In this document: positions 1 to 64,000 of the stretch, piece after piece
Layout: every line of letters starts with the position of its first letter
Position numbering within the stretch: position 1 is the stretch's first letter
NCBI GenBank assembly: GCA_949294735.1
Contig: CASFII010000001.1
Coordinates: 62,001-126,000 of the forward strand
DNA length: 64,000 bases
Source: an uncultured Coriobacteriaceae bacterium
GTDB taxonomy: Bacteria > Actinomycetota > Coriobacteriia > Coriobacteriales > Eggerthellaceae
Direction of reading: 5' to 3'
Position numbers and translations under genes: made by a program
The notes under the pieces: generated by a model
Databases searched by the model: none
What the model was told of the DNA's origin: nothing
The model's input: only the letters and a program-made list of their open reading frames with translations

Positions 1-21
1 CGCTCGGGCGCATAGTTTCTT

Positions 22-46
22 TTAAATAAGCCACTGGCTTATTTAA
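22..46. repeat. Palindromic repeat, copy A
   Basis: Perfect inverted repeat: arms TTAAATAAGCCA (22-33) and TGGCTTATTTAA (35-46) around one central C. The total length (25 nt) and CCACTGG core match a second palindrome at 46347-46371. The flanking sequence at 6-21 also resembles the flank of that copy (gg-cgc-ta-tttctt). Read on the minus strand, both copies contain a frame beginning SGLF and continuing to a YA dipeptide. Copy A is cut by or very close to the left window edge. The function is unknown; it could be a dispersed hairpin element or a terminator. Confidence 0.6.
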
Positions 47-163
47 CACTTAACTAAATAAACAATTAAGTTTCTAGCTCAGAGTGTCCTTCAACCCAGC
101 TGTCTACACTCGGCGAAAACTCTTAAGCCCACCAACTTCGACGCACTCCTAGCAAAACGCTGC

Positions 164-200
164 AAAAAAAGGAACGGACCGACGGGGGGTTCGCCGGTCC
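164..200 (-). terminator. Intrinsic terminator of the candidate RNA
   Basis: Minus-strand hairpin GGACCGGCG/CGTCGGTCC (9 bp including one G-U pair; arms at 176-184 and 192-200) followed after a few bases by a run of seven T on the minus strand (A164-A170 on plus). This is the strongest terminator in the first 500 bases and lies well beyond the galU terminator. Confidence 0.75.
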
Positions 201-295
201 ACAAGGAGGGGATGATGCGGTGTCCGACACCGCCACTGCTTTTAGGGGTTAAAGCAGAACAAGCTATAGAAGGAGGGGAACCTTGTTGCTTGTTG
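164..295 (-). ncRNA. Candidate structured small RNA or leader
   Basis: Read on the minus strand, this segment folds into four consecutive hairpins. P1 pairs GCTTGTT-type arms at 258-264/288-294. P2 pairs CTGCTTT/AAAGCAG at 236-242/251-257. P3 pairs GCGGTGT/ACACCGC at 217-223/227-233. P4 pairs 176-184/192-200 and is followed by seven U. The RNA would carry CCCCTCCTT twice (complement of 203-211 and 270-278), which is complementary to a strong Shine-Dalgarno sequence. A TATACT hexamer lies just upstream on the minus strand (complement of about 302-307), but no good -35 is visible. It could be a trans-acting sRNA or a terminating leader for a gene left of the window. No known family was recognised. 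Confidence 0.45.
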
Positions 296-393
296 ATACG
301 TAGTATAAAGGTAACCCTTGAAGAACATATGACAGGCTCATGGTCGTATTGTGAATTGGGGGCTTGAAAAGTAACAATTTGATGAACTTTTAA

Positions 394-428
394 CAAAAAT
401 GCGCGCCAAAAGCACCTTTTGACGCGCA
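394..428 (-). terminator. galU terminator
   Basis: Minus-strand stem TGCGCG-t-CAAAA / TTTTG-g-CGCGCA with a short loop (400-428), followed by TTTTTGTT. It lies 56 bases after the galU stop codon and should end the mnmA-to-galU run. Confidence 0.75.
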
Positions 429-483
429 AAACACCATTTCTTGTGGCTATTTTGTGATTAGAGGTATGAACCTATTTCCACAA

Positions 484-1296
484 CTATGCCTGACGCTGGG
501 CATACAGTTTATTGTTCGTATCGAGCCAACTTTCAATGGTACCTGTATCAAAGCCATCTGCTGGATCAATCACTAAGGCATACATTTCTTCCTCTTGAAG
601 TACCGCATCAAGCGCGTCGGTTAATTGGATTTCTCCTCCAACACCTGGCTTCACGTCGGCCAAAAGTTCCATGACGCGAGGGCTCAGCAAATAGCGCCCA
701 AAGACCGCCAAGTTGCTGGGAGCATCTTCCAATGCAGGCTTTTCCACAAGCGCATCAATCTTCCATACATCCTCGGAAACAGCCACACCCGCTATCACGC
801 CGAAGCGACTCACTTCTTCATCAGGCACAGGCATAACGGCAATAACGCTTGCGCCACCGTGGGCATCTGATACTTCCTGCATACGTGGTAGCATCTTGTT
901 GTTAGGCACCAATACGTCACCCAACAATACATAAAACGGTTCATTTCCCGTCTTTTCGTGGGCACAATACACCGCGTGTCCCAGACCCAAGGCCTCTTCT
1001 TGGTATACGTAGCTCACATTGTAGTTGCCTACTTTTTCAACCGCATCGGCATACGCATCTTTTCCGCGCGTACGAAGCGTTTCTACCAATTCTGGATTAG
1101 GAGAAAAGTGGTCTTCGATAGCTTTCTTTTCGTGACTGTTGATAATCACTACTTCGTCAGCAGCTGAAGCTAAGCCTTCTTCAACAACGTATTGAATAGC
1201 TGGACGGTCTACCACTAAAAGCATTTCTTTCGGTACTGCCTTGGTGGCAGGCAAAAATCGGGTGCCAAGTCCAGCTGCAGGAATAAGGGCTTTCAT
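484..1296 (-). CDS. galU: UTP-glucose-1-phosphate uridylyltransferase
   Basis: Makes UDP-glucose from UTP and glucose-1-phosphate in the cytoplasm, for envelope polysaccharide and glycolipid synthesis. The 270-residue protein begins MKALIPAAGLGTRFLPAT, the nucleotidyltransferase signature loop (GxGTRxLPxTK), followed by KEMLLVVDRPAIQ, the standard GalU block. GVGGEIQLTDA and the C-terminal GFDTGTIESWL are also typical. The frame is open 37 codons further upstream, but ATG at 1296 is chosen because AAGGAAGGA lies just before it and family homology starts there. Its ATG overlaps the stop of the ccmD-like gene (ATGA), so it is probably translated together with the end of the ccm operon. Confidence 0.95.
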   Translation of the reverse strand: MKALIPAAGLGTRFLPATKAVPKEMLLVVDRPAIQYVVEEGLASAADEVVIINSHEKKAIEDHFSPNPELVETLRTRGKDAYADAVEKVGNYNVSYVYQEEALGLGHAVYCAHEKTGNEPFYVLLGDVLVPNNKMLPRMQEVSDAHGGASVIAVMPVPDEEVSRFGVIAGVAVSEDVWKIDALVEKPALEDAPSNLAVFGRYLLSPRVMELLADVKPGVGGEIQLTDALDAVLQEEEMYALVIDPADGFDTGTIESWLDTNNKLYAQRQA

Positions 1297-1484
1297 CGGT
1301 TTAATCCTTCCTTTTCGGCTAGAGCTTCTTCCAGAATAGCAATTTGCTTTTCGGTCTTTTTGAAGCCACGCACCACAAACAGCACGTACATCAAAAGCAC
1401 TACCCACAAAAGCGCATATGCCGCAATAATGTAAGGAGCTGACGGAATAACCGTGCTATATATTTCCTGCAAAACCGGGTTCAT
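1293..1484 (-). CDS. ccmD: CcmD-like small membrane protein
   Basis: A 63-residue protein with one membrane segment (about residues 16-39) followed by a charged, probably coiled, cytoplasmic tail. This is the architecture of CcmD, which helps release holo-CcmE from the CcmABC heme exporter complex. The sequence itself is too short and variable for motif recognition. The call rests on size, topology and position directly after ccmC, 17 bases downstream. The stop overlaps the galU start (ATGA). An unrelated small membrane protein is the alternative. Confidence 0.7.
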   Translation of the reverse strand: MNPVLQEIYSTVIPSAPYIIAAYALLWVVLLMYVLFVVRGFKKTEKQIAILEEALAEKEGLNR

Positions 1485-1501
1485 ATCGTATCCTTCCAGC
1501 T

Positions 1502-2335
1502 TTACTCTTCATCCAATGCCGCTTTAAGCGCCTCAACGCGTTCCTGCATACGAACCTGACGAAAACGCATGCGATACAGCGCGAAGGCAACACACAACAT
1601 ACCAATCAGTACCAGGACAAGCGTAATACCCATATCAGCCGACATACCACCTTCGCGAAGTACTACGGGATGTACGCTGCTAGGAACCAAACGTGTAATC
1701 ATGAAGCAAATAGGAACGTCAACAAACGCAATAATACCTACGACCGCAGCGTAGGTCGCACAGCGCTCGGGATCATCTAGTGCATTTCGCAAAACGAAAT
1801 AGGCAATGACCACCAACATCAGAATAAGGTAGGTGGTTAAACGAGGCTCCCATGTCCACCAGACGCCCCATTCGAAACGCGTCCACATTTCACCTGTAAT
1901 CATGGTGCAAATTACAAACACCAGGGCAATTTCCATACTAATACGAGCACATGTGTCATAGCGCTGCTGTTTCGTCATTAAAAAACGCACGCAGTAAAAG
2001 GCTGCCACTGCCAGCGCCAAGAAACTCACCAGGGCAACGGGCATATGGAAATAGAAAATCTTTTGAGAAATCAGAAGGACATTCGAAACTAATTGACCAC
2101 CAATTTCTTCCAGTGCAGGGAGTGCATTTCCTGCACTATCGCGCAAGATATTACCCGCCGCGTCGCGCGCATAAACTTCTGCACCGTTTACGGGTGCCGC
2201 ATAAAAGAAGGCAAGGAAAAAGCCTACGGTAGTAAGCACAATACCTACTATCAGGGCAAAAGGTGCCACACGGTCTGCCATTTGTCCTGCTTCAGGTAAA
2301 GAACGCTGTTTTGGTTGCCTTTTCGTATCAGGCAT
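1502..2335 (-). CDS. ccmC: Cytochrome c biogenesis protein CcmC (heme handling)
   Basis: Membrane protein of 277 residues with about six helices. It presents heme to the chaperone CcmE in System I cytochrome c maturation. The tryptophan-rich motif WGVWWTWEPRLT (residues 156-167) is diagnostic of the CcmC/CcmF/CcsA family. The two external histidines expected as heme ligands are H97 (in FHMP) and H222 (in SSVHP). The loop between the first two helices is rather long (about residues 50-85) and polar. It lies between ccmB and the ccmD-like gene in one direction, as in classical ccm operons. Confidence 0.93.
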   Translation of the reverse strand: MPDTKRQPKQRSLPEAGQMADRVAPFALIVGIVLTTVGFFLAFFYAAPVNGAEVYARDAAGNILRDSAGNALPALEEIGGQLVSNVLLISQKIFYFHMPVALVSFLALAVAAFYCVRFLMTKQQRYDTCARISMEIALVFVICTMITGEMWTRFEWGVWWTWEPRLTTYLILMLVVIAYFVLRNALDDPERCATYAAVVGIIAFVDVPICFMITRLVPSSVHPVVLREGGMSADMGITLVLVLIGMLCVAFALYRMRFRQVRMQERVEALKAALDEE

Positions 2336-2404
2336 AACTCTCCTCTAGTTCAGTAGTTCACGAGCATTATATACCAGCAAAATTAAGAACTGATGAGCGA
2401 ACAA

Positions 2405-3109
2405 CTAAGCGGAAATCACAAAGTCATACAAAACCCAGGAAAGTAGCACCATGATAATGTCATAACCTGCGGCTAACACAAGCGACAGCATGAAGGTGTT
2501 CAGCGCAGTATCTCCACCCACCAGCACCGCAGTCGTAGCCGAAACGCAGGCGTACAAAAGCGGGAAGATGAGAGGAATAAATAGCACCGCAAGCATTACG
2601 TCTTTACCACGTGTGTTCATGGTGATGGTAGAAAGCAAGGTGCCCACACCCGCGACACCTATGGTTCCCACTATCAGCGGAACCACCATCAGCGGAAACG
2701 TTTCTGCTGGCGTGGTGGTTGTAAGGAAGAAAAACCAGAAAAGAGGCACTGCAATAACCTCAATGATTATTAAGAACAGCAAATTCGATGTTGCTTTCGC
2801 CAAAAAGAGAACTGATCTATCAAGCGGCGCAAGCAAAATGCCTTCTATGCACCCCTGTTCCTTTTCGGCGAAAAAAGAACGGTTAAGGCCCAGAAGCGAG
2901 GTAAACACAATGAGTGCCCATAAAAGTCCGCCGCTCATCTGCAAGATGTCCAGCTGATTCGAGGTCTGTGCCAAAGCAGCACCGTACACAATCAAAACCA
3001 GCAAAGCATAAATACCCATAGACGTCAGCATTTCCTTGGTGCGGAATTCCTGACGAACGTCCTTTACTAAGAGCGTTTTGTACTGCCGGAAGGTTGAAGG
3101 CGTGGCCAT
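2405..3109 (-). CDS. ccmB: Heme exporter subunit CcmB
   Basis: Integral membrane subunit (234 residues, six predicted helices) of the CcmAB ABC complex, which uses ATP to release heme-loaded CcmE from CcmC. The N-terminal cytoplasmic part with KDVRQEFRTKEML and the conserved FAEKEQGCIEGILLAP segment after helix 2 are typical of CcmB. The start is one base after the ccmA stop (3111), indicating tight coupling. The gap to ccmC is 69 bases. Confidence 0.92.
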   Translation of the reverse strand: MATPSTFRQYKTLLVKDVRQEFRTKEMLTSMGIYALLVLIVYGAALAQTSNQLDILQMSGGLLWALIVFTSLLGLNRSFFAEKEQGCIEGILLAPLDRSVLFLAKATSNLLFLIIIEVIAVPLFWFFFLTTTTPAETFPLMVVPLIVGTIGVAGVGTLLSTITMNTRGKDVMLAVLFIPLIFPLLYACVSATTAVLVGGDTALNTFMLSLVLAAGYDIIMVLLSWVLYDFVISA

Positions 3110-3110
3110 A

Positions 3111-3824
3111 TTACAACACCCCCAAACCTACAGTTTTACTATAGGTTGCCTGAAACGCTTCGAAATCAAGCTTGTCTTTTTCTTCGAATACCACCACATT
3201 ACCGCGAGAAAGAACCAACGCATGGGTGCATAACGCGAAACCCTTCGCAAGATCATGACTCACCATGACAAACGTTCTGCCTTCGCGTGCGTTTTGAATC
3301 AGGCCATCAAAAATTTCCACCGCATGAGGGTCAAGCCCCGAATAAGGTTCATCCAAAAAAACCAGTTCAGGATTGTGAATAAGCGCACGTGCGATAGAAA
3401 GTCGCTGCTTCATACCCCGAGAAAAGCCTCGAACCGTATCCATTCTGCGTGTTTTTAGTTCAACCGCTTTAAGCAATTCTTTCACACGCGCTTCTGGGTT
3501 TTCTACACCATAAAGATTGGCATACAAAAGAAGGTTTTCTTCAGCCGTAAGATCGGGATACAACATAGGTGCATGAGAAATGAGCCCGATATGACTGCGA
3601 ATATTCTCCGCTTCTTCTTTTAGATCATATCCCAGGATTTTTGCAGAGCCGCCCGTAGGACGAGCCAGCGTTGCAAGAATGCGAAGCAAGGTGGTTTTGC
3701 CAGCACCATTATGCCCAAACACCGAAAGAAAAGCCCCTTCGGGAAGTGAAAAGCTCACTTCAGAAAGCGCTTTGCGTCCCCCAAAAGACTTGGAAAGTTT
3801 TCGTGCTTCAATGGCGTATTCCAT
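3111..3824 (-). CDS. ccmA: Heme exporter ATP-binding protein CcmA
   Basis: ATPase subunit (237 residues) of the CcmAB complex. It has Walker A GHNGAGKTT (about residues 38-46), an ABC signature in the form FSRGMKQRLSIARAL (about 135-149), Walker B LVFLDEPYSGLDP (about 155-167) and a switch histidine in VSHD. It lies between ccmF and ccmB with a one-base gap to ccmB. Position in the operon, rather than the ATPase sequence alone, identifies the substrate as the cytochrome c maturation complex. Confidence 0.92.
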   Translation of the reverse strand: MEYAIEARKLSKSFGGRKALSEVSFSLPEGAFLSVFGHNGAGKTTLLRILATLARPTGGSAKILGYDLKEEAENIRSHIGLISHAPMLYPDLTAEENLLLYANLYGVENPEARVKELLKAVELKTRRMDTVRGFSRGMKQRLSIARALIHNPELVFLDEPYSGLDPHAVEIFDGLIQNAREGRTFVMVSHDLAKGFALCTHALVLSRGNVVVFEEKDKLDFEAFQATYSKTVGLGVL

Positions 3825-3846
3825 GCACTAACCTGTTCGTGTTCTC

Positions 3847-6042
3847 CTACTGTTTTCGAGGCGAGCGCCTTCCAGCAAACGCAAGAACAATACCAATCAT
3901 CAAAAGCGCAAAACCAACCCACACCAAAGAAACCAACGGGTTAATGCGAACATCCATGGAAAATGCGCCGTCGGTACTCATGCCTCGATACACAACAAAC
4001 AAATCTTCTTGCGGAAAACTTATTACTGCCGCATTCAGTTTTTGCTGCTGAGTGGATTGTACCATTTGCACCGTCGGCTCAACGCTTCCTATATAAGACT
4101 CTTCTCCCGATGACGTGGTCTTATACACATCGAAATTAAGCTGATAAAAGACATCGTCTTCATTTTCGGCGGGGTTTACTTCGTTACCCGTGTATTTAAG
4201 AACGTAGTCTCCGATATATAAGTCTTCAGTGGTCGTATCGGTTTCTAAGTCGTATGGCAAATACTTCACCTGTTCAGTTACGTACATAGAAGACCCAATA
4301 AGCCCCACCAAAATAAACGCCATGGCGGTATGAGCAACGAACCCGCCAAAAGCCGAAGCGCGTCCCAGGAACATACCCTTTACACCTGAAAGGAAACCAC
4401 CTTCATGTGCCTTCGCATAAGAATTGATATTTCTTCCCAGCATAAAGAGCGAATTAAAGAACACCAGGCTGGCAACAAGAAAGCCAACAATGGCAAGCCC
4501 GTTGTAGTACCACGAAGGACCCTGGCGCAGAAGCTCTTCCGCCGCGGTACCACCAGCAGCAAGCGTGCTGTTGTACGCTGGTAGTAAATTCGTTACAAAA
4601 TACAGCATGAGCAGCGCAAACAATGCAGCAGCACAAAGCGCCGGAATGCGTGCTTTTTTAAGGAATGCTTTCCCTTCAGTTTTGCCCCACGAAAGCAGCG
4701 GACATATCGCCAAAATTGCCAGATAAACAATACCCAAAGGACGTGCAATGGCATTATAGGTATCAGCTGAAAGCGTTTGCCCGCCAAACGGCATGAAGCT
4801 TGGCAATGCCGAAGAGATGGTCATATACGCCAGCAGTACTGTGAACACCACCATGATGGTGTTATTGAAATAGTAGGCTGCGTCCTTGGAAAACATGTTT
4901 TCCACTTCTTCGCCCCTACCTTCAGCAAGGCCAAAACTTTTCCAGCGAAGAGCAAGCCCCACAATGCCCACCAATACCGAAAGCACAATAAGCGTTAGGA
5001 ACAACACCAAAGAAACCGTATCGCCCTCAAATGCATGAACCGACTGTACAATGCCCGAACGAGAAATAAAGGTTCCCACGATGACGCAGCAAAACGTGAG
5101 GCAAGCACACATAATGCTCCAACGCTTAAAGCCACCGCGTTGACGATACACCGTAAAGCTGTGCAGAAGGGCCACGCCCATAAGCCACGAAAGAAGGCTG
5201 GCGTTTTCCACCGGGTCCCAGCCCCAATAGCCGCCCCAGCCAAGCACCACGTAGGCCCAAATAGCACCCAAACCGATGCCCACGCCTAAGAACAACCAAG
5301 CAAAAAGCACATAGCGGGTGGAACGCACTACCCATTTCTTAGAAGCATCATTGACCACCAGTGCCGCTGTCGCATAGGCAAACGGAATAGTGAAACCAGC
5401 ATACCCTACGAACAACGTAGGAGGATGAATTGCCATAGCCCAATGCTCAAGGAGTGTATTCATGCCCCATGAAGCTGCAGCGCCTTGTAGTTCCCCATCA
5501 GCATTGAAATACTGAGCAGGCATTGCGGTAAAGGGCATATTGTCAGAGGAGAAAAAGAGCACACCAAGAAAAGCTGCGAGTACCAGTTGCGCAACCAAAA
5601 GCGCTATGTTGTCCAGCGCATCAAGAGCTTTGAGATCACGAAATGCAACAAATACATTGAAGACAGAAATAAGCCAGGCCCAGAACAGCAAAGAACCTTC
5701 CCTACCTGCCCAAAGACCGGAAAGGTGATACAGCCAGCCTAAACTACCTGAAGCGTCAGAGCGATTTTGTACAACATAGGCTAACGAGGTGTTGCCCAAC
5801 ATAAAACAATATACTAAAATGCCACAGCAGAGCGTTAAGGCAAGAAAAACCGCTAGCGAAAGAATACGCCCACCCTTGTTGAGTGTTTCTGCAATGCCAA
5901 AAGACACTTCACCTTCACGCTCTGCGGGAGTTGCGGCGGCCCTTTTTCCCATCAGGTGGCCACCAGTCAAAAACACCACCGAAAGAACCGCACCTACTAA
6001 GGCAATCAGTAATCCCATATAGCCCAAAGATGACATGCTCAC
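3847..6042 (-). CDS. ccmF: Cytochrome c heme lyase subunit CcmF
   Basis: Large polytopic membrane protein (731 residues, more than twelve helices) that receives heme from CcmE and ligates it to apocytochrome c. The WWD signature WGGYWGWDPVENASLLSWL and the following HSFTVYRQRG block are characteristic. A large external domain lies between the last two helices (about residues 590-700). The longest frame starts with GTG at 6042; an ATG two codons later (6036) is equally possible and neither has a clear Shine-Dalgarno. CcmG and CcmH, which often follow ccmF, are not present here. Confidence 0.95.
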   Translation of the reverse strand: MSMSSLGYMGLLIALVGAVLSVVFLTGGHLMGKRAAATPAEREGEVSFGIAETLNKGGRILSLAVFLALTLCCGILVYCFMLGNTSLAYVVQNRSDASGSLGWLYHLSGLWAGREGSLLFWAWLISVFNVFVAFRDLKALDALDNIALLVAQLVLAAFLGVLFFSSDNMPFTAMPAQYFNADGELQGAAASWGMNTLLEHWAMAIHPPTLFVGYAGFTIPFAYATAALVVNDASKKWVVRSTRYVLFAWLFLGVGIGLGAIWAYVVLGWGGYWGWDPVENASLLSWLMGVALLHSFTVYRQRGGFKRWSIMCACLTFCCVIVGTFISRSGIVQSVHAFEGDTVSLVLFLTLIVLSVLVGIVGLALRWKSFGLAEGRGEEVENMFSKDAAYYFNNTIMVVFTVLLAYMTISSALPSFMPFGGQTLSADTYNAIARPLGIVYLAILAICPLLSWGKTEGKAFLKKARIPALCAAALFALLMLYFVTNLLPAYNSTLAAGGTAAEELLRQGPSWYYNGLAIVGFLVASLVFFNSLFMLGRNINSYAKAHEGGFLSGVKGMFLGRASAFGGFVAHTAMAFILVGLIGSSMYVTEQVKYLPYDLETDTTTEDLYIGDYVLKYTGNEVNPAENEDDVFYQLNFDVYKTTSSGEESYIGSVEPTVQMVQSTQQQKLNAAVISFPQEDLFVVYRGMSTDGAFSMDVRINPLVSLVWVGFALLMIGIVLAFAGRRSPRKQ

Positions 6043-6163
6043 CCAACCTTAACGTATCTCAAATCTGTCAGTGTTCCTGTTAACTTTATTCAAGTTTTCG
6101 CTGCTGCACAAACCTACTGTTGACTAACCAACCAACAGGTATTCAATGCATAGCATGTACTTA

Positions 6164-6835
6164 CTACGCCTGCAAAGCAACGTCGGTTGCAACAAGTTTA
6201 CCCTGCTCATCAAGAGAACCGCCAATTACCAATGCTGCACCATCCACAACTTCTTCTGAAAGGGCTCCATCGAAAAGAATGGAGATTTCCGACCCATCCT
6301 CCGCTGAAACTAAAACCATGCGGTCACCTTGTCCAGCAGCGGTAAGTGTTCCCTCTTTCACCAGACCAGATACCTTGACAGGTTTTCCTACGATAGAATC
6401 ACCGTAGCTTAACAACCGCGAAACATCCAAGGCATCTGTGGCATTTTCGTATTTAGAAGGGCACTTGGTCACCAGTTCGGTAGCTATCAACGTACCATCT
6501 TCGTCTAACGTACCTGTGCAAATAGCGGTTACGTCATTTCCAAACGTAGCAGCAACGCCGCCTTCATAGCGCACGGCAAGCTGTGCATTCGGGTCGGCGC
6601 CTTCGCTGGAATCATACATACGAAACGTCAGAACATTGTCTGAAGTGCTAAAGGAATTTTCCACCACATTGCCTGAAACCTGAATACGCTCAGAAGCGTA
6701 CTTTCCTGAAAGCACATCTGCCACCGTTACGGTTTTAGCCGCCATAGATCCACCCACGACTGCAAGCACCACCACCAGCACCATCACGATGATGCCAGTA
6801 ACTACAAACATACGCTTTTTTGTCTTTGAATTCAT
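6164..6835 (-). CDS. ccmE: Heme chaperone CcmE with CxxxY motif and a second OB-like domain
   Basis: Membrane-anchored heme chaperone. After an N-terminal helix (about residues 9-32) comes an OB-fold with VADVLSGKYASERIQVSGNVV and the heme-attachment motif CPSKY (C125, Y129). This is the CxxxY form rather than the proteobacterial HxxxY; CxxxY forms are known from archaea and some sulfate reducers. At 223 residues it is longer than usual. Residues about 135-223 look like a second OB-type domain (KPVKVSGLVKEG, AALVIGGSLDEQGKLVATDV), echoing the first. GGAGG lies five bases before the ATG. It precedes ccmF by 121 bases. Confidence 0.88.
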   Translation of the reverse strand: MNSKTKKRMFVVTGIIVMVLVVVLAVVGGSMAAKTVTVADVLSGKYASERIQVSGNVVENSFSTSDNVLTFRMYDSSEGADPNAQLAVRYEGGVAATFGNDVTAICTGTLDEDGTLIATELVTKCPSKYENATDALDVSRLLSYGDSIVGKPVKVSGLVKEGTLTAAGQGDRMVLVSAEDGSEISILFDGALSEEVVDGAALVIGGSLDEQGKLVATDVALQA

Positions 6836-6873
6836 ATAGCCTCCTTCGCAAAATTGCGAAGCGTAGTTTCAAA

Positions 6874-7464
6874 TTAGCTCAACGTTTTATACCATACCGC
6901 AACTGTTTCTGCGAAATCTTCCTGGCTTCCTTCGTTGGAAAGCACCACATCGGCAAACTGCTTTCGCTGTTCATCGTTTAGCTGCGCTTTCAAGCGCCGC
7001 TGCACGTCTGCCCTATCCCAGCCTGCTTGGATGGCACGCTCAATTCGTATGCTTTCAGGTGCTTCTACAGCAACCACTATATCCGCTGTTGAAGTAATCG
7101 CGTCTGAACGGTTTTCAAAGGCAGAACATTCCACCACACAAACGCAAGTTCCTTGGGCTTCCAGCTGAGCAAGATGCGCCTTATACGCTTGCTCTATAGC
7201 GGGACGCGTTATGGCGTTCAGCCTGGCAGTTGCTTCAGCATTCGCGAAAGCACGCTGTGCCAGCGCCGCACGATTGACGGTTCCCGAATCATCTAAAATG
7301 CCTTCGCCGAATGCGCCGCAAAGCTGCTGTTTTATCTGGGGGTTTCGTAGAACTTCATGCCCTAAAACATCTAAGTCAACAACAGAACAACCTAGGTCGT
7401 GAAGCGTTTGAACGGCGGTCGACTTACCAGAGCCCATCCCACCTATGACGAAAATCTTTTTCAT
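6874..7464 (-). CDS. coaE: Dephospho-CoA kinase
   Basis: Last step of coenzyme A synthesis: phosphorylation of dephospho-CoA at the 3' ribose hydroxyl. The 196-residue protein has the P-loop GGMGSGKST (about residues 8-16), the DLDVLGHEVL segment that binds substrate, and the lid region RIERAIQAGWDRADVQRRL. Its start overlaps the mnmA stop by four bases (ATGA), so the two are translationally coupled, and it sits 38 bases before ccmE. Confidence 0.94.
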   Translation of the reverse strand: MKKIFVIGGMGSGKSTAVQTLHDLGCSVVDLDVLGHEVLRNPQIKQQLCGAFGEGILDDSGTVNRAALAQRAFANAEATARLNAITRPAIEQAYKAHLAQLEAQGTCVCVVECSAFENRSDAITSTADIVVAVEAPESIRIERAIQAGWDRADVQRRLKAQLNDEQRKQFADVVLSNEGSQEDFAETVAVWYKTLS

Positions 7465-8528
7465 GAGCGCACTTCTTTAATAACGCCACCGCCCAAAACA
7501 GCACTTCCCAAATAAAAGACCGCATACTGTCCGGGCGCTGTGGCAGATTGAGGACTAACAAGAGAAACCCTGGCGCAACCATTTTTTTCAGGATAGACGG
7601 TACATGCAGCTGCGGTTGAGCGGTAACGCAGCTTCACCATGCACTCTTTCGGTTCTTCAAGCGTGTCGAATACCTGCCAATTCGGTTTACTAACCACCAC
7701 TTCGCGCACTTGGGCTTCTTGCGCCGTTCCAACAACAAGTTCATTGGTGGTACTACGCTTTTCTATTACGTAGTAAGGCTCAGGACCAGCCACCCCAATA
7801 CCTTTGCGCTGTCCGAGTGTGTAATTGCTTAATCCTGCATGAGTACCCAAGACCGTACCCACTTTGTTAACAATCGAACCAGGAACATCGAACATTCCCT
7901 GCTCTGCCAAAAACGTCCGATAATCACCTTCGATGAAGCAAATGTCTTGGCTGTCAGCTTTACTGGCAAGCTGAAGCCCCATTTCGCTTGCTAAAACACG
8001 CACTTCGGCTTTCGTGATACCACCCAAAGGCAACACCAGGTGTGAAAGCTGCTCTTGCGAAAGGAGTACCAGCATATAGCTTTGATCTTTGCGCGTATCT
8101 AAAGCGGTTTTAACAAAGTAGCGACCCGTGTCGTTTAGCTGGGCAATTCGTGCATAGTGACCCGTTGCTACACTGGAACAGGTATGCGCGTTGGCGGCGG
8201 CCATAAGAGCGGGAATCTTAACCTGAGCATTACAACCAACGCAAGGGCTTGGTGTTTCACCTTGTACATAGGTATCAACAAATGGGCGAATTACTTTTTC
8301 TGTAAAAAGGCTGCGTGCATCCCATACTACGTGCTCAATACCAAAATGCTTGCACACTATTGAAGCATCGATTATAGCCTGCTCTGTTTTAGCGTCATCC
8401 TGGAAGCGGCACGTAACCCCTACCACTTCATAACCTGCATACTGAAGAAGAGCTACTGAAACTGCGCTATCGACACCTCCGCTTAAACCAAGCGCAATGC
8501 GCTTCTTTGTTGATTCATGTTGCTCCAC
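7461..8528 (-). CDS. mnmA: tRNA-specific 2-thiouridylase MnmA
   Basis: Thiolates U34 in tRNAs for Lys, Glu and Gln. The 355-residue protein has the PP-loop SGGVDSAVSVALL (residues 15-27) and the second catalytic cysteine in SQDICFIEGDY. The first cysteine region reads TPSPCVGCNAQVKI instead of the more common TPNPxxxCNKEIKF, with two cysteines, as in related Gram-positive homologues. The start appears to be GTG (8528), with AAAGGA rather far upstream (about 12 bases). It is the first gene of the mnmA-to-galU run. Confidence 0.94.
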   Translation of the reverse strand: MEQHESTKKRIALGLSGGVDSAVSVALLQYAGYEVVGVTCRFQDDAKTEQAIIDASIVCKHFGIEHVVWDARSLFTEKVIRPFVDTYVQGETPSPCVGCNAQVKIPALMAAANAHTCSSVATGHYARIAQLNDTGRYFVKTALDTRKDQSYMLVLLSQEQLSHLVLPLGGITKAEVRVLASEMGLQLASKADSQDICFIEGDYRTFLAEQGMFDVPGSIVNKVGTVLGTHAGLSNYTLGQRKGIGVAGPEPYYVIEKRSTTNELVVGTAQEAQVREVVVSKPNWQVFDTLEEPKECMVKLRYRSTAAACTVYPEKNGCARVSLVSPQSATAPGQYAVFYLGSAVLGGGVIKEVRS

Positions 8529-8631
8529 GGTGTAGCACAGTCCTTTCAGCTTTGCGAAGATTACTTTTCACGCAAGAGTTAGGCCCTCTGTGTCTCAAAA
8601 TGGTTAACCCACGTGCGATGCCTATCATAAT

Positions 8632-8661
8632 ATAAAGAGAGCCGGCACTTTGCCGGCTCTC
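8632..8661 (-). terminator. rpsA terminator
   Basis: Perfect 11-bp stem GAGAGCCGGCA/TGCCGGCTCTC (8637-8647 and 8651-8661) with a three-base loop. On the minus strand it is followed by TTTATATTAT. It lies 32 bases after the rpsA stop. Confidence 0.8.
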
Positions 8662-8692
8662 GAATTCGTATGGAATCTGCAGAGTAGATAAA

Positions 8693-9967
8693 CTATTCAG
8701 CAGCTTCTTCGGTTACTTCTTCAGCAGCAGGTGCTTCTTCAGCAGCAACTTCGGCTTCTTCAGCTGCAGGTGCTTCTTCAGCTGCAGCTTCTTCAGCCTT
8801 AGCAGCCTTGCGACGGCCAGGCTTTTCTTCCATAACAGCCGTTTCGTCGATAGCAATTTCAAAGCCCAGTTCCTGAGCAGCAGCCTTCATAGAAAGGGAG
8901 ATGCGACGACGTTCAGGGTTGATTTCCATAACCTTAACCTTGATTTCGTCACCAACCTTTACAACCTGAGCAGGGGTTTCAATGTGACGCATGGCCATTT
9001 CAGAAATGTGAACCAGACCTTCAACGCCATTGCCCAGATCAACAAATGCACCAAACGGAACAACCTTGGTTACCTTGCCGTCCAGGATACTGCCTACTGG
9101 GAAGCCAGCTACGCGCTGCATCCACGGATCTTCGGTGGTCTGCTTGAGACCCAAGGAAATACGTTCACGCTGCAAATCAACGTCAAGCACTTCAACTTCA
9201 ACTTCGTCGCCCACAGAAACAACTTCGGACGGATGGGTTACATGGCTCCAAGAAAGTTCGGAGATGTGAACCAGACCGTCGATGCCACCCAGGTCAACGA
9301 AAGCACCGAAGTCAACGATAGAGGAAACAACGCCCTTCAGGCGCATGCCCTTAGAAAGCTTGGAAAGAATTTCAGCGCGTTCGTTCTTGCGGCCTTCTTC
9401 CAAAAGTACGCGGCGAGAAAGAACCACGTTATTGCGGTTGCGATCCATTTCAATTACGCGAGCTTCAATTTCGGTACCCAGATATGCATCCAGATCACGT
9501 ACGCGACGAAGGTCAACCAAAGAAGCAGGCAGGAAGCCACGCAGGCCAATGTCAAGGATAAGACCGCCTTTGACCACTTCAATAACTTCACCGGTAACCA
9601 CTTCGCCGGCCTTGAACTTCTCTTCAACGCTCTTCCAGGCACGTTCGTATTCAGCGCGCTTCTTGGAAAGAATCAGACGACCGTCCTTGTCTTCCTTTTG
9701 CAGGACCAAAGCTTCAATCTTGTCGCCCAGGCTTACTACTTCAGACGGATCAGCGTCTTTGCGGATGGAAAGTTCGCGAGAAGGAATAACACCTTCGCTC
9801 TTGAAGCCGATGTCAACCAGCACTTCGTCGTGCTCAAGCTTCACGACTACACCGTCTACCAAATCACCTTCGTCGAATTCGGTAAGCGTGCCGTCAATCA
9901 TCGCATTGAACTGTTCGTCGGTTACGTCAGAAAAATCGATAACAGACGTGTTCTTAATTTCGGTCAA
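8693..9967 (-). CDS. rpsA: 30S ribosomal protein S1 (four S1 domains)
   Basis: RNA-binding ribosomal protein of 424 residues with four tandem S1 OB-folds (roughly residues 33-102, 118-186, 205-273 and 290-359). Domains 3 and 4 carry the GAFVDLGGIDGLVHISELS and GAFVDLGNGVEGLVHISEM signatures. The tail (about 375-424) is low-complexity Ala/Glu. The four-domain form is usual in high-GC and many low-GC Gram-positives, against six in E. coli. The start is TTG at 9967, supported by AAAGGGG six bases upstream and the homologous N-terminus. It ends in a strong terminator and appears monocistronic. Confidence 0.95.
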   Translation of the reverse strand: MTEIKNTSVIDFSDVTDEQFNAMIDGTLTEFDEGDLVDGVVVKLEHDEVLVDIGFKSEGVIPSRELSIRKDADPSEVVSLGDKIEALVLQKEDKDGRLILSKKRAEYERAWKSVEEKFKAGEVVTGEVIEVVKGGLILDIGLRGFLPASLVDLRRVRDLDAYLGTEIEARVIEMDRNRNNVVLSRRVLLEEGRKNERAEILSKLSKGMRLKGVVSSIVDFGAFVDLGGIDGLVHISELSWSHVTHPSEVVSVGDEVEVEVLDVDLQRERISLGLKQTTEDPWMQRVAGFPVGSILDGKVTKVVPFGAFVDLGNGVEGLVHISEMAMRHIETPAQVVKVGDEIKVKVMEINPERRRISLSMKAAAQELGFEIAIDETAVMEEKPGRRKAAKAEEAAAEEAPAAEEAEVAAEEAPAAEEVTEEAAE

Positions 9968-10199
9968 AACGGACCCCTTTCAGTTTACGGGGACCCTTCG
10001 TCAGGTTTGCTACCATGTTCGCTTTGCAAAAAGCTTGCCTTTTCAGGGGCAGTGCAACAAACATGTCTCGTGGTCCAACATTACTCATGCTTACGGGCTA
10101 TTCCGCAAGCCGCACAAGTGTATCACACGGCACCGCGAATACCGCGTAAAACTTTTGTTCATTACATATTTTTCGTGCAATTAAAGTCTACAGATAGAG

Positions 10200-11330
10200 T
10201 TACAGGAAGCGGTATTGAACCGTGCGCAAACCCCAAGCACTGCACGACTTAAAGCCAAACGCTTTCCAAACGCCAGGCTGCAAGTCCAAAGAGCGCGAAC
10301 CGCCACCCATACCGCCGCAGTCATTCACGGTGGCATAGACCGTTTTTCCGTTGTAACGAATTTCAACGGTGCGACCGTAGTATTCCCAGTAGTTCGACCA
10401 CGCCATAGGAATAGCTACGCCCATGGACCAGTCGTCACAAATGTCTCCCGTTGCGGTAGAGCAGGGATTATCTACATACGGGTCAGTTTCGCCGCCATAC
10501 GCAGAAGCAATACCCGTTCTCCAGCCACTGCTTGACTGGTTTCCGCCACTGTTGCCACCAGAATTGCCGCCTGACGGTTTGTTCGAATTGCCTGAGTTGG
10601 CAGAGTTGCCCTCATTATTATTAGAGCCAGATGGTTCGCTCGTATCGTTAGAGCCAGAAATAGAATCGGCCTTTTCTTCAAGGGCGGCTAAACGTTCAGC
10701 TTCTGCCGCCTTTGCACTCGCAAGGTTTGCCCGAGCAGAAGCCACTACCTGTTCGGCTTGAGCCTTCTTGGATTGCAATTCGCTCAGCTTAGCGTCCTGG
10801 TCATCCTTTTGCTTTTGCAGCTCTTCGCTTAAGGCATCTAGTTCGTCCTGGCGAGCCTGCTGTTCTGCGATTTTATCTGCGTGGAAATCTTTGATTGAAC
10901 CAAGATAGGTCAAGTTGCGCAGCAAATCTTCGAAGCTTTCAGCTCCGAAGAAAATACTGAAAAGAGAGTTGGTATCGGCACCGGTGTACTCATACATGGC
11001 CACTTTGCCCAAAGCATCACGGCCTTTTACCACTTCAGATTGCGCCTCTAACGCCTGTTCAGCGGTGGCGTCAATTTTCTTTTGTAATTCTTTAATTTCA
11101 GATTGAAGGGCTTCAGCCTCGGATGCTAACGCAGACACCTGGGCTTCCGCTTCAGAAAGGGCTGCTTGTGCGTCGGAAACTGACACCTCATCAGCCCAAG
11201 CAGAGGAATAAGAGAAGAATCCTCCTGCGAAAAGGGCACCTAAACCTAGCACAACTACCAGCGCACCAGCAAAAATCCCTTTCTGCCAAAACGCCATATT
11301 ATGCAGATTCATCTGCGGTTTTGTAATCAC
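10200..11330 (-). CDS. Secreted coiled-coil protein with RlpA-like double-psi barrel domain
   Basis: Probable exported cell-wall protein. A hydrophobic segment near residues 16-40 (ending near SSAWADE) looks like a signal peptide or anchor. A long Ala/Glu/Gln-rich coiled coil (about 45-230) resembles the N-terminus of CwlO/EnvC-type hydrolases and is followed by a Ser/Asn/Gly-rich linker. The last about 105 residues form an RlpA/3D-like double-psi beta barrel with VYATVNDCGGMGGGSRSLDLQ and four cysteines. GTG at 11330 is chosen because GGAAAGG lies six bases upstream; the frame is open 42 codons further. Peptidoglycan remodelling is inferred from the domains, and the exact substrate is unknown. 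Confidence 0.78.
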   Translation of the reverse strand: MITKPQMNLHNMAFWQKGIFAGALVVVLGLGALFAGGFFSYSSAWADEVSVSDAQAALSEAEAQVSALASEAEALQSEIKELQKKIDATAEQALEAQSEVVKGRDALGKVAMYEYTGADTNSLFSIFFGAESFEDLLRNLTYLGSIKDFHADKIAEQQARQDELDALSEELQKQKDDQDAKLSELQSKKAQAEQVVASARANLASAKAAEAERLAALEEKADSISGSNDTSEPSGSNNNEGNSANSGNSNKPSGGNSGGNSGGNQSSSGWRTGIASAYGGETDPYVDNPCSTATGDICDDWSMGVAIPMAWSNYWEYYGRTVEIRYNGKTVYATVNDCGGMGGGSRSLDLQPGVWKAFGFKSCSAWGLRTVQYRFL

Positions 11331-11519
11331 ATGCTGCCTTTCCGCAACCACCAATGCCGCTAGCTCAACCCTGCTGTAGCCATCAGAATATGAGCATAGC
11401 GTATAAATGTTCCCTAAAAGTGCATAAAAAATCAAGGGTAACGCCCCGATTACCATCTTTATTACAGTAACGTTGCGTGAATCCTGCGATTCGCCAATAC
11501 AAAAAGTTCATTTTTCTTC

Positions 11520-11564
11520 TTGACAACCTACTCTGCATTCGTATACTTATGAACAGTTGTTCAT
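11520..11564 (+). promoter_or_regulatory. Promoter and ArsR/SmtB-type operator of the metal operon
   Basis: TTGACA (11520-11525) and TATACT (11542-11547) are separated by 16 bases, a strong sigma-70-type promoter. Immediately downstream is a perfect inverted repeat ATGAACA-GT-TGTTCAT (11549-11564), the typical form of ArsR/SmtB family operators. It would cover the transcription start, so the repressor encoded 53 bases downstream should block its own operon until metal binds. Confidence 0.85.
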
Positions 11565-11617
11565 ATGTTAGTATTTAGAAATGATGTACTAACACCACCT
11601 AAGCGTAAGGAAAAGCT

Positions 11618-11995
11618 ATGAGCAAAAAAGACATGGATAGCAAGGCAGCAGCGGTTTCAACCTTGGCAGCAGAAAAGGATACAGAGAAGAAGCTACCTGC
11701 CCCCTCTGAAATGCCAAACGAGGAATTGCTGTACGACTTGGCAGATCTTTTCAAAACCTTCGGTGACACCACTCGCATCAAAATTCTATACGCCCTCATG
11801 GGTCATGATTTATGTGTAGGTGACATCGCTGAAATGATTGGCGCTACCCAAAGCGCTGTCTCCCATCAGTTGCGCACACTCAAACAGGCGCGCCTTGTGA
11901 AGCTGCAGCGCGATGGCAAAAACGTCATCTACTCTTTAGCTGACGATCATGTATACACCATGCTTGCTCAAGGTATGACGCATATCTGCGAATAA
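11618..11995 (+). CDS. ArsR/SmtB family metal-sensing repressor
   Basis: Winged-helix repressor of 125 residues. The helix-turn-helix is in IAEMIGATQSAVSHQLRTLKQ (the start of this stretch is about residue 70). The C-terminal helix has D109-x-H111 and H122-x-x-E125, the alpha5 Zn/Co site of SmtB/CzrA-type sensors. The alpha3 site of CadC is only half present (LCVGD, one cysteine instead of two), so zinc-type sensing through alpha5 is more likely than CadC-type cadmium sensing. It is first in the operon with the HMA protein and P-type ATPase. AAGGAAAAGCT precedes the ATG. Confidence 0.9.
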   Translation: MSKKDMDSKAAAVSTLAAEKDTEKKLPAPSEMPNEELLYDLADLFKTFGDTTRIKILYALMGHDLCVGDIAEMIGATQSAVSHQLRTLKQARLVKLQRDGKNVIYSLADDHVYTMLAQGMTHICE

Positions 11996-12091
11996 CTTCA
12001 CTAACTAAACCAGTGTGAGCAAAAGAGTTAACAGGTAATCACTACCACCACGCAAAGACACCACTACCACCTATCACCTAAAGGAGACATC

Positions 12092-12310
12092 ATGCGTAAA
12101 AGCTACAAACTGCAAGACCTTGATTGCGCAAACTGCGCTGCCAAAATGGAAAACAACATCAAAAAGATTGATGGTGTGAACAATGCAACCGTTAGTTTCA
12201 TGACGCAAAAACTAACTGTTGACGCAGAAGATGCTCGTTTCGATGAAATCATGGATGAAATTGAGCGAACCTGCGCCAAAGTTGAACCAGATATGCAAAT
12301 TCTTCGCTAA
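12092..12310 (+). CDS. Free-standing heavy-metal-associated (HMA) domain protein
   Basis: A 72-residue metallochaperone-like protein with the ferredoxin-like HMA fold. The metal site is C12-A-N-C15 near the N-terminus, in LDCANCA rather than the CopZ-type MxCxxC. The DCANCA form is characteristic of Zn/Cd/Pb ATPase N-terminal domains. Here the domain is encoded separately, just before an ATPase that lacks it. AAAGGAG precedes the ATG. It probably delivers or senses metal for the downstream pump. Confidence 0.9.
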   Translation: MRKSYKLQDLDCANCAAKMENNIKKIDGVNNATVSFMTQKLTVDAEDARFDEIMDEIERTCAKVEPDMQILR

Positions 12311-12326
12311 TTAAACCTTTCCCTTC

Positions 12327-12425
12327 GGCTGTTGTGCGAACTTCTCCTCCTCTCTTGTCAAAGTTCGCCAACTTCACGCGTGCTTTCTCTAACACCTCCT
12401 TTCGGAGCGGAGGCGCACAACAGCC
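12327..12425 (+). other. Structured intercistronic RNA region
   Basis: Outer stem GGCTGTTGTGCG (12327-12338) pairs perfectly with CGCACAACAGCC (12414-12425). Enclosed are GCGAACTT/AAGTTCGC (12336-12343/12361-12368, sharing two to three bases with the outer stem) and CCTCC/GGAGG (12395-12399/12409-12413). The result is a branched, junction-like fold between the HMA and ATPase genes, followed by only four T. It may be a weak attenuator, an RNA-processing site or a stability element. Confidence 0.55.
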
Positions 12426-12461
12426 TTTTGCTACTATCGATCTGTTCACAGAAGGACTTCC

Positions 12462-14375
12462 ATGAATAAGAAACAAAAGAAATGGCGTAACCGCATTATT
12501 GTTGCATTAGTTTTGTTCGCAGCTATATATGCTGGCGTAGAGTTTTTGCCTCTTGAAGAGTGGCTCGGCGAACACACAAACGCCGTTATCGCCGAGTTTA
12601 TTCTTTTCTTAGTTCCCTACCTCATTGCTGGTTATGACGTACTTTTGCGCGCAGCTAAAAACATTGCCCGCGGGCAAGTTTTCGACGAAAACTTCCTTAT
12701 GTGCATTGCTACTATCGGAGCCTTTGCCCTGGTGTTTTTCCCTGAAAGCGATCCTCACATGGCAGAAGGTGCGGCAGTCATGCTGTTTTACCAGGTGGGT
12801 GAGCTTTTCCAAAGTTACGCCGTGGGTCAAAGCCGTGCCTCTATTGCTGCCATGATGGACATTGCGCCCGATTTTGCCAACGTGGAACGGAATGGTGAAC
12901 TGGTGCAGGTTGACCCTGCTGATGTCCGAGTAGGAACTACTATCACCATAAAGCCAGGTGAACGAGTACCCTTGGACGGCGTAGTTCTTTCAGGTACGAG
13001 CCAGCTTGATACCGCCGCTTTGACTGGTGAATCTTTGCCTCGTGAAGTTGAAGCAGGAAGCGAAATCATTTCTGGTTGCGTGAATATGACGGGACTTTTA
13101 CAGGTGCGTGTTACCAAACCCTATGGCGAAAGTACGGTTAGCCGCATTCTGGAACTGGTTGAAAATGCCAGCGAAAAGAAGTCTCGCAGTGAAAACTTCA
13201 TTACGCGCTTTGCACATTATTACACCCCAGTCGTCACCATTATTGCTGCACTGCTGGCTGTTATTCCTCCGCTGTTTTTCGGCGGCCTCTGGGCAGACTG
13301 GGTACAGCGCGGCCTGATTTTCCTGGTTATTTCATGCCCCTGCGCTCTGGTAATTTCGGTGCCGCTTTCGTTCTTCGGTGGCATTGGCGGAGCTTCGCGT
13401 AAAGGCATTTTAATCAAAGGTGGCAACTATCTTGAGCAGCTAGCCAAGGTAGACACGGTTGTATTTGACAAAACTGGCACGCTCACCAATGGTTCGTTCA
13501 GCGTGGCAAGCATTCGCCCGACGCAAGGTGTTGACCAGCAAAAACTTCTTGAATTGGCAGCACATGCGGAAAGCTATTCGGATCATCCCCTTGCGCTTTC
13601 TGTTAAAAGTGCATTTAAGGGCACTATTGATACGTCGCGCGTGCACGATGTCCACGAAATCAGTGGTCACGGCGTAAAGGCAACAGTAGATAGCGCAGAG
13701 GTTTTGGTAGGTAACGACAAACTCATGCAGCAGGCTCAGGTTGTCTTGAGTGAAACGTTTGAAACCGAACACCAAGCAGGAACTATTCTTCACGTGGCCC
13801 AAAATGGAACCTATCTCGGCTATGTTGTGGTAGCTGACGAACTTAAGTCTGATGCTCGTGAAGCTATCGAAGATCTTCATGCCACTGGAATTAGTCGCTG
13901 CGTCATGCTGACGGGAGACCGCGAAGAAGTTGCTGCAGCCGTGGCAGATGATTTACAGCTTGATGAATATCATGCACAGCTACTGCCGCAAGACAAGGTT
14001 ACCTTAGTTGAAGAACTACTGGAAAAGGAAGAAGGCAAGCTTTCCTTTGTGGGTGACGGCATCAACGACGCCCCCGTTCTCATGCGTTCCGACGTGGGTA
14101 TTGCAATGGGAGCTATGGGTTCTGATGCTGCTATTGAAGCGGCCGACGTAGTTCTTATGGACGACAAGCCTTCTAAAATTGCTCTAGCTATTCGCATTGC
14201 GCGTAAGACCATGCGCATCGTATGGCAAAACATCGTGTTTGCCTTGGGCGTGAAGTTTGCCATCCTTGGGTTAGCCGCCTTTGGTTTGGCGAATATGTGG
14301 TTGGCTGTGTTTGCAGACGTCGGCGTAGCAGTATTGGCAATCCTCAATGCTATGCGCGCCATGAAGGTGAAATAA
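12462..14375 (+). CDS. cadA: Zn/Cd/Pb-transporting P1B-type ATPase
   Basis: Metal efflux pump of 637 residues in the cytoplasmic membrane. Visible motifs: actuator TGESLP, the transmembrane CPC metal site in SCPCALVIS, phosphorylation motif DKTGTLT, the HP locus in SDHPLALS, MLTGDRE and the hinge GDGINDAPVL. Residues near the C-terminus (K in GVKFAI, D in FADVGVAVL) match the CadA/ZntA type rather than copper pumps. It starts directly with a basic segment and the first helix, so the usual N-terminal HMA domain is absent and is supplied by the preceding gene. AGAAGGA precedes the ATG. Confidence 0.93.
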   Translation: MNKKQKKWRNRIIVALVLFAAIYAGVEFLPLEEWLGEHTNAVIAEFILFLVPYLIAGYDVLLRAAKNIARGQVFDENFLMCIATIGAFALVFFPESDPHMAEGAAVMLFYQVGELFQSYAVGQSRASIAAMMDIAPDFANVERNGELVQVDPADVRVGTTITIKPGERVPLDGVVLSGTSQLDTAALTGESLPREVEAGSEIISGCVNMTGLLQVRVTKPYGESTVSRILELVENASEKKSRSENFITRFAHYYTPVVTIIAALLAVIPPLFFGGLWADWVQRGLIFLVISCPCALVISVPLSFFGGIGGASRKGILIKGGNYLEQLAKVDTVVFDKTGTLTNGSFSVASIRPTQGVDQQKLLELAAHAESYSDHPLALSVKSAFKGTIDTSRVHDVHEISGHGVKATVDSAEVLVGNDKLMQQAQVVLSETFETEHQAGTILHVAQNGTYLGYVVVADELKSDAREAIEDLHATGISRCVMLTGDREEVAAAVADDLQLDEYHAQLLPQDKVTLVEELLEKEEGKLSFVGDGINDAPVLMRSDVGIAMGAMGSDAAIEAADVVLMDDKPSKIALAIRIARKTMRIVWQNIVFALGVKFAILGLAAFGLANMWLAVFADVGVAVLAILNAMRAMKVK

Positions 14376-14563
14376 CTTCAAGAACCCAAAGAAGTGCTTG
14401 CCCTTAAACCCTCAACTGCGACGTCCTCCTACCGTTCGAAGCCACAGGCTTCTCACTATGCGTCGGACTGCTTCGCTTCGTTTTGAAAAATATAAAATTT
14501 GAAGCTCAGACTTGTTTCGGATTCAAGGGCGAGCACTTCTATCACCCAGCACCACCTCGCAAA

Positions 14564-14597
14564 GCCCAAAGAGGACGTGCCTTTTGGGTTCTTTTTG
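14564..14597 (+). terminator. Terminator of the metal-resistance operon
   Basis: Stem GCCCAAA-g-AGG / CCT-TTTGGGT (14564-14574 and 14580-14589) followed by TCTTTTTG. The TTTGGGTTCTT strand (14583-14593) is also perfectly complementary to AAGAACCCAAA at 14380-14390, so two alternative structures are possible in the gap between the ATPase and nnrD. Confidence 0.65.
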
Positions 14598-14603
14598 TAG
14601 GTT

Positions 14604-15482
14604 TTACGCTTCGAGCAGGCGCTTGATAGCAATGGGGATATACATAACCACATCTTCCGCAAGCACACCAATAGGCGTGTAGGCTTCAGCGGCAGCATTG
14701 CCTGCTGCAGCATGCAGATGAGTTGCCAAAACAGCTGCATCCCATGCCTGCAACCCCTGAGCTAATAGCGCGCCCAAAATACCAGCAAGCACGTCACCCG
14801 TTCCTGCTTTTGCAAGTGCTGCGGTTCCTTCGGACATGCAATAGCTCAAATTGCCGTCAGAAATCCACGTGTCAGGACCTTTAACTACGGCAAGAGCTTT
14901 AAAGGTACTTGCCAAATGCTCAGCCATCTCTTGTTGACTTTCTGTCTTGAATCCAGTGGATTCTGCAAGATAAGAAGCCTCGCCCGCGTGCGGAGTGATG
15001 ACGGTTTGTAGCCCTGCTTCAGCGCGTTCGTGCAAAAGCGCTTGACCTCTGCCCGTAGCAAGAAGCGTCATCAAAGCTCCCCCGTCAACCACAATAGGAG
15101 CTTTTACCTGCTCCAAAATATCAAAAGCCCACTGGGTAGCTTTGGACTGACGAGAATCTATTCCGCATCCCATCACATACGCCAAAGGATGATCAGGCGT
15201 AGATTCCAAACCTCCCCTGTCACTCCACGTTTTCCACGGTTCAACTACCAGCGAAGGCTGCTGGGCACGAATAGTGTCAACACAGGTGGGAGCACAGAAT
15301 ACACTTGTATAACCTGCCCCCATTCTGCTTCCCGCCATAGCTGCAAGGCTCACTGCGCCAGGATAGGCAGCGTCCCCACCAAAGATGACCAAATGTCCAC
15401 GTGAATACTTATGGGCGTCTTTTTTGGGAAATGGCAAAAGTGTGCGTAAATCGTTTCGTGTGTAATCTTTGATAGTTGTCAT
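14604..15482 (-). CDS. nnrD: ADP-dependent NAD(P)H-hydrate dehydratase
   Basis: Repairs hydrated NADH/NADPH (the ribokinase-like YjeF C-terminal domain family). The 292-residue protein has GHLVIFGGDAAYPGAVSLAA near the N-terminus, VDGGAL, TPHAGEASYL, AVVKGPDTWIS and the conserved GTGDVLAGILGAL loop. There is no N-terminal epimerase domain, which in many bacteria is fused. ATG at 15482 is chosen over an upstream in-frame start because AAAGGGG lies five bases before it. It is convergent with the metal-resistance operon. Confidence 0.9.
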   Translation of the reverse strand: MTTIKDYTRNDLRTLLPFPKKDAHKYSRGHLVIFGGDAAYPGAVSLAAMAGSRMGAGYTSVFCAPTCVDTIRAQQPSLVVEPWKTWSDRGGLESTPDHPLAYVMGCGIDSRQSKATQWAFDILEQVKAPIVVDGGALMTLLATGRGQALLHERAEAGLQTVITPHAGEASYLAESTGFKTESQQEMAEHLASTFKALAVVKGPDTWISDGNLSYCMSEGTAALAKAGTGDVLAGILGALLAQGLQAWDAAVLATHLHAAAGNAAAEAYTPIGVLAEDVVMYIPIAIKRLLEA

Positions 15483-15614
15483 ATCGACCCCTTTCACGAA
15501 AGCTCGTTCAGTCCGCAGTGTCTTTGCAGATAAAGTACGCACCTGCAAGGGCAGCCTTATAGGGTTATTGTATTGCGATTAGAAGAGAAAAGAAATGTCT
15601 AGCAGGGCAAAAGC

Positions 15615-16574
15615 TTACACTGGCACTAAAACGTTAAGTGCTTGGGGACACATATGAATATCGTATTCAAGCGCGGGTAAAGGCTCTCCGTCTATCTGGC
15701 ACGGCGGAATACGATCGAACGAAATATGTAGCTTTTGCGCCCTCAAGAATTCAAGCTGCTTAAAGCGCGTATGGTGACCATCTTTCGCTAGCAGAAACAC
15801 CATGGTTGCAAAAGGAACACTGAGCGGCGGGTGAGCAATACACAGGTCAAACAAACCATCATCTGGCTTTGCACTGGGGCAAACGCGAAAACCTCCCCCA
15901 TAACTTTGGCCTATTTGTACAGCAAATAAATGCATAGCACCTTCAACAGCTGTTTCCATCCCGCTATCGTCAGTCATTTGTGCCGTGTAGTTAAAGATAT
16001 CTAAATGATGGAATAGTTGATCAAGCCCACTCTCTAAATACAAGATGGTACCTGTTCGTCCTGTACGCTTGCGGCGTTCCATGGTGTCGAGCGCAATGGC
16101 AGCATCTAGTCCAAACGAAAGTGTTTCTACAAAGTATTCGCCGTTACAACATCCCACATCAAGCGGTTGTAATTGGGCAGAAAGTAGCTGCTTAATTGCC
16201 TGTTCAACCTTGGTAGACATGCCCAAAGTGCGAGCGTAGTCATTACCTGAACCAACAGGAATAATACCCATTGCGGGACGAACTTCTGCGCTTTGCTGCA
16301 TAAGCCCATTGGCTACTTCATGGATGATGCCGTCCCCACCTAATGCTAAGACCACATCAAATCCCTGTGCTGCTTCGGCAAGTTCAGCTGCATGACCAGC
16401 ATGTTGTGTTAAGGCAAGCTGCACTCTTTCAGAAACATCATTTTCTGAAACTTCCCCGAGCGCTTCTTTTAGGTACACTTCAGCTTTAGCGGTGGCTTCC
16501 AAGCCCGCTCCGTTTTGAGCAGCAGGGTTTGCAATAAGAAGAATGCGAGCCTCTTTAAGAGAAAACGAAGGCAT
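15615..16574 (-). CDS. Diacylglycerol/lipid kinase family protein
   Basis: Soluble lipid kinase of the YegS/DgkB/BmrU family (319 residues). It has an N-terminal ILLIANPAAQNGAG, the glycine-rich nucleotide site LALGGDGIIHEVANGLM (about residues 75-91) and PVGSGNDYARTLGM. The C-terminal beta-sandwich includes CQIDGEPLP. The likely substrate is diacylglycerol or another membrane lipid, but the family does not fix it. It lies between acpS and nnrD with short gaps. Confidence 0.88.
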   Translation of the reverse strand: MPSFSLKEARILLIANPAAQNGAGLEATAKAEVYLKEALGEVSENDVSERVQLALTQHAGHAAELAEAAQGFDVVLALGGDGIIHEVANGLMQQSAEVRPAMGIIPVGSGNDYARTLGMSTKVEQAIKQLLSAQLQPLDVGCCNGEYFVETLSFGLDAAIALDTMERRKRTGRTGTILYLESGLDQLFHHLDIFNYTAQMTDDSGMETAVEGAMHLFAVQIGQSYGGGFRVCPSAKPDDGLFDLCIAHPPLSVPFATMVFLLAKDGHHTRFKQLEFLRAQKLHISFDRIPPCQIDGEPLPALEYDIHMCPQALNVLVPV

Positions 16575-16589
16575 AGTTACTTCACCATC

Positions 16590-17135
16590 TTATTTGTCAG
16601 CAGTGTTTTTAGTGGGCATTTCATCCAGCAGGGCTCGCGCTTCCTTAAACTGTTTCGCCAGCTCTTCCATGGGGTCTTTACGCTTTTCAGCTGCTGCCAA
16701 GGAAGCCTCCGTAATTGCCATAGCACACGCTACCGCTTCAGTGTGAGTGAACGAAAGAGAAATCGGAAGTTCGCGTACACCTTTTTGCTGAGCTACTTCA
16801 TGGGCCTTTCCCGAAAGCCGAACATAAGGGCGTCCTTTTGAGGTACGTTTTACTTCAATATCCCGCACGCCTATGCCTTCAGAAAAACCCGTTCCTAAAG
16901 CTTTAAGCACTGCTTCTTTTGCTGCAAAACGGGTGGCGTAATGAACTTCAGGATGGGCCTTTGAATCGCAATAAGCGCATTCATCGGGAGAAAAAACACG
17001 CTGAGCAAAACGGAGCGTACGTTTTAGAATGCGTTCCATGCGGGCTATTTCCACCACGTCTACGCCCATGCCTACCTGGGAGAATTCTTCGAGTTCTCCA
17101 GAAGAATAGTCATGAGTTTGTTGAGTAATATCCAT
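16590..17135 (-). CDS. acpS: Holo-[acyl-carrier-protein] synthase
   Basis: Transfers 4'-phosphopantetheine from CoA to acyl carrier protein. GMGVDVVEIARMERIL and FAAKEAVLKALGTGF are the AcpS signatures (Mg-binding D and E), and SLSFTHTEAVACAMAI follows. The C-terminus has an extra charged helix (about 40 residues) beyond the usual 120-residue core. The start is uncertain. ATG at 17135 has no clear ribosome-binding site; ATG at 17069, just before the conserved core and after AGG, may be the true one. An in-frame TTG lies at 17192. Confidence 0.88.
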   Translation of the reverse strand: MDITQQTHDYSSGELEEFSQVGMGVDVVEIARMERILKRTLRFAQRVFSPDECAYCDSKAHPEVHYATRFAAKEAVLKALGTGFSEGIGVRDIEVKRTSKGRPYVRLSGKAHEVAQQKGVRELPISLSFTHTEAVACAMAITEASLAAAEKRKDPMEELAKQFKEARALLDEMPTKNTADK

Positions 17136-17197
17136 AGCTTTGAAGGGAACTAACGGTACGTCGCAAGAAAAATGAGAGCTTGATGCTCTCAAATTGT

Positions 17198-17551
17198 TTA
17201 CAGAAGAATTTTCTCTTCTTCTTTTTCTTCGTCTTCAGAATGACTTGCAGAATCGAAATCGTTGCTGTCCTTATCTTCAATGAAAGGTTCGAACAATGAT
17301 TTACCGTCCTGCGAAAGTTCAACCATACCAGTCAGTACATCAACATACTGATACGACTGACGGGCTGTGCGACCGCGCTTGCGATTAACTTCCATAATGA
17401 AAAGCTGCGGATGAACCTGAGTTAAGATACCTTCGTTTTCAACAATCTTAGAACGACCCATATTGGCACGTACTCGCAGATGCTGACCAACATATCCATT
17501 GAGTGTGTCGTGAATGGTGTCAACAATCTTAGCTTGCTTTGCCAGATCCAT
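17198..17551 (-). CDS. veg: Veg family protein
   Basis: A small (117-residue) SH3-like protein of the Veg/DUF1021 family, known in Gram-positives; in Bacillus it influences biofilm matrix genes. The core is GYVGQHLRVRANMGRSKIVENEGILTQVHPQLFI in outline: a GxxVxxxxNxGRxK motif followed by EGxLxxxxPxLFxV. The last 25 residues are a highly acidic tail rich in Asp, Glu and Ser, longer than in Firmicutes. GAGGA precedes the ATG. Confidence 0.85.
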   Translation of the reverse strand: MDLAKQAKIVDTIHDTLNGYVGQHLRVRANMGRSKIVENEGILTQVHPQLFIMEVNRKRGRTARQSYQYVDVLTGMVELSQDGKSLFEPFIEDKDSNDFDSASHSEDEEKEEEKILL

Positions 17552-17645
17552 ATTTAATCCTCATTCATTGTATGCATACGTAGCTAAATAACAGCGGCAT
17601 AGTATATCACGCGCATAAAGTTATCTGCAAGTAACTATGAAATTC

Positions 17646-20600
17646 CTAGCTTTGAACTGCGGAAATAGATTCAAACAACAATTGAAGGTCGGAAGAATCA
17701 AATTGGTAAGAAACAGTCTGTAAACTATCACGTCCATTTGGATCATCTTGCTCTACGCGAACAAAGGCAAACTCAACCGAAGTAAAGCCTTTCTTCAAAA
17801 TAGCATAGGCATAGCACTGAGCCTGCAAAAGATGCTTCGCCTGAAGAGCCTCTTCAGTTTCCTTCGGAGAACCGCCTGTTTTGTAGTCAACCACAAAAGC
17901 AGACGCATTATCATTGGTGCAGAGAAGGTCGATTTCCCCTTCGAGAACGCCCTTACCTTCAACAACCACATTAAAGGGAACTTCAGGGTTATGCTTTTGG
18001 TAAGAAAGTGCGCGCTCACAAACATTGGAATAAAGCCAACGCTCGAAAGCCTTTACCAAACGCTCACGGTCTCGCACCTTGTAGGTTCGCACGATATTAT
18101 CAAGACTCTTTTGAGCAAACTCGGGAGAAACCATCGCTGCGAGCTGTCCCAACCTATGGAATGCTGACCCGAACACCGTTGCCTTGTCGAAATCATCAAC
18201 AGAAGCGCGACCAGGCTCTAATGTCTCATCTGTTTCCAGTGCCTCTACTGTTTCAGCCGTTTCTACTATTTCTGCCGCATCCGCTACTTCCACTGTTTCC
18301 TGGTTGACCAAATTACTCATTTGATCTTTATGCACAATCTCTTTTTCCTTCGAATGTGCGAGAGAACTATATGAGAAGAGCGGTGTTTGACGCGCTACAA
18401 CCTCAAGCGGAAGAGGCCGATAGACAACAAACTCTGGCATCTTGATTGATGTTTCAGCATTATTCAAGGATTTGTCAGGCTTTTGAGCAGCTTCTTCCGG
18501 CAGGTTTTCGAGCATCTCATCACTGCCGTCTGAAACGTGAGCGGAATCCTCTGCCTCCCCCTGTTCAAGATCAACCGCAACGACGCGAAGTTCAGCTGGC
18601 GTTTCTCCGCCAAAATCAAGCAAGGTAACACCTTCGGGAAATTCCTCTTCGCCAAAAAAGGCTGAGCGAATATCCTCTGTCATGCCTTTGTAGGCGGCCA
18701 ATGAATCCGATGCACTTGGTTTAATGTTCATGAACAGGGCTACCGATTCTTTAGCACGCGTTACTGCTACGTAGAACAATCGTTGTACTTCAGCATCTTC
18801 TTCTTCCCTATGAGACTGATTAAGCAGCGAAGCATACCTCACAGGGTCAGGAGTGATTGCTAAGACATGCGCCGAAACCTCCACTTCAAAGTCTTCAGCA
18901 CCCGTAGCCTTTCCTATGGCTTTTTGCGTTTCACCTTTTTCTGGCACACTTTCTCTGCCTGGCATAAGGCTTACAAACGTACGTCCTTCGACCGTTTCCA
19001 AAGTAAGCTTCGAAGCACGACTTGACCCCTCTGGCATTTCAGCTACTGCAACTAGAGGAAACTCCAAACCTTTAGAAGCGTGTACGGTCATTATGCGGAC
19101 AGCATCTTGATCTTTCGTGTTAAGCACACCAGGCTTATCTTTAGTCACGCCAAACAAATGAGAAAACTCACGAGCCACTCGCGCAGGTCCGAAGCTCTTT
19201 TCCCGCTCTATGTCAGCAATAACGCGCAACGCCTTCATTACGTTGGCAATAGTCGAAGCTCCTTCGGGACCCTGTTCATCCAAACGGCGCAACCATCCAG
19301 TGTTGAGAATAAAATGTGTAAGCACTTCAGCCACCGATTCAAAACGTAGGGCGCTTTGAGCATCTTTTATAAGCTCCACCGCATGACTGAGTGCTGGCGT
19401 AGGAGCTACTGCTTCGCTTTCTGGCGCATCGGGATTAGCGTTCTCAAACGCCTTATGGGCAACGGCAGCAAAGCCCTTATGCAGCTTCCGGTTTACGTTG
19501 ATCCCATGTATGTTGCTGTGTGCTGTAGCCAATATCAACAAATCATCAGCAGAAAGACGGAAGAGTTCGCCCGTAAGCACCTGGAACAACGCTTCCGTAT
19601 CTTCGGGATTCACTAAAGCTTGAAGCGTGTTGTTTACTAATGCCACCTCAGGAAAATCGTAAAAACCTGAGCCGCCAGCCACTACGCAATTCAATCCGAC
19701 ATCACGAAGTGCTTGCGCATACACCCCTGCATGAGTCATCGCCCCTAAAAGCAATACCATGTCAGATGCCGTATGACCTGCTTCTTTCATTTCAGCAAAA
19801 TAAGCAGCTACCTGGCGTGCACGCTCAGCACGGGCAGCATCTTGTTCACCCGAACGCTTGCGCCCGCTGGGCAACAGCGTTGCCACCATGCGAACTCGAG
19901 GCGTCTGTCCCTTGTATTTTTCGCCTGTATATACGGCTTGCAAATCTAAAAAGTTGCTGCCAAACACACTAGGCTGTGAACATATCTTGCGAACAAATGC
20001 CAGAATGTCTTTGTGACTGCGGAAGTTACGCGTTAGCTGCAAACGCTGTTCTCTACCGCCCGCTTCAGCAATTTCAGGAGAACTTAAACCAGTTCGGAAG
20101 GAAAAATACGAGTTAACATCTGCCCCACGGAAGCGATAAATACTTTGTTGAGCGTCCCCTACTGTGCAAAGATAGCGCAAACCAGCACCAGCAAGATGGC
20201 GAATAATAGCAATTTGAAGCTGGTCAGTATCTTGGAATTCGTCAATCATAACCAGACGGAATCTGTGCTCATAGCGAGCTTTCACCGTAGGAATTTCCAG
20301 AGCCTCCAGCGTCAGTTTAATGAGATCGTTATTATCTAAATAGCCAGCACTCCGCTTGCGCGCAGAAAAACGCTCCTCTACCTTTCGCGCTAGTCTCATA
20401 AGCTGGTCGAGCAATTCTTCACCACATATAAGAGCAGCTTTTTCCGCAAGTCTGCCGTGCTCAACCTGATAAAGCCCTGTTTCTTCATTTTTAGTGAGTT
20501 TTCCCAGAACAGGAAGCGTATTCAAAAGCTGCATGAACTCTTTGATATTGTGCTCTTCCTGCAAAAAGTCATGCAGCTTTTCAATAGCTTCCGCACAGCG

Positions 20601-21290
20601 CGCCTGTTCTTTTTCCGCTGTCTTTCCCTTTTTTGATGCATATACAGGCAGGATGTCTTCATACAACGAAAGCATCTGGCGCGCTAAATCACTTGCGCTC
20701 ACCTTTCCACTAAAGCGTTCAAAGTCGTCAAACCCATGACGAAGTTCGGATGCTTTGTTGATAAGCGCTTCTATCATGCCCGCTACAGAAGAACCGAAAC
20801 CGCCGCTTTGAACAGCGTATTCTCTGAAGAGGGGGTTTGTATTGTAAGCAGAGTCTATGATTTCCGAATCTTGACCGATAACTTCGTTCAAAGCTTCAGT
20901 CAAAAAGTCATTGCGCTGCTTGTCTTCCAGTACTTCGAACTGCGGGTCAAGCCCCACCTCAAGCGCCGATTCCCGCAAAATCCGAGAGCACATACCATGA
21001 ATGGTAGAAATCCATGCGCCATCAACCTTTAATGCTTGATCAAACAAACCCTGTGCACGCAACGTAGTACGAACGCGACCCTTGAGTTCTGCGGCTGCCT
21101 TTTTGGTAAATGTAATGGCACAAATCTCTTCAATGTCATCGATACCTGATTCGGGGTTAGTGAGCGCATACGCAATACGCTGGGTAAGCGTGAATGTTTT
21201 ACCTGACCCAGCACCAGCCGAAACATCCACGGGGCCGTATAGACATTCAATACATGCACGCTGTTCGGGAGTGTAGTTCACTTCTGCCAT
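17646..21290 (-). CDS. addA: ATP-dependent helicase/nuclease subunit AddA
   Basis: UvrD-like helicase and nuclease of the AddAB double-strand-break resection complex (RecBCD equivalent). The 1214-residue protein has Walker A SAGAGSGKT (residues 24-32), VMIDEFQDTDQLQ (motif II), GDAQQSIYRFRGAD (motif III), TVHASKGLEFP (motif V region) and VAVTRAKE (motif VI). The C-terminal PD-(D/E)xK nuclease has EGEIDLL and VVDYKTGG. An acidic, repetitive insert (about residues 930-1035) separates helicase and nuclease parts. It starts two bases after the addB stop with AGAGGG before the ATG. Confidence 0.94.
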   Translation of the reverse strand: MAEVNYTPEQRACIECLYGPVDVSAGAGSGKTFTLTQRIAYALTNPESGIDDIEEICAITFTKKAAAELKGRVRTTLRAQGLFDQALKVDGAWISTIHGMCSRILRESALEVGLDPQFEVLEDKQRNDFLTEALNEVIGQDSEIIDSAYNTNPLFREYAVQSGGFGSSVAGMIEALINKASELRHGFDDFERFSGKVSASDLARQMLSLYEDILPVYASKKGKTAEKEQARCAEAIEKLHDFLQEEHNIKEFMQLLNTLPVLGKLTKNEETGLYQVEHGRLAEKAALICGEELLDQLMRLARKVEERFSARKRSAGYLDNNDLIKLTLEALEIPTVKARYEHRFRLVMIDEFQDTDQLQIAIIRHLAGAGLRYLCTVGDAQQSIYRFRGADVNSYFSFRTGLSSPEIAEAGGREQRLQLTRNFRSHKDILAFVRKICSQPSVFGSNFLDLQAVYTGEKYKGQTPRVRMVATLLPSGRKRSGEQDAARAERARQVAAYFAEMKEAGHTASDMVLLLGAMTHAGVYAQALRDVGLNCVVAGGSGFYDFPEVALVNNTLQALVNPEDTEALFQVLTGELFRLSADDLLILATAHSNIHGINVNRKLHKGFAAVAHKAFENANPDAPESEAVAPTPALSHAVELIKDAQSALRFESVAEVLTHFILNTGWLRRLDEQGPEGASTIANVMKALRVIADIEREKSFGPARVAREFSHLFGVTKDKPGVLNTKDQDAVRIMTVHASKGLEFPLVAVAEMPEGSSRASKLTLETVEGRTFVSLMPGRESVPEKGETQKAIGKATGAEDFEVEVSAHVLAITPDPVRYASLLNQSHREEEDAEVQRLFYVAVTRAKESVALFMNIKPSASDSLAAYKGMTEDIRSAFFGEEEFPEGVTLLDFGGETPAELRVVAVDLEQGEAEDSAHVSDGSDEMLENLPEEAAQKPDKSLNNAETSIKMPEFVVYRPLPLEVVARQTPLFSYSSLAHSKEKEIVHKDQMSNLVNQETVEVADAAEIVETAETVEALETDETLEPGRASVDDFDKATVFGSAFHRLGQLAAMVSPEFAQKSLDNIVRTYKVRDRERLVKAFERWLYSNVCERALSYQKHNPEVPFNVVVEGKGVLEGEIDLLCTNDNASAFVVDYKTGGSPKETEEALQAKHLLQAQCYAYAILKKGFTSVEFAFVRVEQDDPNGRDSLQTVSYQFDSSDLQLLFESISAVQS

Positions 21291-21292
21291 CG

Positions 21293-24169
21293 TTACCCTC
21301 TTCCCAGCTGCAGGGCGTCACGCCCCGGGCACAGCGTTACTGGACAGTAGCGGCAAGCATGTATGTCGCGCGGATTTGTTGGAATTTCCCCTGCCAATAG
21401 ATGCTGAATGCGCTCTGCTATCAGTTCTTCCGTACGATCAAGCATGTCTTCAAAATGAGTAACGCCGCAACGCTTTGCCCTGATACCCAATAAATCGCGG
21501 TCAGCATGAAATACTGTTTGGCTATAGGCACCACTGATGCCTTTGTCTTTACCATACGAAAGATACAACGCAGCCGTTGGTGTAAGCCCAAATTTCTTTC
21601 GCACCACTTGCGCATAGATGAGTGCCTGAATTTTACGAGGAAGCACGAAAGTTTCGTCTTCCGAACCGCCGTCTAAATAAAGAGCATAGTCGTTATTAAC
21701 CCTGCCTTTGTAGTCGATGACCAAGGCGTGTCCGAACCCATCTACATCGATACGGTCTATTTTGCCGTTCACAAACACGCCCGCGTATTCGAAAGACTCC
21801 CCTTCTTCCCCGAAACCAGCTTCTGTTTTCCAGGGAACATACTCAGGAGCAAAGTGCGCTTCTCGGTAAATAAAGTCTTCCATCTTACGACGCAAGTTTT
21901 CCACTTCCAGCTTGTCCAATTCGTTCAAGATGATAAGCGCCGTCTTATCTTTGCGCTCCTGCTCTTTTTCCAAGAGCTCCTTGAAAATATGATTAAAGAT
22001 ACCGATAGAATCACCAATGTTCTTTTGAGTCACCCTGCCCGCAGGTCCACAAACTCCCGCTATAAGCGCATCATGAAATTTCTGAAGAACCAGGTGTGCG
22101 AAATTACCAAAAGCCAGCCCACCAAAGTCCGCATCGGGGGTATCTAGGCGCAGCCTTCTTCGGGCAAACCACAAATAAGGACACTCCAGGTAGCTTTCAA
22201 GAGCCGACGGAGACAGAAACGGCTCTTCCGATACGATTTCTTTGTTGAACATGCGTGGCAATAAAATGAGTGGACGCGATGCTTCGCTAATACATCCCGC
22301 TGGCTGCACAACAAATTCTTGCCCGTCCCCAGGCGGCACACTTACCCGATACGCATCTTGAGAAACCGTATCTTCTCCACGCGTTTGCGCATACAAAAGC
22401 AAACCCTGCGGAAGAAGCGTGCGCTTGTCCAGTTCTTCTGGGTTTTGAGGATCTGAGCGGTAGCAATCGGTGAGCTCTTCAAAAAGAGCTGAAGGCACAG
22501 CCTCGTCCGCATCAACCGTATGCGTACAACGCTCAATAACTACCTGGTTACGTGCGGTAGCCAATGCTGCCGCGAAAGCGTCACGTATATCATCAACATC
22601 GTGCGAAGCAGGCTTCAAACCGAAACGTTCCAGTAAATTGTCTTTTGCGCTTAGTTCTTCCTTTAAGGGGAATTCTTCCGCTGTTAGATTGCAAACGAGT
22701 ACTACGTCAAAGGAGGTTTCGGGTAAGGTGCGGGTATCGTTGAGCGAGCGAACTACGACCGATTCAATTCCTGCAGTGGTTTGCCTTTTTGATTCACCAC
22801 CAACTTGTACCCGATGCATCACGGCACGTGTTCGCAAACAGGTTACCAGCTCTTGAATGGTGCTTCCTATTCTCTCTGCTATAGCATGCAGCGTTTTGGT
22901 GTCTTCAAGCACCGTTAAGCTCTGAGCCTTGAACGCTTCAGTAAAGCCATAATTCTTGGTAATAAAAAGTTTCAAGGAATCCAGGGCTTCTTGATAGTTT
23001 CCATCAATAGCCGAGGTAACGATATCGGTATAGTTATCGTTCGCAAAGCCTGCTAAGTCAGTCAGCACGTCATCGCGTGTTTTACCGCGCCAAGAACGAG
23101 TAAGCGTGTCACAGTGCTGCGCATCTTCGATACTCATGGTTGAAAAAGGACTATAGGCAAAATCAGTTGCCTGGGCGAAATCAGCGTTCACGTCCTTTAA
23201 AGCTATTAATTCCAACAAGTTTAACCATGCACGTCCAAAGCTTGTTTGCTCATAGTTTAGCTTTGTTTCCAGCGAAACCGTAATGCCCGCTTCTTGCAAA
23301 CGTCCAGCTAATTCGTCAAACATTTCAGCTGGATGAGCCGTAAACACCGCTGCAGTTTTACCGCTCGTACAGGTTTTCAAATACTCAGCAATGAGTGGCG
23401 GTTCAGCGTATTTGCCTTCAGGCAGCAGAAAACGTACACACCCTTCTGGCTGCACTGGATTTTCGAAATCGGGTTCATACAGCGTTTTTTGCAAGCGTGT
23501 TAGTTCTTCAGAACGGCTTTGTAATGTATCAACACGCCGCTTGATGACAATGCGCCTGTCCTTGAGAGCGTCCAAAAGTCTATCTTGAGCAACAGTAGGT
23601 TGCAAACAATAAGAAATGAGCTGTACCTTGTTGAAATAGTCTTCATACTCAGGAAAAACCTTTTCGCGAAGATACGCATAGACCTGTGTTGGTTCTATTT
23701 GTTTGCGAACCTCGAGTTCCTTGCCGTATTTAGGAAGCACGCCCTGAAGAATTTCTAATTCAATTTCTCCGACTCCCTTTTCTTCGGCAGAAGAAGATTG
23801 AGAAGTTACATCCCAGAAGGCTTCGCTTGCAACATCGCACAGGAGCTTTAAGTACCCTGGGCTATTTTGAAGTGCACTTTGAGGATTCTCGTGTAAATAA
23901 CAGCCGAGTATCTGCTGCATAATGAGGTTTCGCAACGGCGCGCTAATGATGGTTCTTCCGTCGCCGAAAAGTTCCCATAGATCCTGAATCCAAGCGTTAA
24001 ACGTGCAGACCTGCACGCCAAAACCTTTGCTGTTTTTTGCCAGAAGTTCTTTTACGTGAACTTCAGTTGCGTAGTTAGAGGTGAGCACCACAGGCTGCTT
24101 ATGCATTCCTTCAGCAGTATAAACAAGCGTCAGAAGTTCACGTTCTGCTCTAAACAGCGACCAAGCCAC
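21293..24169 (-). CDS. addB: AddB-like helicase/nuclease subunit with iron-sulfur cysteines
   Basis: Partner of AddA (958 residues). The C-terminal half is a PD-(D/E)xK nuclease (GKIDRIDVDG and ALVIDYKG). The four cysteines of the AddB iron-sulfur staple are visible: one in SYLECPYLWF and three near the end in CRYCPVTLC. The N-terminal half is a degenerate helicase without a clear Walker A, as expected in AddB-type subunits that recognise regulatory sequences. The start is GTG at 24169 with AAGGA seven bases upstream. It lies directly upstream of addA in the same direction. Confidence 0.88.
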   Translation of the reverse strand: MAWSLFRAERELLTLVYTAEGMHKQPVVLTSNYATEVHVKELLAKNSKGFGVQVCTFNAWIQDLWELFGDGRTIISAPLRNLIMQQILGCYLHENPQSALQNSPGYLKLLCDVASEAFWDVTSQSSSAEEKGVGEIELEILQGVLPKYGKELEVRKQIEPTQVYAYLREKVFPEYEDYFNKVQLISYCLQPTVAQDRLLDALKDRRIVIKRRVDTLQSRSEELTRLQKTLYEPDFENPVQPEGCVRFLLPEGKYAEPPLIAEYLKTCTSGKTAAVFTAHPAEMFDELAGRLQEAGITVSLETKLNYEQTSFGRAWLNLLELIALKDVNADFAQATDFAYSPFSTMSIEDAQHCDTLTRSWRGKTRDDVLTDLAGFANDNYTDIVTSAIDGNYQEALDSLKLFITKNYGFTEAFKAQSLTVLEDTKTLHAIAERIGSTIQELVTCLRTRAVMHRVQVGGESKRQTTAGIESVVVRSLNDTRTLPETSFDVVLVCNLTAEEFPLKEELSAKDNLLERFGLKPASHDVDDIRDAFAAALATARNQVVIERCTHTVDADEAVPSALFEELTDCYRSDPQNPEELDKRTLLPQGLLLYAQTRGEDTVSQDAYRVSVPPGDGQEFVVQPAGCISEASRPLILLPRMFNKEIVSEEPFLSPSALESYLECPYLWFARRRLRLDTPDADFGGLAFGNFAHLVLQKFHDALIAGVCGPAGRVTQKNIGDSIGIFNHIFKELLEKEQERKDKTALIILNELDKLEVENLRRKMEDFIYREAHFAPEYVPWKTEAGFGEEGESFEYAGVFVNGKIDRIDVDGFGHALVIDYKGRVNNDYALYLDGGSEDETFVLPRKIQALIYAQVVRKKFGLTPTAALYLSYGKDKGISGAYSQTVFHADRDLLGIRAKRCGVTHFEDMLDRTEELIAERIQHLLAGEIPTNPRDIHACRYCPVTLCPGRDALQLGRG

Positions 24170-24192
24170 AACGAATTCCTTAGCGAATATCT

Positions 24193-25548
24193 TTAGGCAC
24201 CTAAAATGCGAGAAACTACCTGTTTTTTACGGCTCAGCACACCAGGCATCCAAACGCCACCTTCGCCCGTGCAGTTAATGTTGAAGGCACGGTTCACTAT
24301 GCGACGGTTTCCTTCAACCAAGAACTGACTGCCTTCAGCAAGGATATCGGTAATCATAAGGAGTACAAATTCATAGTTGTGGGCTGCCACCATGTCTCGC
24401 ATGTAGGCACGGATTTCGTCTTCGCGTTCCATAATGTGTGACAAGTCAACGGTTTCATGCTGTGCGATTAAAATAGTTTGGTCTCCCAAAGCAAATTCCT
24501 TCGCATCGGCTCCAACCAACTTTTCAACCGGTGCTTTTCCGTCACCGCCATGACACTGAAATACTTCCAGACCAAATTCAATTGCATCAACACCCACAAT
24601 TTTTGCAAGATATTCTGCCTGATCTTGGTCTGTAGGTGTAGCGGTAGGAGATTTCAGCACAACGGTGTCTGTCATAATGGCCGAAAGCAATGCTGCGGCT
24701 ATGCCCTGGGGAATTTCCACCCCATACTTGCGGAATTCCATGGTCACAATCGTTGCAGTAGACCCCACTGGAAGGTTGATAAACTGAATAGGGCTTGAAG
24801 TTGTCACATCAGCAATGCGATGGTGGTCAATAATTTCTAGCACATCTGCTTCTTCAATACCGTTTGCAGCTTGGCTGGTTTCATTATGATCAACCAAAAT
24901 AAGCTTACGGCGTGGACGCGTGGCAACATCTGAGCGCGTTACGATACCAATACAATAGCCCTCTTCATCCAATACCACTGCTTCACGAAGAGAACTGGTC
25001 ATGAGATCTTCAACGGCATCGGAAAGCAAACCGTCTGGGCTTAAGGTAAGTACATCAACTTCAGTGATTTCAGAAACCCTTTGGTCAAGGGAACGGAGCA
25101 GGTCGTTTGCCACCGTTTCCATATTATTGTCAGCTCTATCCAGCAAATCGGTTGCAGAGATATAGCGATATGCCAACATACGCGTTGTAATTAACCCGCG
25201 ATACTTCCCTTCTTCGTCGGTCACCACCAACGAACGCAAGTTGTACTTACGCAAGCGGCGACCAGCGTTTACGAGTGTGGCGTCTTGGTCAATTCCGATA
25301 GGATCTGAGGTCATAACATCAGACACGCGTGCGCGCACATGGCTAATAGGAATGGGAGGCTCTACGTCAAACCCATCTAAGACCCAAGCGCTTTCTGGTG
25401 GTAAAGCCCCAAGACGTGCAGCAACATAGCGCGTGCTACTTCCTTCACGCTTCGCTAGTTCATTTTTAAGATAAGCATAGCCAACAGCCGCACAAATAGA
25501 GTCATTGTCTGGGTTTTTGTGTCCTACTACTAAGATGGGAGAAGTCAT
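24193..25548 (-). CDS. ppaC: Manganese-dependent inorganic pyrophosphatase with CBS domains
   Basis: Family II pyrophosphatase (451 residues) hydrolysing PPi in the cytoplasm. DHH-domain motifs are GHKNPDNDSI at the N-terminus, LVDHNE and IIDHHRI; the DHHA2 domain follows (VVLKSPTATPTDQ, VEGNRRIVNRAF). A pair of CBS domains (about residues 72-235) is inserted between the first motif and VDHNE, making it an adenine-nucleotide-regulated CBS-PPase. No DRTGG domain is present between the CBS modules. AAGGGG precedes the ATG. It is divergent from the serine dehydratase gene. Confidence 0.9.
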   Translation of the reverse strand: MTSPILVVGHKNPDNDSICAAVGYAYLKNELAKREGSSTRYVAARLGALPPESAWVLDGFDVEPPIPISHVRARVSDVMTSDPIGIDQDATLVNAGRRLRKYNLRSLVVTDEEGKYRGLITTRMLAYRYISATDLLDRADNNMETVANDLLRSLDQRVSEITEVDVLTLSPDGLLSDAVEDLMTSSLREAVVLDEEGYCIGIVTRSDVATRPRRKLILVDHNETSQAANGIEEADVLEIIDHHRIADVTTSSPIQFINLPVGSTATIVTMEFRKYGVEIPQGIAAALLSAIMTDTVVLKSPTATPTDQDQAEYLAKIVGVDAIEFGLEVFQCHGGDGKAPVEKLVGADAKEFALGDQTILIAQHETVDLSHIMEREDEIRAYMRDMVAAHNYEFVLLMITDILAEGSQFLVEGNRRIVNRAFNINCTGEGGVWMPGVLSRKKQVVSRILGA

Positions 25549-25703
25549 AGTGCCCCTTTCATGTACTAAAGCAAGTATACCGAAAGAACAGCTCTGAACG
25601 GCAGTTTATCGGTGTGTGCCAGAAATTCCCAAAATCATGGCGAACCTTTACAATGTGCATTCAGACAAGGTTCTTGAACAGCATAACTTCAGATTGGTGA
25701 TTC

Positions 25704-27389
25704 ATGAAAACACTTGCGTTACGTGACATTATCGGGCCAATTATGGTTGGTCCTTCCAGTTCCCACACCGCTGGCGCCCTTCGAATTGCAGCTATGGCTC
25801 GACGTTTATGCGGTTCACGCCCAACAAAGGTTCACTTTACCCTCTATGGCAGCTTTGCTCATACAGGAACAGGGCACGGTACCGACAAAGCATTAGTTGC
25901 AGGCATTCTGGGGCTTTCAACCGACGATTTGGACATTCGACGCTCATTTGAGCTTGCCCAAGAACAAGACGTAGAAGTTGATTTTACGTTTGACACCACC
26001 ACACAAACCGACCACCCCAATACCGTAGATATCCACATTCAAGAAGAAAGCGAAACTAGTCTTAGTGTGCGTGGCGTAAGTATTGGCGGCGGTGCGGCGG
26101 TTATCAGTCGCATTGATGGCATCGATGTTGATATTACGGGCGAACACACCAGCGTAGTAGTTCGCCAGCATGACGAGCCAGGCGTGCTCGCACATATTGC
26201 AACCGCACTAGCAACCCACGGGGTAAACATCGCGACTACTAGAATGTATCGCGCGGCGCGTGGAGGCGCTGCGTATACCGTTATGGAAACCGACGACGCA
26301 GTGCCTTTCGAAGTGCAAAGCGCCATTGGAAGTTCCCCTTCTGTATATGACGTTCGTATCATCCCCGCCGCAGCACTTGAAGACACCACTACCGAATGCG
26401 AAAACAACACCGAATCTGTGCAGTCCCTCTTCGTTGGTAAAGGTGAAGATTCTGCCAAGCAAACTGTCACAGCAAAATCTTCGGCAGCTGAGCGTGAAGA
26501 AGCATATCAAAACTTTATGACCTGGAACTTTACAAAAGGCTCCGAACTAATATCTCTTTGTGGACAAAAGAACTTAAGCATCTCTCAAGCATTCCTTGAG
26601 CGTGAACAAGCTTTGGCTCAATTTGAAGGTCGCAACGCCTGCGTAAACGATTATCTTGAACAGGTATTGGAGGTCATGAGCGAAGCGGTGCATGAGCCTT
26701 TGCGTAATCCCACCCCCTCAACCGGAGGTCTTATTGGCGGAGAAGCCCAAAAACTTCAGGAAGCCTCCACACGCATTCTCGATTCGCTCAGTGCTCACGT
26801 TTCTGCTTATGCGTTAGCCGCCCTTGAAACCAATGCGGCCATGGGTCGCATTGTGGCAGCACCTACCGCCGGTTCGTCTGGAGTTATTCCTGCAGTCTTG
26901 TTTGCACTGGCTCAAGAAAAGTCCCTGCCTCCTGATTCTCTTAAGAAGGGTCTTTTGACTGCAGCTGCAGTTGGCTACCTCATTGCACATAATGCGAGTG
27001 TTTCGGGTGCCGAAGGAGGCTGTCAAGCAGAAGTTGGTGCTGCTGCAGGTATGGCGGCCGCAGCAGTTGTGGAAATGACGGGAGGCACACCCAGCCAAGC
27101 ACTTGCTGCAGCAGCAAACGCTTTAAGCTGCTTGATGGGACTTGTGTGCGATCCTGTGGGAGGGCTTGTTGAATTACCTTGTCAAAAGCGCAATGCCACC
27201 GCTGCTAACACCGCATTGGTCTGTGCCCAAATTGCTCTTTCAGGCGTCACTAACCTGATTAGTTTTGATGAAACCGTTGAAGCACTGGATGCTGTTGGTA
27301 AATCGCTTCCCTTTGAACTGCGCGAAAGCGCTTTGGGTGGCTTAGCCGCCACTCCGAGCGCTTGCCAATTCTGCGGAAGCTGTGGCTAG
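25704..27389 (+). CDS. sdaA: L-serine ammonia-lyase, fused beta-ACT-alpha, iron-sulfur-dependent
   Basis: Deaminates L-serine to pyruvate. The 561-residue chain fuses a beta domain (GPIMVGPSSSHTAGALRIAAM), an ACT regulatory domain (about residues 150-220, DEPGVLAHIATALATHGVN) and an alpha domain (APTAGSSGVIPAV, SGAEGGCQAEVG). Cysteines for the 4Fe-4S cluster are in EGGCQ, VCDPV and LPCQK. In Bacillus these parts are two genes; in E. coli they are fused without ACT. The tail ends CQFCGSCG, with extra cysteines near the C-terminus. It ends two bases before the convergent pcrA stop. Confidence 0.92.
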   Translation: MKTLALRDIIGPIMVGPSSSHTAGALRIAAMARRLCGSRPTKVHFTLYGSFAHTGTGHGTDKALVAGILGLSTDDLDIRRSFELAQEQDVEVDFTFDTTTQTDHPNTVDIHIQEESETSLSVRGVSIGGGAAVISRIDGIDVDITGEHTSVVVRQHDEPGVLAHIATALATHGVNIATTRMYRAARGGAAYTVMETDDAVPFEVQSAIGSSPSVYDVRIIPAAALEDTTTECENNTESVQSLFVGKGEDSAKQTVTAKSSAAEREEAYQNFMTWNFTKGSELISLCGQKNLSISQAFLEREQALAQFEGRNACVNDYLEQVLEVMSEAVHEPLRNPTPSTGGLIGGEAQKLQEASTRILDSLSAHVSAYALAALETNAAMGRIVAAPTAGSSGVIPAVLFALAQEKSLPPDSLKKGLLTAAAVGYLIAHNASVSGAEGGCQAEVGAAAGMAAAAVVEMTGGTPSQALAAAANALSCLMGLVCDPVGGLVELPCQKRNATAANTALVCAQIALSGVTNLISFDETVEALDAVGKSLPFELRESALGGLAATPSACQFCGSCG

Positions 27390-27391
27390 CA

Positions 27392-29776
27392 CTACCCTAT
27401 TTTGACAATGGGAGCATAGTCTTTGAGCAACTTTTTAATTTGACCCGTTTTGCTGAATTTAACGTGGAGTGTATCGCCATCAATCTTAATGACCGTGCCT
27501 CTGCCAAATGTTTTGTGATCTACCACATCACCTTTCGCAAAGGTCATTTTTGCGGCAGCCTTCTTGCCTACGTCTGCCCGTGGGAAACTTCCGCTAGTTC
27601 GCTCAGACCTGCCACCTGCACCAGAGGCACTTGAACGACCAAAGACGCGGCCGCCGCCTGCTTCGGTTCCTGAGCCAGAAATACCACGTCGACTTCCGCG
27701 CTTTTCCCATCCAGTACCAGAAAATCCTGAAGAGCCGAGCCCTGTAGTCTGACGCAATTCAGAAGGAATTTCGTGAATAAACCGCGAAACAGGATTTGAA
27801 GAGGTTTGCCCAAAAATCTGGCGTGCATAGGCGCAGGTCAGATAAAGCTTCTTTCGGGCACGAGTAATGGCAACGTAAGCCAAGCGACGCTCTTCTTCTA
27901 TGCCTGTCACATCTGAGACACTGTTGAGGTGAGGAAAAAGGGTTTCTTCCATACCTGCTACAAACACACAGTCAAACTCCAAGCCCTTTGACGAGTGCAC
28001 CGTCATAAGCGTTACCGCTTGACCATCTTCGGCTACCGTATCTAAGTCGGTACGCAAACGAACCCATTCGATAAAGTCTGCCAGCGAATCACCGCGAAGA
28101 ACTCGAACTGGTTCTTCGTTGGTTGTTGCTTCCCCAGGGGTTGATTCTTCATCTTTTTGCCCAGAGCCTTCAGATTCTTCAGGTCGAGGGGCTTCATATT
28201 CAGCATCTTCTTCTTCGTGAGTCTCAGCAAACTCATCCACAACGCCCAGGAATTCTTTGATGTTTTCTATACGACCCCGCGCTTCGTCGGTATTTTCTGC
28301 TTCAAGAGCCGCAATAAGTCCGCTCTTTTCGATAATCATTTCTACAACTTTGCGCAGTTCGCCGCTATAATCTGCAGCTTCGTGTACCAACGCCACAAAC
28401 TCTCCAATGGCACGACGCGTAGCAGGACGAATGCTTTCGTCGGCAAGTGCTAATTCGGCAGCTTCCATAAACGAAATCTGTACCTCACGAGCAAACTGTT
28501 CAATGCGCTCAATGCTCGACTTGCCAATGCCTCTCCGCGGAACATTAATGACACGCTTGGCGGCTATGTCATCGGCGGGATTCACGGTAAGTGTCAAATA
28601 TGCCATGACATCACGAATTTCCTGGCGCTCGAAGAATCGCGTACCGCCTACAATTCGATACGGAACACCAGCGCGCAAAAGCATATCTTCAAGCATACGG
28701 CTTTGAGCATTCGTGCGATAAAACACCGCCACCTGGTTATAAGAAACCCCCTGCGCCCGAAGCTTTTCTATTTCGCCAGCAATCCAGCGTCCTTCGTCGC
28801 GTTCGTCACTTGCCATATAGACCTGGATTTTGTCACCATCTTCAGAACTGGTGAACAATTTTTTGTCTTTGCGATGCTGATTATTGGCAATAACCGCATT
28901 CGCTGCTTTTAGTACATTGCCTACACTGCGATAGTTTTGTTCTAGCTTGACCACATGAGCGTTAGGATAATCCTGTTCAAATTCTAGAATGTTGCGAATA
29001 TCAGCCCCGCGCCAACTATAAATACTTTGGTCGTCATCACCAACCACCATGATGTTTTGATGCGCTTCAGCCAAAAGTTTCGTAATAGCGTATTGCGCGT
29101 GATTGGTGTCTTGATATTCGTCTACCAGTAAGTAGCGAAAACGCTCTTGATAAGCACGTCGCACATCTTCGTGATGCTTGAGCAAAAGATAGGCATACAA
29201 GAGTAGATCATCGAAGTCAAATGCGTTGGCCGACTTAAGACGTTCTTGCAAGCGGGTATATACACGTGCAGCCTGTTTGCCAACTGGATCATTCACCTGC
29301 TGTTCGAAATCTGCAGGAACAATCAGCTCATTTTTTGCGGCAGAGATTCGGTTCATGAGCGCATTAACGGGAAACACCTTTTGATTGATGTCCAGTTCGT
29401 CCATGATTTCTTTGTAGAGACGTTTCTGGTCATCAGTGTCATAGATGGTGAAATTCTTGGTAAAGCCAAGCCGTTCGGCGTCAGCTCGGAGCATACGTAC
29501 ACACATGCTATGAAAGGTTGAAACCCACATGCCGCGCGAACGGACACCTACCAAACCCGCCAAGCGTTCGCGCATTTCAGCTGCAGCTTTATTCGTAAAA
29601 GTGATAGCCAAAATATCCCAAGGAGCAACCTGCAAATCATCTATAAGATGCGCAATACGATAGGTCAAAACACGCGTTTTGCCCGAACCAGCACCAGCCA
29701 ATACTAAGAGAGGCCCTTCTGTACATTCAACCGCTTCGCGCTGTGGCGCATTAAGTCCACTTAAATCAACCGACAT
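27392..29776 (-). CDS. pcrA: ATP-dependent DNA helicase PcrA/UvrD
   Basis: Superfamily 1A 3'-5' helicase used in nucleotide excision repair, replication restart and transcription-coupled repair. The 794-residue protein has the Q-motif LNAPQREAV, Walker A AGAGSGKT, LLVDEYQDTN, GDDDQSIYSWRGAD, TVHSSKGLEF and VAITRARK. The C-terminus (FAKGDVVDHKTFGRGTV onward) is the PcrA Tudor-like domain that contacts RNA polymerase. A Gly/Ser/Arg-rich linker precedes it. ATG at 29776 is preferred over GTG at 29815 because AGGGGAG lies about seven bases upstream. Confidence 0.94.
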   Translation of the reverse strand: MSVDLSGLNAPQREAVECTEGPLLVLAGAGSGKTRVLTYRIAHLIDDLQVAPWDILAITFTNKAAAEMRERLAGLVGVRSRGMWVSTFHSMCVRMLRADAERLGFTKNFTIYDTDDQKRLYKEIMDELDINQKVFPVNALMNRISAAKNELIVPADFEQQVNDPVGKQAARVYTRLQERLKSANAFDFDDLLLYAYLLLKHHEDVRRAYQERFRYLLVDEYQDTNHAQYAITKLLAEAHQNIMVVGDDDQSIYSWRGADIRNILEFEQDYPNAHVVKLEQNYRSVGNVLKAANAVIANNQHRKDKKLFTSSEDGDKIQVYMASDERDEGRWIAGEIEKLRAQGVSYNQVAVFYRTNAQSRMLEDMLLRAGVPYRIVGGTRFFERQEIRDVMAYLTLTVNPADDIAAKRVINVPRRGIGKSSIERIEQFAREVQISFMEAAELALADESIRPATRRAIGEFVALVHEAADYSGELRKVVEMIIEKSGLIAALEAENTDEARGRIENIKEFLGVVDEFAETHEEEDAEYEAPRPEESEGSGQKDEESTPGEATTNEEPVRVLRGDSLADFIEWVRLRTDLDTVAEDGQAVTLMTVHSSKGLEFDCVFVAGMEETLFPHLNSVSDVTGIEEERRLAYVAITRARKKLYLTCAYARQIFGQTSSNPVSRFIHEIPSELRQTTGLGSSGFSGTGWEKRGSRRGISGSGTEAGGGRVFGRSSASGAGGRSERTSGSFPRADVGKKAAAKMTFAKGDVVDHKTFGRGTVIKIDGDTLHVKFSKTGQIKKLLKDYAPIVKIG

Positions 29777-29800
29777 GCGTATACTCCCCTGTTTCGTAAG

Positions 29801-29834
29801 ACAAGGTTTCCGCACCTGTCTGCGAAAACCTTGT
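29801..29834 (-). terminator. Hairpin between the DAHP synthase gene and pcrA
   Basis: Inverted repeat ACAAGGTTTCCGC (29801-29813) and GCGAAAACCTTGT (29822-29834), 13 bp with one mismatch and an eight-base loop. It lies 24 bases upstream of the pcrA start, and 82 bases after the DAHP synthase stop. No T-run follows on the minus strand, so it may be a factor-assisted terminator or a leader structure. Confidence 0.4.
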
Positions 29835-29916
29835 TCTACTTAATTAAAACGACAGTGCACTAGGTAGCTATCTACAAACTAGCTCATACCCACTGCTGGG
29901 CAACTAGTTACTGCCG

Positions 29917-30717
29917 CTACACAATTTTCTTACCAAAAACCGCAGCAATCTTACGAAGCTCTTCCACCAAGTCTGCGAACTGTGCAGGCGTCAACTGCTG
30001 AGGACCATCAGACAAAGCAGTAGGCGGATTAGGATGTACCTCAATCATGAGAGAATCGCAGCCTGCGGCAATAGCGGCCTTAGCTAATGGCGGCACCAAG
30101 TCACGCACGCCAGCCGGATGCGAAACATCCACGCAAATAGGATACAGGCTCTGCTTGTGCACTACGGGAACTGCAGAAATATCCAACGTAAAGCGCGTAG
30201 CCGTTTCAAACGTACGCAAACCGCGTTCGCATAAGACTACATTATTGTTGCCTTCCATGGTGATGTAGTCACAGGCAGAAAGCCATTCGGAAATGGTTCC
30301 CGCAAACCCACGCTTAAAAAGCACCATTTTGTGCGAATCGCGCGTGACGTGACCGATGTTTTTGAGAAGGCTGAAATTCTGGAAGTTGCGAGCGCCTACC
30401 TGCAAACCATCCACATAGGAATGCACCATTTCGCAGTGCGCTGAATCCATAACTTCAGTCAATGTTTTAAGGCCGTATTTTTCACCCGCATCGGCAATGA
30501 TTTTCAAAGCTTCTTCACCTAAGCCCTGAAAAGAATGGGGGTTAGTACGTGGTTTAAACGCCCCACCGCGGATCCAATGCAAGCCTAAATCCGAAACGCA
30601 CTGAGCGATTTCATCGACCTGTTCAGCGCTTTCGATAGAACAGGGACCTGCAAAGATGGTGATTTCGTCGGTAAGGGTGCCGTAATCTGGCAACTTATGT
30701 GCTATTGCTTCATTCAT
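29917..30717 (-). CDS. aroF: 3-deoxy-7-phosphoheptulonate synthase (DAHP synthase, type I beta)
   Basis: First step of the shikimate pathway: condenses phosphoenolpyruvate and erythrose-4-phosphate. The 266-residue core enzyme has FAGPCSIES, the RGGAFKPRTNPHSFQG substrate loop, LQVGARNFQN, VLFKRGFAGT, CVDVSHPAG and the metal/ligand motif LMIEVHPNP. It belongs to the short, unregulated-core I-beta group. The start overlaps the chorismate mutase stop by four bases (ATGA). Separate chorismate mutase and DAHP synthase in one operon suggests the two work as a pair, as in fused Gram-positive enzymes. Confidence 0.93.
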   Translation of the reverse strand: MNEAIAHKLPDYGTLTDEITIFAGPCSIESAEQVDEIAQCVSDLGLHWIRGGAFKPRTNPHSFQGLGEEALKIIADAGEKYGLKTLTEVMDSAHCEMVHSYVDGLQVGARNFQNFSLLKNIGHVTRDSHKMVLFKRGFAGTISEWLSACDYITMEGNNNVVLCERGLRTFETATRFTLDISAVPVVHKQSLYPICVDVSHPAGVRDLVPPLAKAAIAAGCDSLMIEVHPNPPTALSDGPQQLTPAQFADLVEELRKIAAVFGKKIV

Positions 30718-31004
30718 ACCGACGGCGTCTCCTTCATAACTTTCAAAATGGTTGCATAGATTTCTCTGAGATTTTCGTTATAGAGCGGACCTTCGTTGTA
30801 GCTATTGATGCGCTCGAAGATTTCTTCTTCGCGCTTCGGATCATACAAACCCATACGAGCACCAGGCTTTAGTCCGCGAATAACCAACGAATGACCAGCG
30901 CGTTTGTTTAAAAGCGCCACCAACTGTTGGTCTATTTCGTCAATTTTGGCACGATGCTCTTGAATAGCAGCGAGGGTTGCGTTTTCGTCAGGTAGCTGAG
31001 CCAT
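30714..31004 (-). CDS. Chorismate mutase (AroQ fold)
   Basis: A 96-residue all-helical protein. The helix IDEIDQQLVALLNKRAGHSLVI is the CM_2/AroQ signature (arginine and lysine substrate contacts), and YDPKREEEIFERI supplies the second helix. It converts chorismate to prephenate for phenylalanine and tyrosine synthesis. In several bacteria this domain is fused to DAHP synthase to give feedback control; here it is a separate gene overlapping the DAHP synthase gene by four bases. A regulatory role through complex formation is inference. Confidence 0.88.
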   Translation of the reverse strand: MAQLPDENATLAAIQEHRAKIDEIDQQLVALLNKRAGHSLVIRGLKPGARMGLYDPKREEEIFERINSYNEGPLYNENLREIYATILKVMKETPSV

Positions 31005-31172
31005 CGTTTTTCCTTTCCCTCAAAATAAACTCGAATTGCACTTGCCCCAATCCAATTCGATTTGAACATAATAGCAAAAGCACGCAAACATGCCTGTCCC
31101 GTATTTCGTATTGCAACAACTTTTTTATCAAGTTTTGCTATGATACGTCCGTCCTTACGAACAGGAGAAACC

Positions 31173-31592
31173 ATGATTAAAGAACTGGTAAAAGACGAAG
31201 CACTTCTTTCCCAGCCGTGCGAAAAAGCTACCATTGAGCACGCTTCAATTGCCCAGGATTTGCTGGACACCATGGCATCTTTAGATGATGCTGCCTGTTT
31301 GGCTGCCAACCAAATTGGCGAAACAGTGAGCATCATTGCGTATTTAGACGAAAAAGAACAACCACAGATTATGTTTAATCCTGTGCTTAAGCGTGCTTTG
31401 GGCGCCTACAAAACCTTAGAAGGTTGTCTGACCCGCGAAGGTGACACTAAGGTAACACGCTTTGCTCGCATTACGGTTGCTTTCGATGAACTGGTTGATG
31501 GCGAACTGAAGCCTCGCAAACGCGAATTTGTTGACTACACGGCTGAAGTTATCCAGCACGGTATTGACCATTGCAAGGGAAAATTGGTGTAG
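31173..31592 (+). CDS. Peptide-deformylase-like protein lacking the catalytic glutamate
   Basis: A 139-residue homologue of peptide deformylase. Motif 1 is ACLAANQIG (residues 41-49), motif 2 is EGCLTREG (C85, metal ligand) and motif 3 is IQHGIDHCKG with H129 and H133. In active enzymes motif 3 reads QHExDH; here the glutamate is Gly130 (codon GGT). All three metal ligands remain. The protein is also short at the C-terminus. It is probably a paralogue with altered or no deformylase activity; a canonical copy should exist elsewhere. GGAGAAACC precedes the ATG at 31173. Confidence 0.85.
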   Translation: MIKELVKDEALLSQPCEKATIEHASIAQDLLDTMASLDDAACLAANQIGETVSIIAYLDEKEQPQIMFNPVLKRALGAYKTLEGCLTREGDTKVTRFARITVAFDELVDGELKPRKREFVDYTAEVIQHGIDHCKGKLV

Positions 31593-31701
31593 CCCTCCTA
31601 AAGGCACCCTACTTCAGCTCTATTTAAGTTTGCGCTAGTTTTCATTTGACAAACTTTGGTTGGGGCTTCACAATGCGGTGTGCGCATTAGCGTCCATATG
31701 T

Positions 31702-31777
31702 GGGGCATTAGCTCAGCTGGGAGAGCGCGGCGTTCGCAATGCCGAGGCCAGGGGTTCGATCCCCCTATGCTCCACCA
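31702..31777 (+). tRNA. tRNA-Ala (CGC)
   Basis: Complete 76-nt cloverleaf with encoded CCA. The acceptor stem pairs GGGGCAT with ATGCTCC and contains the G3-U70 pair that identifies alanine tRNA. The anticodon loop is TTCGCAA (anticodon CGC, for GCG codons), and the T-arm contains GGTTCGATCC. Confidence 0.96.
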
Positions 31778-31786
31778 CGAAATACC

Positions 31787-31813
31787 ACGCCGTTCTACCG
31801 AACGGCGTTTCTT
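31787..31813 (+). terminator. Terminator after tRNA-Ala
   Basis: Stem ACGCCGTTC/GAACGGCGT (31787-31795 and 31800-31808) with loop TACC, followed by TTCTT. It starts ten bases after the tRNA 3' end and ends 16 bases before the next ATG, so read-through could feed the lyase gene. Confidence 0.75.
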
Positions 31814-31828
31814 ATATAAGGAGCACCT

Positions 31829-33001
31829 ATGTATACCTTCGACAATCCTCCTGATAGACACAACACAAACTGCGTGAAATGGGATGCCAAGGGCGGTAAT
31901 TTCCCCTTGTGGATTGCTGATATGGACTTCGAATGTGCACCTCCTATTAAAGAAGCGCTTCTTAGGCGCGTAGAACATGGTGTGTTCGGATACACTACCG
32001 TGCCCGACTCTTGGTACGACGCCTATATTTCGTGGTGGAAAGAAGAGCATGGGGTTACCTTTAAACGCGAATGGCTTTCTTTCTGCAATGGCATAGTTCC
32101 AGCCCTTTCTGCGGTAGTACGGGCACTCACTGAACCAGGTGATGAGGTTGTTTTGCAAACACCCGTCTACAACATGTTCTTCGCCGCGGTGAAAAGCAGC
32201 GGCAGAACTGTAAACGAAAACCGCCTTCTTTATGATGGAGAGACGTATTCGATAGACTTTGCCGACCTAGAAGAAAAGCTGGCTCTACCCACAACGAAGC
32301 TTTTTGTTCTCTGTAATCCACACAACCCGACAGGCAATATCTGGGATAAAGAAACACTTACCCGTATAGGCGATTTGTGCCGTAAACACCAGGTGCGTGT
32401 AATCTCTGACGAAATTCACTGCGACATTACGATTCCCGAAAAACGCTATGTTTCCTTTGCTGCCTGCGGCGAAGAAAATCTTTTAAATAGCGTTATTTGT
32501 CTGGCGCCTTCTAAGGCTTTTAACCTGGCGGGTTTGCAAACAGCCGCAGTAGTAGTGCCCGACGAACAGTTACGCACCATCGCTTTGAAGGAAATGCAGC
32601 AGGCGGATATCACGCACCCTAATTCGCTAGCTTGTGTGGCCGCTGAAGCTGCTTTTACCCAGGGAAAGCCTTGGCTTGATGAACTGCGCTCCTACGTATT
32701 TGAAAACAGGAAGTTTGCCGAAGGCTTCTTCAAAAAGCATCTGCCCGAAGCAAAGCCTGTTAAAGCAGAAGCGACCTATCTTCTTTGGCTTGATTGCAGA
32801 AGCTTTATGCAAGACACACATGCGTTTTCGACTTTTCTGCAAGAAAATGCGGGGATTATCCTCAACGCTGGAGAAGATTATGGCGCGGACGGAGCAGGCT
32901 TTATGCGCCTCAACTTGGCTTGCTCTCGCACACTTCTTGAACAAGCTTTGGACGAATTTGTCAAAGCGGTAGAGCTTTGGAAAGCGTCACCGCAAGGCTA
33001 G
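31829..33001 (+). CDS. MalY/PatB family pyridoxal-phosphate C-S lyase (cystathionine beta-lyase type)
   Basis: Fold type I aminotransferase-like enzyme of 390 residues. The family start FDNPPDRHNTNCVKWD and PLWIADMDF are characteristic of MalY/PatB C-S lyases. NPHNPTGNIW, SDEIHCDI and APSKAFNLAGLQ (PLP lysine) follow. It probably cleaves cystathionine or other cysteine conjugates to release homocysteine or H2S, pyruvate and ammonia; an aminotransferase is the less likely alternative. AAGGAGCACCT precedes the ATG. Confidence 0.88.
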   Translation: MYTFDNPPDRHNTNCVKWDAKGGNFPLWIADMDFECAPPIKEALLRRVEHGVFGYTTVPDSWYDAYISWWKEEHGVTFKREWLSFCNGIVPALSAVVRALTEPGDEVVLQTPVYNMFFAAVKSSGRTVNENRLLYDGETYSIDFADLEEKLALPTTKLFVLCNPHNPTGNIWDKETLTRIGDLCRKHQVRVISDEIHCDITIPEKRYVSFAACGEENLLNSVICLAPSKAFNLAGLQTAAVVVPDEQLRTIALKEMQQADITHPNSLACVAAEAAFTQGKPWLDELRSYVFENRKFAEGFFKKHLPEAKPVKAEATYLLWLDCRSFMQDTHAFSTFLQENAGIILNAGEDYGADGAGFMRLNLACSRTLLEQALDEFVKAVELWKASPQG

Positions 33002-33230
33002 ATTAAGCGATTCAGGAGGACGTGTCGTATAGGCTTGGAGAAACTCGAAAATACGTCCTCACTGGGTTATCCCTCTGGCTTCGAAACCCAAAAGACACGT
33101 CCCCCTGGGTTCCCCAGGGGTTTCCAACCAAAAAAGTACTTTTCAATCGTAATTTTGCTGTTACAATAGCTGCACTAATGAGGCGCTCAGCTTCATGAGT
33201 GTTCCCCACGACGTTTAGTAAAGGAATTTT
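33002..33230. other. Gene-free segment with alternative hairpins
   Basis: Directly after the lyase stop, GAGGACGT (33016-33023) can pair with ACGTCCTC (33053-33060), or GGACGTGTC (33018-33026) with GACACGTCC (33094-33102); the two pairings exclude each other. A further hairpin lies at 33102-33120. TTTTCA (33140-33145) and TACAAT, 16 bases further on, form a possible weak promoter for the small ORF at 33231. No convincing protein gene is seen in this part. Confidence 0.5.
33102..33123 (+). terminator. Terminator-like hairpin after the C-S lyase gene
   Basis: Perfect stem CCCCTGGG/CCCAGGGG (33102-33109 and 33113-33120) with loop TTC, followed by only three T. Probably a weak terminator. Confidence 0.5.
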
Positions 33231-33344
33231 GTGACCGCCGTAACCTACATTGAACGCGCTTTCATAAAACAACAGGTTCAGCTTCTGAACGTGTTAGTTC
33301 AGCGTGTCTTCAAACGCTCTGCGGCGTCCACTAAAAAATTCTGA
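33231..33344 (+). CDS. Unrecognised 37-residue small protein
   Basis: Short frame from GTG at 33231 to TGA at 33344. AAAGGA lies five bases before the GTG. The product is basic and amphipathic (YIERAFIKQQVQLLNVLVQRV, then FKRSAASTKKF), compatible with a single helix and a cationic tail. A possible promoter lies about 60 bases upstream and a clear terminator starts 33 bases downstream. The frame therefore sits in its own transcription unit, which favours a real small gene or an sRNA over chance. No family was recognised. Confidence 0.5.
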   Translation: MTAVTYIERAFIKQQVQLLNVLVQRVFKRSAASTKKF

Positions 33345-33376
33345 TTCCAAACAATCTTTGTACAGAAACCAATCAG

Positions 33377-33408
33377 GCGCCGCTTTTCACTACGCGGCGC
33401 TGTCTTTT
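33377..33408 (+). terminator. Terminator after the small ORF
   Basis: Stem GCGCCGC/GCGGCGC (33377-33383 and 33394-33400) with a ten-base loop, followed by TGTCTTTT. It separates the small ORF from the first metallophosphoesterase gene. Confidence 0.7.
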
Positions 33409-33498
33409 GGCATTCTCAACCCCTAAAAGTACAGCCTTGGATGTGAACACATTCGTGCCGCGTGCGAAGCAGGCAAGCAACCAAGGAGGAAAAATACT

Positions 33499-34089
33499 AT
33501 GAACTACTACATTGCAGACCCGCACTTCGGGCACTCAAACATCATCCATCACACAGACAGACCGTTTCGTGATGCAGCTGAAATGGACAAACTTATGATT
33601 GCAAACTGGAATGCGCGAGTGAACAAGGATGATCACGTATACATTGTGGGAGACTTTTCGTTTCGCTCAGCTGAAAGCGTGGACACCTATTTAAAGCAAC
33701 TGAATGGTATTAAGCATCTTGTTATTGGCAACCACGATTTCCGCTGGATGCATAAGGTGGATCTCAGCGCCTATTTTGAAGAAGTGGGGCTTATGCTGCA
33801 GACACGGGACGAAAAGCAAGCCATCCTTTTATGCCACTATCCTCTTATGACGGTACCACGCGGATATGTCCAGGTATATGGGCATATTCACAACAACACG
33901 CATGAAAAGTTTTGGTCGTTGCTTTCCACTTACGAAAACGCCTTCAATGCAGCAGTTGAGCTCAACAGCTATATGCCCGTTCCGCTGCCCGAACTGATTG
34001 TGAACAATGAACGTTTCAAGGCTGAATGGCGCGAAGCAGTAGAGCTGGAAGAACTGGAAGAACTGCTGCGCCAGGAGGAAAGCTACTGA
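33499..34089 (+). CDS. Calcineurin-like metallophosphoesterase
   Basis: Di-metal phosphoesterase of 196 residues. Metal-ligand motifs in order: DPHFGH (residues 7-12), VGDFSF, GNHDF, CHYP and GHIHNN. Phage and bacterial relatives of this short family hydrolyse phosphodiesters or phosphomonoesters in vitro; the natural substrate is unknown. The C-terminal 20 residues are strongly acidic. An ideal AAGGAGGAAAA precedes the ATG. A second, different metallophosphoesterase follows 107 bases downstream. Confidence 0.88.
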   Translation: MNYYIADPHFGHSNIIHHTDRPFRDAAEMDKLMIANWNARVNKDDHVYIVGDFSFRSAESVDTYLKQLNGIKHLVIGNHDFRWMHKVDLSAYFEEVGLMLQTRDEKQAILLCHYPLMTVPRGYVQVYGHIHNNTHEKFWSLLSTYENAFNAAVELNSYMPVPLPELIVNNERFKAEWREAVELEELEELLRQEESY

Positions 34090-34196
34090 TTGCTGAATAC
34101 GACGATAAGATGACTGACAAGTAAGCTCGTAGAGAACTTAGCAAAACCAAGTAACAGCAATACTTGTCGTACATTATGTTTTAAGGAGTAGGAGAT

Positions 34197-34925
34197 ATGA
34201 CTATCTATATAACAGGAGACACGCACCAAGACATTGATGTGCACAAACTCTCAAGCAGAGCTTTTCCGCTCGGTAAAACTCTCAAGCGCAATGACTATGT
34301 CGTTGTCTGCGGAGATTTTGGCTGTATATGGCACGGAGACAACCGCGACGACTATTGGTTAGATTGGTACGAAAGCAAGCCGTGGACGACGCTTTTTGTT
34401 GACGGGAATCATGAAAACCATGAGGTGCTTTCCAATATGGAAGTTGGCAAGTGGCACGGCGGTAAGGTTCACTACGTACGCGAACACGTCATCCACCTTA
34501 TGCGGGGCGAAGTCTATACCGTTGATGGTCTGAAAATCTTTTCCATGGGCGGTGCTCGCTCAACCGACCGCGAATGGAGAACCGAAGGAGTTTCCTGGTG
34601 GCCAGGAGAAATGGCAAGTGCCTCAGAAATTGAATACGCATTGACAAATTTAGAAGCCCACAACATGCAGGTAGATGTAGTGCTCACTCATACCGCACCC
34701 AATTATTTGCTTCGCAGCATAGAAAAACACTACGGAGCCACGTGGAAAGAGTTCGACGAAGATCCACTGACGAACTTCTTTGAGCACCTGCGCGAAAACC
34801 TAACGTTTCGGCAATGGTTTTTCGGGCACTTTCATACCGATGCGCTTGATTTAGACTCTAAATTTACTGCGCTCTATAACAACATTGTGAGCTTAGATGA
34901 GATATTTAACCTGAAACACTGCTAG
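34197..34925 (+). CDS. Metallophosphoesterase, second family member
   Basis: A 242-residue protein with GDTHQDID near the N-terminus, CGDFGCIW, DGNHENH, LTHTAP and FGHFHTD, the five metal-binding motifs of the calcineurin fold. It is not a close copy of the preceding phosphoesterase: motif spacing and inserts (the HGGKVHYV and GGARSTDREWR regions) differ. Adjacent placement and direction suggest co-transcription, although 107 bases separate them. The substrate is unknown. It is convergent with a small membrane-protein gene. Confidence 0.86.
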   Translation: MTIYITGDTHQDIDVHKLSSRAFPLGKTLKRNDYVVVCGDFGCIWHGDNRDDYWLDWYESKPWTTLFVDGNHENHEVLSNMEVGKWHGGKVHYVREHVIHLMRGEVYTVDGLKIFSMGGARSTDREWRTEGVSWWPGEMASASEIEYALTNLEAHNMQVDVVLTHTAPNYLLRSIEKHYGATWKEFDEDPLTNFFEHLRENLTFRQWFFGHFHTDALDLDSKFTALYNNIVSLDEIFNLKHC

Positions 34926-34965
34926 GAAACACTTTCTGCTCTGCGTCGCTGAAGAACATAAACGA

Positions 34966-35307
34966 CTACTTCTGGGCAGCGCGGTATACTCCCAAAATGC
35001 CCAGAAGTACCGTCACAATAAGCACAATCACAGGAATAAAGAACGGGATAATCTGATAGAACATACCCTGCGCTACAAACAAAATAGCTGCTTCATATAC
35101 CAAAAGTGCGAACTTACGAATTGCAGGAGAAACGCTTTCACGAAATTCTGACCAGTCCTTTTTGGAAAGATCGTAAAGGGCATTTCCTGAAGCAAACCAG
35201 GGAGGCGCAAAGGGACTGTCTTCAATCTGCTTCGCGAAGCGCGTCAGCATAAAAGCGAAGAAAGCGCAGATTCCGGCACATATGATGCTTGCTACAAGAC
35301 TCTGCAT
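34966..35307 (-). CDS. Unrecognised small membrane protein
   Basis: A 113-residue protein with a hydrophobic N-terminal helix (about residues 5-21), a polar middle (about 25-65, containing SPFAPPWFASGNALYDLSKK) and two C-terminal membrane helices (about 66-84 and 86-106). No family is recognised. Its start lies 43 bases after the dxr stop on the same strand, a position often occupied by rseP in related gene orders, but it shows no protease motif. Confidence 0.65.
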   Translation of the reverse strand: MQSLVASIICAGICAFFAFMLTRFAKQIEDSPFAPPWFASGNALYDLSKKDWSEFRESVSPAIRKFALLVYEAAILFVAQGMFYQIIPFFIPVIVLIVTVLLGILGVYRAAQK

Positions 35308-35350
35308 ATATGCCCCTTTCGATATCTACGCGCTACTGCAAAGATGCTCG

Positions 35351-36622
35351 CTATTCTGGTCGCGTAAGGTGATTTAGAGCTTCAGCGCGTGCCCAAGCGT
35401 CTAAGACTTCCAGCTGTTCCAAGGATTCCACCTGCTGTACGCCCGCTTTTTCGTGCTCGTTCATGACGGCTTCCACGCATGCTGCAATACCGAGATAACT
35501 GTTTGCACCTTGCAAAAACGTTGCAACTGCAATTTCGTTTGCTGCATTCATAACACACGGAAGGGTTCCCCCTACCGTACCTGCATGTCGCGCAAGTGCA
35601 AGACATCTGAATGTATCAGTGTCGGGCGCAGCGAATTCAAGGCTGCCCAAGGTGCGAAAGTCTAAAGGTTCTACGGGAGCATCCCAACGCTCTGGATAGC
35701 TTAAGGCAAACTGAATAGGAATGCGCATGTCCGTAGTTCCCAAATGTGCTTTTACACTACCGTCACTGAATTCCACCATTGAATGAATAGCACTTTGAGG
35801 TTGCACTACCACTTCGATGCGGTCATAGGGCATATCAAACAGATGGTGAGCTTCAATAACTTCCAGCCCCTTGTTCATAAGCGTGGAAGAATCGATGGTT
35901 ATTTTTGCTCCCATATTCCAGGTGGGATGCTTCAGTGCTTGAGCAGGCGTAATGTGCAGTAAATCTTTTTTCGTTTTTCCGCGAAAAGGTCCGCCAGAAG
36001 CAGTTACCCATAAAAGACGAACTTCACGTTCGTTTTCGCCCAACAGGCACTGATAAATAGCACCATGCTCTGAATCTATAGGCATAAGCGAACCCGCGGG
36101 AGCATCAAGCGGCGCTATGCCAGCGCTGCGGCGAGCTTTATCGAGCTCCTTTGCTAACGGCATAATAAGGTCACCGCCAACGACCAATGATTCCTTATTG
36201 GCCAGCGCTAAAACTTTACCGGCCTTGAGCGCCTCATAACTGGCACGCAGGCCAGCTGCCCCAACCAAAGCATTAACAACTACCTCAACCTCGGGAAGCT
36301 GCACCAAGGAAACAACCGCCTCAGGTCCCACTTCGCAAAACGCTTCGGCTGAAGAAGTGCCTTGAGCTTTTAGCTTGTTGGCATTTTGAACCGTAGTCGA
36401 TTTCAGTGCTTCAAATTCGGGGGAACTTACACAGGCAGCATCACCCAAAGCAACACACGCAACGTTGAATTCCTGAGCCTGTTGAAGAATGTCGCCCACA
36501 CGAGAACCTGCAGCAAGCGCCACAACTTCCAATTTGTCGGCGTGACGACGCACTACGTCAAGTGTCTGCGTGCCAATAGATCCAGTGGAACCTAAAACTG
36601 CTATGCGGCGCTTATCCGACAT
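35351..36622 (-). CDS. dxr: 1-deoxy-D-xylulose 5-phosphate reductoisomerase
   Basis: Second enzyme of the methylerythritol phosphate isoprenoid pathway. The 423-residue protein has the NADPH loop VLGSTGSIGTQTLD, ALANKESLVVGG, the substrate/metal region PIDSEHGAIYQCL and TASGGPFRGK, MGAKITIDSSTLMNKGLE, and FALSYPERW. ATG at 36622 is chosen over TTG at 36643; GGGAGG lies 11 bases upstream. It overlaps the end of cdsA by 11 bases. It follows uppS and cdsA, so isoprenoid precursor and carrier-lipid genes are grouped. Confidence 0.94.
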   Translation of the reverse strand: MSDKRRIAVLGSTGSIGTQTLDVVRRHADKLEVVALAAGSRVGDILQQAQEFNVACVALGDAACVSSPEFEALKSTTVQNANKLKAQGTSSAEAFCEVGPEAVVSLVQLPEVEVVVNALVGAAGLRASYEALKAGKVLALANKESLVVGGDLIMPLAKELDKARRSAGIAPLDAPAGSLMPIDSEHGAIYQCLLGENEREVRLLWVTASGGPFRGKTKKDLLHITPAQALKHPTWNMGAKITIDSSTLMNKGLEVIEAHHLFDMPYDRIEVVVQPQSAIHSMVEFSDGSVKAHLGTTDMRIPIQFALSYPERWDAPVEPLDFRTLGSLEFAAPDTDTFRCLALARHAGTVGGTLPCVMNAANEIAVATFLQGANSYLGIAACVEAVMNEHEKAGVQQVESLEQLEVLDAWARAEALNHLTRPE

Positions 36623-37637
36623 ACGGGATACATCCTCCCGCAATCAAAAGTACTGCAGAGGTTACCGCAACTAAAAAGAGCGAATCACTGCGGTCAAGTA
36701 AACCACCATGACCAGGCATGATGGTTCCAGAATCTTTAAACCCTGAATTGCGCTTGATGCGACTTTCTGCCAAGTCTCCCAAAACACCCATGAAGCCGCA
36801 CACAAAACCAAACAGCAATGCTTGAGGGATGCTCATTGAAACACCAGGAATAAGCGTCAATAAACACCAGAACAGCATCGAACCTACAAGACCAGCAAAG
36901 AAGCCTTCCCAGCTTTTCTTAGGACTCGTTCGGGGAGCCAATTTGTGCTTACCGAATTTGCGTCCAATGAGATAGGCAAAGGCATCATTTGCCCAGACAC
37001 TTAAAAAGATTCCCAAAACCAGGATGCCACCCCAAGGCTCAGGCAATGATGCACGCGTCAAAACAATGCCGCATAAAAGCATGCCGGTATAGGCGGCTCC
37101 AAAGAAGCTTACCCCTACGTCAGCAATACGTGCACGCAGCCAAAACACATACCAAACAATGAGAGCAATCAATAAGCCTAAACCCACCAAAGCGATGCCT
37201 GTTAAGCCATAGAAATAAGCACTGATGGGATACAAAACCGCTGCGATAATACCCAGCATCTCATTGGGGAGTTTCGCGTCGGAGCGCAACATGTAATAAA
37301 ACTCACCCGCAGCAATACCCGCCGTTGCTGAAAGCATAAGAACCGTTGGAATATCGCCTGCCAAAATACAGACAACCGTAATAAGGGTATACACTAAACC
37401 CGTACGAAAACGCACCTGAATGTCAGTTGGGTTTTTTAGTTTCTCAGGGGTTTTGCTCAGAGCAAAACGCTTCATCTTTTCTTTGCGCGCGGCGCGTTCT
37501 GCATCATGATGCGCCTTTTCTTCACGTGCTGCGTCAGAAGCAGTTCTTACGCGTTCGTCGTCGGGAGAAAAACCTTCAAGCGAAAAACGCGCTTCAGCTT
37601 TACTGGCGTCTTGGTTGATGTTCTGGGGTTCGTTCAC
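36612..37637 (-). CDS. cdsA: Phosphatidate cytidylyltransferase
   Basis: Makes CDP-diacylglycerol for phospholipid synthesis. The 341-residue protein has a soluble, charged N-terminal extension (about 75 residues) not common in the family, then about eight membrane helices. The signature SRIKRNSGFKDSGTIMPGHG followed by GLLDR is complete. NDAFAYLIGRKFGKHKL and SPKKSWEGFFAG are also typical. It overlaps uppS by four bases (ATGA) and dxr by 11 bases, a tightly coupled run. Confidence 0.93.
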   Translation of the reverse strand: MNEPQNINQDASKAEARFSLEGFSPDDERVRTASDAAREEKAHHDAERAARKEKMKRFALSKTPEKLKNPTDIQVRFRTGLVYTLITVVCILAGDIPTVLMLSATAGIAAGEFYYMLRSDAKLPNEMLGIIAAVLYPISAYFYGLTGIALVGLGLLIALIVWYVFWLRARIADVGVSFFGAAYTGMLLCGIVLTRASLPEPWGGILVLGIFLSVWANDAFAYLIGRKFGKHKLAPRTSPKKSWEGFFAGLVGSMLFWCLLTLIPGVSMSIPQALLFGFVCGFMGVLGDLAESRIKRNSGFKDSGTIMPGHGGLLDRSDSLFLVAVTSAVLLIAGGCIPYVG

Positions 37638-38422
37638 GAATTCACCGCCCCGAAGCGACGATTGCGCCCCTGAAAATCAAGTAACGCACGTAAAAAGTCA
37701 TAGCGATTAAAGTCGGGCCAAAGTACCTCAGTACAATAGAATTCCGAATAAGCTATTTGCCAAAGAAGGAAGTTTGAAATGCGCATTTCGCCAGATGTAC
37801 GAATAACTAAATCTGGGTCAGGAATGCCAGCAGTATAAAGCTCACGTTCGAAATTTTCTTCCGTTAGTAGATCAAGCGGGTTGCCGCCAGCATGACCAAC
37901 AGCCATGGCATTCACGACGCAAGCTTTTACCGCATGCATTATTTCTTGGCGCGCTCCGTAGTTCACCGCAACAACTAACGTCATGCCGGTGTTATTGCGC
38001 GTTTTTTCCCAGGCTTCATCAAAGGCAGCACGCGTTTCTTCGGGAAGGGCCGACATATCGCCAATGGTGCAAACCCGAACGTTTTCTTCATGCAAACCAT
38101 CCACTTCTGCCAGCATGGTTTTAGCAAAAAGATCCATGAGCCCCACTACTTCTTCTTCGGGGCGCTTCCAATTCTCCGTTGAAAACGAATAGATGGTTAG
38201 AAAGCGAACACCCACGTCAGAAGCACATCGAATAGTTTCACGAACCGCTTCAATACCCGCTTTGTGACCGCGCAGTCTATTTAGCGCACGTTTTTTCGCC
38301 CAACGGCCGTTGCCATCCATGATGACAGCAACATGCTGCGGGACACGTTCTTCGTTCAGCAACGCAGGATCAAGCCCCTCTGGCGGGTCTGGGAAAATGT
38401 AATCCAGTGGTTTGTGTAACAA
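37634..38422 (-). CDS. uppS: Isoprenyl transferase (undecaprenyl diphosphate synthase)
   Basis: Elongates farnesyl diphosphate to the undecaprenyl carrier for wall synthesis. It has HVAVIMDGNGRWAKKRALNR (the catalytic DGNGRWA motif), GHKAG, LTIYSFSTENWKRP, and the C-terminal IRTSGEMRISNFLLWQ. The last motif has M where most family members have R-L-S. No ATG is available; TTG at 38422 is chosen because GAAGGAG lies about eight bases upstream, though an earlier TTG at 38443 is in frame. It heads the uppS-cdsA-dxr run after the frr terminator. Confidence 0.93.
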   Translation of the reverse strand: MLHKPLDYIFPDPPEGLDPALLNEERVPQHVAVIMDGNGRWAKKRALNRLRGHKAGIEAVRETIRCASDVGVRFLTIYSFSTENWKRPEEEVVGLMDLFAKTMLAEVDGLHEENVRVCTIGDMSALPEETRAAFDEAWEKTRNNTGMTLVVAVNYGARQEIMHAVKACVVNAMAVGHAGGNPLDLLTEENFERELYTAGIPDPDLVIRTSGEMRISNFLLWQIAYSEFYCTEVLWPDFNRYDFLRALLDFQGRNRRFGAVNS

Positions 38423-38483
38423 AGTAGTCGCTCCTTCAGACAATACGCATGAAAGTAAAGCGCAAAACCGGAGTCAGGTTCTA

Positions 38484-38514
38484 AGAAAAATCTAGACCTA
38501 AACGGCCTAGATTT
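38484..38514 (-). terminator. Terminator overlapping the frr stop codon
   Basis: Minus-strand stem AAATCTAGGCC/GGTCTAGATTT (11 bp with one G-U; plus-strand arms 38504-38514 and 38488-38498) with loop GTTTA, followed by TTCTT. The frr stop codon (38507-38509) lies inside the stem. It should reduce read-through from pyrH-frr into uppS. Confidence 0.7.
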
Positions 38515-39064
38515 CCATTACTTCTGCTTCCTTTTTCTTAAACAGATCGTCTACTTCGGCAATGTATTTGTCAGTAAGTTTTTGAATCTCTGCTTCGCCA
38601 CGACGCTGTTCGTCTTCGGGCAAATTGTCCTGCTTTACCGCTTTTTCCAAGGCAGTGTTTGCGTCACGACGAGCGTTACGAATGGCCACACGAGATTCTT
38701 CAGCGTAGTTTTTGCACTGCTTAACTAGTTCACGACGACGTTCTTCGGTAAGTGCCGGGAACGGAAGACGAATGCACATACCGTCATTTGAAGGGGTAAC
38801 TCCCAAATCGCTTTCAAGGATGGCTTTTTCAATGGTCTTCAGCGTGCTTTTGTCCCACGGTTCAATAACAAGCATGCGAGCATCAGGCGTTTTGATGCCA
38901 GCCATCTGATTCACGGGGGTAGAAACTCCGTAGTAATCTACGCGAATACGATCAAGAACCATAGCATTAGCGCGACCAGTACGTACGGCGGCAAAGTTTT
39001 CACCTAAAGCCGCGATAGTCTTTTTCATGTGCTCTTCAGCACGTTCTAAAATTTCGTTCGACAT
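38507..39064 (-). CDS. frr: Ribosome recycling factor
   Basis: Splits post-termination ribosomes together with EF-G. At 185 residues it has the normal length, with AVRTGRANAMVLDRIRVDYYG, INQMAGIKTPDARML-type core (here PVNQMAGIKTPDARML) and the C-terminal LTKCNAEIDxL-like helix (here LTDKYIAEVDDLFKKKE). It starts 11 bases after the pyrH stop, with AGGAGGGG before the ATG. pyrH-frr is the near-universal pair. Confidence 0.95.
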   Translation of the reverse strand: MSNEILERAEEHMKKTIAALGENFAAVRTGRANAMVLDRIRVDYYGVSTPVNQMAGIKTPDARMLVIEPWDKSTLKTIEKAILESDLGVTPSNDGMCIRLPFPALTEERRRELVKQCKNYAEESRVAIRNARRDANTALEKAVKQDNLPEDEQRRGEAEIQKLTDKYIAEVDDLFKKKEAEVMEI

Positions 39065-39075
39065 TGTGTCCCCTC

Positions 39076-39798
39076 CTAGTTCGCTTCAACCACGGTGCCC
39101 ACTTTTTCGCCGCGCAGCGCACGAGCGATATTACCCTTGGTGGTGAGGTCGAATACAATCATCGGCAATTCATTATCCATGCAAAGTGAAGTAGCGGTGG
39201 AGTCCATTACGTGCAAGCCCTGGGAAAGCACGTCCATATAGGTCAGGTGATCATAACGAACAGCATTCGGATTCTTTGCTGGATCGCTGTCGTAGATGCC
39301 ATCAACCTTCGTTGCCTTCATAAGTACGTCAACATCCAGTTCGCAAGCACGGAGTGCAGCTGTTGTGTCAGTGGTGAAGTAAGGATTACCCGTACCAGCT
39401 GCCAGAATAACTACGCGACCTTTTTCCAGATGACGAATAGCGCGGCGGCGAATATAGGGTTCGGAAACTTCTTGCATGTTGATGGCGCTTTGCACACGCG
39501 AGAAAATGCCATGACGTTCAAATGCGTCTTGCAAGGCAAGAGCGTTCATAACCGTTGCCAGCATGCCAATGTAGTCAGCTTGAGCACGATCCATACCTTC
39601 AGCAGAACCAGCAAGACCGCGGAAGATATTGCCGCCGCCAACAACAATAGCCAGCTGAACACCACCCTTAACCACTTCGGCAATTTGGTCGGCCAAGTCA
39701 TCAACCACCTTTGGGTCAATGCCGTAACCTAAGTCACCCGCCAAAGCTTCACCAGATAATTTCAGCAGAACGCGTTGATATTTGAACTCACCTTGCAT
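39076..39798 (-). CDS. pyrH: Uridylate kinase
   Basis: Phosphorylates UMP to UDP; a hexameric amino-acid-kinase-fold enzyme. The 240-residue protein has [54 protein letters not shown] and [16 protein letters not shown] at 39798 is chosen over TTG at 39813 because AAAGG lies seven bases upstream. It is normally preceded by rpsB-tsf, but here an HtrA gene lies upstream, so those genes must be elsewhere. Confidence 0.95.
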
Positions 39799-39943
39799 AG
39801 CGAAACCTTTCAAAAGTGTGGTTTACAGAGTACAGAACAATCTTAGCTGAAAATGCCCGTTTTTGCGCGTCGCGTTGCAGAGTTCATAGCATTTTCGCGG
39901 TGCTTTTTAGAAAAGATGCGTGTTTGAAAGTTGAGCCCTAAAA

Positions 39944-39978
39944 CAAGGGCGGCGCCCTCCGGGGAACAAGAGGGCGCC
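39944..39978 (-). terminator. htrA terminator
   Basis: Stem GGCGCCCTC/GAGGGCGCC (39951-39959 and 39970-39978), ten-base loop, followed on the minus strand by GCCCTTGTTTTAGG. It lies 29 bases after the htrA stop and isolates it from pyrH. Confidence 0.7.
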
Positions 39979-40006
39979 TAAGAGAAAGAGGAATGAACGT
40001 GAATTA

Positions 40007-41326
40007 CTATTGAAACAGATCGAATAAACTTTCCTGTTGCGTTGGTTCGCTTGAACTTTGAGAGTTTGCATCAGAGCCAAGCGTTACCTCAACCTCCATC
40101 TGTTCACCAGCGCGATTTACACTGAGCGTTACTGTGTCGCCAGGATTCTTCGTGCGAATATCCAGCATCAAATCACTTGCGCCTTCAACGCTTTCGCCAT
40201 CAAACGCGGTGATGATATCGCCGACTTGCAAGCCCGCTTCAGCTGCGCCGCTACCTTCGTTGACGGCTGCTACGTACGCGCCCGAGTTAACTGCAAAGCC
40301 ATAACGCTGAGCTACCTGATCGTTTACGGTAGAGAGCGATACACCAAGCTGCGCGTGCGTGGGAGTTTCGCCAGCAATAATCTGTTCCGCCAGTTCAACT
40401 GCATAGTTCACCGGAATCGCGAAACCTACACCAGAGTAATTCCCCGAATAAGAGGTAATAAGCGTATTGATACCAATAAGCTTACCGTCGGAGTCCACTA
40501 AAGCACCGCCTGAATTACCAGGGTTGATAGCTGCGTCAGTCTGAATCATGTTCGGGTAAATGGTTACTGAACCAGAGTCTGCACCATAACCATATGAGTC
40601 GCTTGACATGATTTGAGATCTACTGGTTGCAGAAATGATGCCCGTAGCTACCGATTGCTCCAGACCAAAGGGACTACCGATAGTCATAACCCATTCACCA
40701 ATGGTTAAATCATCGGAGTCGCCAATTTCAATTGCCTGCAAGTTTTCTGCCCCTTCAGCTTTAAGAACCGCAATGTCTGAGCTGGGGTCAGATCCCACTA
40801 TTTCTGCGTCATACTGGTTGCCTTCAACTGTTACCGTAACGGCGTCAGCACCTTCGATAACATGGTAATTCGTAATAATGTAGCCATCGGAGGTCAGAAC
40901 TACACCACTACCGAGAGAAGACTCCTGTAGCTCTCCGCTACTTTGATATCCATAGTAACCCCAACCTGTTTGCACTTCGGTATACACATCAATGGCAGCT
41001 ACCGAAGGAAGGCATTTCTCTGCAACACTTTCAGCTAGTGTGGTGTTTTCGTCAGCACTACCGCTGGTTGCCGTGTCGCTTTGCGAACCTAGCACCACCG
41101 AACCGTTTGAGCCTAAGATGCCTGTACTATTCAGAGCAACAAATCCACCGAGCGCTAACACGCATGCCACAAGCGCGCCCAAAAAGCCCCACAGGAAAAC
41201 TTTGCCTCCTGACTTACGCGAAGCTTCCTGTTTTACTTCGACACTTGCCGGTGCCTGGGCAGCTGGCTGCGATTCCTCCTCAAAAGCCCCAGGAGGTGTT
41301 GGGGGTAATTTCGACGTGTCATTCAT
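40007..41326 (-). CDS. HtrA/DegP-type membrane-anchored serine protease
   Basis: Envelope quality-control protease of 439 residues. A cytoplasmic Pro/Glu-rich N-terminus leads to one membrane helix (about residues 43-66), then a trypsin-like domain with catalytic His in TNYHVIEG, Asp in SSDIAVLK and Ser in NPGNSGGALV. A PDZ domain (about 320-410) contains GAAEAGLQVGDIITAFDG. The topology matches Gram-positive HtrA (YkdA/YvtA) types. AAGGAG precedes the ATG. It is divergent from the SCP2-like gene. Confidence 0.92.
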   Translation of the reverse strand: MNDTSKLPPTPPGAFEEESQPAAQAPASVEVKQEASRKSGGKVFLWGFLGALVACVLALGGFVALNSTGILGSNGSVVLGSQSDTATSGSADENTTLAESVAEKCLPSVAAIDVYTEVQTGWGYYGYQSSGELQESSLGSGVVLTSDGYIITNYHVIEGADAVTVTVEGNQYDAEIVGSDPSSDIAVLKAEGAENLQAIEIGDSDDLTIGEWVMTIGSPFGLEQSVATGIISATSRSQIMSSDSYGYGADSGSVTIYPNMIQTDAAINPGNSGGALVDSDGKLIGINTLITSYSGNYSGVGFAIPVNYAVELAEQIIAGETPTHAQLGVSLSTVNDQVAQRYGFAVNSGAYVAAVNEGSGAAEAGLQVGDIITAFDGESVEGASDLMLDIRTKNPGDTVTLSVNRAGEQMEVEVTLGSDANSQSSSEPTQQESLFDLFQ

Positions 41327-41546
41327 GGTAACTCCTTAAAGTTTTGGCTTGTCGTTTGTTGGGTTAAGATTAGCACGCATTATTAAAACAACCGTTCACG
41401 GCCAAAAATCGTCACTTTTGTGTCACGCAAATACTCCATTTGATGTACTCCCTGTGAAGCAGGAAAGGGTTCGCTCAACGTGAGTGCTAGAATTTTTGTA
41501 GCGTCGTCACCACCAGGCGATGAAATCTGGCAGCAAAGGAGGCTAC

Positions 41547-42056
41547 TTGAATACCAGAACACAACATCATGCTCGCGGGATTAAAGCATTGTATGTTCGT
41601 ATATTGCTTATCTTACTGCCCGTGCTGCTAAGTGTCTTTCGACACGTTTCGAAACGAATCCGAACAGAGATTGGATACTTCCCCGACGGCTTTACCTTTA
41701 TGCTTTCAGTTCGCGGGAAAGATTTGGCGTGTGCCTGCCAGAAAACTGCGTCAGGATCATTTAGGCGCGTAAAGCCGAGCGAAATTGCCTCAGATGTAGA
41801 ACCAGGAAGTGGACTTGCATCGGCGAATCCTTCGGCAGTAACCATTGACTACGTGATTGACTTCAGGTCACTCAACTATGCTTTTGATTGTTTTTCGGGT
41901 GGTTTAACCTTAACCGCCGCTTTTGCGCAACGTGCCTTTTCAACGCGCGGATCAAACGACTATGGCGTGGCTTTGACCTATATGTTTAGTGCACTTCTTC
42001 GCATGTTCTTCGGCTGGCGTGCTGCTTGGCGAAAGCCAGCCTATTCAAGCAACTAA
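41547..42056 (+). CDS. SCP2-like lipid-binding protein (tentative)
   Basis: About 169 residues. After a short basic N-terminus comes a hydrophobic stretch (about residues 14-31), then a segment whose C-terminal half (TIDYVIDFRSLNYAFDCFSG followed by GLTLTAAFAQRAFSTRGSNDYG) resembles the strand-helix-strand pattern of sterol-carrier-protein-2 domains. TTG at 41547 is chosen because AAAGGAGG lies four bases upstream. An alcohol dehydrogenase and an aldehyde dehydrogenase follow in the same direction, which would suit a role with hydrophobic aldehydes or lipids. The domain call is pattern-based and unverified. Confidence 0.6.
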   Translation: MNTRTQHHARGIKALYVRILLILLPVLLSVFRHVSKRIRTEIGYFPDGFTFMLSVRGKDLACACQKTASGSFRRVKPSEIASDVEPGSGLASANPSAVTIDYVIDFRSLNYAFDCFSGGLTLTAAFAQRAFSTRGSNDYGVALTYMFSALLRMFFGWRAAWRKPAYSSN

Positions 42057-42088
42057 TTCACCTTACAGTTATAAGCGAAAGGAGCCTT

Positions 42089-43282
42089 ATGAGCACCGCT
42101 TTTGAATTCCATTGCCCCACCAAAATTGTTTGTGGCAAACACGCTTTAGAAAAACTTCCTGACGAATTAGTGATGACCGGCATGAGTCATCCCCTCGTTA
42201 TGACCGACGCAGGTCTTATGAAGCTTGGTGTGGCGGCAAAGCTAACCGATGTCTTAGACGCAGCTGACGTAACGTATGACCTTTTTAGCGATGTCCCGCC
42301 CGATTCTTCTATGGATGTGGTAAATCAGGTGGCTCATCTGTATGTCGAAAAAGGCTGCGACGGCTTCGTGGCCATCGGCGGCGGTTCCGTTATTGACACA
42401 ACAAAGGGTGCTGCCGCTTCACTCGCCTGCAACGGTGTAGACTTCGCCACGCTTCAAGGCTCTGAGATTCTCACCGACAATCTGCCCCCTTTCATTGCGG
42501 TTCCAACCACGGCTGGTACAGGCAGTGAAGTGACTTTGGTAGCAGTTGTGAAAGATACTCAGACACACGCTAAGCTTTCTTTCACGTCCTACAAGCTGCT
42601 ACCCCACGTAGCCATCCTTGACCCAGCTCTTACTGCTTCTTTGCCACCAAAGCTCACCTCAACCACTGGCATGGACGCATTAACACACGCCATAGAAGCC
42701 TATACCTCAACCCAGAAAAACCCCGTGAGCGACGCCTTTGCGGTCAAAGCTATAGAGCTAATAGCATCCAACCTTACCACCGCTTGCACCACACCCGACA
42801 ATCTGGATGCGCGCACTAATTTGGCACTGGGATCTCTGATGGCTGGTGCAGCTTTTAGTAACGCCATGGTTGGTATTGTTCATTCGCTTGGTCATTCTTT
42901 GGGAGGTCTGTGCGGCATTCCGCATGGACAAGCTATGATGATGCTTCTTCCTCACTGCGTGCGCTATAACCTCAAGCATGGAATTCATGCAGGAGAATAC
43001 GGCAAGCTTCTTCCTTATCTTGCACCCGCAAAAGCCGAAGAGCTCGGTCATCAAGCATCAAAAGAAGTACTTGACCAGGCAGTGTGTGACACACTTTTTG
43101 CCATGAACACCTACTTCCATGACAACTTCGGCGCTCCGCTTACCCTCAAAGATCTTGGAGTAAAGCACGAAGACTTACCTGCCGTAGCCAAACAAGCGCG
43201 CTACGACGGTTCCGCTTTGTACAACAGCGTAGAAGTAACTTTGGAAATGGCACAGGAAATTTTGGAGGCTGTATATGAGTAA
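42089..43282 (+). CDS. Iron-containing alcohol dehydrogenase
   Basis: NAD(P)-dependent group III alcohol dehydrogenase (397 residues). It has the nucleotide loop GGGSVIDTTKG, the conserved PTTAGTGSEVT, the metal-binding region GMDALTHAIEAYTS and the histidine cluster HSLGHSLGGLCGIPHGQAM. Substrate preference cannot be read from sequence. ATG at 42089 is supported by AAAGGAG and by the family start. Its end overlaps the aldehyde dehydrogenase start by eight bases, so alcohol and aldehyde oxidation or reduction are coupled. Confidence 0.92.
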   Translation: MSTAFEFHCPTKIVCGKHALEKLPDELVMTGMSHPLVMTDAGLMKLGVAAKLTDVLDAADVTYDLFSDVPPDSSMDVVNQVAHLYVEKGCDGFVAIGGGSVIDTTKGAAASLACNGVDFATLQGSEILTDNLPPFIAVPTTAGTGSEVTLVAVVKDTQTHAKLSFTSYKLLPHVAILDPALTASLPPKLTSTTGMDALTHAIEAYTSTQKNPVSDAFAVKAIELIASNLTTACTTPDNLDARTNLALGSLMAGAAFSNAMVGIVHSLGHSLGGLCGIPHGQAMMMLLPHCVRYNLKHGIHAGEYGKLLPYLAPAKAEELGHQASKEVLDQAVCDTLFAMNTYFHDNFGAPLTLKDLGVKHEDLPAVAKQARYDGSALYNSVEVTLEMAQEILEAVYE

Positions 43283-44681
43283 CACCTACCAAGGAGTGGC
43301 AGATATCGAAGCTGCTGCCCAGAAAATGAGGGATTTCTTCACTGAAGGCGCAACTTTAGATATTGAATATCGTCGCAACGCATTAGTGCGTATGAAAGCT
43401 TATCTCAAAGAGCACGAAGAAGAAGTTCTAGACGCTCTGCAACAAGACTTAGGGAAGTCCCACTTTGAAGGGTACGCCACCGAATTGGGATTGGTTTACG
43501 AAGAAATCAACACCTGCTTAAAACACTTGACCTCATGGACTCGTCCAAAAAGAGTGGCAACGCCTATTACCCACTTCCGTAGCTCTTCAAAAGTGCATCC
43601 CTATCCTTTGGGTGTTGTGCTTATTCTTTCCCCCTGGAATTATCCTTTGCAATTAGCCTTGGTTCCTATGGCTGACGCTATTGCTGCTGGCAATTGCGTG
43701 GCACTCAAGCCTTCACGCACATCACGCGCCACCAGTAAGTTTCTCATAGATATGCTAGACGCCCTTTATCCCGCAGAGTACATCTGTGGATTCCCAGGGT
43801 CGGGCGAAATGAACAACTGGCTCCTTGAAGTACAGTGGGATCATATTTTCTTCACGGGAAGCACCCGCGTAGGGCACCAGATTATGGAGGCTGCCTCCAA
43901 GTTCTTAACACCCATAACGCTGGAACTGGGTGGCAAAAGCCCCTGCATTGTGGACAAAACCGCAAACATTAAACGGGCTGCCCAGCGTATTGCCTGGGGC
44001 AAAGGCATCAATTGTGGGCAGACCTGTGTAGCTCCTGACTATTTCTTGGTACACGAAGATGTTGTTGATGAATTGATACAGGGTTTGGACGAATGCTTCC
44101 ACCAATACTACGGAGAAAACATTCTTGCTTCGGATGACTGGCCCCATATGATTAACCAGCATCATTTTGAACGCGTGATGGGTCTTATTGAAAACCATAA
44201 CCCCAATGCGCATATTGCCTTTGGCGGTAAGGGAGATTCTGAGAGCCTTCGCATTGAACCAACATGTATGCTGGGAGTAACCCTCGATGATCCAGTAATG
44301 AATGAAGAGATCTTTGGGCCAGTACTACCAGTTATCACCTATCGTACGCTCGAAGAAGCGTTTGGTATTGTACGTACCTTCGAAAAGCCGCTTGCTTGCT
44401 ACATCTTTAGCGATAACGCAGACATACAAGAACGCGTTATTTATGGGTTGCAGTTCGGTGGAGCGACCATTAACGACGTAGTGATTCATCTAGCTAATAA
44501 CCATATGGGTTTTGGCGGCGTTGGCAGTTCGGGCATGGGGGCATACCACGGCAAGGTTGGCTTTGACACCTTTACTCATTACAAGTCCACGCTCAAAAAG
44601 GGCACGTGGCTTGAGCTACCGGTCCGAAATCCCCCGTTCAGCGCTGGCAAGCTCAGGCTCCTCCGCATGTTGATGAAATAG
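43275..44681 (+). CDS. Aldehyde dehydrogenase (class 3-like)
   Basis: NAD(P)-dependent oxidation of aldehydes; 468 residues. It has LILSPWNYPLQLAL, KPSRTSRATS, FFTGSTRVG, the catalytic glutamate in LELGGKSP, and the catalytic cysteine in NCGQTCVAPDY. Short length and the hydrophobic, basic C-terminus (KLRLLRMLMK) resemble class 3, fatty-aldehyde-type enzymes. It overlaps the alcohol dehydrogenase gene by eight bases. Its 3' end overlaps the convergent O-antigen-ligase-like gene by 66 bases. Confidence 0.92.
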   Translation: MSNTYQGVADIEAAAQKMRDFFTEGATLDIEYRRNALVRMKAYLKEHEEEVLDALQQDLGKSHFEGYATELGLVYEEINTCLKHLTSWTRPKRVATPITHFRSSSKVHPYPLGVVLILSPWNYPLQLALVPMADAIAAGNCVALKPSRTSRATSKFLIDMLDALYPAEYICGFPGSGEMNNWLLEVQWDHIFFTGSTRVGHQIMEAASKFLTPITLELGGKSPCIVDKTANIKRAAQRIAWGKGINCGQTCVAPDYFLVHEDVVDELIQGLDECFHQYYGENILASDDWPHMINQHHFERVMGLIENHNPNAHIAFGGKGDSESLRIEPTCMLGVTLDDPVMNEEIFGPVLPVITYRTLEEAFGIVRTFEKPLACYIFSDNADIQERVIYGLQFGGATINDVVIHLANNHMGFGGVGSSGMGAYHGKVGFDTFTHYKSTLKKGTWLELPVRNPPFSAGKLRLLRMLMK

Positions 44682-45914
44682 AATGTTGTGGCTTCGGTCG
44701 GGACTAAAGATATGCTTCTTGTCGTATTCAGTGCTGAAGCCTACAACATACATTACCAATAGACCTGTTTGCGGCCACAGCATGGTGATGTCCAAGAAGC
44801 CGTGCAGAATAACAGACACAATAACAGCCAGCGTCAAAGCGTAACGCATATGGACTTTGTTTTGACGATGTAGGTGGATGATTTTGTCAACGTTGATAAA
44901 GAAATACGCAAACAGCAGCAGAAAACCTGCAACGCCGAAGTCGAGCAAAATTTCTAGCACCAAGTTGTGAGCATGGTTTGAATCGTGGTTAAAGATTCTT
45001 GAATAAGCGTTATAGCCATAGCCAAAAATAGGTGCATCTTTGATGCCGTCCAAAGCACTGCCCCAAATGCTTAAACGCCTACCCAAGTCGTGCACAATGC
45101 TGTCCATACGCGGTATCCACGTAAGAGTATCCCCTAAGAAAAAGCCACCAAGCAAAAGAGCAGCAAAAACGCCCAGATAAATGAAAAGCCAGCGTTTCTT
45201 TTTGAAAAACGCGAGCATGATAGGACAGGTAATAGCTACAACCACAAAGGTGGTACGACACTCCGTCAAATAAAGGGCAAACAGGTTAATGGGAATTAAA
45301 ACACCATATAAGAATTTGGTCGATAGCTTTTCGCTCTTAGAAATATTAAACAGACAAAAAAGAATAACCAACGAAATAAAGAAGGCGTAATAATTGGGGT
45401 TATAGAAAACAGAAGGATAGCGAGCGCCATAACTCCAGGTCAAACCCATCGCATCTTGAACGAGTGCCACAATAAGACACGGAACACTCATAAAACAGCA
45501 AAAAGAAATAATGATTCGGAAAGTTCTCTGGGTCATTGTGTAGGCAATAAAAATCATGGCGGCAAAAGCAAACACCATGAAGATGCCGACAAGAAAATCT
45601 CGAAGCTCTCCACCATGGAAAGCGGTTACCAAGATTGAAAGCACCCAAAATAATGAAAGAAACCTTAGGTCCTTTTTTCTTCTTAAGAAAATGAATTGCT
45701 GGTTCGTTCTAAAAATATAAAACGGCAGCAAGATCAATGCGATGATTTCAGCGGTTACACCCAAAAAAATTGAGGCAGTTAAACCTAAAAGAACCTTTTC
45801 GTTAGAAGAAAAGTCGGAGAAATAGTCTTTAAGATTCTGTATGAACCGCGAAATAAAACCCCTCTGCTTTGAGGGGCTCTTCTGCAAGTCAGTATGGTTA
45901 GTATCTAAAGCCAT
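44616..45914 (-). CDS. O-antigen ligase/polymerase-like membrane protein
   Basis: Polytopic protein of 432 residues with about eleven or twelve helices and the Wzy_C-type external loop. Its motif SNHAHNLVLEILLDFGVAG carries the conserved HxHN followed by E typical of O-antigen ligases and polymerases (WaaL/Wzy/RfaL family). In a Gram-positive it would polymerise or attach surface glycans. No Shine-Dalgarno is visible before the ATG, while a TATTAT box ends five bases upstream, so a leaderless mRNA is possible. The gene is locally AT-rich compared with its neighbours and stands alone, which may indicate transfer. Confidence 0.85.
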   Translation of the reverse strand: MALDTNHTDLQKSPSKQRGFISRFIQNLKDYFSDFSSNEKVLLGLTASIFLGVTAEIIALILLPFYIFRTNQQFIFLRRKKDLRFLSLFWVLSILVTAFHGGELRDFLVGIFMVFAFAAMIFIAYTMTQRTFRIIISFCCFMSVPCLIVALVQDAMGLTWSYGARYPSVFYNPNYYAFFISLVILFCLFNISKSEKLSTKFLYGVLIPINLFALYLTECRTTFVVVAITCPIMLAFFKKKRWLFIYLGVFAALLLGGFFLGDTLTWIPRMDSIVHDLGRRLSIWGSALDGIKDAPIFGYGYNAYSRIFNHDSNHAHNLVLEILLDFGVAGFLLLFAYFFINVDKIIHLHRQNKVHMRYALTLAVIVSVILHGFLDITMLWPQTGLLVMYVVGFSTEYDKKHIFSPDRSHNILFHQHAEEPELASAERGISDR

Positions 45915-46140
45915 TTGTGATAATAACTAATTAAAGTCTCATTCATTCAGGGTTAAATACATTATCGCGAAGTATAGCCAACACAAAATGCCAATTCAAT
46001 CGATTTAAATTACGTGTAGCTTACAAATTAGTAAGGAATTGTTGATTTTTGATAATTTTTGCAATAATCCCTTATCTACCTGGGCTTTTTCATTTATGAG
46101 TTTTTGATGTTGTGCCATGTTGAAAACTTGTGCAAATCGG

Positions 46141-46179
46141 TGACCAAAATATACCGGAAATGACCAAAATTGACCAAAA
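46141..46179. repeat. Three direct repeats of TGACCAAAA
   Basis: Exact copies at 46141-46149, 46161-46169 and 46171-46179, start-to-start spacing 20 and 10 bases, that is two and one helical turns. They lie in the AT-rich gap of about 540 bases between the O-antigen-ligase-like gene and tRNA-Ser. They could bind a regulator cooperatively. No gene is seen at 45915-46271. Confidence 0.55.
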
Positions 46180-46227
46180 ATTACGGAAAAATTCGGAGTT
46201 TTCCACAATGCCAAAAACAAAGGAAAA

Positions 46228-46259
46228 CCCTCTTTGACCTGCGGTAATGTCAAAGAGGG
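46228..46259 (-). terminator. Terminator-like hairpin
   Basis: Perfect 11-bp stem CCCTCTTTGAC/GTCAAAGAGGG (46228-46238 and 46249-46259) with a ten-base loop. On the minus strand it is followed by TTTTCCTTTGTTTTTGG. It lies beyond the duplicated tRNA end and may have served the element there. Confidence 0.65.
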
Positions 46260-46271
46260 CAAAAACACTAG

Positions 46272-46294
46272 ATGGCGGAGGAGGAGGGATTCGA
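46272..46294 (-). repeat. Duplicate of the tRNA-Ser(CGA) 3' end (att-like)
   Basis: These 23 bases are identical to 46451-46473, the 3' end of the complete tRNA-Ser(CGA) gene from the T-loop through CCA plus one base; identity stops exactly at both sides. A direct repeat of a tRNA 3' end is the mark left by tyrosine-recombinase integration. Here only 179 bases separate the copies, with no integrase, so this is probably a scar of a lost or collapsed element. Confidence 0.75.
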
Positions 46295-46394
46295 CAATCC
46301 GCTCCCTTTGGTCGCGTATTTCTTACGTCGGGCTTCGCCCTCCTTATTGAACAGCCCACTGGGCTGTTCAACCTTCTCAGGGTTCGAATCCCTC
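46284..46394. mobile_element. Small element with 11-bp inverted termini (candidate)
   Basis: GAGGGATTCGA at 46284-46294 is exactly inverted at 46384-46394 (TCGAATCCCTC). Between them are a GGGC-TTCG-CCC hairpin (46330-46340) and the 25-nt palindrome at 46347-46371. Both termini are T-arm-like; the right one could form a tRNA T-arm on the plus strand (AGGG-TTCGAAT-CCCT) without the rest of a tRNA. The minus strand is open through it, reading SGLFNKEGEARRKKYATK and ending at TAG 46270. Non-autonomous element or repeat; no transposase nearby. Confidence 0.45.
46347..46371. repeat. Palindromic repeat, copy B
   Basis: TTGAACAGCCC (46347-46357) and GGGCTGTTCAA (46361-46371) around ACT. It has the same 25-nt length and CCACTGG core as the palindrome at 22-46. 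Differences from copy A fall mostly in pairs that keep base pairing, for example G/C to A/T at the third position from each end. Confidence 0.65.
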
Positions 46395-46415
46395 TGTACT
46401 AGTTGAACGATATAC

Positions 46416-46440
46416 AAAAAAGCGAGTCCTAAAGACTCGC
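46416..46440 (-). terminator. tRNA-Ser(CGA) terminator
   Basis: Minus-strand stem GCGAGTC/GACTCGC (46434-46440 and 46422-46428) with loop TTTAG, followed by six T. It lies 11 bases after the tRNA 3' end. Confidence 0.85.
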
Positions 46441-46451
46441 AACATTATTCA

Positions 46452-46544
46452 TGGCGGAGGAGGAGGGATTCGAACCCTCGTTACCAGGAGTACTGGTAAA
46501 ACGGTTTTCGAGACCGCCGCATTCAACCGCTCTGCCACCCCTCC
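46452..46544 (-). tRNA. tRNA-Ser (CGA)
   Basis: Complete 93-nt type II tRNA with long variable arm and encoded CCA. The acceptor stem pairs GGAGGGG with CTCCTCC (one G-U), the discriminator is G73, and the anticodon loop contains CGA (for UCG codons). The last 22 bases are duplicated at 46273-46294. Confidence 0.95.
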
Positions 46545-46613
46545 GTGGGTGTCGGCTTGGTTAGTGCCGAACATGCACCTTGTATCTTTTGCATCGCAGC
46601 AGAATAAAACAGG

Positions 46614-46647
46614 TGCAAAAAATATAGAAGCGGCTTTACGCCGCCTT
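46614..46647 (-). terminator. tRNA-Ser(GGA) terminator
   Basis: Minus-strand hairpin AAGGCGGC/GCCGCTT with one bulge (46640-46647 and 46628-46634), loop GTAAA, followed by TATATTTTTTGC. It lies eight bases after the tRNA. Confidence 0.75.
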
Positions 46648-46654
46648 AAAATTC

Positions 46655-46746
46655 TGGCGGAGAGATGGGGATTCGAACCCCAGATACCCTTTTGGGGTAT
46701 ACACGATTTCCAATCGTGCTCCTTCGGCCAGCTCGGACATCTCTCC
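46655..46746 (-). tRNA. tRNA-Ser (GGA)
   Basis: Complete 92-nt type II tRNA with encoded CCA. The acceptor stem GGAGAGA pairs with TCTCTCC. The anticodon stem is CACGA/TCGTG, the anticodon is GGA (reads UCC and UCU), and the long variable arm is TATACCCC..GGGGTAT-like. It lies 110 bases upstream of tRNA-Ser(CGA) in the same direction, each with its own terminator. Confidence 0.95.
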
Positions 46747-46876
46747 GCTTACCAATAATCACGCTTCTCTTGCGAAGCGCAGCCTGTGTAGTATACAACA
46801 GCGCAAGAATGCTCACAAGAACCAAATTGCTTGCGCATTCAATTTTTGCATTAAGGTTCGCTGACGCTGATAAAAA

Positions 46877-48019
46877 CTATTTCTCGGAAGCTTTTTCTTC
46901 TTCGCTGGTAGCTGCCTCATCTGAAGAGCCATCAGCGCTTTCAGCTTCTGGATCCGCGCCCTCTTCCCCGCTATCAGCTTCGCCTTCAGACAGGGTAACA
47001 TTGTAGGACACGTCATCAGGGATTTCGTTAATCACAATCTCAGCTTGTTCGCGATATTCTTCAAGCCAAGCATTGTATGCAGTCTGTTGTTCTTCACTTT
47101 GCACTTGCGATTTCACTTCATCAACAAACTCGTCGGGCAGCTGATCCATAGAAGTTACTTTGCTTGGGGCATGGAAGACATCGGTGCACTTAATGATATG
47201 GATACCATAGCTGCTGGTCACCAACCCACTCATTTCGCCCTTATCAAGTTCATCGAGCGCACTTTGATATTCTGTTACAAAACTTGTCAATTTGTCCCAA
47301 CCAACATTTCCACCATTGGAAGCAGAGCTATCTTTGGAATATTCTTTTGCAGCGTCTTCGAAACTAATGCTGCCACTCTTCAGTTGGTTAAGTACTTCTT
47401 GCGCAGTGTCTTCATCTTCAGTGTTAAATAAAATGTGAGAAGACTTCTTTGCGCCATCATAATTTTCCACTAAATCGTTTGCCTTGGTAACGAGCTCTTC
47501 TTCGGAAGGCTCATCCGAAGTAGCAAAGGTTTGATAAAGCCCCTGAGAAAGCAGGGAATTTTCAATGTTGGTTCTATACTCATCTTCGCTCATGCCGGCA
47601 GATTCCAGAGCACTTTGCCAAGCCTCATCAGTGTCGTAATAGCTCTTCATGGAGTCGATGTAGGAATTAACCTCATCTTCTTCGGCTGTAACACCTTTTT
47701 CAGCAGCACCTTGACGAACTAATTCCTGATCAATGAAGGTGTCCAAAACTTCTTCGCGAACCTTTTCAGGTGTGTAGCCATTCTGCTCCATCCACTCAGC
47801 CCAGGTGCTTTCATCGGTAAGACCTAGTTGCGTGCGCACTGTTTCAACTGTTTCGGTAACTTGACCTTCGTAGATGTTGGTTCCGTTCACCGTGGCAGCT
47901 ACTGGCCCAGAAGTGGTAGAAGTACCAAGAGAAGAGCCTGAACAGGCGGTTAAACCCATGATACAAGCGGTGGTTAAGCTAGCAGCACAAACAAGCTTCA
48001 CAAAAGCGGAAGATTTCAT
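46877..48019 (-). CDS. prsA: PrsA-like lipoprotein foldase (parvulin peptidyl-prolyl isomerase)
   Basis: Extracytoplasmic folding factor of 380 residues. The signal peptide ends in the lipobox LTAC (Cys26), so it is lipid-anchored. A SurA-N-like helical region (about residues 40-190) precedes the parvulin domain with SSHILFNTEDEDTAQEVLNQ, SKDSSASNGGNVGWD and SSYGIHIIKC (about 190-285). The C-terminal 45 residues are acidic low complexity. AAAGGGG precedes the ATG. It should assist folding of secreted proteins, possibly including the exported c-type cytochromes and wall enzymes of this cell. Confidence 0.9.
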   Translation of the reverse strand: MKSSAFVKLVCAASLTTACIMGLTACSGSSLGTSTTSGPVAATVNGTNIYEGQVTETVETVRTQLGLTDESTWAEWMEQNGYTPEKVREEVLDTFIDQELVRQGAAEKGVTAEEDEVNSYIDSMKSYYDTDEAWQSALESAGMSEDEYRTNIENSLLSQGLYQTFATSDEPSEEELVTKANDLVENYDGAKKSSHILFNTEDEDTAQEVLNQLKSGSISFEDAAKEYSKDSSASNGGNVGWDKLTSFVTEYQSALDELDKGEMSGLVTSSYGIHIIKCTDVFHAPSKVTSMDQLPDEFVDEVKSQVQSEEQQTAYNAWLEEYREQAEIVINEIPDDVSYNVTLSEGEADSGEEGADPEAESADGSSDEAATSEEEKASEK

Positions 48020-48145
48020 ACGACCCCTTTAATGTTAGATTCATTAAATTCTGTAAATACGCAAAAGAGAGCGACCGTATTTTCTCATACGAAGCACCGT
48101 GTAACCTGAGGCGCACAATATGCCCAAATCTGCTTCACAAATAGA

Positions 48146-48178
48146 CTGCAAAGCCCCTCTGTTCAACACAGAGGGGCT
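48146..48178 (-). terminator. typA terminator
   Basis: Perfect 11-bp stem AGCCCCTCTGT/ACAGAGGGGCT (48152-48162 and 48168-48178), loop TCAAC. The T-tract after it on the minus strand is short (TT), so strength is uncertain. Confidence 0.6.
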
Positions 48179-48261
48179 CTTCAATTACGGAAAATTTTGT
48201 CTTCCCGACAGCGAACTCTAGCAGCGTAAGCAAACTAAGCGTGTCCGCAGACGAAAAGTAA

Positions 48262-50073
48262 CTAGTTCTTTGCTGCCTTTTTACGTTCTACCGCAGAAAG
48301 AATACGCTTACGCAAACGAATACTTTTTGGCGTGATTTCTACTAGCTCGTCATCTTCGATGTATTCCAAAGCCTCTTCGAGCGTAAAGGTAATAGGTGGC
48401 GTAAGCTGAATAGCTTTATCTGCCGTAGAAGAGCGCTGGTTACCCAGGTTCTTCGTACGAGCAACATTTACCACCATATCGCCTTCTTTGGCGCTTTCGC
48501 CTACAATCATGCCTTCATAACATTCGTCACCAGGGCTAATAAACAGCCTACCACGCTGTTGAAGGGTGTCTAAAGCATAGGCAACGGCTTTTTCGGTGGT
48601 CATAGCAATCATGGAGCCATTTTTACGTCCGCCCATTTCACCCGAGAAGGGGCCATATTCGCGGAAGCGGTGGAACAGTACAGCTTCACCATGCGTAGCG
48701 TTCAGGATACGCGTCTTTAGACCCATAGTTCCACGGGTTGGAATACTGAATGTGAGATGCGTGACATTGTCGTCAGAGGCCATGCTTTCCATGATGCCGC
48801 CAGCATTGCCCATTACCTCAATAGCTTTACCAGAGTATTCATTCGGAACATCTACCGTAGCTTCTTCGATTGGCTCAAGTTTGCTACCGTCTTCAGCCTT
48901 TTTATAAACAACCTGCGGACGCCCCACCTGGAACTCAAAGCCTTCACGACGCATGGTCTCCATCAGAACCGAAAGATGCAAAACGCCGCGTCCCGCAACT
49001 TCAATACCACTTTTATCTTCACGCTCGTTTATGCGCATGGAAATATTGCTTTCCTTTTCGCGCATTATGCGTTCCTTTAGTTGACGACCGCCAACAATGT
49101 CACCCTCGCGACCAACAAGTGGGCTGGTAGAAGCTTCAAACACTACCGACATCGTAGGTTCTTCTACGGCAATAGGTTGCATCTGGACAGGGTTTTCTCT
49201 GTCCGTTATAACATCACCGATGTCCGCCCCTTCAATGCCAATAACTGCCACAATATCACCAGCATGCGCTTCAGGAACTTCTGCTTTACCCAAGTTTTCA
49301 AAGGTGTAGACCTTGCGAATCTGTGCATTGTATTCAGTGCCGTCAGGACGCACTACCAAAACCTGTTCCTTTTCATGGAGCGTACCGCTGGACAGACGAC
49401 CAACACCAATACGCCCTTCATAACTGCTGTGATCAACGGTGCACACCTGCAATGCAACTGGACCATCAATATCAACATCAGGTGCAGGAATTTCTTCCAA
49501 GATAGTATCTAGCAAGGGAACCATGTTCATATTGCCATCTTCTGGCTCAAAGCGCGCATAGCCATTAACCGCTGAGGCGTAAATGATAGGAAAATCAAGC
49601 TGTTCGTCGCTAGCGCCCAATTCCACCATGAGGTCAAACACCTTATTAACCGCTTCTTCAGGGTTTGCGTTTGGGCGGTCAATCTTGTTCACGACTACCA
49701 CAATGCGCAAATTAGCCGCCAACGCATGGGAAAGAACAAAGCGTGTTTGCGGTTTAGGGCCTTCATAAGCATCCACAATCAACAGGGCGCCGTCTGCCAT
49801 GTTTAAGACGCGTTCCACTTCCCCGCCGAAATCCGCATGACCAGGAGTGTCTATGACGTTAATCTTCACTCCTTTATAGGTGATGGAAATATTCTTCGAA
49901 AGAATAGTGATGCCACGTTCACGTTCCTGGTCATTACTGTCCAAAACGCGTTCTTCTACCTGCTGATTCTCACGAAACACACCAGCGGTATACAAAAGAC
50001 GGTCAACCAGCGTAGTTTTACCATGGTCAACGTGTGCGATGATGGCTACATTACGTAAATTCTCTTGCTTCAT
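48262..50073 (-). CDS. typA: Translational GTPase TypA/BipA
   Basis: Ribosome-binding GTPase involved in stress adaptation and ribosome assembly (603 residues). G-motifs: AHVDHGKTT (G1), RGITILSKN (G2), DTPGHADFGG (G3), NKIDRPNA (G4) and SAVNG (G5). EF-G-like domains II, III and V and the TypA-specific C-terminus (IFTPPITFTLEEALEYI-like, here LTPPITFTLEEALEYI, and RLRKRIL) follow. AAGGACAAGGA precedes the ATG. It appears monocistronic. Confidence 0.95.
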   Translation of the reverse strand: MKQENLRNVAIIAHVDHGKTTLVDRLLYTAGVFRENQQVEERVLDSNDQERERGITILSKNISITYKGVKINVIDTPGHADFGGEVERVLNMADGALLIVDAYEGPKPQTRFVLSHALAANLRIVVVVNKIDRPNANPEEAVNKVFDLMVELGASDEQLDFPIIYASAVNGYARFEPEDGNMNMVPLLDTILEEIPAPDVDIDGPVALQVCTVDHSSYEGRIGVGRLSSGTLHEKEQVLVVRPDGTEYNAQIRKVYTFENLGKAEVPEAHAGDIVAVIGIEGADIGDVITDRENPVQMQPIAVEEPTMSVVFEASTSPLVGREGDIVGGRQLKERIMREKESNISMRINEREDKSGIEVAGRGVLHLSVLMETMRREGFEFQVGRPQVVYKKAEDGSKLEPIEEATVDVPNEYSGKAIEVMGNAGGIMESMASDDNVTHLTFSIPTRGTMGLKTRILNATHGEAVLFHRFREYGPFSGEMGGRKNGSMIAMTTEKAVAYALDTLQQRGRLFISPGDECYEGMIVGESAKEGDMVVNVARTKNLGNQRSSTADKAIQLTPPITFTLEEALEYIEDDELVEITPKSIRLRKRILSAVERKKAAKN

Positions 50074-50142
50074 TCCTTGTCCTTGTATCTTTCTTTTATC
50101 TTTTCAGTATTAACTGCACAATAACTCGTATGTCTTTAGAAA

Positions 50143-50709
50143 CTACGCTTCCTCTTCTTCAAGCTTGCGAAGAAGCTGCTTTTTTTGCTTTTGAAGAGCC
50201 TTTAAGTGTTCTTCAATGGTGGAAAGCGATCGCTGTGCTGAAACAATTTGGATGATACCCCAAACCGCAGCAGTTCCAGCCAAAGCTGCCACTACGCCAA
50301 ATAACCCAAAAGGCCGTCTTCCACAAATAAGAGCAATAATTCCTCCAACAACAGCAAAGGCAATGCCGTTGCGGCGTTCGTCTAGAAGTATGTCGCGCTG
50401 GGCAATCAACTGCGTCCGAGCGGCCGCAATGCCGGCCAAGCGACCTTCAATTTCGCTCGCAGTTCGTCGGGAAGATGTTTTTGCCGAAGCCCCTGTACGA
50501 CCAGCCTTAGAGCCCTTACCTTCCGTAAGGTATTCATAGGCTTCCTGAAGACGCTTGAACTGTTCGGTCGCTCTGTCTTGAAGCTTCTTGTTTCCTGCAA
50601 ACCTATCTGGATGCAGAATCTGCACTGTTTCCCGATAGGCTGTTTTGATGTCGGCCGCTGTAGCGTCTTCCCCTAATCCTAAGATATGTAAGGCTTCGTT
50701 TCGGTTCAT
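50143..50709 (-). CDS. J-domain membrane protein
   Basis: A 188-residue protein. Residues 1-65 are a J domain with ALHILGLGEDATAADIKTAY and the essential HPD (in ILHPDRFAG), which stimulates DnaK-type chaperones. A basic/Ser linker and a helix follow, then two close hydrophobic segments (about 113-127 and 130-152) and a C-terminal coiled coil rich in Lys, Gln and Glu. It is not DnaJ itself: the Gly/Phe region and zinc finger are absent. It probably recruits DnaK to the membrane. GATAGGGAAGT precedes the ATG. Confidence 0.82.
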   Translation of the reverse strand: MNRNEALHILGLGEDATAADIKTAYRETVQILHPDRFAGNKKLQDRATEQFKRLQEAYEYLTEGKGSKAGRTGASAKTSSRRTASEIEGRLAGIAAARTQLIAQRDILLDERRNGIAFAVVGGIIALICGRRPFGLFGVVAALAGTAAVWGIIQIVSAQRSLSTIEEHLKALQKQKKQLLRKLEEEEA

Positions 50710-50860
50710 ACTTCCCTATCGACCGACTTGCAGAATTCTTCCAAAGCAGGTTCAAGCACAAACGCTCGAAGCCCACTTTTTACAACTTGGTAATGGTAGC
50801 ATGCACGCGGTTTGGAAAAATGCACATTCCTAGAAGTTCACGTCATGACCACCTAAGAGA

Positions 50861-50904
50861 GCAAAAATAAGTCAGGCCTTACGGCATGCACACCATAAGA
50901 CCTG
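50861..50904 (-). terminator. Terminator after the 29-residue membrane peptide gene
   Basis: Minus-strand stem CAGGTCTTATGG/CCGTAAGGCCTG, 12 bp with two G-U pairs (plus arms 50893-50904 and 50873-50884), followed by ACTTATTTTTGC. It lies 51 bases after the stop of the small gene and supports that gene being a separate transcript. Confidence 0.7.
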
Positions 50905-50955
50905 AATATTCTTGGATAAGCTACTTGGAGCGTAAAACTGAAAACAGTTTACTCG

Positions 50956-51045
50956 TTACTTGTTTGCATCCTTGCGCATAACAAGAACTAATACGACAAG
51001 CAAAATAATTGCCAGACCGCCCCAAACAATAAGTTGCGAATCCAT
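50956..51045 (-). CDS. Unrecognised 29-residue single-pass membrane peptide
   Basis: Short frame from ATG at 51045 to TAA at 50956. An excellent GGAAGGGG lies four bases before the ATG. The product starts MDSQLIVWGG, continues with a hydrophobic helix of about 18 Ile/Leu/Val residues and ends in a basic MRKDANK tail, giving N-out/C-in topology. It is framed by the nagB terminator upstream and its own terminator downstream. No family was recognised; it could be a small regulator of a membrane complex or a membrane-active peptide. Confidence 0.7.
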   Translation of the reverse strand: MDSQLIVWGGLAIILLVVLVLVMRKDANK

Positions 51046-51120
51046 GGTTCCCCTTCCAACAAAGCTTCATCCTTAGCTTTTAACCGAAGGTATCCTACTC
51101 CCACACGAAAGCTGCGTCAA

Positions 51121-51151
51121 CCAAAAAGCCCCAAGATGAAACTTGGGGCTT
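51121..51151 (-). terminator. nagB terminator
   Basis: Perfect 10-bp stem AAGCCCCAAG/CTTGGGGCTT (51126-51135 and 51142-51151), loop of six, followed on the minus strand by TTTGG within a five-T run. Confidence 0.85.
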
Positions 51152-51218
51152 AGAAAAGTTCATTGATTATTGAGGTTCAAGCAGGAAAACGTTCCTTCTA
51201 AACCAAGTATTCAGCAAG

Positions 51219-51947
51219 CTACTTACAAAGTGAACCAGCTTCCGCATCAACAATGACCGTTACATCGGGATGGAACTGCAATACCGAAGCAGGAACCTGG
51301 GGAGTGACTTCACCAAAGAAAGCATCGTGAACAATTTGAGCTTTACCAGCGCCGTTCGCAACTACCAAAATCTTTTTCGCATGCATAATGGTGCCAACAC
51401 CCATGGTGTATGCCTCACGCGGAACTTCGTCAATAGAATCAAAGAGACGGCTGTTCGCCTGAATAGTGCTTTCGGTCAGCTTTACCAGATGGGTTTCTTT
51501 CGGGAAAACATCACAAGGTTCATTAAAGCCAATGTGCCCATTGTGACCCAAGCCTAAAAGCTGAACATCTACCCCACCAGCTTCATTAATAGCTTGCTCA
51601 TACGCAGCACACGCTGCCTCAGCATCTGGGTTTGCTCCGTCTGGCACATGAGTGTTTTCTGGGTTGATGTTTACATGATCAAACAGATTGTCTTGCATGA
51701 AGTAGCGATAGCTTTGAGGATGTTTGGGATCAAGTCCACGATATTCGTCAAGGTTATATGAGGTTACCTGAGAAAAGTCCAGCTTTCCTTCTTCATAATC
51801 CTTTACTAAATCTTGGTAAAGGCCAATTGGAGTTGTACCCGTTGCCAAACCCAAAACGCAATCTGGCTTTTCGTTCATTACCGAAGCAATAACGTCCGCA
51901 GCTAAACGGCTCATTTCTTCATAGTCTTTGGCAATAATGAACTTCAT
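51219..51947 (-). CDS. nagB: Glucosamine-6-phosphate deaminase
   Basis: Converts glucosamine-6-phosphate to fructose-6-phosphate and ammonia in amino-sugar use. The 242-residue protein has LGLATGTTPIGLYQDL, SYNLDEYRGLDPKHPQSY and LLGLGHNGHIGFNEP, with the family's catalytic Asp, His and Glu. It stands alone without nagA or a transporter, so its regulon partners must be elsewhere. AGAAAGGGCGGG is about 9 bases before the ATG. Confidence 0.94.
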   Translation of the reverse strand: MKFIIAKDYEEMSRLAADVIASVMNEKPDCVLGLATGTTPIGLYQDLVKDYEEGKLDFSQVTSYNLDEYRGLDPKHPQSYRYFMQDNLFDHVNINPENTHVPDGANPDAEAACAAYEQAINEAGGVDVQLLGLGHNGHIGFNEPCDVFPKETHLVKLTESTIQANSRLFDSIDEVPREAYTMGVGTIMHAKKILVVANGAGKAQIVHDAFFGEVTPQVPASVLQFHPDVTVIVDAEAGSLCK

Positions 51948-52085
51948 ACTTGATACCCGCCCTTTCTTTGTCGTCGAGAATATACCTAGGTGTCTATATC
52001 CCCAACATACACCCCGTACGTATGCTTCAGAGAGTTACGAAAGAAAAAACACAACTACACTACGCACTCAATGTAAAACATACAT

Positions 52086-52110
52086 AAAACCGCCCCGAGG
52101 GGGCGGTTTT
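52086..52110. terminator. adk terminator (bidirectional form)
   Basis: Perfect 11-bp stem AAAACCGCCCC/GGGGCGGTTTT (52086-52096 and 52100-52110) with loop GAG; A and T runs on both sides are part of the stem. It begins four bases after the adk stop on the minus strand. Confidence 0.85.
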
Positions 52111-52113
52111 GAA

Positions 52114-52737
52114 TTACAGATTTAACGCCTTTTTGACGTCAGCATACACCACATCTGGATCGCGATCACCGTCAATGGTAACCAGGAGTTCGCAGCCCCG
52201 ATAGTAGTCAACAAGTGGAGCCGTAGATTTTTCGTATACATCTAAGCGAGTGCGAACCGTTTCTTCGTTGTCGTCGTCGCGCTGATACATTTCGCCACCG
52301 CAAGTGGGGCAAACTTCATCAGCAACCGAACCAATGTAGCCACAGCTACGGCATAAACGACGAGAGGTAAGACGCTTAACAATAACTTCGAAATCCACAT
52401 CAATGAGCAGAGCTGCTTCCAGTGGACGTTCAATGTTGTTTAATTCTGCATCCAGAGCAACAGCCTGTGCGGTGGTGCGCGGAAAACCGTCAAGAATGAA
52501 ATTCTTGGCGTCAGGTTCCTGAAGGCGTTCTTTTACCAAACCAATAATGACGTCATCAGGTACCAATTCGCCAGCATCCATATAAGATTTAGCCTTTTGT
52601 CCCAAAGGCGTACCAGCAGCTACGGCAGCACGCAGCATGTCGCCCGTAGAAATATGAGCTGCGCCAAATTCCTGAACCAGACGAGCTGCCTGAGTACCTT
52701 TACCTGCACCGGGAGCGCCTAAAAGTACAATATTCAC
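52114..52737 (-). CDS. adk: Adenylate kinase with zinc-type lid
   Basis: Interconverts ATP, AMP and ADP. The 207-residue protein has the P-loop GAPGAGKGTQA, AHISTGDMLRAAV (AMP site), FILDGFPRTTAQA, and the long lid with CRSCGYIGSV and CPTCGGE, four cysteines that bind zinc, as in Gram-positive enzymes. GTG at 52737 is chosen: AAGGA lies eight bases upstream and homology starts there; the frame is open 22 codons further. Confidence 0.95.
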   Translation of the reverse strand: MNIVLLGAPGAGKGTQAARLVQEFGAAHISTGDMLRAAVAAGTPLGQKAKSYMDAGELVPDDVIIGLVKERLQEPDAKNFILDGFPRTTAQAVALDAELNNIERPLEAALLIDVDFEVIVKRLTSRRLCRSCGYIGSVADEVCPTCGGEMYQRDDDNEETVRTRLDVYEKSTAPLVDYYRGCELLVTIDGDRDPDVVYADVKKALNL

Positions 52738-52924
52738 GAGAAGATTCCTTTCACTCCACGAAAAAACAATGTACCTATTGTACCAAAGCACGCCGCATAG
52801 CAAGTTCCTTTCAGGGCAACGCGCACCATCCGTCGCTAAACTGACACTTTTCAGGTATGATGAACTGGTTTACACAAGCAGATAAACTCCGCAAATTGCT
52901 GCGGTTTTTGGAAAGCGAGCATCT

Positions 52925-54289
52925 ATGCAAATCACACCAGTTGAAGTTGCTGAAACCCTTGCTATGGTCGAACAGCAAAATCTGGACATCAGAACTATTA
53001 CCTTAGGACTTAATCTCAGGGGTTGTGTAAGCGATGATGTTCATGTTCTTGCCAACAAAGTGTATGACCGCATGACCACTGCTGCTGAAAAGCTTGTCCC
53101 CACTGCTGAACAACTTGAACGCGAATACGGTATCCCTATTGTAAACAAGCGTATTTCGGTAACTCCTATTGCGGAGCTCTGTGCAGCACTGACTACCGAA
53201 GACGTGAGCCCCATTGCTGCTGCTATGGATAAGGCAGGCAAAGAAGTAGGGGTTGATTTTATTGGCGGCTTTTCTGCGTTAGTACACAAAGGTGCTACTG
53301 CCGCAGATCACAAGCTCATGAACTCAATTCCCGATGCTCTTGCAACCACTGACCGCGTGTGCTCTTCGGTTAATGTTGGTTCAACACGTGCGGGAATCAA
53401 CATGGATGCCGTTCTGAAAATGGCCCAGATAATTCGCAAAACCGCAGAAGCTACTGCCGACCGAGATTGTATTGGTGCGGGAAAGCTTGTTGTGTTCTGC
53501 AACGCGGTAGAAGACAATCCTTTCATGGCCGGTGCGTTCCATGGTTCTGGCGAAGCAGACGCGGTGGTAAACGTAGGAGTGTCGGGTCCTGGCGTTGTTC
53601 GCGCAGTGCTGGCTGCCATGCCTAAAGATGCCGACATTACGTCCATTGCTGAAGCCATCAAAGCTACCGCCTTTAAGATTACACGCGCCGGTGAACTGAT
53701 GGCGCGCGAAGCATCTACGCGTCTAGGCGTTTCTCAGGGCATCCTTGACCTTTCTCTTGCCCCTACTCCTGCCGAAGGGGATTCCGTAGCGGAAATCCTT
53801 GAAGCCATTGGAGTTGGCACCTGTGGTGGTCCAGGAACAACTGCAGCCCTCGCCCTTCTTAACGATGCCGTTAAAAAAGGCGGTGTCATGGCCAGTAGTA
53901 GTGTAGGTGGCTTGTCTGGTGCCTTTATTCCTGTCTCGGAAGATGCTGGCATGATTCGCGCCGCAGAAGCTGGAGCCTTAAGCCTCGAAAAGCTAGAAGC
54001 CATGACCTGTGTCTGTTCTGTGGGCTTGGACATGATAGCTATCCCAGGTGACACCACCGTTGAAACAATTTGCGGCATTATTGCTGACGAATGCGCCATT
54101 GGCATGATTAACAATAAAACGACTGCGGTACGTATTATCCCTGCAATAGGTAAAAGCGTAGGTGACCGATTAGACTTCGGTGGTCTTTTAGGCTATGCAC
54201 CTGTGATGCCCGTTAACCAATATGCAGGCAAGGTATTTGCCCATCGCGGAGGTCGAATTCCTGCCCCACTTAATTCGTTAAAGAACTAA
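52925..54289 (+). CDS. UPF0210 (PFL-like) family protein
   Basis: A 454-residue protein of the conserved UPF0210/DUF711 family. Recognisable blocks are [14 protein letters not shown] near the N-terminus, [39 protein letters not shown] and [19 protein letters not shown]. The fold resembles pyruvate formate-lyase-like barrels, but no glycyl-radical motif is expected and the function is unknown. The family is usually encoded after an ACT-domain protein (UPF0237); none is seen here. It precedes tlyA by 56 bases. Confidence 0.88.
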
Positions 54290-54345
54290 CGAAATGGCTC
54301 ATAGGAAAACACCTCGTTTGCTTTTGATTGCGGAGCTTCGTGAGA

Positions 54346-55092
54346 ATGAAAAAAGTTCGTCTAGATACACTCCTTGTTGAAGAAGGATTAGCTGAAAGTG
54401 CTGACGAAGCTCTTCGCTTGGTTATTGCTCACAAGGTGAAAGTGGATAATGCATACGCCACCAGTGCAGCCATTAAGGTCTCGCCCGAAGCTGACATAGA
54501 AGTAAAAGGCCGCAAACGCTTCGTTTCGCGCGGTGGATTAAAGCTACAGGGAGCATTGGATGCCTTCGAACAAAAAGTAACGGGTTTGCGTTGTATTGAT
54601 ATTGGTTCTTCCACGGGCGGTTTCACTGATTGCCTTTTGCAGGCAGGAGCGCAAAGCGTTGCCTGCGTCGACGTAAACTACGGGCAGCTTGCGTGGAAAC
54701 TTCGACAAGATCCTCGTGTAAGCGTGTTCGAACGAACCAACATCAAGCACGCAAATCCTGTTGATTTAGGTGCGCCGTTTGATCTTTTGGTTGCTGACTT
54801 AAGCTTTATTGGACTTGCAGGCTTAGTTCCAACCTTTGCCCAACTCTGCAAGGTAGGAAGCATCTTTATTGGCCTTATCAAGCCTCAGTTTGAAGCAGGC
54901 GCCGAAGAAAGCGATCACGGAGTTATTCGCAACACGGCAGTTCACGAACGTGTAGTACACGAAGTCACCGAAGCACTCCAAACTGGTGGATTTAAGGTAA
55001 CGGGCGTTGTGCAGTCGCCCATCAAGGGGCCAGAAGGCAATATAGAGTTTTTGGTTCGAGCTGTCTTTCGGGAGCCTAAGCAAACATTGTGA
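54346..55092 (+). CDS. tlyA: TlyA family rRNA 2'-O-methyltransferase
   Basis: A 248-residue protein with an N-terminal S4 RNA-binding domain (KVRLDTLLVEEGLAESADEA) and a FtsJ-like Rossmann methyltransferase (IDIGSSTGGFTDCLLQAGA, VDVNYGQLAWKLR, LLVADLSFIGL). TlyA enzymes 2'-O-methylate 16S and 23S rRNA and affect capreomycin susceptibility; the name hemolysin is historical. ATG at 54346 is chosen; GTG at 54340, four bases after GGAG, is a possible alternative. The stop is one base from the convergent asd stop. Confidence 0.9.
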   Translation: MKKVRLDTLLVEEGLAESADEALRLVIAHKVKVDNAYATSAAIKVSPEADIEVKGRKRFVSRGGLKLQGALDAFEQKVTGLRCIDIGSSTGGFTDCLLQAGAQSVACVDVNYGQLAWKLRQDPRVSVFERTNIKHANPVDLGAPFDLLVADLSFIGLAGLVPTFAQLCKVGSIFIGLIKPQFEAGAEESDHGVIRNTAVHERVVHEVTEALQTGGFKVTGVVQSPIKGPEGNIEFLVRAVFREPKQTL

Positions 55093-55093
55093 C

Positions 55094-56143
55094 CTACGGA
55101 AGTAGGAGCTGCGCAATTTGAACTGTGTTAAGCGCTGCACCTTTTCGAATCTGGTCAGCAACAACCCATAAAGCTAAACCATGATCTACGCTGGCATCCT
55201 TGCGTAGGCGGCCAACGTAGGTATCGTTCGTGCCAGCTAACAAGCCTGGCATGGGATAGATATTGTTTTCAATATCATCAAGAACCGTTACGCCAGGTGC
55301 AGCTTCAAGCGCTTTGCGCGCCTCCTCAACCGATACCTCGTCTTCAAATTCAACATTGATAGCTTCACCGTGGCAACGCAAAACAGGAACGCGCACACAG
55401 GTGGCAGACACCCGAATATCTTCGTCGCCCATGATTTTTTTGGTTTCCACAACCATCTTCCACTCTTCTTTAGTGGAATCATCTTCTAAGAACTTATCGA
55501 TATGCGGAATGCAATTAAACGCAATGCGGTGTTGGAATGCTTCGACTTTGAGTTCTTCTTCAGGGGTACCAGCTAAAAAGTCGCGTGTCTGGTCATAAAG
55601 CTCTGCCATAGCAGGGGCACCAGCACCCGACGCCGCCTGATACGTAGAAACCACAATGCGTTTAATGCGTGAAAGGTCATACAGAGGTTTCAGTGCTACC
55701 ACCATCTGAATGGTGGAGCAGTTCGGATTGGCAATTACGCCCGAGTGCCACGAAATGTCTTGAGGATTTACCTCGGGAACCACTAGCGGCACGTCTTCTT
55801 CCATGCGAAATGCACTGGAATTATCAATCATAACCGCACCTGCATTAACCACCGCTTCACGCATTTCTTTCGAAGGTGCTGCACCGCAGCTAAAAAGCGC
55901 AATGTCTACTCCCTCAAAACTTTCGGGAGTCATTTCTTGAACAATTAATTCCCCAGCGGGAACTTCACCACAGCCTTCAAAGGGTAAGCGCTTCCCCGCT
56001 GACCGAGCAGATGCTAAAGCGCGCACTTCCTTTGCAGGAAAATCTAGATCATGTAAAACTTTCAGGAACTCTGCGCCAACCGCGCCCGTTGCACCAGCTA
56101 CCGCTACCACTGGATGTTGAGGCATTTCTTTTGTCCAGGTCAT
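55094..56143 (-). CDS. asd: Aspartate-semialdehyde dehydrogenase
   Basis: Second step of the aspartate pathway to lysine/diaminopimelate, threonine and methionine. The 349-residue protein has VAVAGATGAVGAEFLKVL (NADPH loop), SARSAGKRLPF, VIANPNCSTIQMVVAL with the catalytic cysteine (NPNCST), and the substrate segment in AFNCIPHID. ATG at 56143 is chosen because AAAGGA lies just upstream; the longer frame would overlap lysC. It directly follows lysC on the minus strand. Confidence 0.94.
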   Translation of the reverse strand: MTWTKEMPQHPVVAVAGATGAVGAEFLKVLHDLDFPAKEVRALASARSAGKRLPFEGCGEVPAGELIVQEMTPESFEGVDIALFSCGAAPSKEMREAVVNAGAVMIDNSSAFRMEEDVPLVVPEVNPQDISWHSGVIANPNCSTIQMVVALKPLYDLSRIKRIVVSTYQAASGAGAPAMAELYDQTRDFLAGTPEEELKVEAFQHRIAFNCIPHIDKFLEDDSTKEEWKMVVETKKIMGDEDIRVSATCVRVPVLRCHGEAINVEFEDEVSVEEARKALEAAPGVTVLDDIENNIYPMPGLLAGTNDTYVGRLRKDASVDHGLALWVVADQIRKGAALNTVQIAQLLLP

Positions 56144-56181
56144 GGTTTTCCTTTCAAGTTTTATAGGTAAGTTTCTTAGCA

Positions 56182-57459
56182 TTAACGACCCTTAGCCATC
56201 TTTGCGGCAATTTCTTCAGCTGACAACTGCGTTTCTTTGAAAACACTGTCCGAATCAAGACCAAAGGCAGTATGTAGACAGCGCACCGCTTCCGCAGCTT
56301 GGGCAGCATCAACCACAACTGAAAGACGAATGGGGGACGTGGAGATGGCCAAAATGTTAATGTTGTTTTCTCCTAGAACCTCAAAAGCACGAGCAGCAAC
56401 ACCAGGAGAAGATTTCATACCAGTTCCCACCAAGCTCACCTTGGCAATGTCTTCATCAACTACATATTCGCGCGCGTTGATTTCGGGCAGCACACGCTCA
56501 ACCGTTTCCCTGGCACGAGCCAAGTCGCTTGAAGGGCATGTGAAACTAATATCCGTAATTCCTGCATCGGAAATGTTTTGAATAATCATGTCAGTATTGA
56601 CCATGTTGGCAGCCAAAGAACCAAAAAGCTTTGCTGCAACTCCTGTTGTATCTGGTACGCCACGAATGGTTACTTTTACTTCGGAAGTGTCATGAGCAAT
56701 GCCCGTAATAACCGCTTCTTCCATGGCTGCTACCTCCTTGATATAGGTACCTTCTGCATCAGAAAATGCAGAACGAGAATGAATAACCACATTCCACTTA
56801 CGCGCGAATTCGACTGCACGCATCTGTAAAACACCAGCGCCAGCACCAGAAAGTTCCAGCATATCATCATAGGAAACTTCCTTAAGCTTGCGCGCACGTG
56901 GAGCAACACGCGGATCGGCGCTATATACGCCATCGACGTCTGAGTAGATTTCGCAAACATCGGCACCAATACCCCAAGCAACTGCTACTGCCGTGGTGTC
57001 GGAGCCCCCGCGCCCAAGAGTTGTAATGTCACCTTCGGCATTAATCCCCTGAAAACCTGCTACAACTGGGATTATTCCTGCGTCCAAGGCTTCCATTATG
57101 CGTTCGTTGTGTACTTTAACGATTTTTGCTTTTGCGTGAGTTCCATCAGTTTCTATGCCAGCCTGACGACCAGTGAAGCTCATAGCTTTGTATCCACGTG
57201 CCTCAATAGCCATAGCAAGCAGCGTCATAGAAACCTGTTCGCCCGTGGACAGCAAACGGTCCATTTCGCGAGCAGGCGGATTAGAGTTCAAAGCACTGGC
57301 AAGCCCTAAAAGTTCATCGGTGGTTTTACCCATAGCAGAAACTACGGCCACCACCTGATGACCTTCCTGCTTACGGGCAATCAAACGCTTCGCTACACGC
57401 TGAATGCGTTCGGGAGAAGCAACCGAGGTGCCGCCAAATTTACACACAATCAAAGACAT
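56182..57459 (-). CDS. lysC: Aspartate kinase
   Basis: First step of the aspartate pathway; 425 residues. The kinase domain has VCKFGGTSVASPERI at the N-terminus, VAGFQGINAEGDITTLGRGG and EIYSDVDGVYSADPR. Two ACT domains (about residues 265-330 and 345-410) provide feedback control, with NMVNTDMIIQNI and VGTGMKSSPGVAARAF. An internal alternative start for a beta subunit is common in the family, but none was established here. Paired with asd, 38 bases apart. No lysine riboswitch is apparent in the short upstream gap. Confidence 0.94.
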   Translation of the reverse strand: MSLIVCKFGGTSVASPERIQRVAKRLIARKQEGHQVVAVVSAMGKTTDELLGLASALNSNPPAREMDRLLSTGEQVSMTLLAMAIEARGYKAMSFTGRQAGIETDGTHAKAKIVKVHNERIMEALDAGIIPVVAGFQGINAEGDITTLGRGGSDTTAVAVAWGIGADVCEIYSDVDGVYSADPRVAPRARKLKEVSYDDMLELSGAGAGVLQMRAVEFARKWNVVIHSRSAFSDAEGTYIKEVAAMEEAVITGIAHDTSEVKVTIRGVPDTTGVAAKLFGSLAANMVNTDMIIQNISDAGITDISFTCPSSDLARARETVERVLPEINAREYVVDEDIAKVSLVGTGMKSSPGVAARAFEVLGENNINILAISTSPIRLSVVVDAAQAAEAVRCLHTAFGLDSDSVFKETQLSAEEIAAKMAKGR

Positions 57460-57551
57460 TACTGTTCTTTCTGCTGCCTATCATGCCTTCTGCTTTGCCA
57501 CCATACACGCCTTCGCAATATGATGCCAACACACTACTATACCAGATAGAC

Positions 57552-58778
57552 CTACGCTTCTTCGGGCATACGCCAGAGCAGCACAAAACCTACGACGAAC
57601 AGCGCTGCAATAGAAAGCACGCCAATAGACGCATTGCCCGTAATCTGGGTAAATACGCTTACCAGGAACGTACCCATGACTGCGGCGTACTTCCCGAAAA
57701 TATCGAAGAAGCCGTAGTACTCATTTGCGTTGTCTTTAGGAATAAGTTTGCCGAATTCGCTTCGAGAAAGTGCCTGAATACCACCTTGGAAAAGACCAAC
57801 GCAGATAGCCAAAATCCAAAACTCAAGTGCTGACTTTAAGAAGAAGGCAGCGAACAACGTAATGCAGAGATAAGCGAAGACTGCAATCAACAGCATTTTC
57901 TTCGTGCCAAAGCGCTTGGAAAGATGTCCGTATGCAATAGCAGACGGAAATGCCACAAACTGAGTCACTAAAAGCGCCAGCACCAGCTGGGTGGAATCAA
58001 TACCCAAATCGGTACCATAGCTCGTAGACATTTTGATGATGGTGTGAACACCGTCAATGTAGAAGAAAAAAGCAATCATGAACATAAGCAAGCGCTTATC
58101 GTGAGCAATATTCTTAAGCGTCCTCCATAAACCCTTGAACGTAGAAGCAAAGAGATGTTTTTCGCGCGGCTTAAAATGCGTCTGATGTACATCGCGAATC
58201 AGCGGAACGCTGAAAGCAACCCACCATAATGCCGTGATAGCGAAGGCAATTTTCATACCCATTGCCATATCAATGCCAATCACACCACCGCCGAGTACGA
58301 CCGCCAAGCACAGAATGAAGGGGATGCAAGAACCAATATAGCCCCAGGCATAACCACTAGAAGAAACTTCGTCGTATCTATCTTCAGTAGTGGCGTCCAC
58401 TAAGAAAGCGTCATAAAACACCATTGAGCCATTGAGCATAACTGAAGAAACGACGTAGATAATCAAAAACAGGAGTGCTGTCTGCGGAATACCCAATGCT
58501 GCGCAAGCTACTGCACCGGTACCAATAAATCCAATGAGGAATTTCTTCTTGTTCCCCTTAAGATCCGCCAAGCTACCTAAGAAAGGCATCAGGAGAGCCA
58601 GCAGCAAAGAGGCAACTGTTTCTGCATAGCCCCAAGCAACCACTACCGATGAGCCAGGTTCAGCCAATGAAGAAAAATACACGGGAATAAGCGCTGTCGA
58701 GAGCATAACGAACGCAGAATTACCCACGTCATACAAAACCCAGCTACGCTCCTGCTTAGTCATTTTTTTTCCTGCCAT
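57552..58778 (-). CDS. Major facilitator superfamily transporter, UMF1 type
   Basis: A 408-residue, twelve-helix transporter. The start MTKQERSWVLYDVGNSAF is the UMF1/Atg22-like family hallmark (Y-D-x-x-N-S-A), and FLGSLADLKGNKKKFL and RLFGTKK-like (KRFGTKKMLL) loops fit the MFS. RSEFGKLIPKDNANEYYGFF is also typical. The substrate is unknown; amino-acid efflux is a suggestion from distant vacuolar relatives only. ATG at 58778 is supported by GGAGGGG four bases upstream. Confidence 0.86.
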   Translation of the reverse strand: MAGKKMTKQERSWVLYDVGNSAFVMLSTALIPVYFSSLAEPGSSVVVAWGYAETVASLLLALLMPFLGSLADLKGNKKKFLIGFIGTGAVACAALGIPQTALLFLIIYVVSSVMLNGSMVFYDAFLVDATTEDRYDEVSSSGYAWGYIGSCIPFILCLAVVLGGGVIGIDMAMGMKIAFAITALWWVAFSVPLIRDVHQTHFKPREKHLFASTFKGLWRTLKNIAHDKRLLMFMIAFFFYIDGVHTIIKMSTSYGTDLGIDSTQLVLALLVTQFVAFPSAIAYGHLSKRFGTKKMLLIAVFAYLCITLFAAFFLKSALEFWILAICVGLFQGGIQALSRSEFGKLIPKDNANEYYGFFDIFGKYAAVMGTFLVSVFTQITGNASIGVLSIAALFVVGFVLLWRMPEEA

Positions 58779-59070
58779 ACTGCCCCTCCAAAAGCATGCA
58801 CAAAAAATAAGGCTTTTCGCCTTAAAGGTATTCATACATATGTTAACCATCACGCCAGCTACAAGGCCGCGCTTCGCACATCCCGCAACATAGACACCGT
58901 TTTCCTAGCCCATAAAGCAAGATCCGCTAAACACGTATATTGTATATGAAAATTTCTTCCATGCCTTTTCAACAGTTACATTTGACGTAAACTTGATGGA
59001 CAACAAAGACGGTCGTCGGCTTGCTTTCGCCCTGTTTCACATTCGAGCAGCAAGCACAAAAGGAGTATGT

Positions 59071-60009
59071 ATGCCGGCAATTATTACGCATGACACATTT
59101 GCAAAAGACCTGTATGACAAATTCTGCAGCTTCATTGGAACTTCCCGCGACGAAGCAGAAGCATTTCTTTTAGGAAATCAAGGTCCTGACCCTCTGTTCT
59201 ATTCCGTCGTCAACCCAAAGCTAAAACCAGTACACAGTCTCGGTCAGGCTATGCACAAAGCTCGTACAAACGAAATCCTTGCTTCTTTTGGCAACGCCGT
59301 GGAAACTCTTCCGGAAGAGGAGCAATCAATTGCGCGTGCATACGTTTTGGGATTTTGGGGACACTATCTTTTAGACAGCACTCTACACCCCTTAGTCTAT
59401 TCTTTTGAATACAAAGTATGCGACGCAGGCATCCCTCGACTCGATCGCAAAGACCATCGCGAAGTACATGCGGTTATCGAAAGCGAATACGACGAAATGG
59501 TGCTGTATACACGTTTCGGAGAAACGATTGCAACATTTGATCCCTCTAAAGAAATTCTGCGTGCCAGCACCTATTGTCTGGGCATTATTTCTAAACTGTA
59601 TGCTTATGTTGCACAAGATGTATTTGGGCTGCGCATCCCCGAAAATGCCTTCGGTGACTCCGTGAAAATGTTCCGTTTCGTCCAAGGTGTTTTTAGGTCT
59701 CCTAGCGGCATTAAACGAAGTGTTGTAGGCCGGATTGAAACGCTCGTACGCCGTCACTCTTTCTTCCGTGCCATGAGCCATCGCGCCCTGCCCCTGGAAG
59801 AAAGCCAGTTTGAAAACAGAGACAGAAATACCTGGGTCAACCCTCGCACTGGTGAAACCCGACGCGACAGCTTCTGGGATCTTTACGAAAAAGCCCAAGA
59901 TCGCTTCCCTGATGCACTTATGTTGGTAAATGCTCGAGACTTTGACATTCCCTCAATCCAGCGCATCACGCACGACATGAACTTCTCGGGTGCACTCAGT
60001 ACACAATAA
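59071..60009 (+). CDS. Zinc-dependent phospholipase C-like protein
   Basis: A 312-residue all-helical protein of the Zn_dep_PLPC family. Likely metal ligands are in MPAIITHDTFA, LGNQGPDPLF, GFWGHYLLDSTLHPLVY and DHREVHAVIESEYD, matching the histidine/aspartate pattern of zinc phospholipase C and S1/P1-like folds. No signal peptide is seen, so it may be cytoplasmic and act on another substrate. AAAGGAG precedes the ATG at 59071. It ends in a strong terminator. Confidence 0.86.
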   Translation: MPAIITHDTFAKDLYDKFCSFIGTSRDEAEAFLLGNQGPDPLFYSVVNPKLKPVHSLGQAMHKARTNEILASFGNAVETLPEEEQSIARAYVLGFWGHYLLDSTLHPLVYSFEYKVCDAGIPRLDRKDHREVHAVIESEYDEMVLYTRFGETIATFDPSKEILRASTYCLGIISKLYAYVAQDVFGLRIPENAFGDSVKMFRFVQGVFRSPSGIKRSVVGRIETLVRRHSFFRAMSHRALPLEESQFENRDRNTWVNPRTGETRRDSFWDLYEKAQDRFPDALMLVNARDFDIPSIQRITHDMNFSGALSTQ

Positions 60010-60014
60010 GCAAT

Positions 60015-60055
60015 GAAGCGCCTACCTCTGTTAAAGGCTTAGAGGTAGGCGCTTC
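60015..60055. terminator. Bidirectional terminator between convergent genes
   Basis: Perfect 15-bp stem GAAGCGCCTACCTCT/AGAGGTAGGCGCTTC (60015-60029 and 60041-60055) with an 11-base loop. It lies six bases after the phospholipase-like gene and 26 before the DUF47 stop, serving both directions. Confidence 0.8.
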
Positions 60056-60080
60056 TATATGGTGAACGATGTAGCAGCAG

Positions 60081-60710
60081 TTATCCGTTGGTAATCATAA
60101 TGGAGCCCATGACGTCCGAAGCATGTTCGCAGGCGTCGGCACATTTTTCCATGCGGTCAAAAATCTGAGACCAACGAGCAACATACATCGGATCATCAAG
60201 ATGGTCTTTGTACAGTGTACGAATAACCTTCATGAGCAAGTCGTCGGCTTCTTCTTCATACGTGTTCACGTCGACGATATATTGCACAAAAGCCTTTGAC
60301 TTTTTGAAGTTGCGAAAATCCTGCATGGCATCATTAAGTGCGGTAGCACTCTTTAAAATGATACGCGCAAACTGCAGAGCCTCAGGGTGGATCTCCTGTA
60401 CGTTGTACATATAGAAACGCTGGAAAACATCTTCGATATAGTCAATGATGTCGTCCAGATAGGTAGTAAGTCTAATAATGTCTTCGCGTTCAATAGGGGT
60501 AATAAAGTCAACAGCGACCTTGTCCATAATGCGATGGCTTAAATCGTCACCAGAGTGCTCAATAGAATGAGCCTTACTCATAATCTTTTGAACATCCTCA
60601 GGAGTTGTATAGTTTTCTATGGTGTTGACCAGTAAATCGGCTTCTTGAATAGCCAGTGACGAAAGCGCACTAAAAGCCTCAAAATAGTCGAACTTCCCCT
60701 TTTTAGCCAT
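60081..60710 (-). CDS. DUF47 (PhoU-like) family protein
   Basis: A 209-residue helical protein with two PhoU-like three-helix repeats. Metal-binding acidic/His motifs are visible in IEHSGDDLSHRIMDKV and ITPIEREDIIRLTTYLDDIID in the first half and TYEEEADDLLMKVIR in the second. DUF47 proteins usually accompany a Pit-type low-affinity phosphate transporter and regulate it; no pit gene is adjacent here. GGAGTGGAAC precedes the ATG. Confidence 0.88.
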   Translation of the reverse strand: MAKKGKFDYFEAFSALSSLAIQEADLLVNTIENYTTPEDVQKIMSKAHSIEHSGDDLSHRIMDKVAVDFITPIEREDIIRLTTYLDDIIDYIEDVFQRFYMYNVQEIHPEALQFARIILKSATALNDAMQDFRNFKKSKAFVQYIVDVNTYEEEADDLLMKVIRTLYKDHLDDPMYVARWSQIFDRMEKCADACEHASDVMGSIMITNG

Positions 60711-60796
60711 GTTCCACTCCTTTATAAGGTGACACGCACATTTTAACCCATAGAAGCATGCTCATATGCTGCGATGGCTTATTTGTGTTAACTATT

Positions 60797-61462
60797 TTAG
60801 TTTGCCCACTGAGCAAAGACGTAGTTACGTTCTGCCCCGATGGTAGTAAGGTCATTATGCCCAGGAAGCACAATGGTTTCATCAGGAAGAACCGCCAGGC
60901 GCGTAATACTTTTTCGCATATCCTCAGGGCTACCGCTTACAAAATCCGTTCTTCCTACCGTGCCGGCAAAAAGCGTATCCCCAGAAATAAGAACCGGAGC
61001 GCCTTCTTTATTGCTTCCAAATTCTGGCTGCAGGAACCAGCACATACTACCAGCCGTATGACCAGGAGTAATGTACACCTTCCAAGCCATGTTGCCAATT
61101 GTCACCACTTCGCCATCAACGACAGGATGATCGACCTGACAGGGTGGCGGCGCAGGGAGAGAAGAACCCCCCGATTCGCCTCGTTCAATAAAAGGAGCAT
61201 CGAGGGCAGAAGCGAAAACGGTGGCACCTGTTTTTTCTCGAAGCTCTGCTGCTGCGCCCACGTGATCTGCATGACGATGGGTTAGCACGATGGCATCCAG
61301 GTTTGCTCCACCCAAAATCTGAATCAAATCGTCTGCATCACATGACGGATCCACCACTATCGTGGCAGTATCGTCTGAAATGAAGTAGACATTGTTTTCC
61401 AGAAACCCTTTAACGACAAAACGTACCTCAACGCAGGCATTTGCCACTTTATATAGTTCCAT
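60797..61462 (-). CDS. MBL-fold metallohydrolase (glyoxalase II-like)
   Basis: A 221-residue metallo-beta-lactamase-fold hydrolase. It has the THRHADHVG metal motif (HxHxDH), TPGHTAGS, ISGDTLFAGTVGRTD and LPGHND. The pattern is that of the YcbL/GloB-like group common downstream of relA in Gram-positives. It probably hydrolyses a thioester or similar, but the substrate is not known. A Gly/Ser/Pro-rich insert (about residues 96-110) is unusual. AAAGG precedes the ATG. It starts 71 bases after the relA stop. Confidence 0.88.
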   Translation of the reverse strand: MELYKVANACVEVRFVVKGFLENNVYFISDDTATIVVDPSCDADDLIQILGGANLDAIVLTHRHADHVGAAAELREKTGATVFASALDAPFIERGESGGSSLPAPPPCQVDHPVVDGEVVTIGNMAWKVYITPGHTAGSMCWFLQPEFGSNKEGAPVLISGDTLFAGTVGRTDFVSGSPEDMRKSITRLAVLPDETIVLPGHNDLTTIGAERNYVFAQWAN

Positions 61463-61533
61463 GTGTCGCCTTTCGCTTCCCTAGTTGATCGTATCGCTTA
61501 GCTGGACATATTCTGTTAAGGCGGATTTGAGTT

Positions 61534-64000
61534 TTACTTACCCTTTTTCTTTTTTTGACCGCCACCAGCAACCATACGATGCGCATCAAATACACCCTCA
61601 AGAGCGAGCAGCTTACGCAACACATCATCAATATGCGATAAATCTGACACCTCGAACAAGAAGCGCATTTCTGTCATGCCGTCCCGATGGGTTGTAGCGG
61701 TTGATGAAAGCACGTTGGCGCCCACTTCAGAAAAGACCGTAACAACATCGCGCAGGAGGTTCATGCGGTCGATAGCTTCAATAAGTACTTCAACTTTGTA
61801 GGAAGAAGTAGAAGCATGCGCATTGTCCCACGCTACCTCAATAATGCGTTCAGGAGACTTCATCAAGTCTTGAGCGTTCGGACAGTCCGCGCGGTGCACT
61901 GAAACGCCACGACCTCGCGTTACAAACCCAATAATGTCATCCCCTGGCACTGGATTACAGCAACGAGATAAACGTACCAGCACATCATCGATGCCCTTTA
62001 CTACCACGCCATTGCTGGTATGAGTTTCATGCTTCTTGGGGCGTTTTACGCTCGTAAGCATTGGGGGCATGATGTTGGAAGTTTCCGAAGCGCCCAAGCC
62101 GACGGTTGCAGCAGCTTCATTACCCTTGTCGACTAAAATCTTAAGCAGACGGTTCGCTACATGCTGAGGACTTTCCTTTCCAGTGCCAATGTTAACCAGC
62201 ATGTCATCAGGCTCTTTGTAACCCAGATGTTCAGAGACCGTTTTAATAGCGCGCATGGATTGCGCACTCGAAATACCTAAACCGTGTTTACGCATTTCAC
62301 GCGTTAGTCTGTCGCGTCCTATCTGCAAGTCATCCGAGCGCGTTATTTTGGAGAAGTAGGAGCGAATCTTTGCTCGGGCGCTGGGGGTTTTTACGAAGTT
62401 CAGCCAGTCGCGTGAAGGACTCGCACTTTTCTGCGTCAAAATTTCCACTCGGTCGCCCAACTGCAGTTGATAGGTTAACGGAACAATCGCTCCATTTACC
62501 TTTGCGCCTACACAATGATTGCCGACTTCAGTGTGAATCGCGTACGCAAAGTCAACAGGTGTTGAGCCTGCACGCAAGCTCATTGCTTTGCCCTTTGGTG
62601 TAAAAACAAACACCTCAGTTGGCGTCAGGTCAACCTTAAGCGACTTCAAGAATTCACGTGAGTCTTGCGTTTCATCTTGCCAGTCAATCATCTGCCGCAG
62701 CCAAGCAAGCTGCCGATCCATGGCTGCATCTCCGCCCTTGCCACCTTTTTCTTTGTAGCGCCAATGTGCAGCGACGCCAAATTCAGAGGTACGATGCATT
62801 TCTTCAGTACGAATTTGCACTTCAAGGGGTCTACCTGCAGGACCAATTACTGTCGTATGAAGACTTTGATACATGTTGAACTTAGGCATTGCAATGTAGT
62901 CTTTAAAGCGACCAGGCATAGGACTCCACAGCGTATGAACAGCACCTAATGCCGAATAGCACTCACTTACTTCTTTCACTACAATGCGCACAGCAATAAG
63001 GTCATAAATCTCTGAAAAGCCTTTGCCCTTTTTTGTCATCTTCTGATAGATGGAATACAAATGCTTCGGCCTACCAGCAATTTGAGCTTTGATTCCAACC
63101 TTATCGAGTTCTTCGTGGAGAATGTTTATAACTTGCTCCAGATAGTGCTCACGCTCTGAACGAGATTCGGCAACCATACGAGCAAGCTGCTTGTATTTAT
63201 TGGGTTCCAAATAGAAGAATGCCAGATCTTCCAATTCCCACTTAATACTGTTGATGCCTAAACGGTGCGCAATGGGAGCATAGATTTCCAGAGTTTCGCG
63301 CGACTTAAAGATACGCCTGTCTTCACGCAAGGCCCCCAGCGTTCGCATATTGTGCAAGCGGTCGGCAAGTTTAATAACAATGACGCGAATATCTTTGCTC
63401 ATGGCAACAAACATTTTGCGAATAGTTGCCGCTTGCTCGTCGCTTAAACTCTCAACTTCAATACGCGTAATCTTGGTAACGCCTTCAACCAGATTGGCTA
63501 CCTGCTGATTAAACTGAGTCGCCAGCTCTTCACTCGTCATGTCGGTGTCTTCTACCACATCGTGCAAAAGTGCTGCACAGAGTGTTTCTACATCCATTCG
63601 CAAGTCAGCCAAAATGATGGCAACTTCCACAGGGTGCGCTACAAAAGGCTCACCACTTTTTCGACATTGCCCTGCGTGTGCTTTACAAGCAACCTTAAAG
63701 GCCTTTTCCAGAAGAGCCATTTCATTGGAAGTTAGATAAGACCTGGTCATATCTTGCAGAACAGCAAATCGTTCTTCGGGGGTCTCAGTTGCTCCGTGAG
63801 TTTTTTCTGAGGCTTCAGTGGCAAAATGCTGCGTGGGAGCATAAGGCCTTCCCAAAAGGTCCTCTTTAGTGACAGGATGCAACGATTTCTTTTGAGGCTT
63901 TCCTAAAAAGACTTCTTCGAACATGTTTTCATCCGACAAAATAGGTTCGGATGCATGTTGCTTCTTTTCCTCTTCATTCTGTTTTGCGAGAAATTCTTCA
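61534..64000 (-). CDS. relA: Bifunctional (p)ppGpp synthetase/hydrolase RelA/SpoT, 5' end outside window
   Basis: Stringent-response enzyme. In order: HD hydrolase with KSGEPFVAHPVEVA and ALLHDVVEDT intact; synthetase with YDLIAVRIVV, GRFKDYIAMPKFNMYQSLHT; TGS domain (TEVFVFTPKGKAMSL, AYAIHTEVG); a zinc-finger-like region (LSRCCNPVPGD); and a C-terminal ACT domain. Both activities should be present. A TTG at 63939 could serve as start, but the frame stays open with plausible charged coding sequence (EEFLAKQNEEEKKQHASEP) to the last base. The true start is therefore probably beyond 64000. The extreme C-terminus is basic (GGGQKKKKGK). Confidence 0.92.
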   Translation of the reverse strand, partial: EEFLAKQNEEEKKQHASEPILSDENMFEEVFLGKPQKKSLHPVTKEDLLGRPYAPTQHFATEASEKTHGATETPEERFAVLQDMTRSYLTSNEMALLEKAFKVACKAHAGQCRKSGEPFVAHPVEVAIILADLRMDVETLCAALLHDVVEDTDMTSEELATQFNQQVANLVEGVTKITRIEVESLSDEQAATIRKMFVAMSKDIRVIVIKLADRLHNMRTLGALREDRRIFKSRETLEIYAPIAHRLGINSIKWELEDLAFFYLEPNKYKQLARMVAESRSEREHYLEQVINILHEELDKVGIKAQIAGRPKHLYSIYQKMTKKGKGFSEIYDLIAVRIVVKEVSECYSALGAVHTLWSPMPGRFKDYIAMPKFNMYQSLHTTVIGPAGRPLEVQIRTEEMHRTSEFGVAAHWRYKEKGGKGGDAAMDRQLAWLRQMIDWQDETQDSREFLKSLKVDLTPTEVFVFTPKGKAMSLRAGSTPVDFAYAIHTEVGNHCVGAKVNGAIVPLTYQLQLGDRVEILTQKSASPSRDWLNFVKTPSARAKIRSYFSKITRSDDLQIGRDRLTREMRKHGLGISSAQSMRAIKTVSEHLGYKEPDDMLVNIGTGKESPQHVANRLLKILVDKGNEAAATVGLGASETSNIMPPMLTSVKRPKKHETHTSNGVVVKGIDDVLVRLSRCCNPVPGDDIIGFVTRGRGVSVHRADCPNAQDLMKSPERIIEVAWDNAHASTSSYKVEVLIEAIDRMNLLRDVVTVFSEVGANVLSSTATTHRDGMTEMRFLFEVSDLSHIDDVLRKLLALEGVFDAHRMVAGGGQKKKKGK

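Follow-up and report, generated by a model that had tools for sequence, protein, structure and literature searches.

In characterised peptide deformylases, the glutamate of motif III acts on the metal-bound water as a general acid/base. Type 3 deformylases, which occur in archaea, in trypanosomatids and as accessory copies in S. aureus and S. pneumoniae, have altered catalytic motifs and often stand alongside an active enzyme. Their substitutions lie in motifs I and II and leave them weak or inactive, according to a survey of accessory deformylases published in 2025 (PMC12690207). The same survey reports that some altered-motif deformylases are active, that more than one deformylase is present in nearly half of bacterial species, and that the exact classical motifs occur in only 61.9% of these proteins. 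A review of metallopeptidase pseudoenzymes lists cases of general-base loss (PMC11266112). A class of short deformylases, modelled as NF006670/PRK09218, is known from Coriobacteriales, Clostridia and phages.

Here we describe a family of deformylase homologues from Coriobacteriales that, like type 3 deformylases, carries altered catalytic motifs next to a second enzyme, but is set apart from them by description: the motif III glutamate is lost and the metal ligands are intact. We found no account of such a protein from Coriobacteriales in the open-access literature, and the accessible portion of the 2025 survey (PMC12690207) does not mention it; this large family is apparently undescribed.

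A deformylase homologue with glycine at the catalytic position

The window, meaning the whole 64,000-nucleotide stretch that was analysed, contains an ATG-initiated reading frame of 139 codons with a ribosome-binding-like sequence just 5′ of it (Table 1). Its product passes the gathering threshold of Pfam PF01327 (70.7 bits, cut-off 22.8), scores under the cut-off of TIGR00079 (55.8 bits, cut-off 103.95), and matches the NF006670/PRK09218 equivalog over its full length at 117 bits, under the curated cut-off of 162. The best library models for members of the family are all named peptide deformylase. Motif III reads QHGIDH, and the HExxH motif with the catalytic glutamate of an active deformylase (EC 3.5.1.88) is therefore absent, while the cysteine and two histidine metal ligands of that enzyme are present (Cys85 TGT, His129 CAC, His133 CAT). 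Motif II keeps EGC, with Glu83 encoded by GAA, and a glycine of motif I is replaced by cysteine. The earlier note's reading of GGT (Gly130) in place of the glutamate, with Cys85, His129 and His133 kept, proved exact when the sequence was read again.

Table 1 Features of the glutamate-less deformylase gene and its immediate neighbours, in window coordinates
Feature	Position	Strand	Evidence
Chorismate-mutase/DAHP-synthase pair, divergent neighbour	29917-31004	-	
Shine-Dalgarno-like AGGAG, 5′ of ATG	31162..31166	+	sequence reading
Glu-less peptide-deformylase homologue, 139 aa	31173..31592, stop included	+	ORF; PF01327 70.7 bits; AlphaFold pLDDT 96; Foldseek
Gln47 codon CAA (E. coli Gln50 equivalent), family-invariant	31311..31313	+	sequence, alignment
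Motif II Glu83-Gly84-Cys85; Cys85 is the metal-ligand equivalent	31419..31427	+	Glu83 and Cys85 in 184/184
Glu89; acid in 181/184 family members, Pro in most canonical deformylases	31437..31439	+	alignment
Motif III His129-Gly130-Ile131-Asp132-His133 (HGIDH for HExDH)	31557..31571	+	both His in 184/184
Gly130 (GGT), catalytic-glutamate position	31560..31562	+	sequence
tRNA-Ala, neighbour of the Glu-less gene	31702-31777	+	

An AlphaFold model made with 41 input sequences (pLDDT 96.2, pTM 0.90) has deformylases, including those of B. cereus and E. coli, as its top PDB matches in Foldseek, with query TM-scores of about 0.8-0.9. The deformylase fold is thus predicted with high confidence; the model speaks to the fold, not to activity or metal content. 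Canonical Def (PF01327, TIGR00079) and the glutamate-less proteins share this fold, the cysteine and two histidine ligands, the oxyanion glutamine and the surroundings of motifs I and II. Unlike canonical Def, the window protein has no catalytic glutamate and, at 139 residues, no C-terminal extension.

Glutamate loss across the family

We aligned 184 distinct sequences scoring at family level, gathered after widened sampling, with 156 other deformylases (62 short relatives and 94 others). The glutamate is kept in all 156 comparison proteins. At position 130 the 184 family members carry Met (134, or 73%), Gly (18), Ala (17), Ile (5), Thr (3), Leu (3), Val (2) or Cys (2), and never Glu, Asp or Gln. 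The suspicion that similar variants form a family is thereby borne out, all 184 coming from Coriobacteriales. The earlier note had also asked whether glycine itself is conserved, and it is not; the conserved trait is the missing glutamate with retained metal ligands, rather than Gly. A sequencing error, already thought improbable, or a lone mutation is rejected as the cause of Gly130, since independent homologues share the loss and QHGIDH itself is found again in independent genomes, Gordonibacter among them (L038, L044).

Gln47, Glu83, Cys85, Arg96, His129 and His133 are invariant in 184/184 sequences, as is Leu43 in a 41-row alignment, and 18 columns are invariant across the families of the order. 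Homologues of equal length and 46-71% identity occur in Eggerthellaceae, Atopobiaceae and Coriobacteriaceae. Two positions of the substrate groove differ from other deformylases: the residue aligned to Arg97 (position 92) is Arg in 62/62 short relatives and never in the glutamate-less family, and the Gly45 equivalent (position 42) is mostly Cys. Position 89, four residues past the cysteine ligand, is variable in the short relatives and almost always acidic in the family. Close pairs (dS < 0.25) give dN/dS of 0.03-0.46 and are under purifying selection; the median over wider pairs, 0.34, deserves less trust, as synonymous sites there are close to saturation.

Relationship to the short deformylases

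The glutamate-less sequences form one clade in a tree built with the glutamate column removed (SH-aLRT 96), and again after columns 47 and 130 had been taken out and relatives from Clostridia and phages included (bootstrap/SH-aLRT 100/99). The short deformylase family is the sister of this clade (97/87), and the window protein's clade stands outside the NF006670/PRK09218 clade; these placements come from a short alignment with long outgroup branches, and the root depends on the choice of outgroup. Both groups belong to the same length class. Short PRK09218-type proteins keep the glutamate and have Met at the glutamine position in 58/62 cases, whereas the glutamate-less family keeps the glutamine and lacks both the glutamate and Arg92. 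Basal phage members of the short family retain both Gln and Glu, and its main part has exchanged Gln for Met, so that each sister lineage dropped a different catalytic-site residue. Within the glutamate-less clade the earliest branches carry Cys, Ala or Gly at position 130, and the Met-rich part is nested.

Short deformylases with Met for Gln were seen in Coriobacteriales, Clostridia and phages (L006, L036, L135, L181-L207, L211-L225). Rhizobial deformylase-like proteins (L093, L097, L100, L104) are, like the glutamate-less family, degenerate homologues of the PF01327 type. Their motifs EGSVS and QHEIDQ show the reverse of the window pattern, the glutamate being kept and the cysteine and second histidine ligands lost.

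Distribution and genomic context

Matches occur in 253 of 349 sampled Coriobacteriales genomes, about 231 with the glutamate-less family and 22 with the short sister only, the two groups being split by an E-value gap of about 1e-42 to 1e-54. Carriers of the glutamate-less gene include the common gut genera Collinsella, Olsenella, Gordonibacter and Slackia, and presence is patchy among 60 relatives (28 carriers). In a search for the family beyond the order, all matches examined in 296 genomes of the phylum contain the glutamate, and no glutamate-less member was found among the matches examined in 291 genomes of a Clostridia record's class or on viral contigs. Phage or plasmid origin is rejected: matches there reach at most about 43% identity, and those examined on viral contigs keep the glutamate. 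RHG motifs in some phage sequences were a pattern-matching artefact, the actual motif being QHEMDH.

Every one of the 60 relatives has PF01327 matches, and all 28 carriers have a canonical def as well, a separate second copy scoring above 140 bits. In the source genome, which is 86% complete without effect on this finding, a canonical def (G000:C6:124236-124685; motifs GCGLAAPQ, EGCLS and QHEIDH) adjoins a formyltransferase-domain gene (fmt) on the same strand, as in the def-fmt pair. The window protein is therefore not the genome's only deformylase; a sole copy was, together with normal activity, what the earlier note named as telling against its reading. The companion copy it proposed to look for is present, and its proposal of a paralogue that keeps the metal ligands agrees with this second gene and the intact Cys85, His129 and His133.

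The glutamate-less gene stands alone between the divergent chorismate-mutase/DAHP-synthase pair and the tRNA-Ala gene, which is followed by a class I/II aminotransferase gene. No conserved operon partner across genera was found in the neighbourhoods compared, in which first-pass gene calls are unreliable at G+C-rich loci; neighbours resembling UvrA or methyltransferases are shared only inside individual lineages. An obligate pairing with the short sister is rejected because each gene occurs without the other, the source genome being one that has the glutamate-less gene and no short sister.

Two further arrangements were observed. In genome G027 (L135:4641-5486), a glutamate-less and a short glutamate-containing copy lie in tandem on the same strand with 18 bases between them, and a second glutamate-less copy lies on another contig. 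The window itself also holds two adjacent phosphoesterase-looking reading frames (33499-34089 and 34197-34925; VGDF and GNHD or GNHE) with no Pfam match at an E-value of 1e-5.

Possible functions

With the glutamate gone and all else kept, the pocket is expected to hold its metal but to turn over little or not at all, which favours a binding role. We lean modestly towards the window protein being a conserved pseudo-deformylase, loaded with metal, that can bind ligands of the formyl-peptide type but does not turn them over normally. Cys85, His129 and His133 would load a divalent metal, the formyl/Met pocket would still be offered, and it could take up N-formyl-Met peptides or an inhibitor of deformylases such as actinonin; the metal-bound water would not be activated, and turnover would not proceed at a useful rate. 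Rather than serving as a housekeeping deformylase, such a protein may bind, compete for or sense nascent chains or peptides that carry a formyl group. The substrate groove adds a caution: with the Arg97 equivalent lost and the Gly45 equivalent mostly Cys, the pocket may have lost its ability to bind formyl-Met, and the changes at positions 42 and 92 warn that the ligand may differ from it. Together with the near-invariant acid at position 89, they could point to a different chemistry.

That acid is an argument for a slow or specialised hydrolase with narrow substrates, in which residue 89 or a metal-bound hydroxide replaces Glu130. The fully conserved metal ligands and oxyanion glutamine fit such an enzyme, and low activity is possible in light of the altered-motif deformylases described as active in the 2025 survey (PMC12690207). 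By alignment, however, position 89 corresponds to E. coli Pro94, on a strand leading away from the cysteine ligand, and three family members manage without an acid there; we regard such a hydrolase as unlikely. The invariant ligands beside a changed substrate groove could also suit some other metal chemistry, or a structural or regulatory metal site such as a redox or metal sensor, with no remaining link to formyl peptides. Where position 130 is Met, as in most members, a Met would then join the Cys and the two His close to the metal. Gly, Ala, Thr and Val also occur at position 130, so a Met ligand is no requirement, and the substrate- and oxyanion-site residues Gln47, Glu83 and (in the 41-row alignment) Leu43 are as invariant as the ligands, which makes this an unlikely explanation. 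Patchy presence among relatives and the loss of a catalytic residue might suggest a decaying, pseudogene-like duplicate. Uniform length, the 18 invariant columns and retained metal ligands across the order's families, a close-pair dN/dS clearly under 1, and occurrence in roughly two thirds of the Coriobacteriales sampled make such a relic very improbable.

Beyond the pseudo-deformylase reading of the window protein, we tentatively consider that an order-wide family may have been repurposed for a non-hydrolytic task at the intact metal site, whether as a receptor for formyl peptides, a decoy that titrates antibiotics or a sensor of metal or redox state, after the sister short-deformylase lineages had each discarded a different catalytic residue. 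Proteins named deformylase without the residue held essential for catalysis are spread over common gut Coriobacteriales. If they only bind, they would offer a clear-cut example from nature of a pseudo-deformylase that carries its metal, with possible roles in formyl-peptide handling or in tolerance of deformylase inhibitors, and PF01327 gene counts would overestimate deformylase redundancy. Should they prove active, the accepted view of what the motif III glutamate does would have to be revised.
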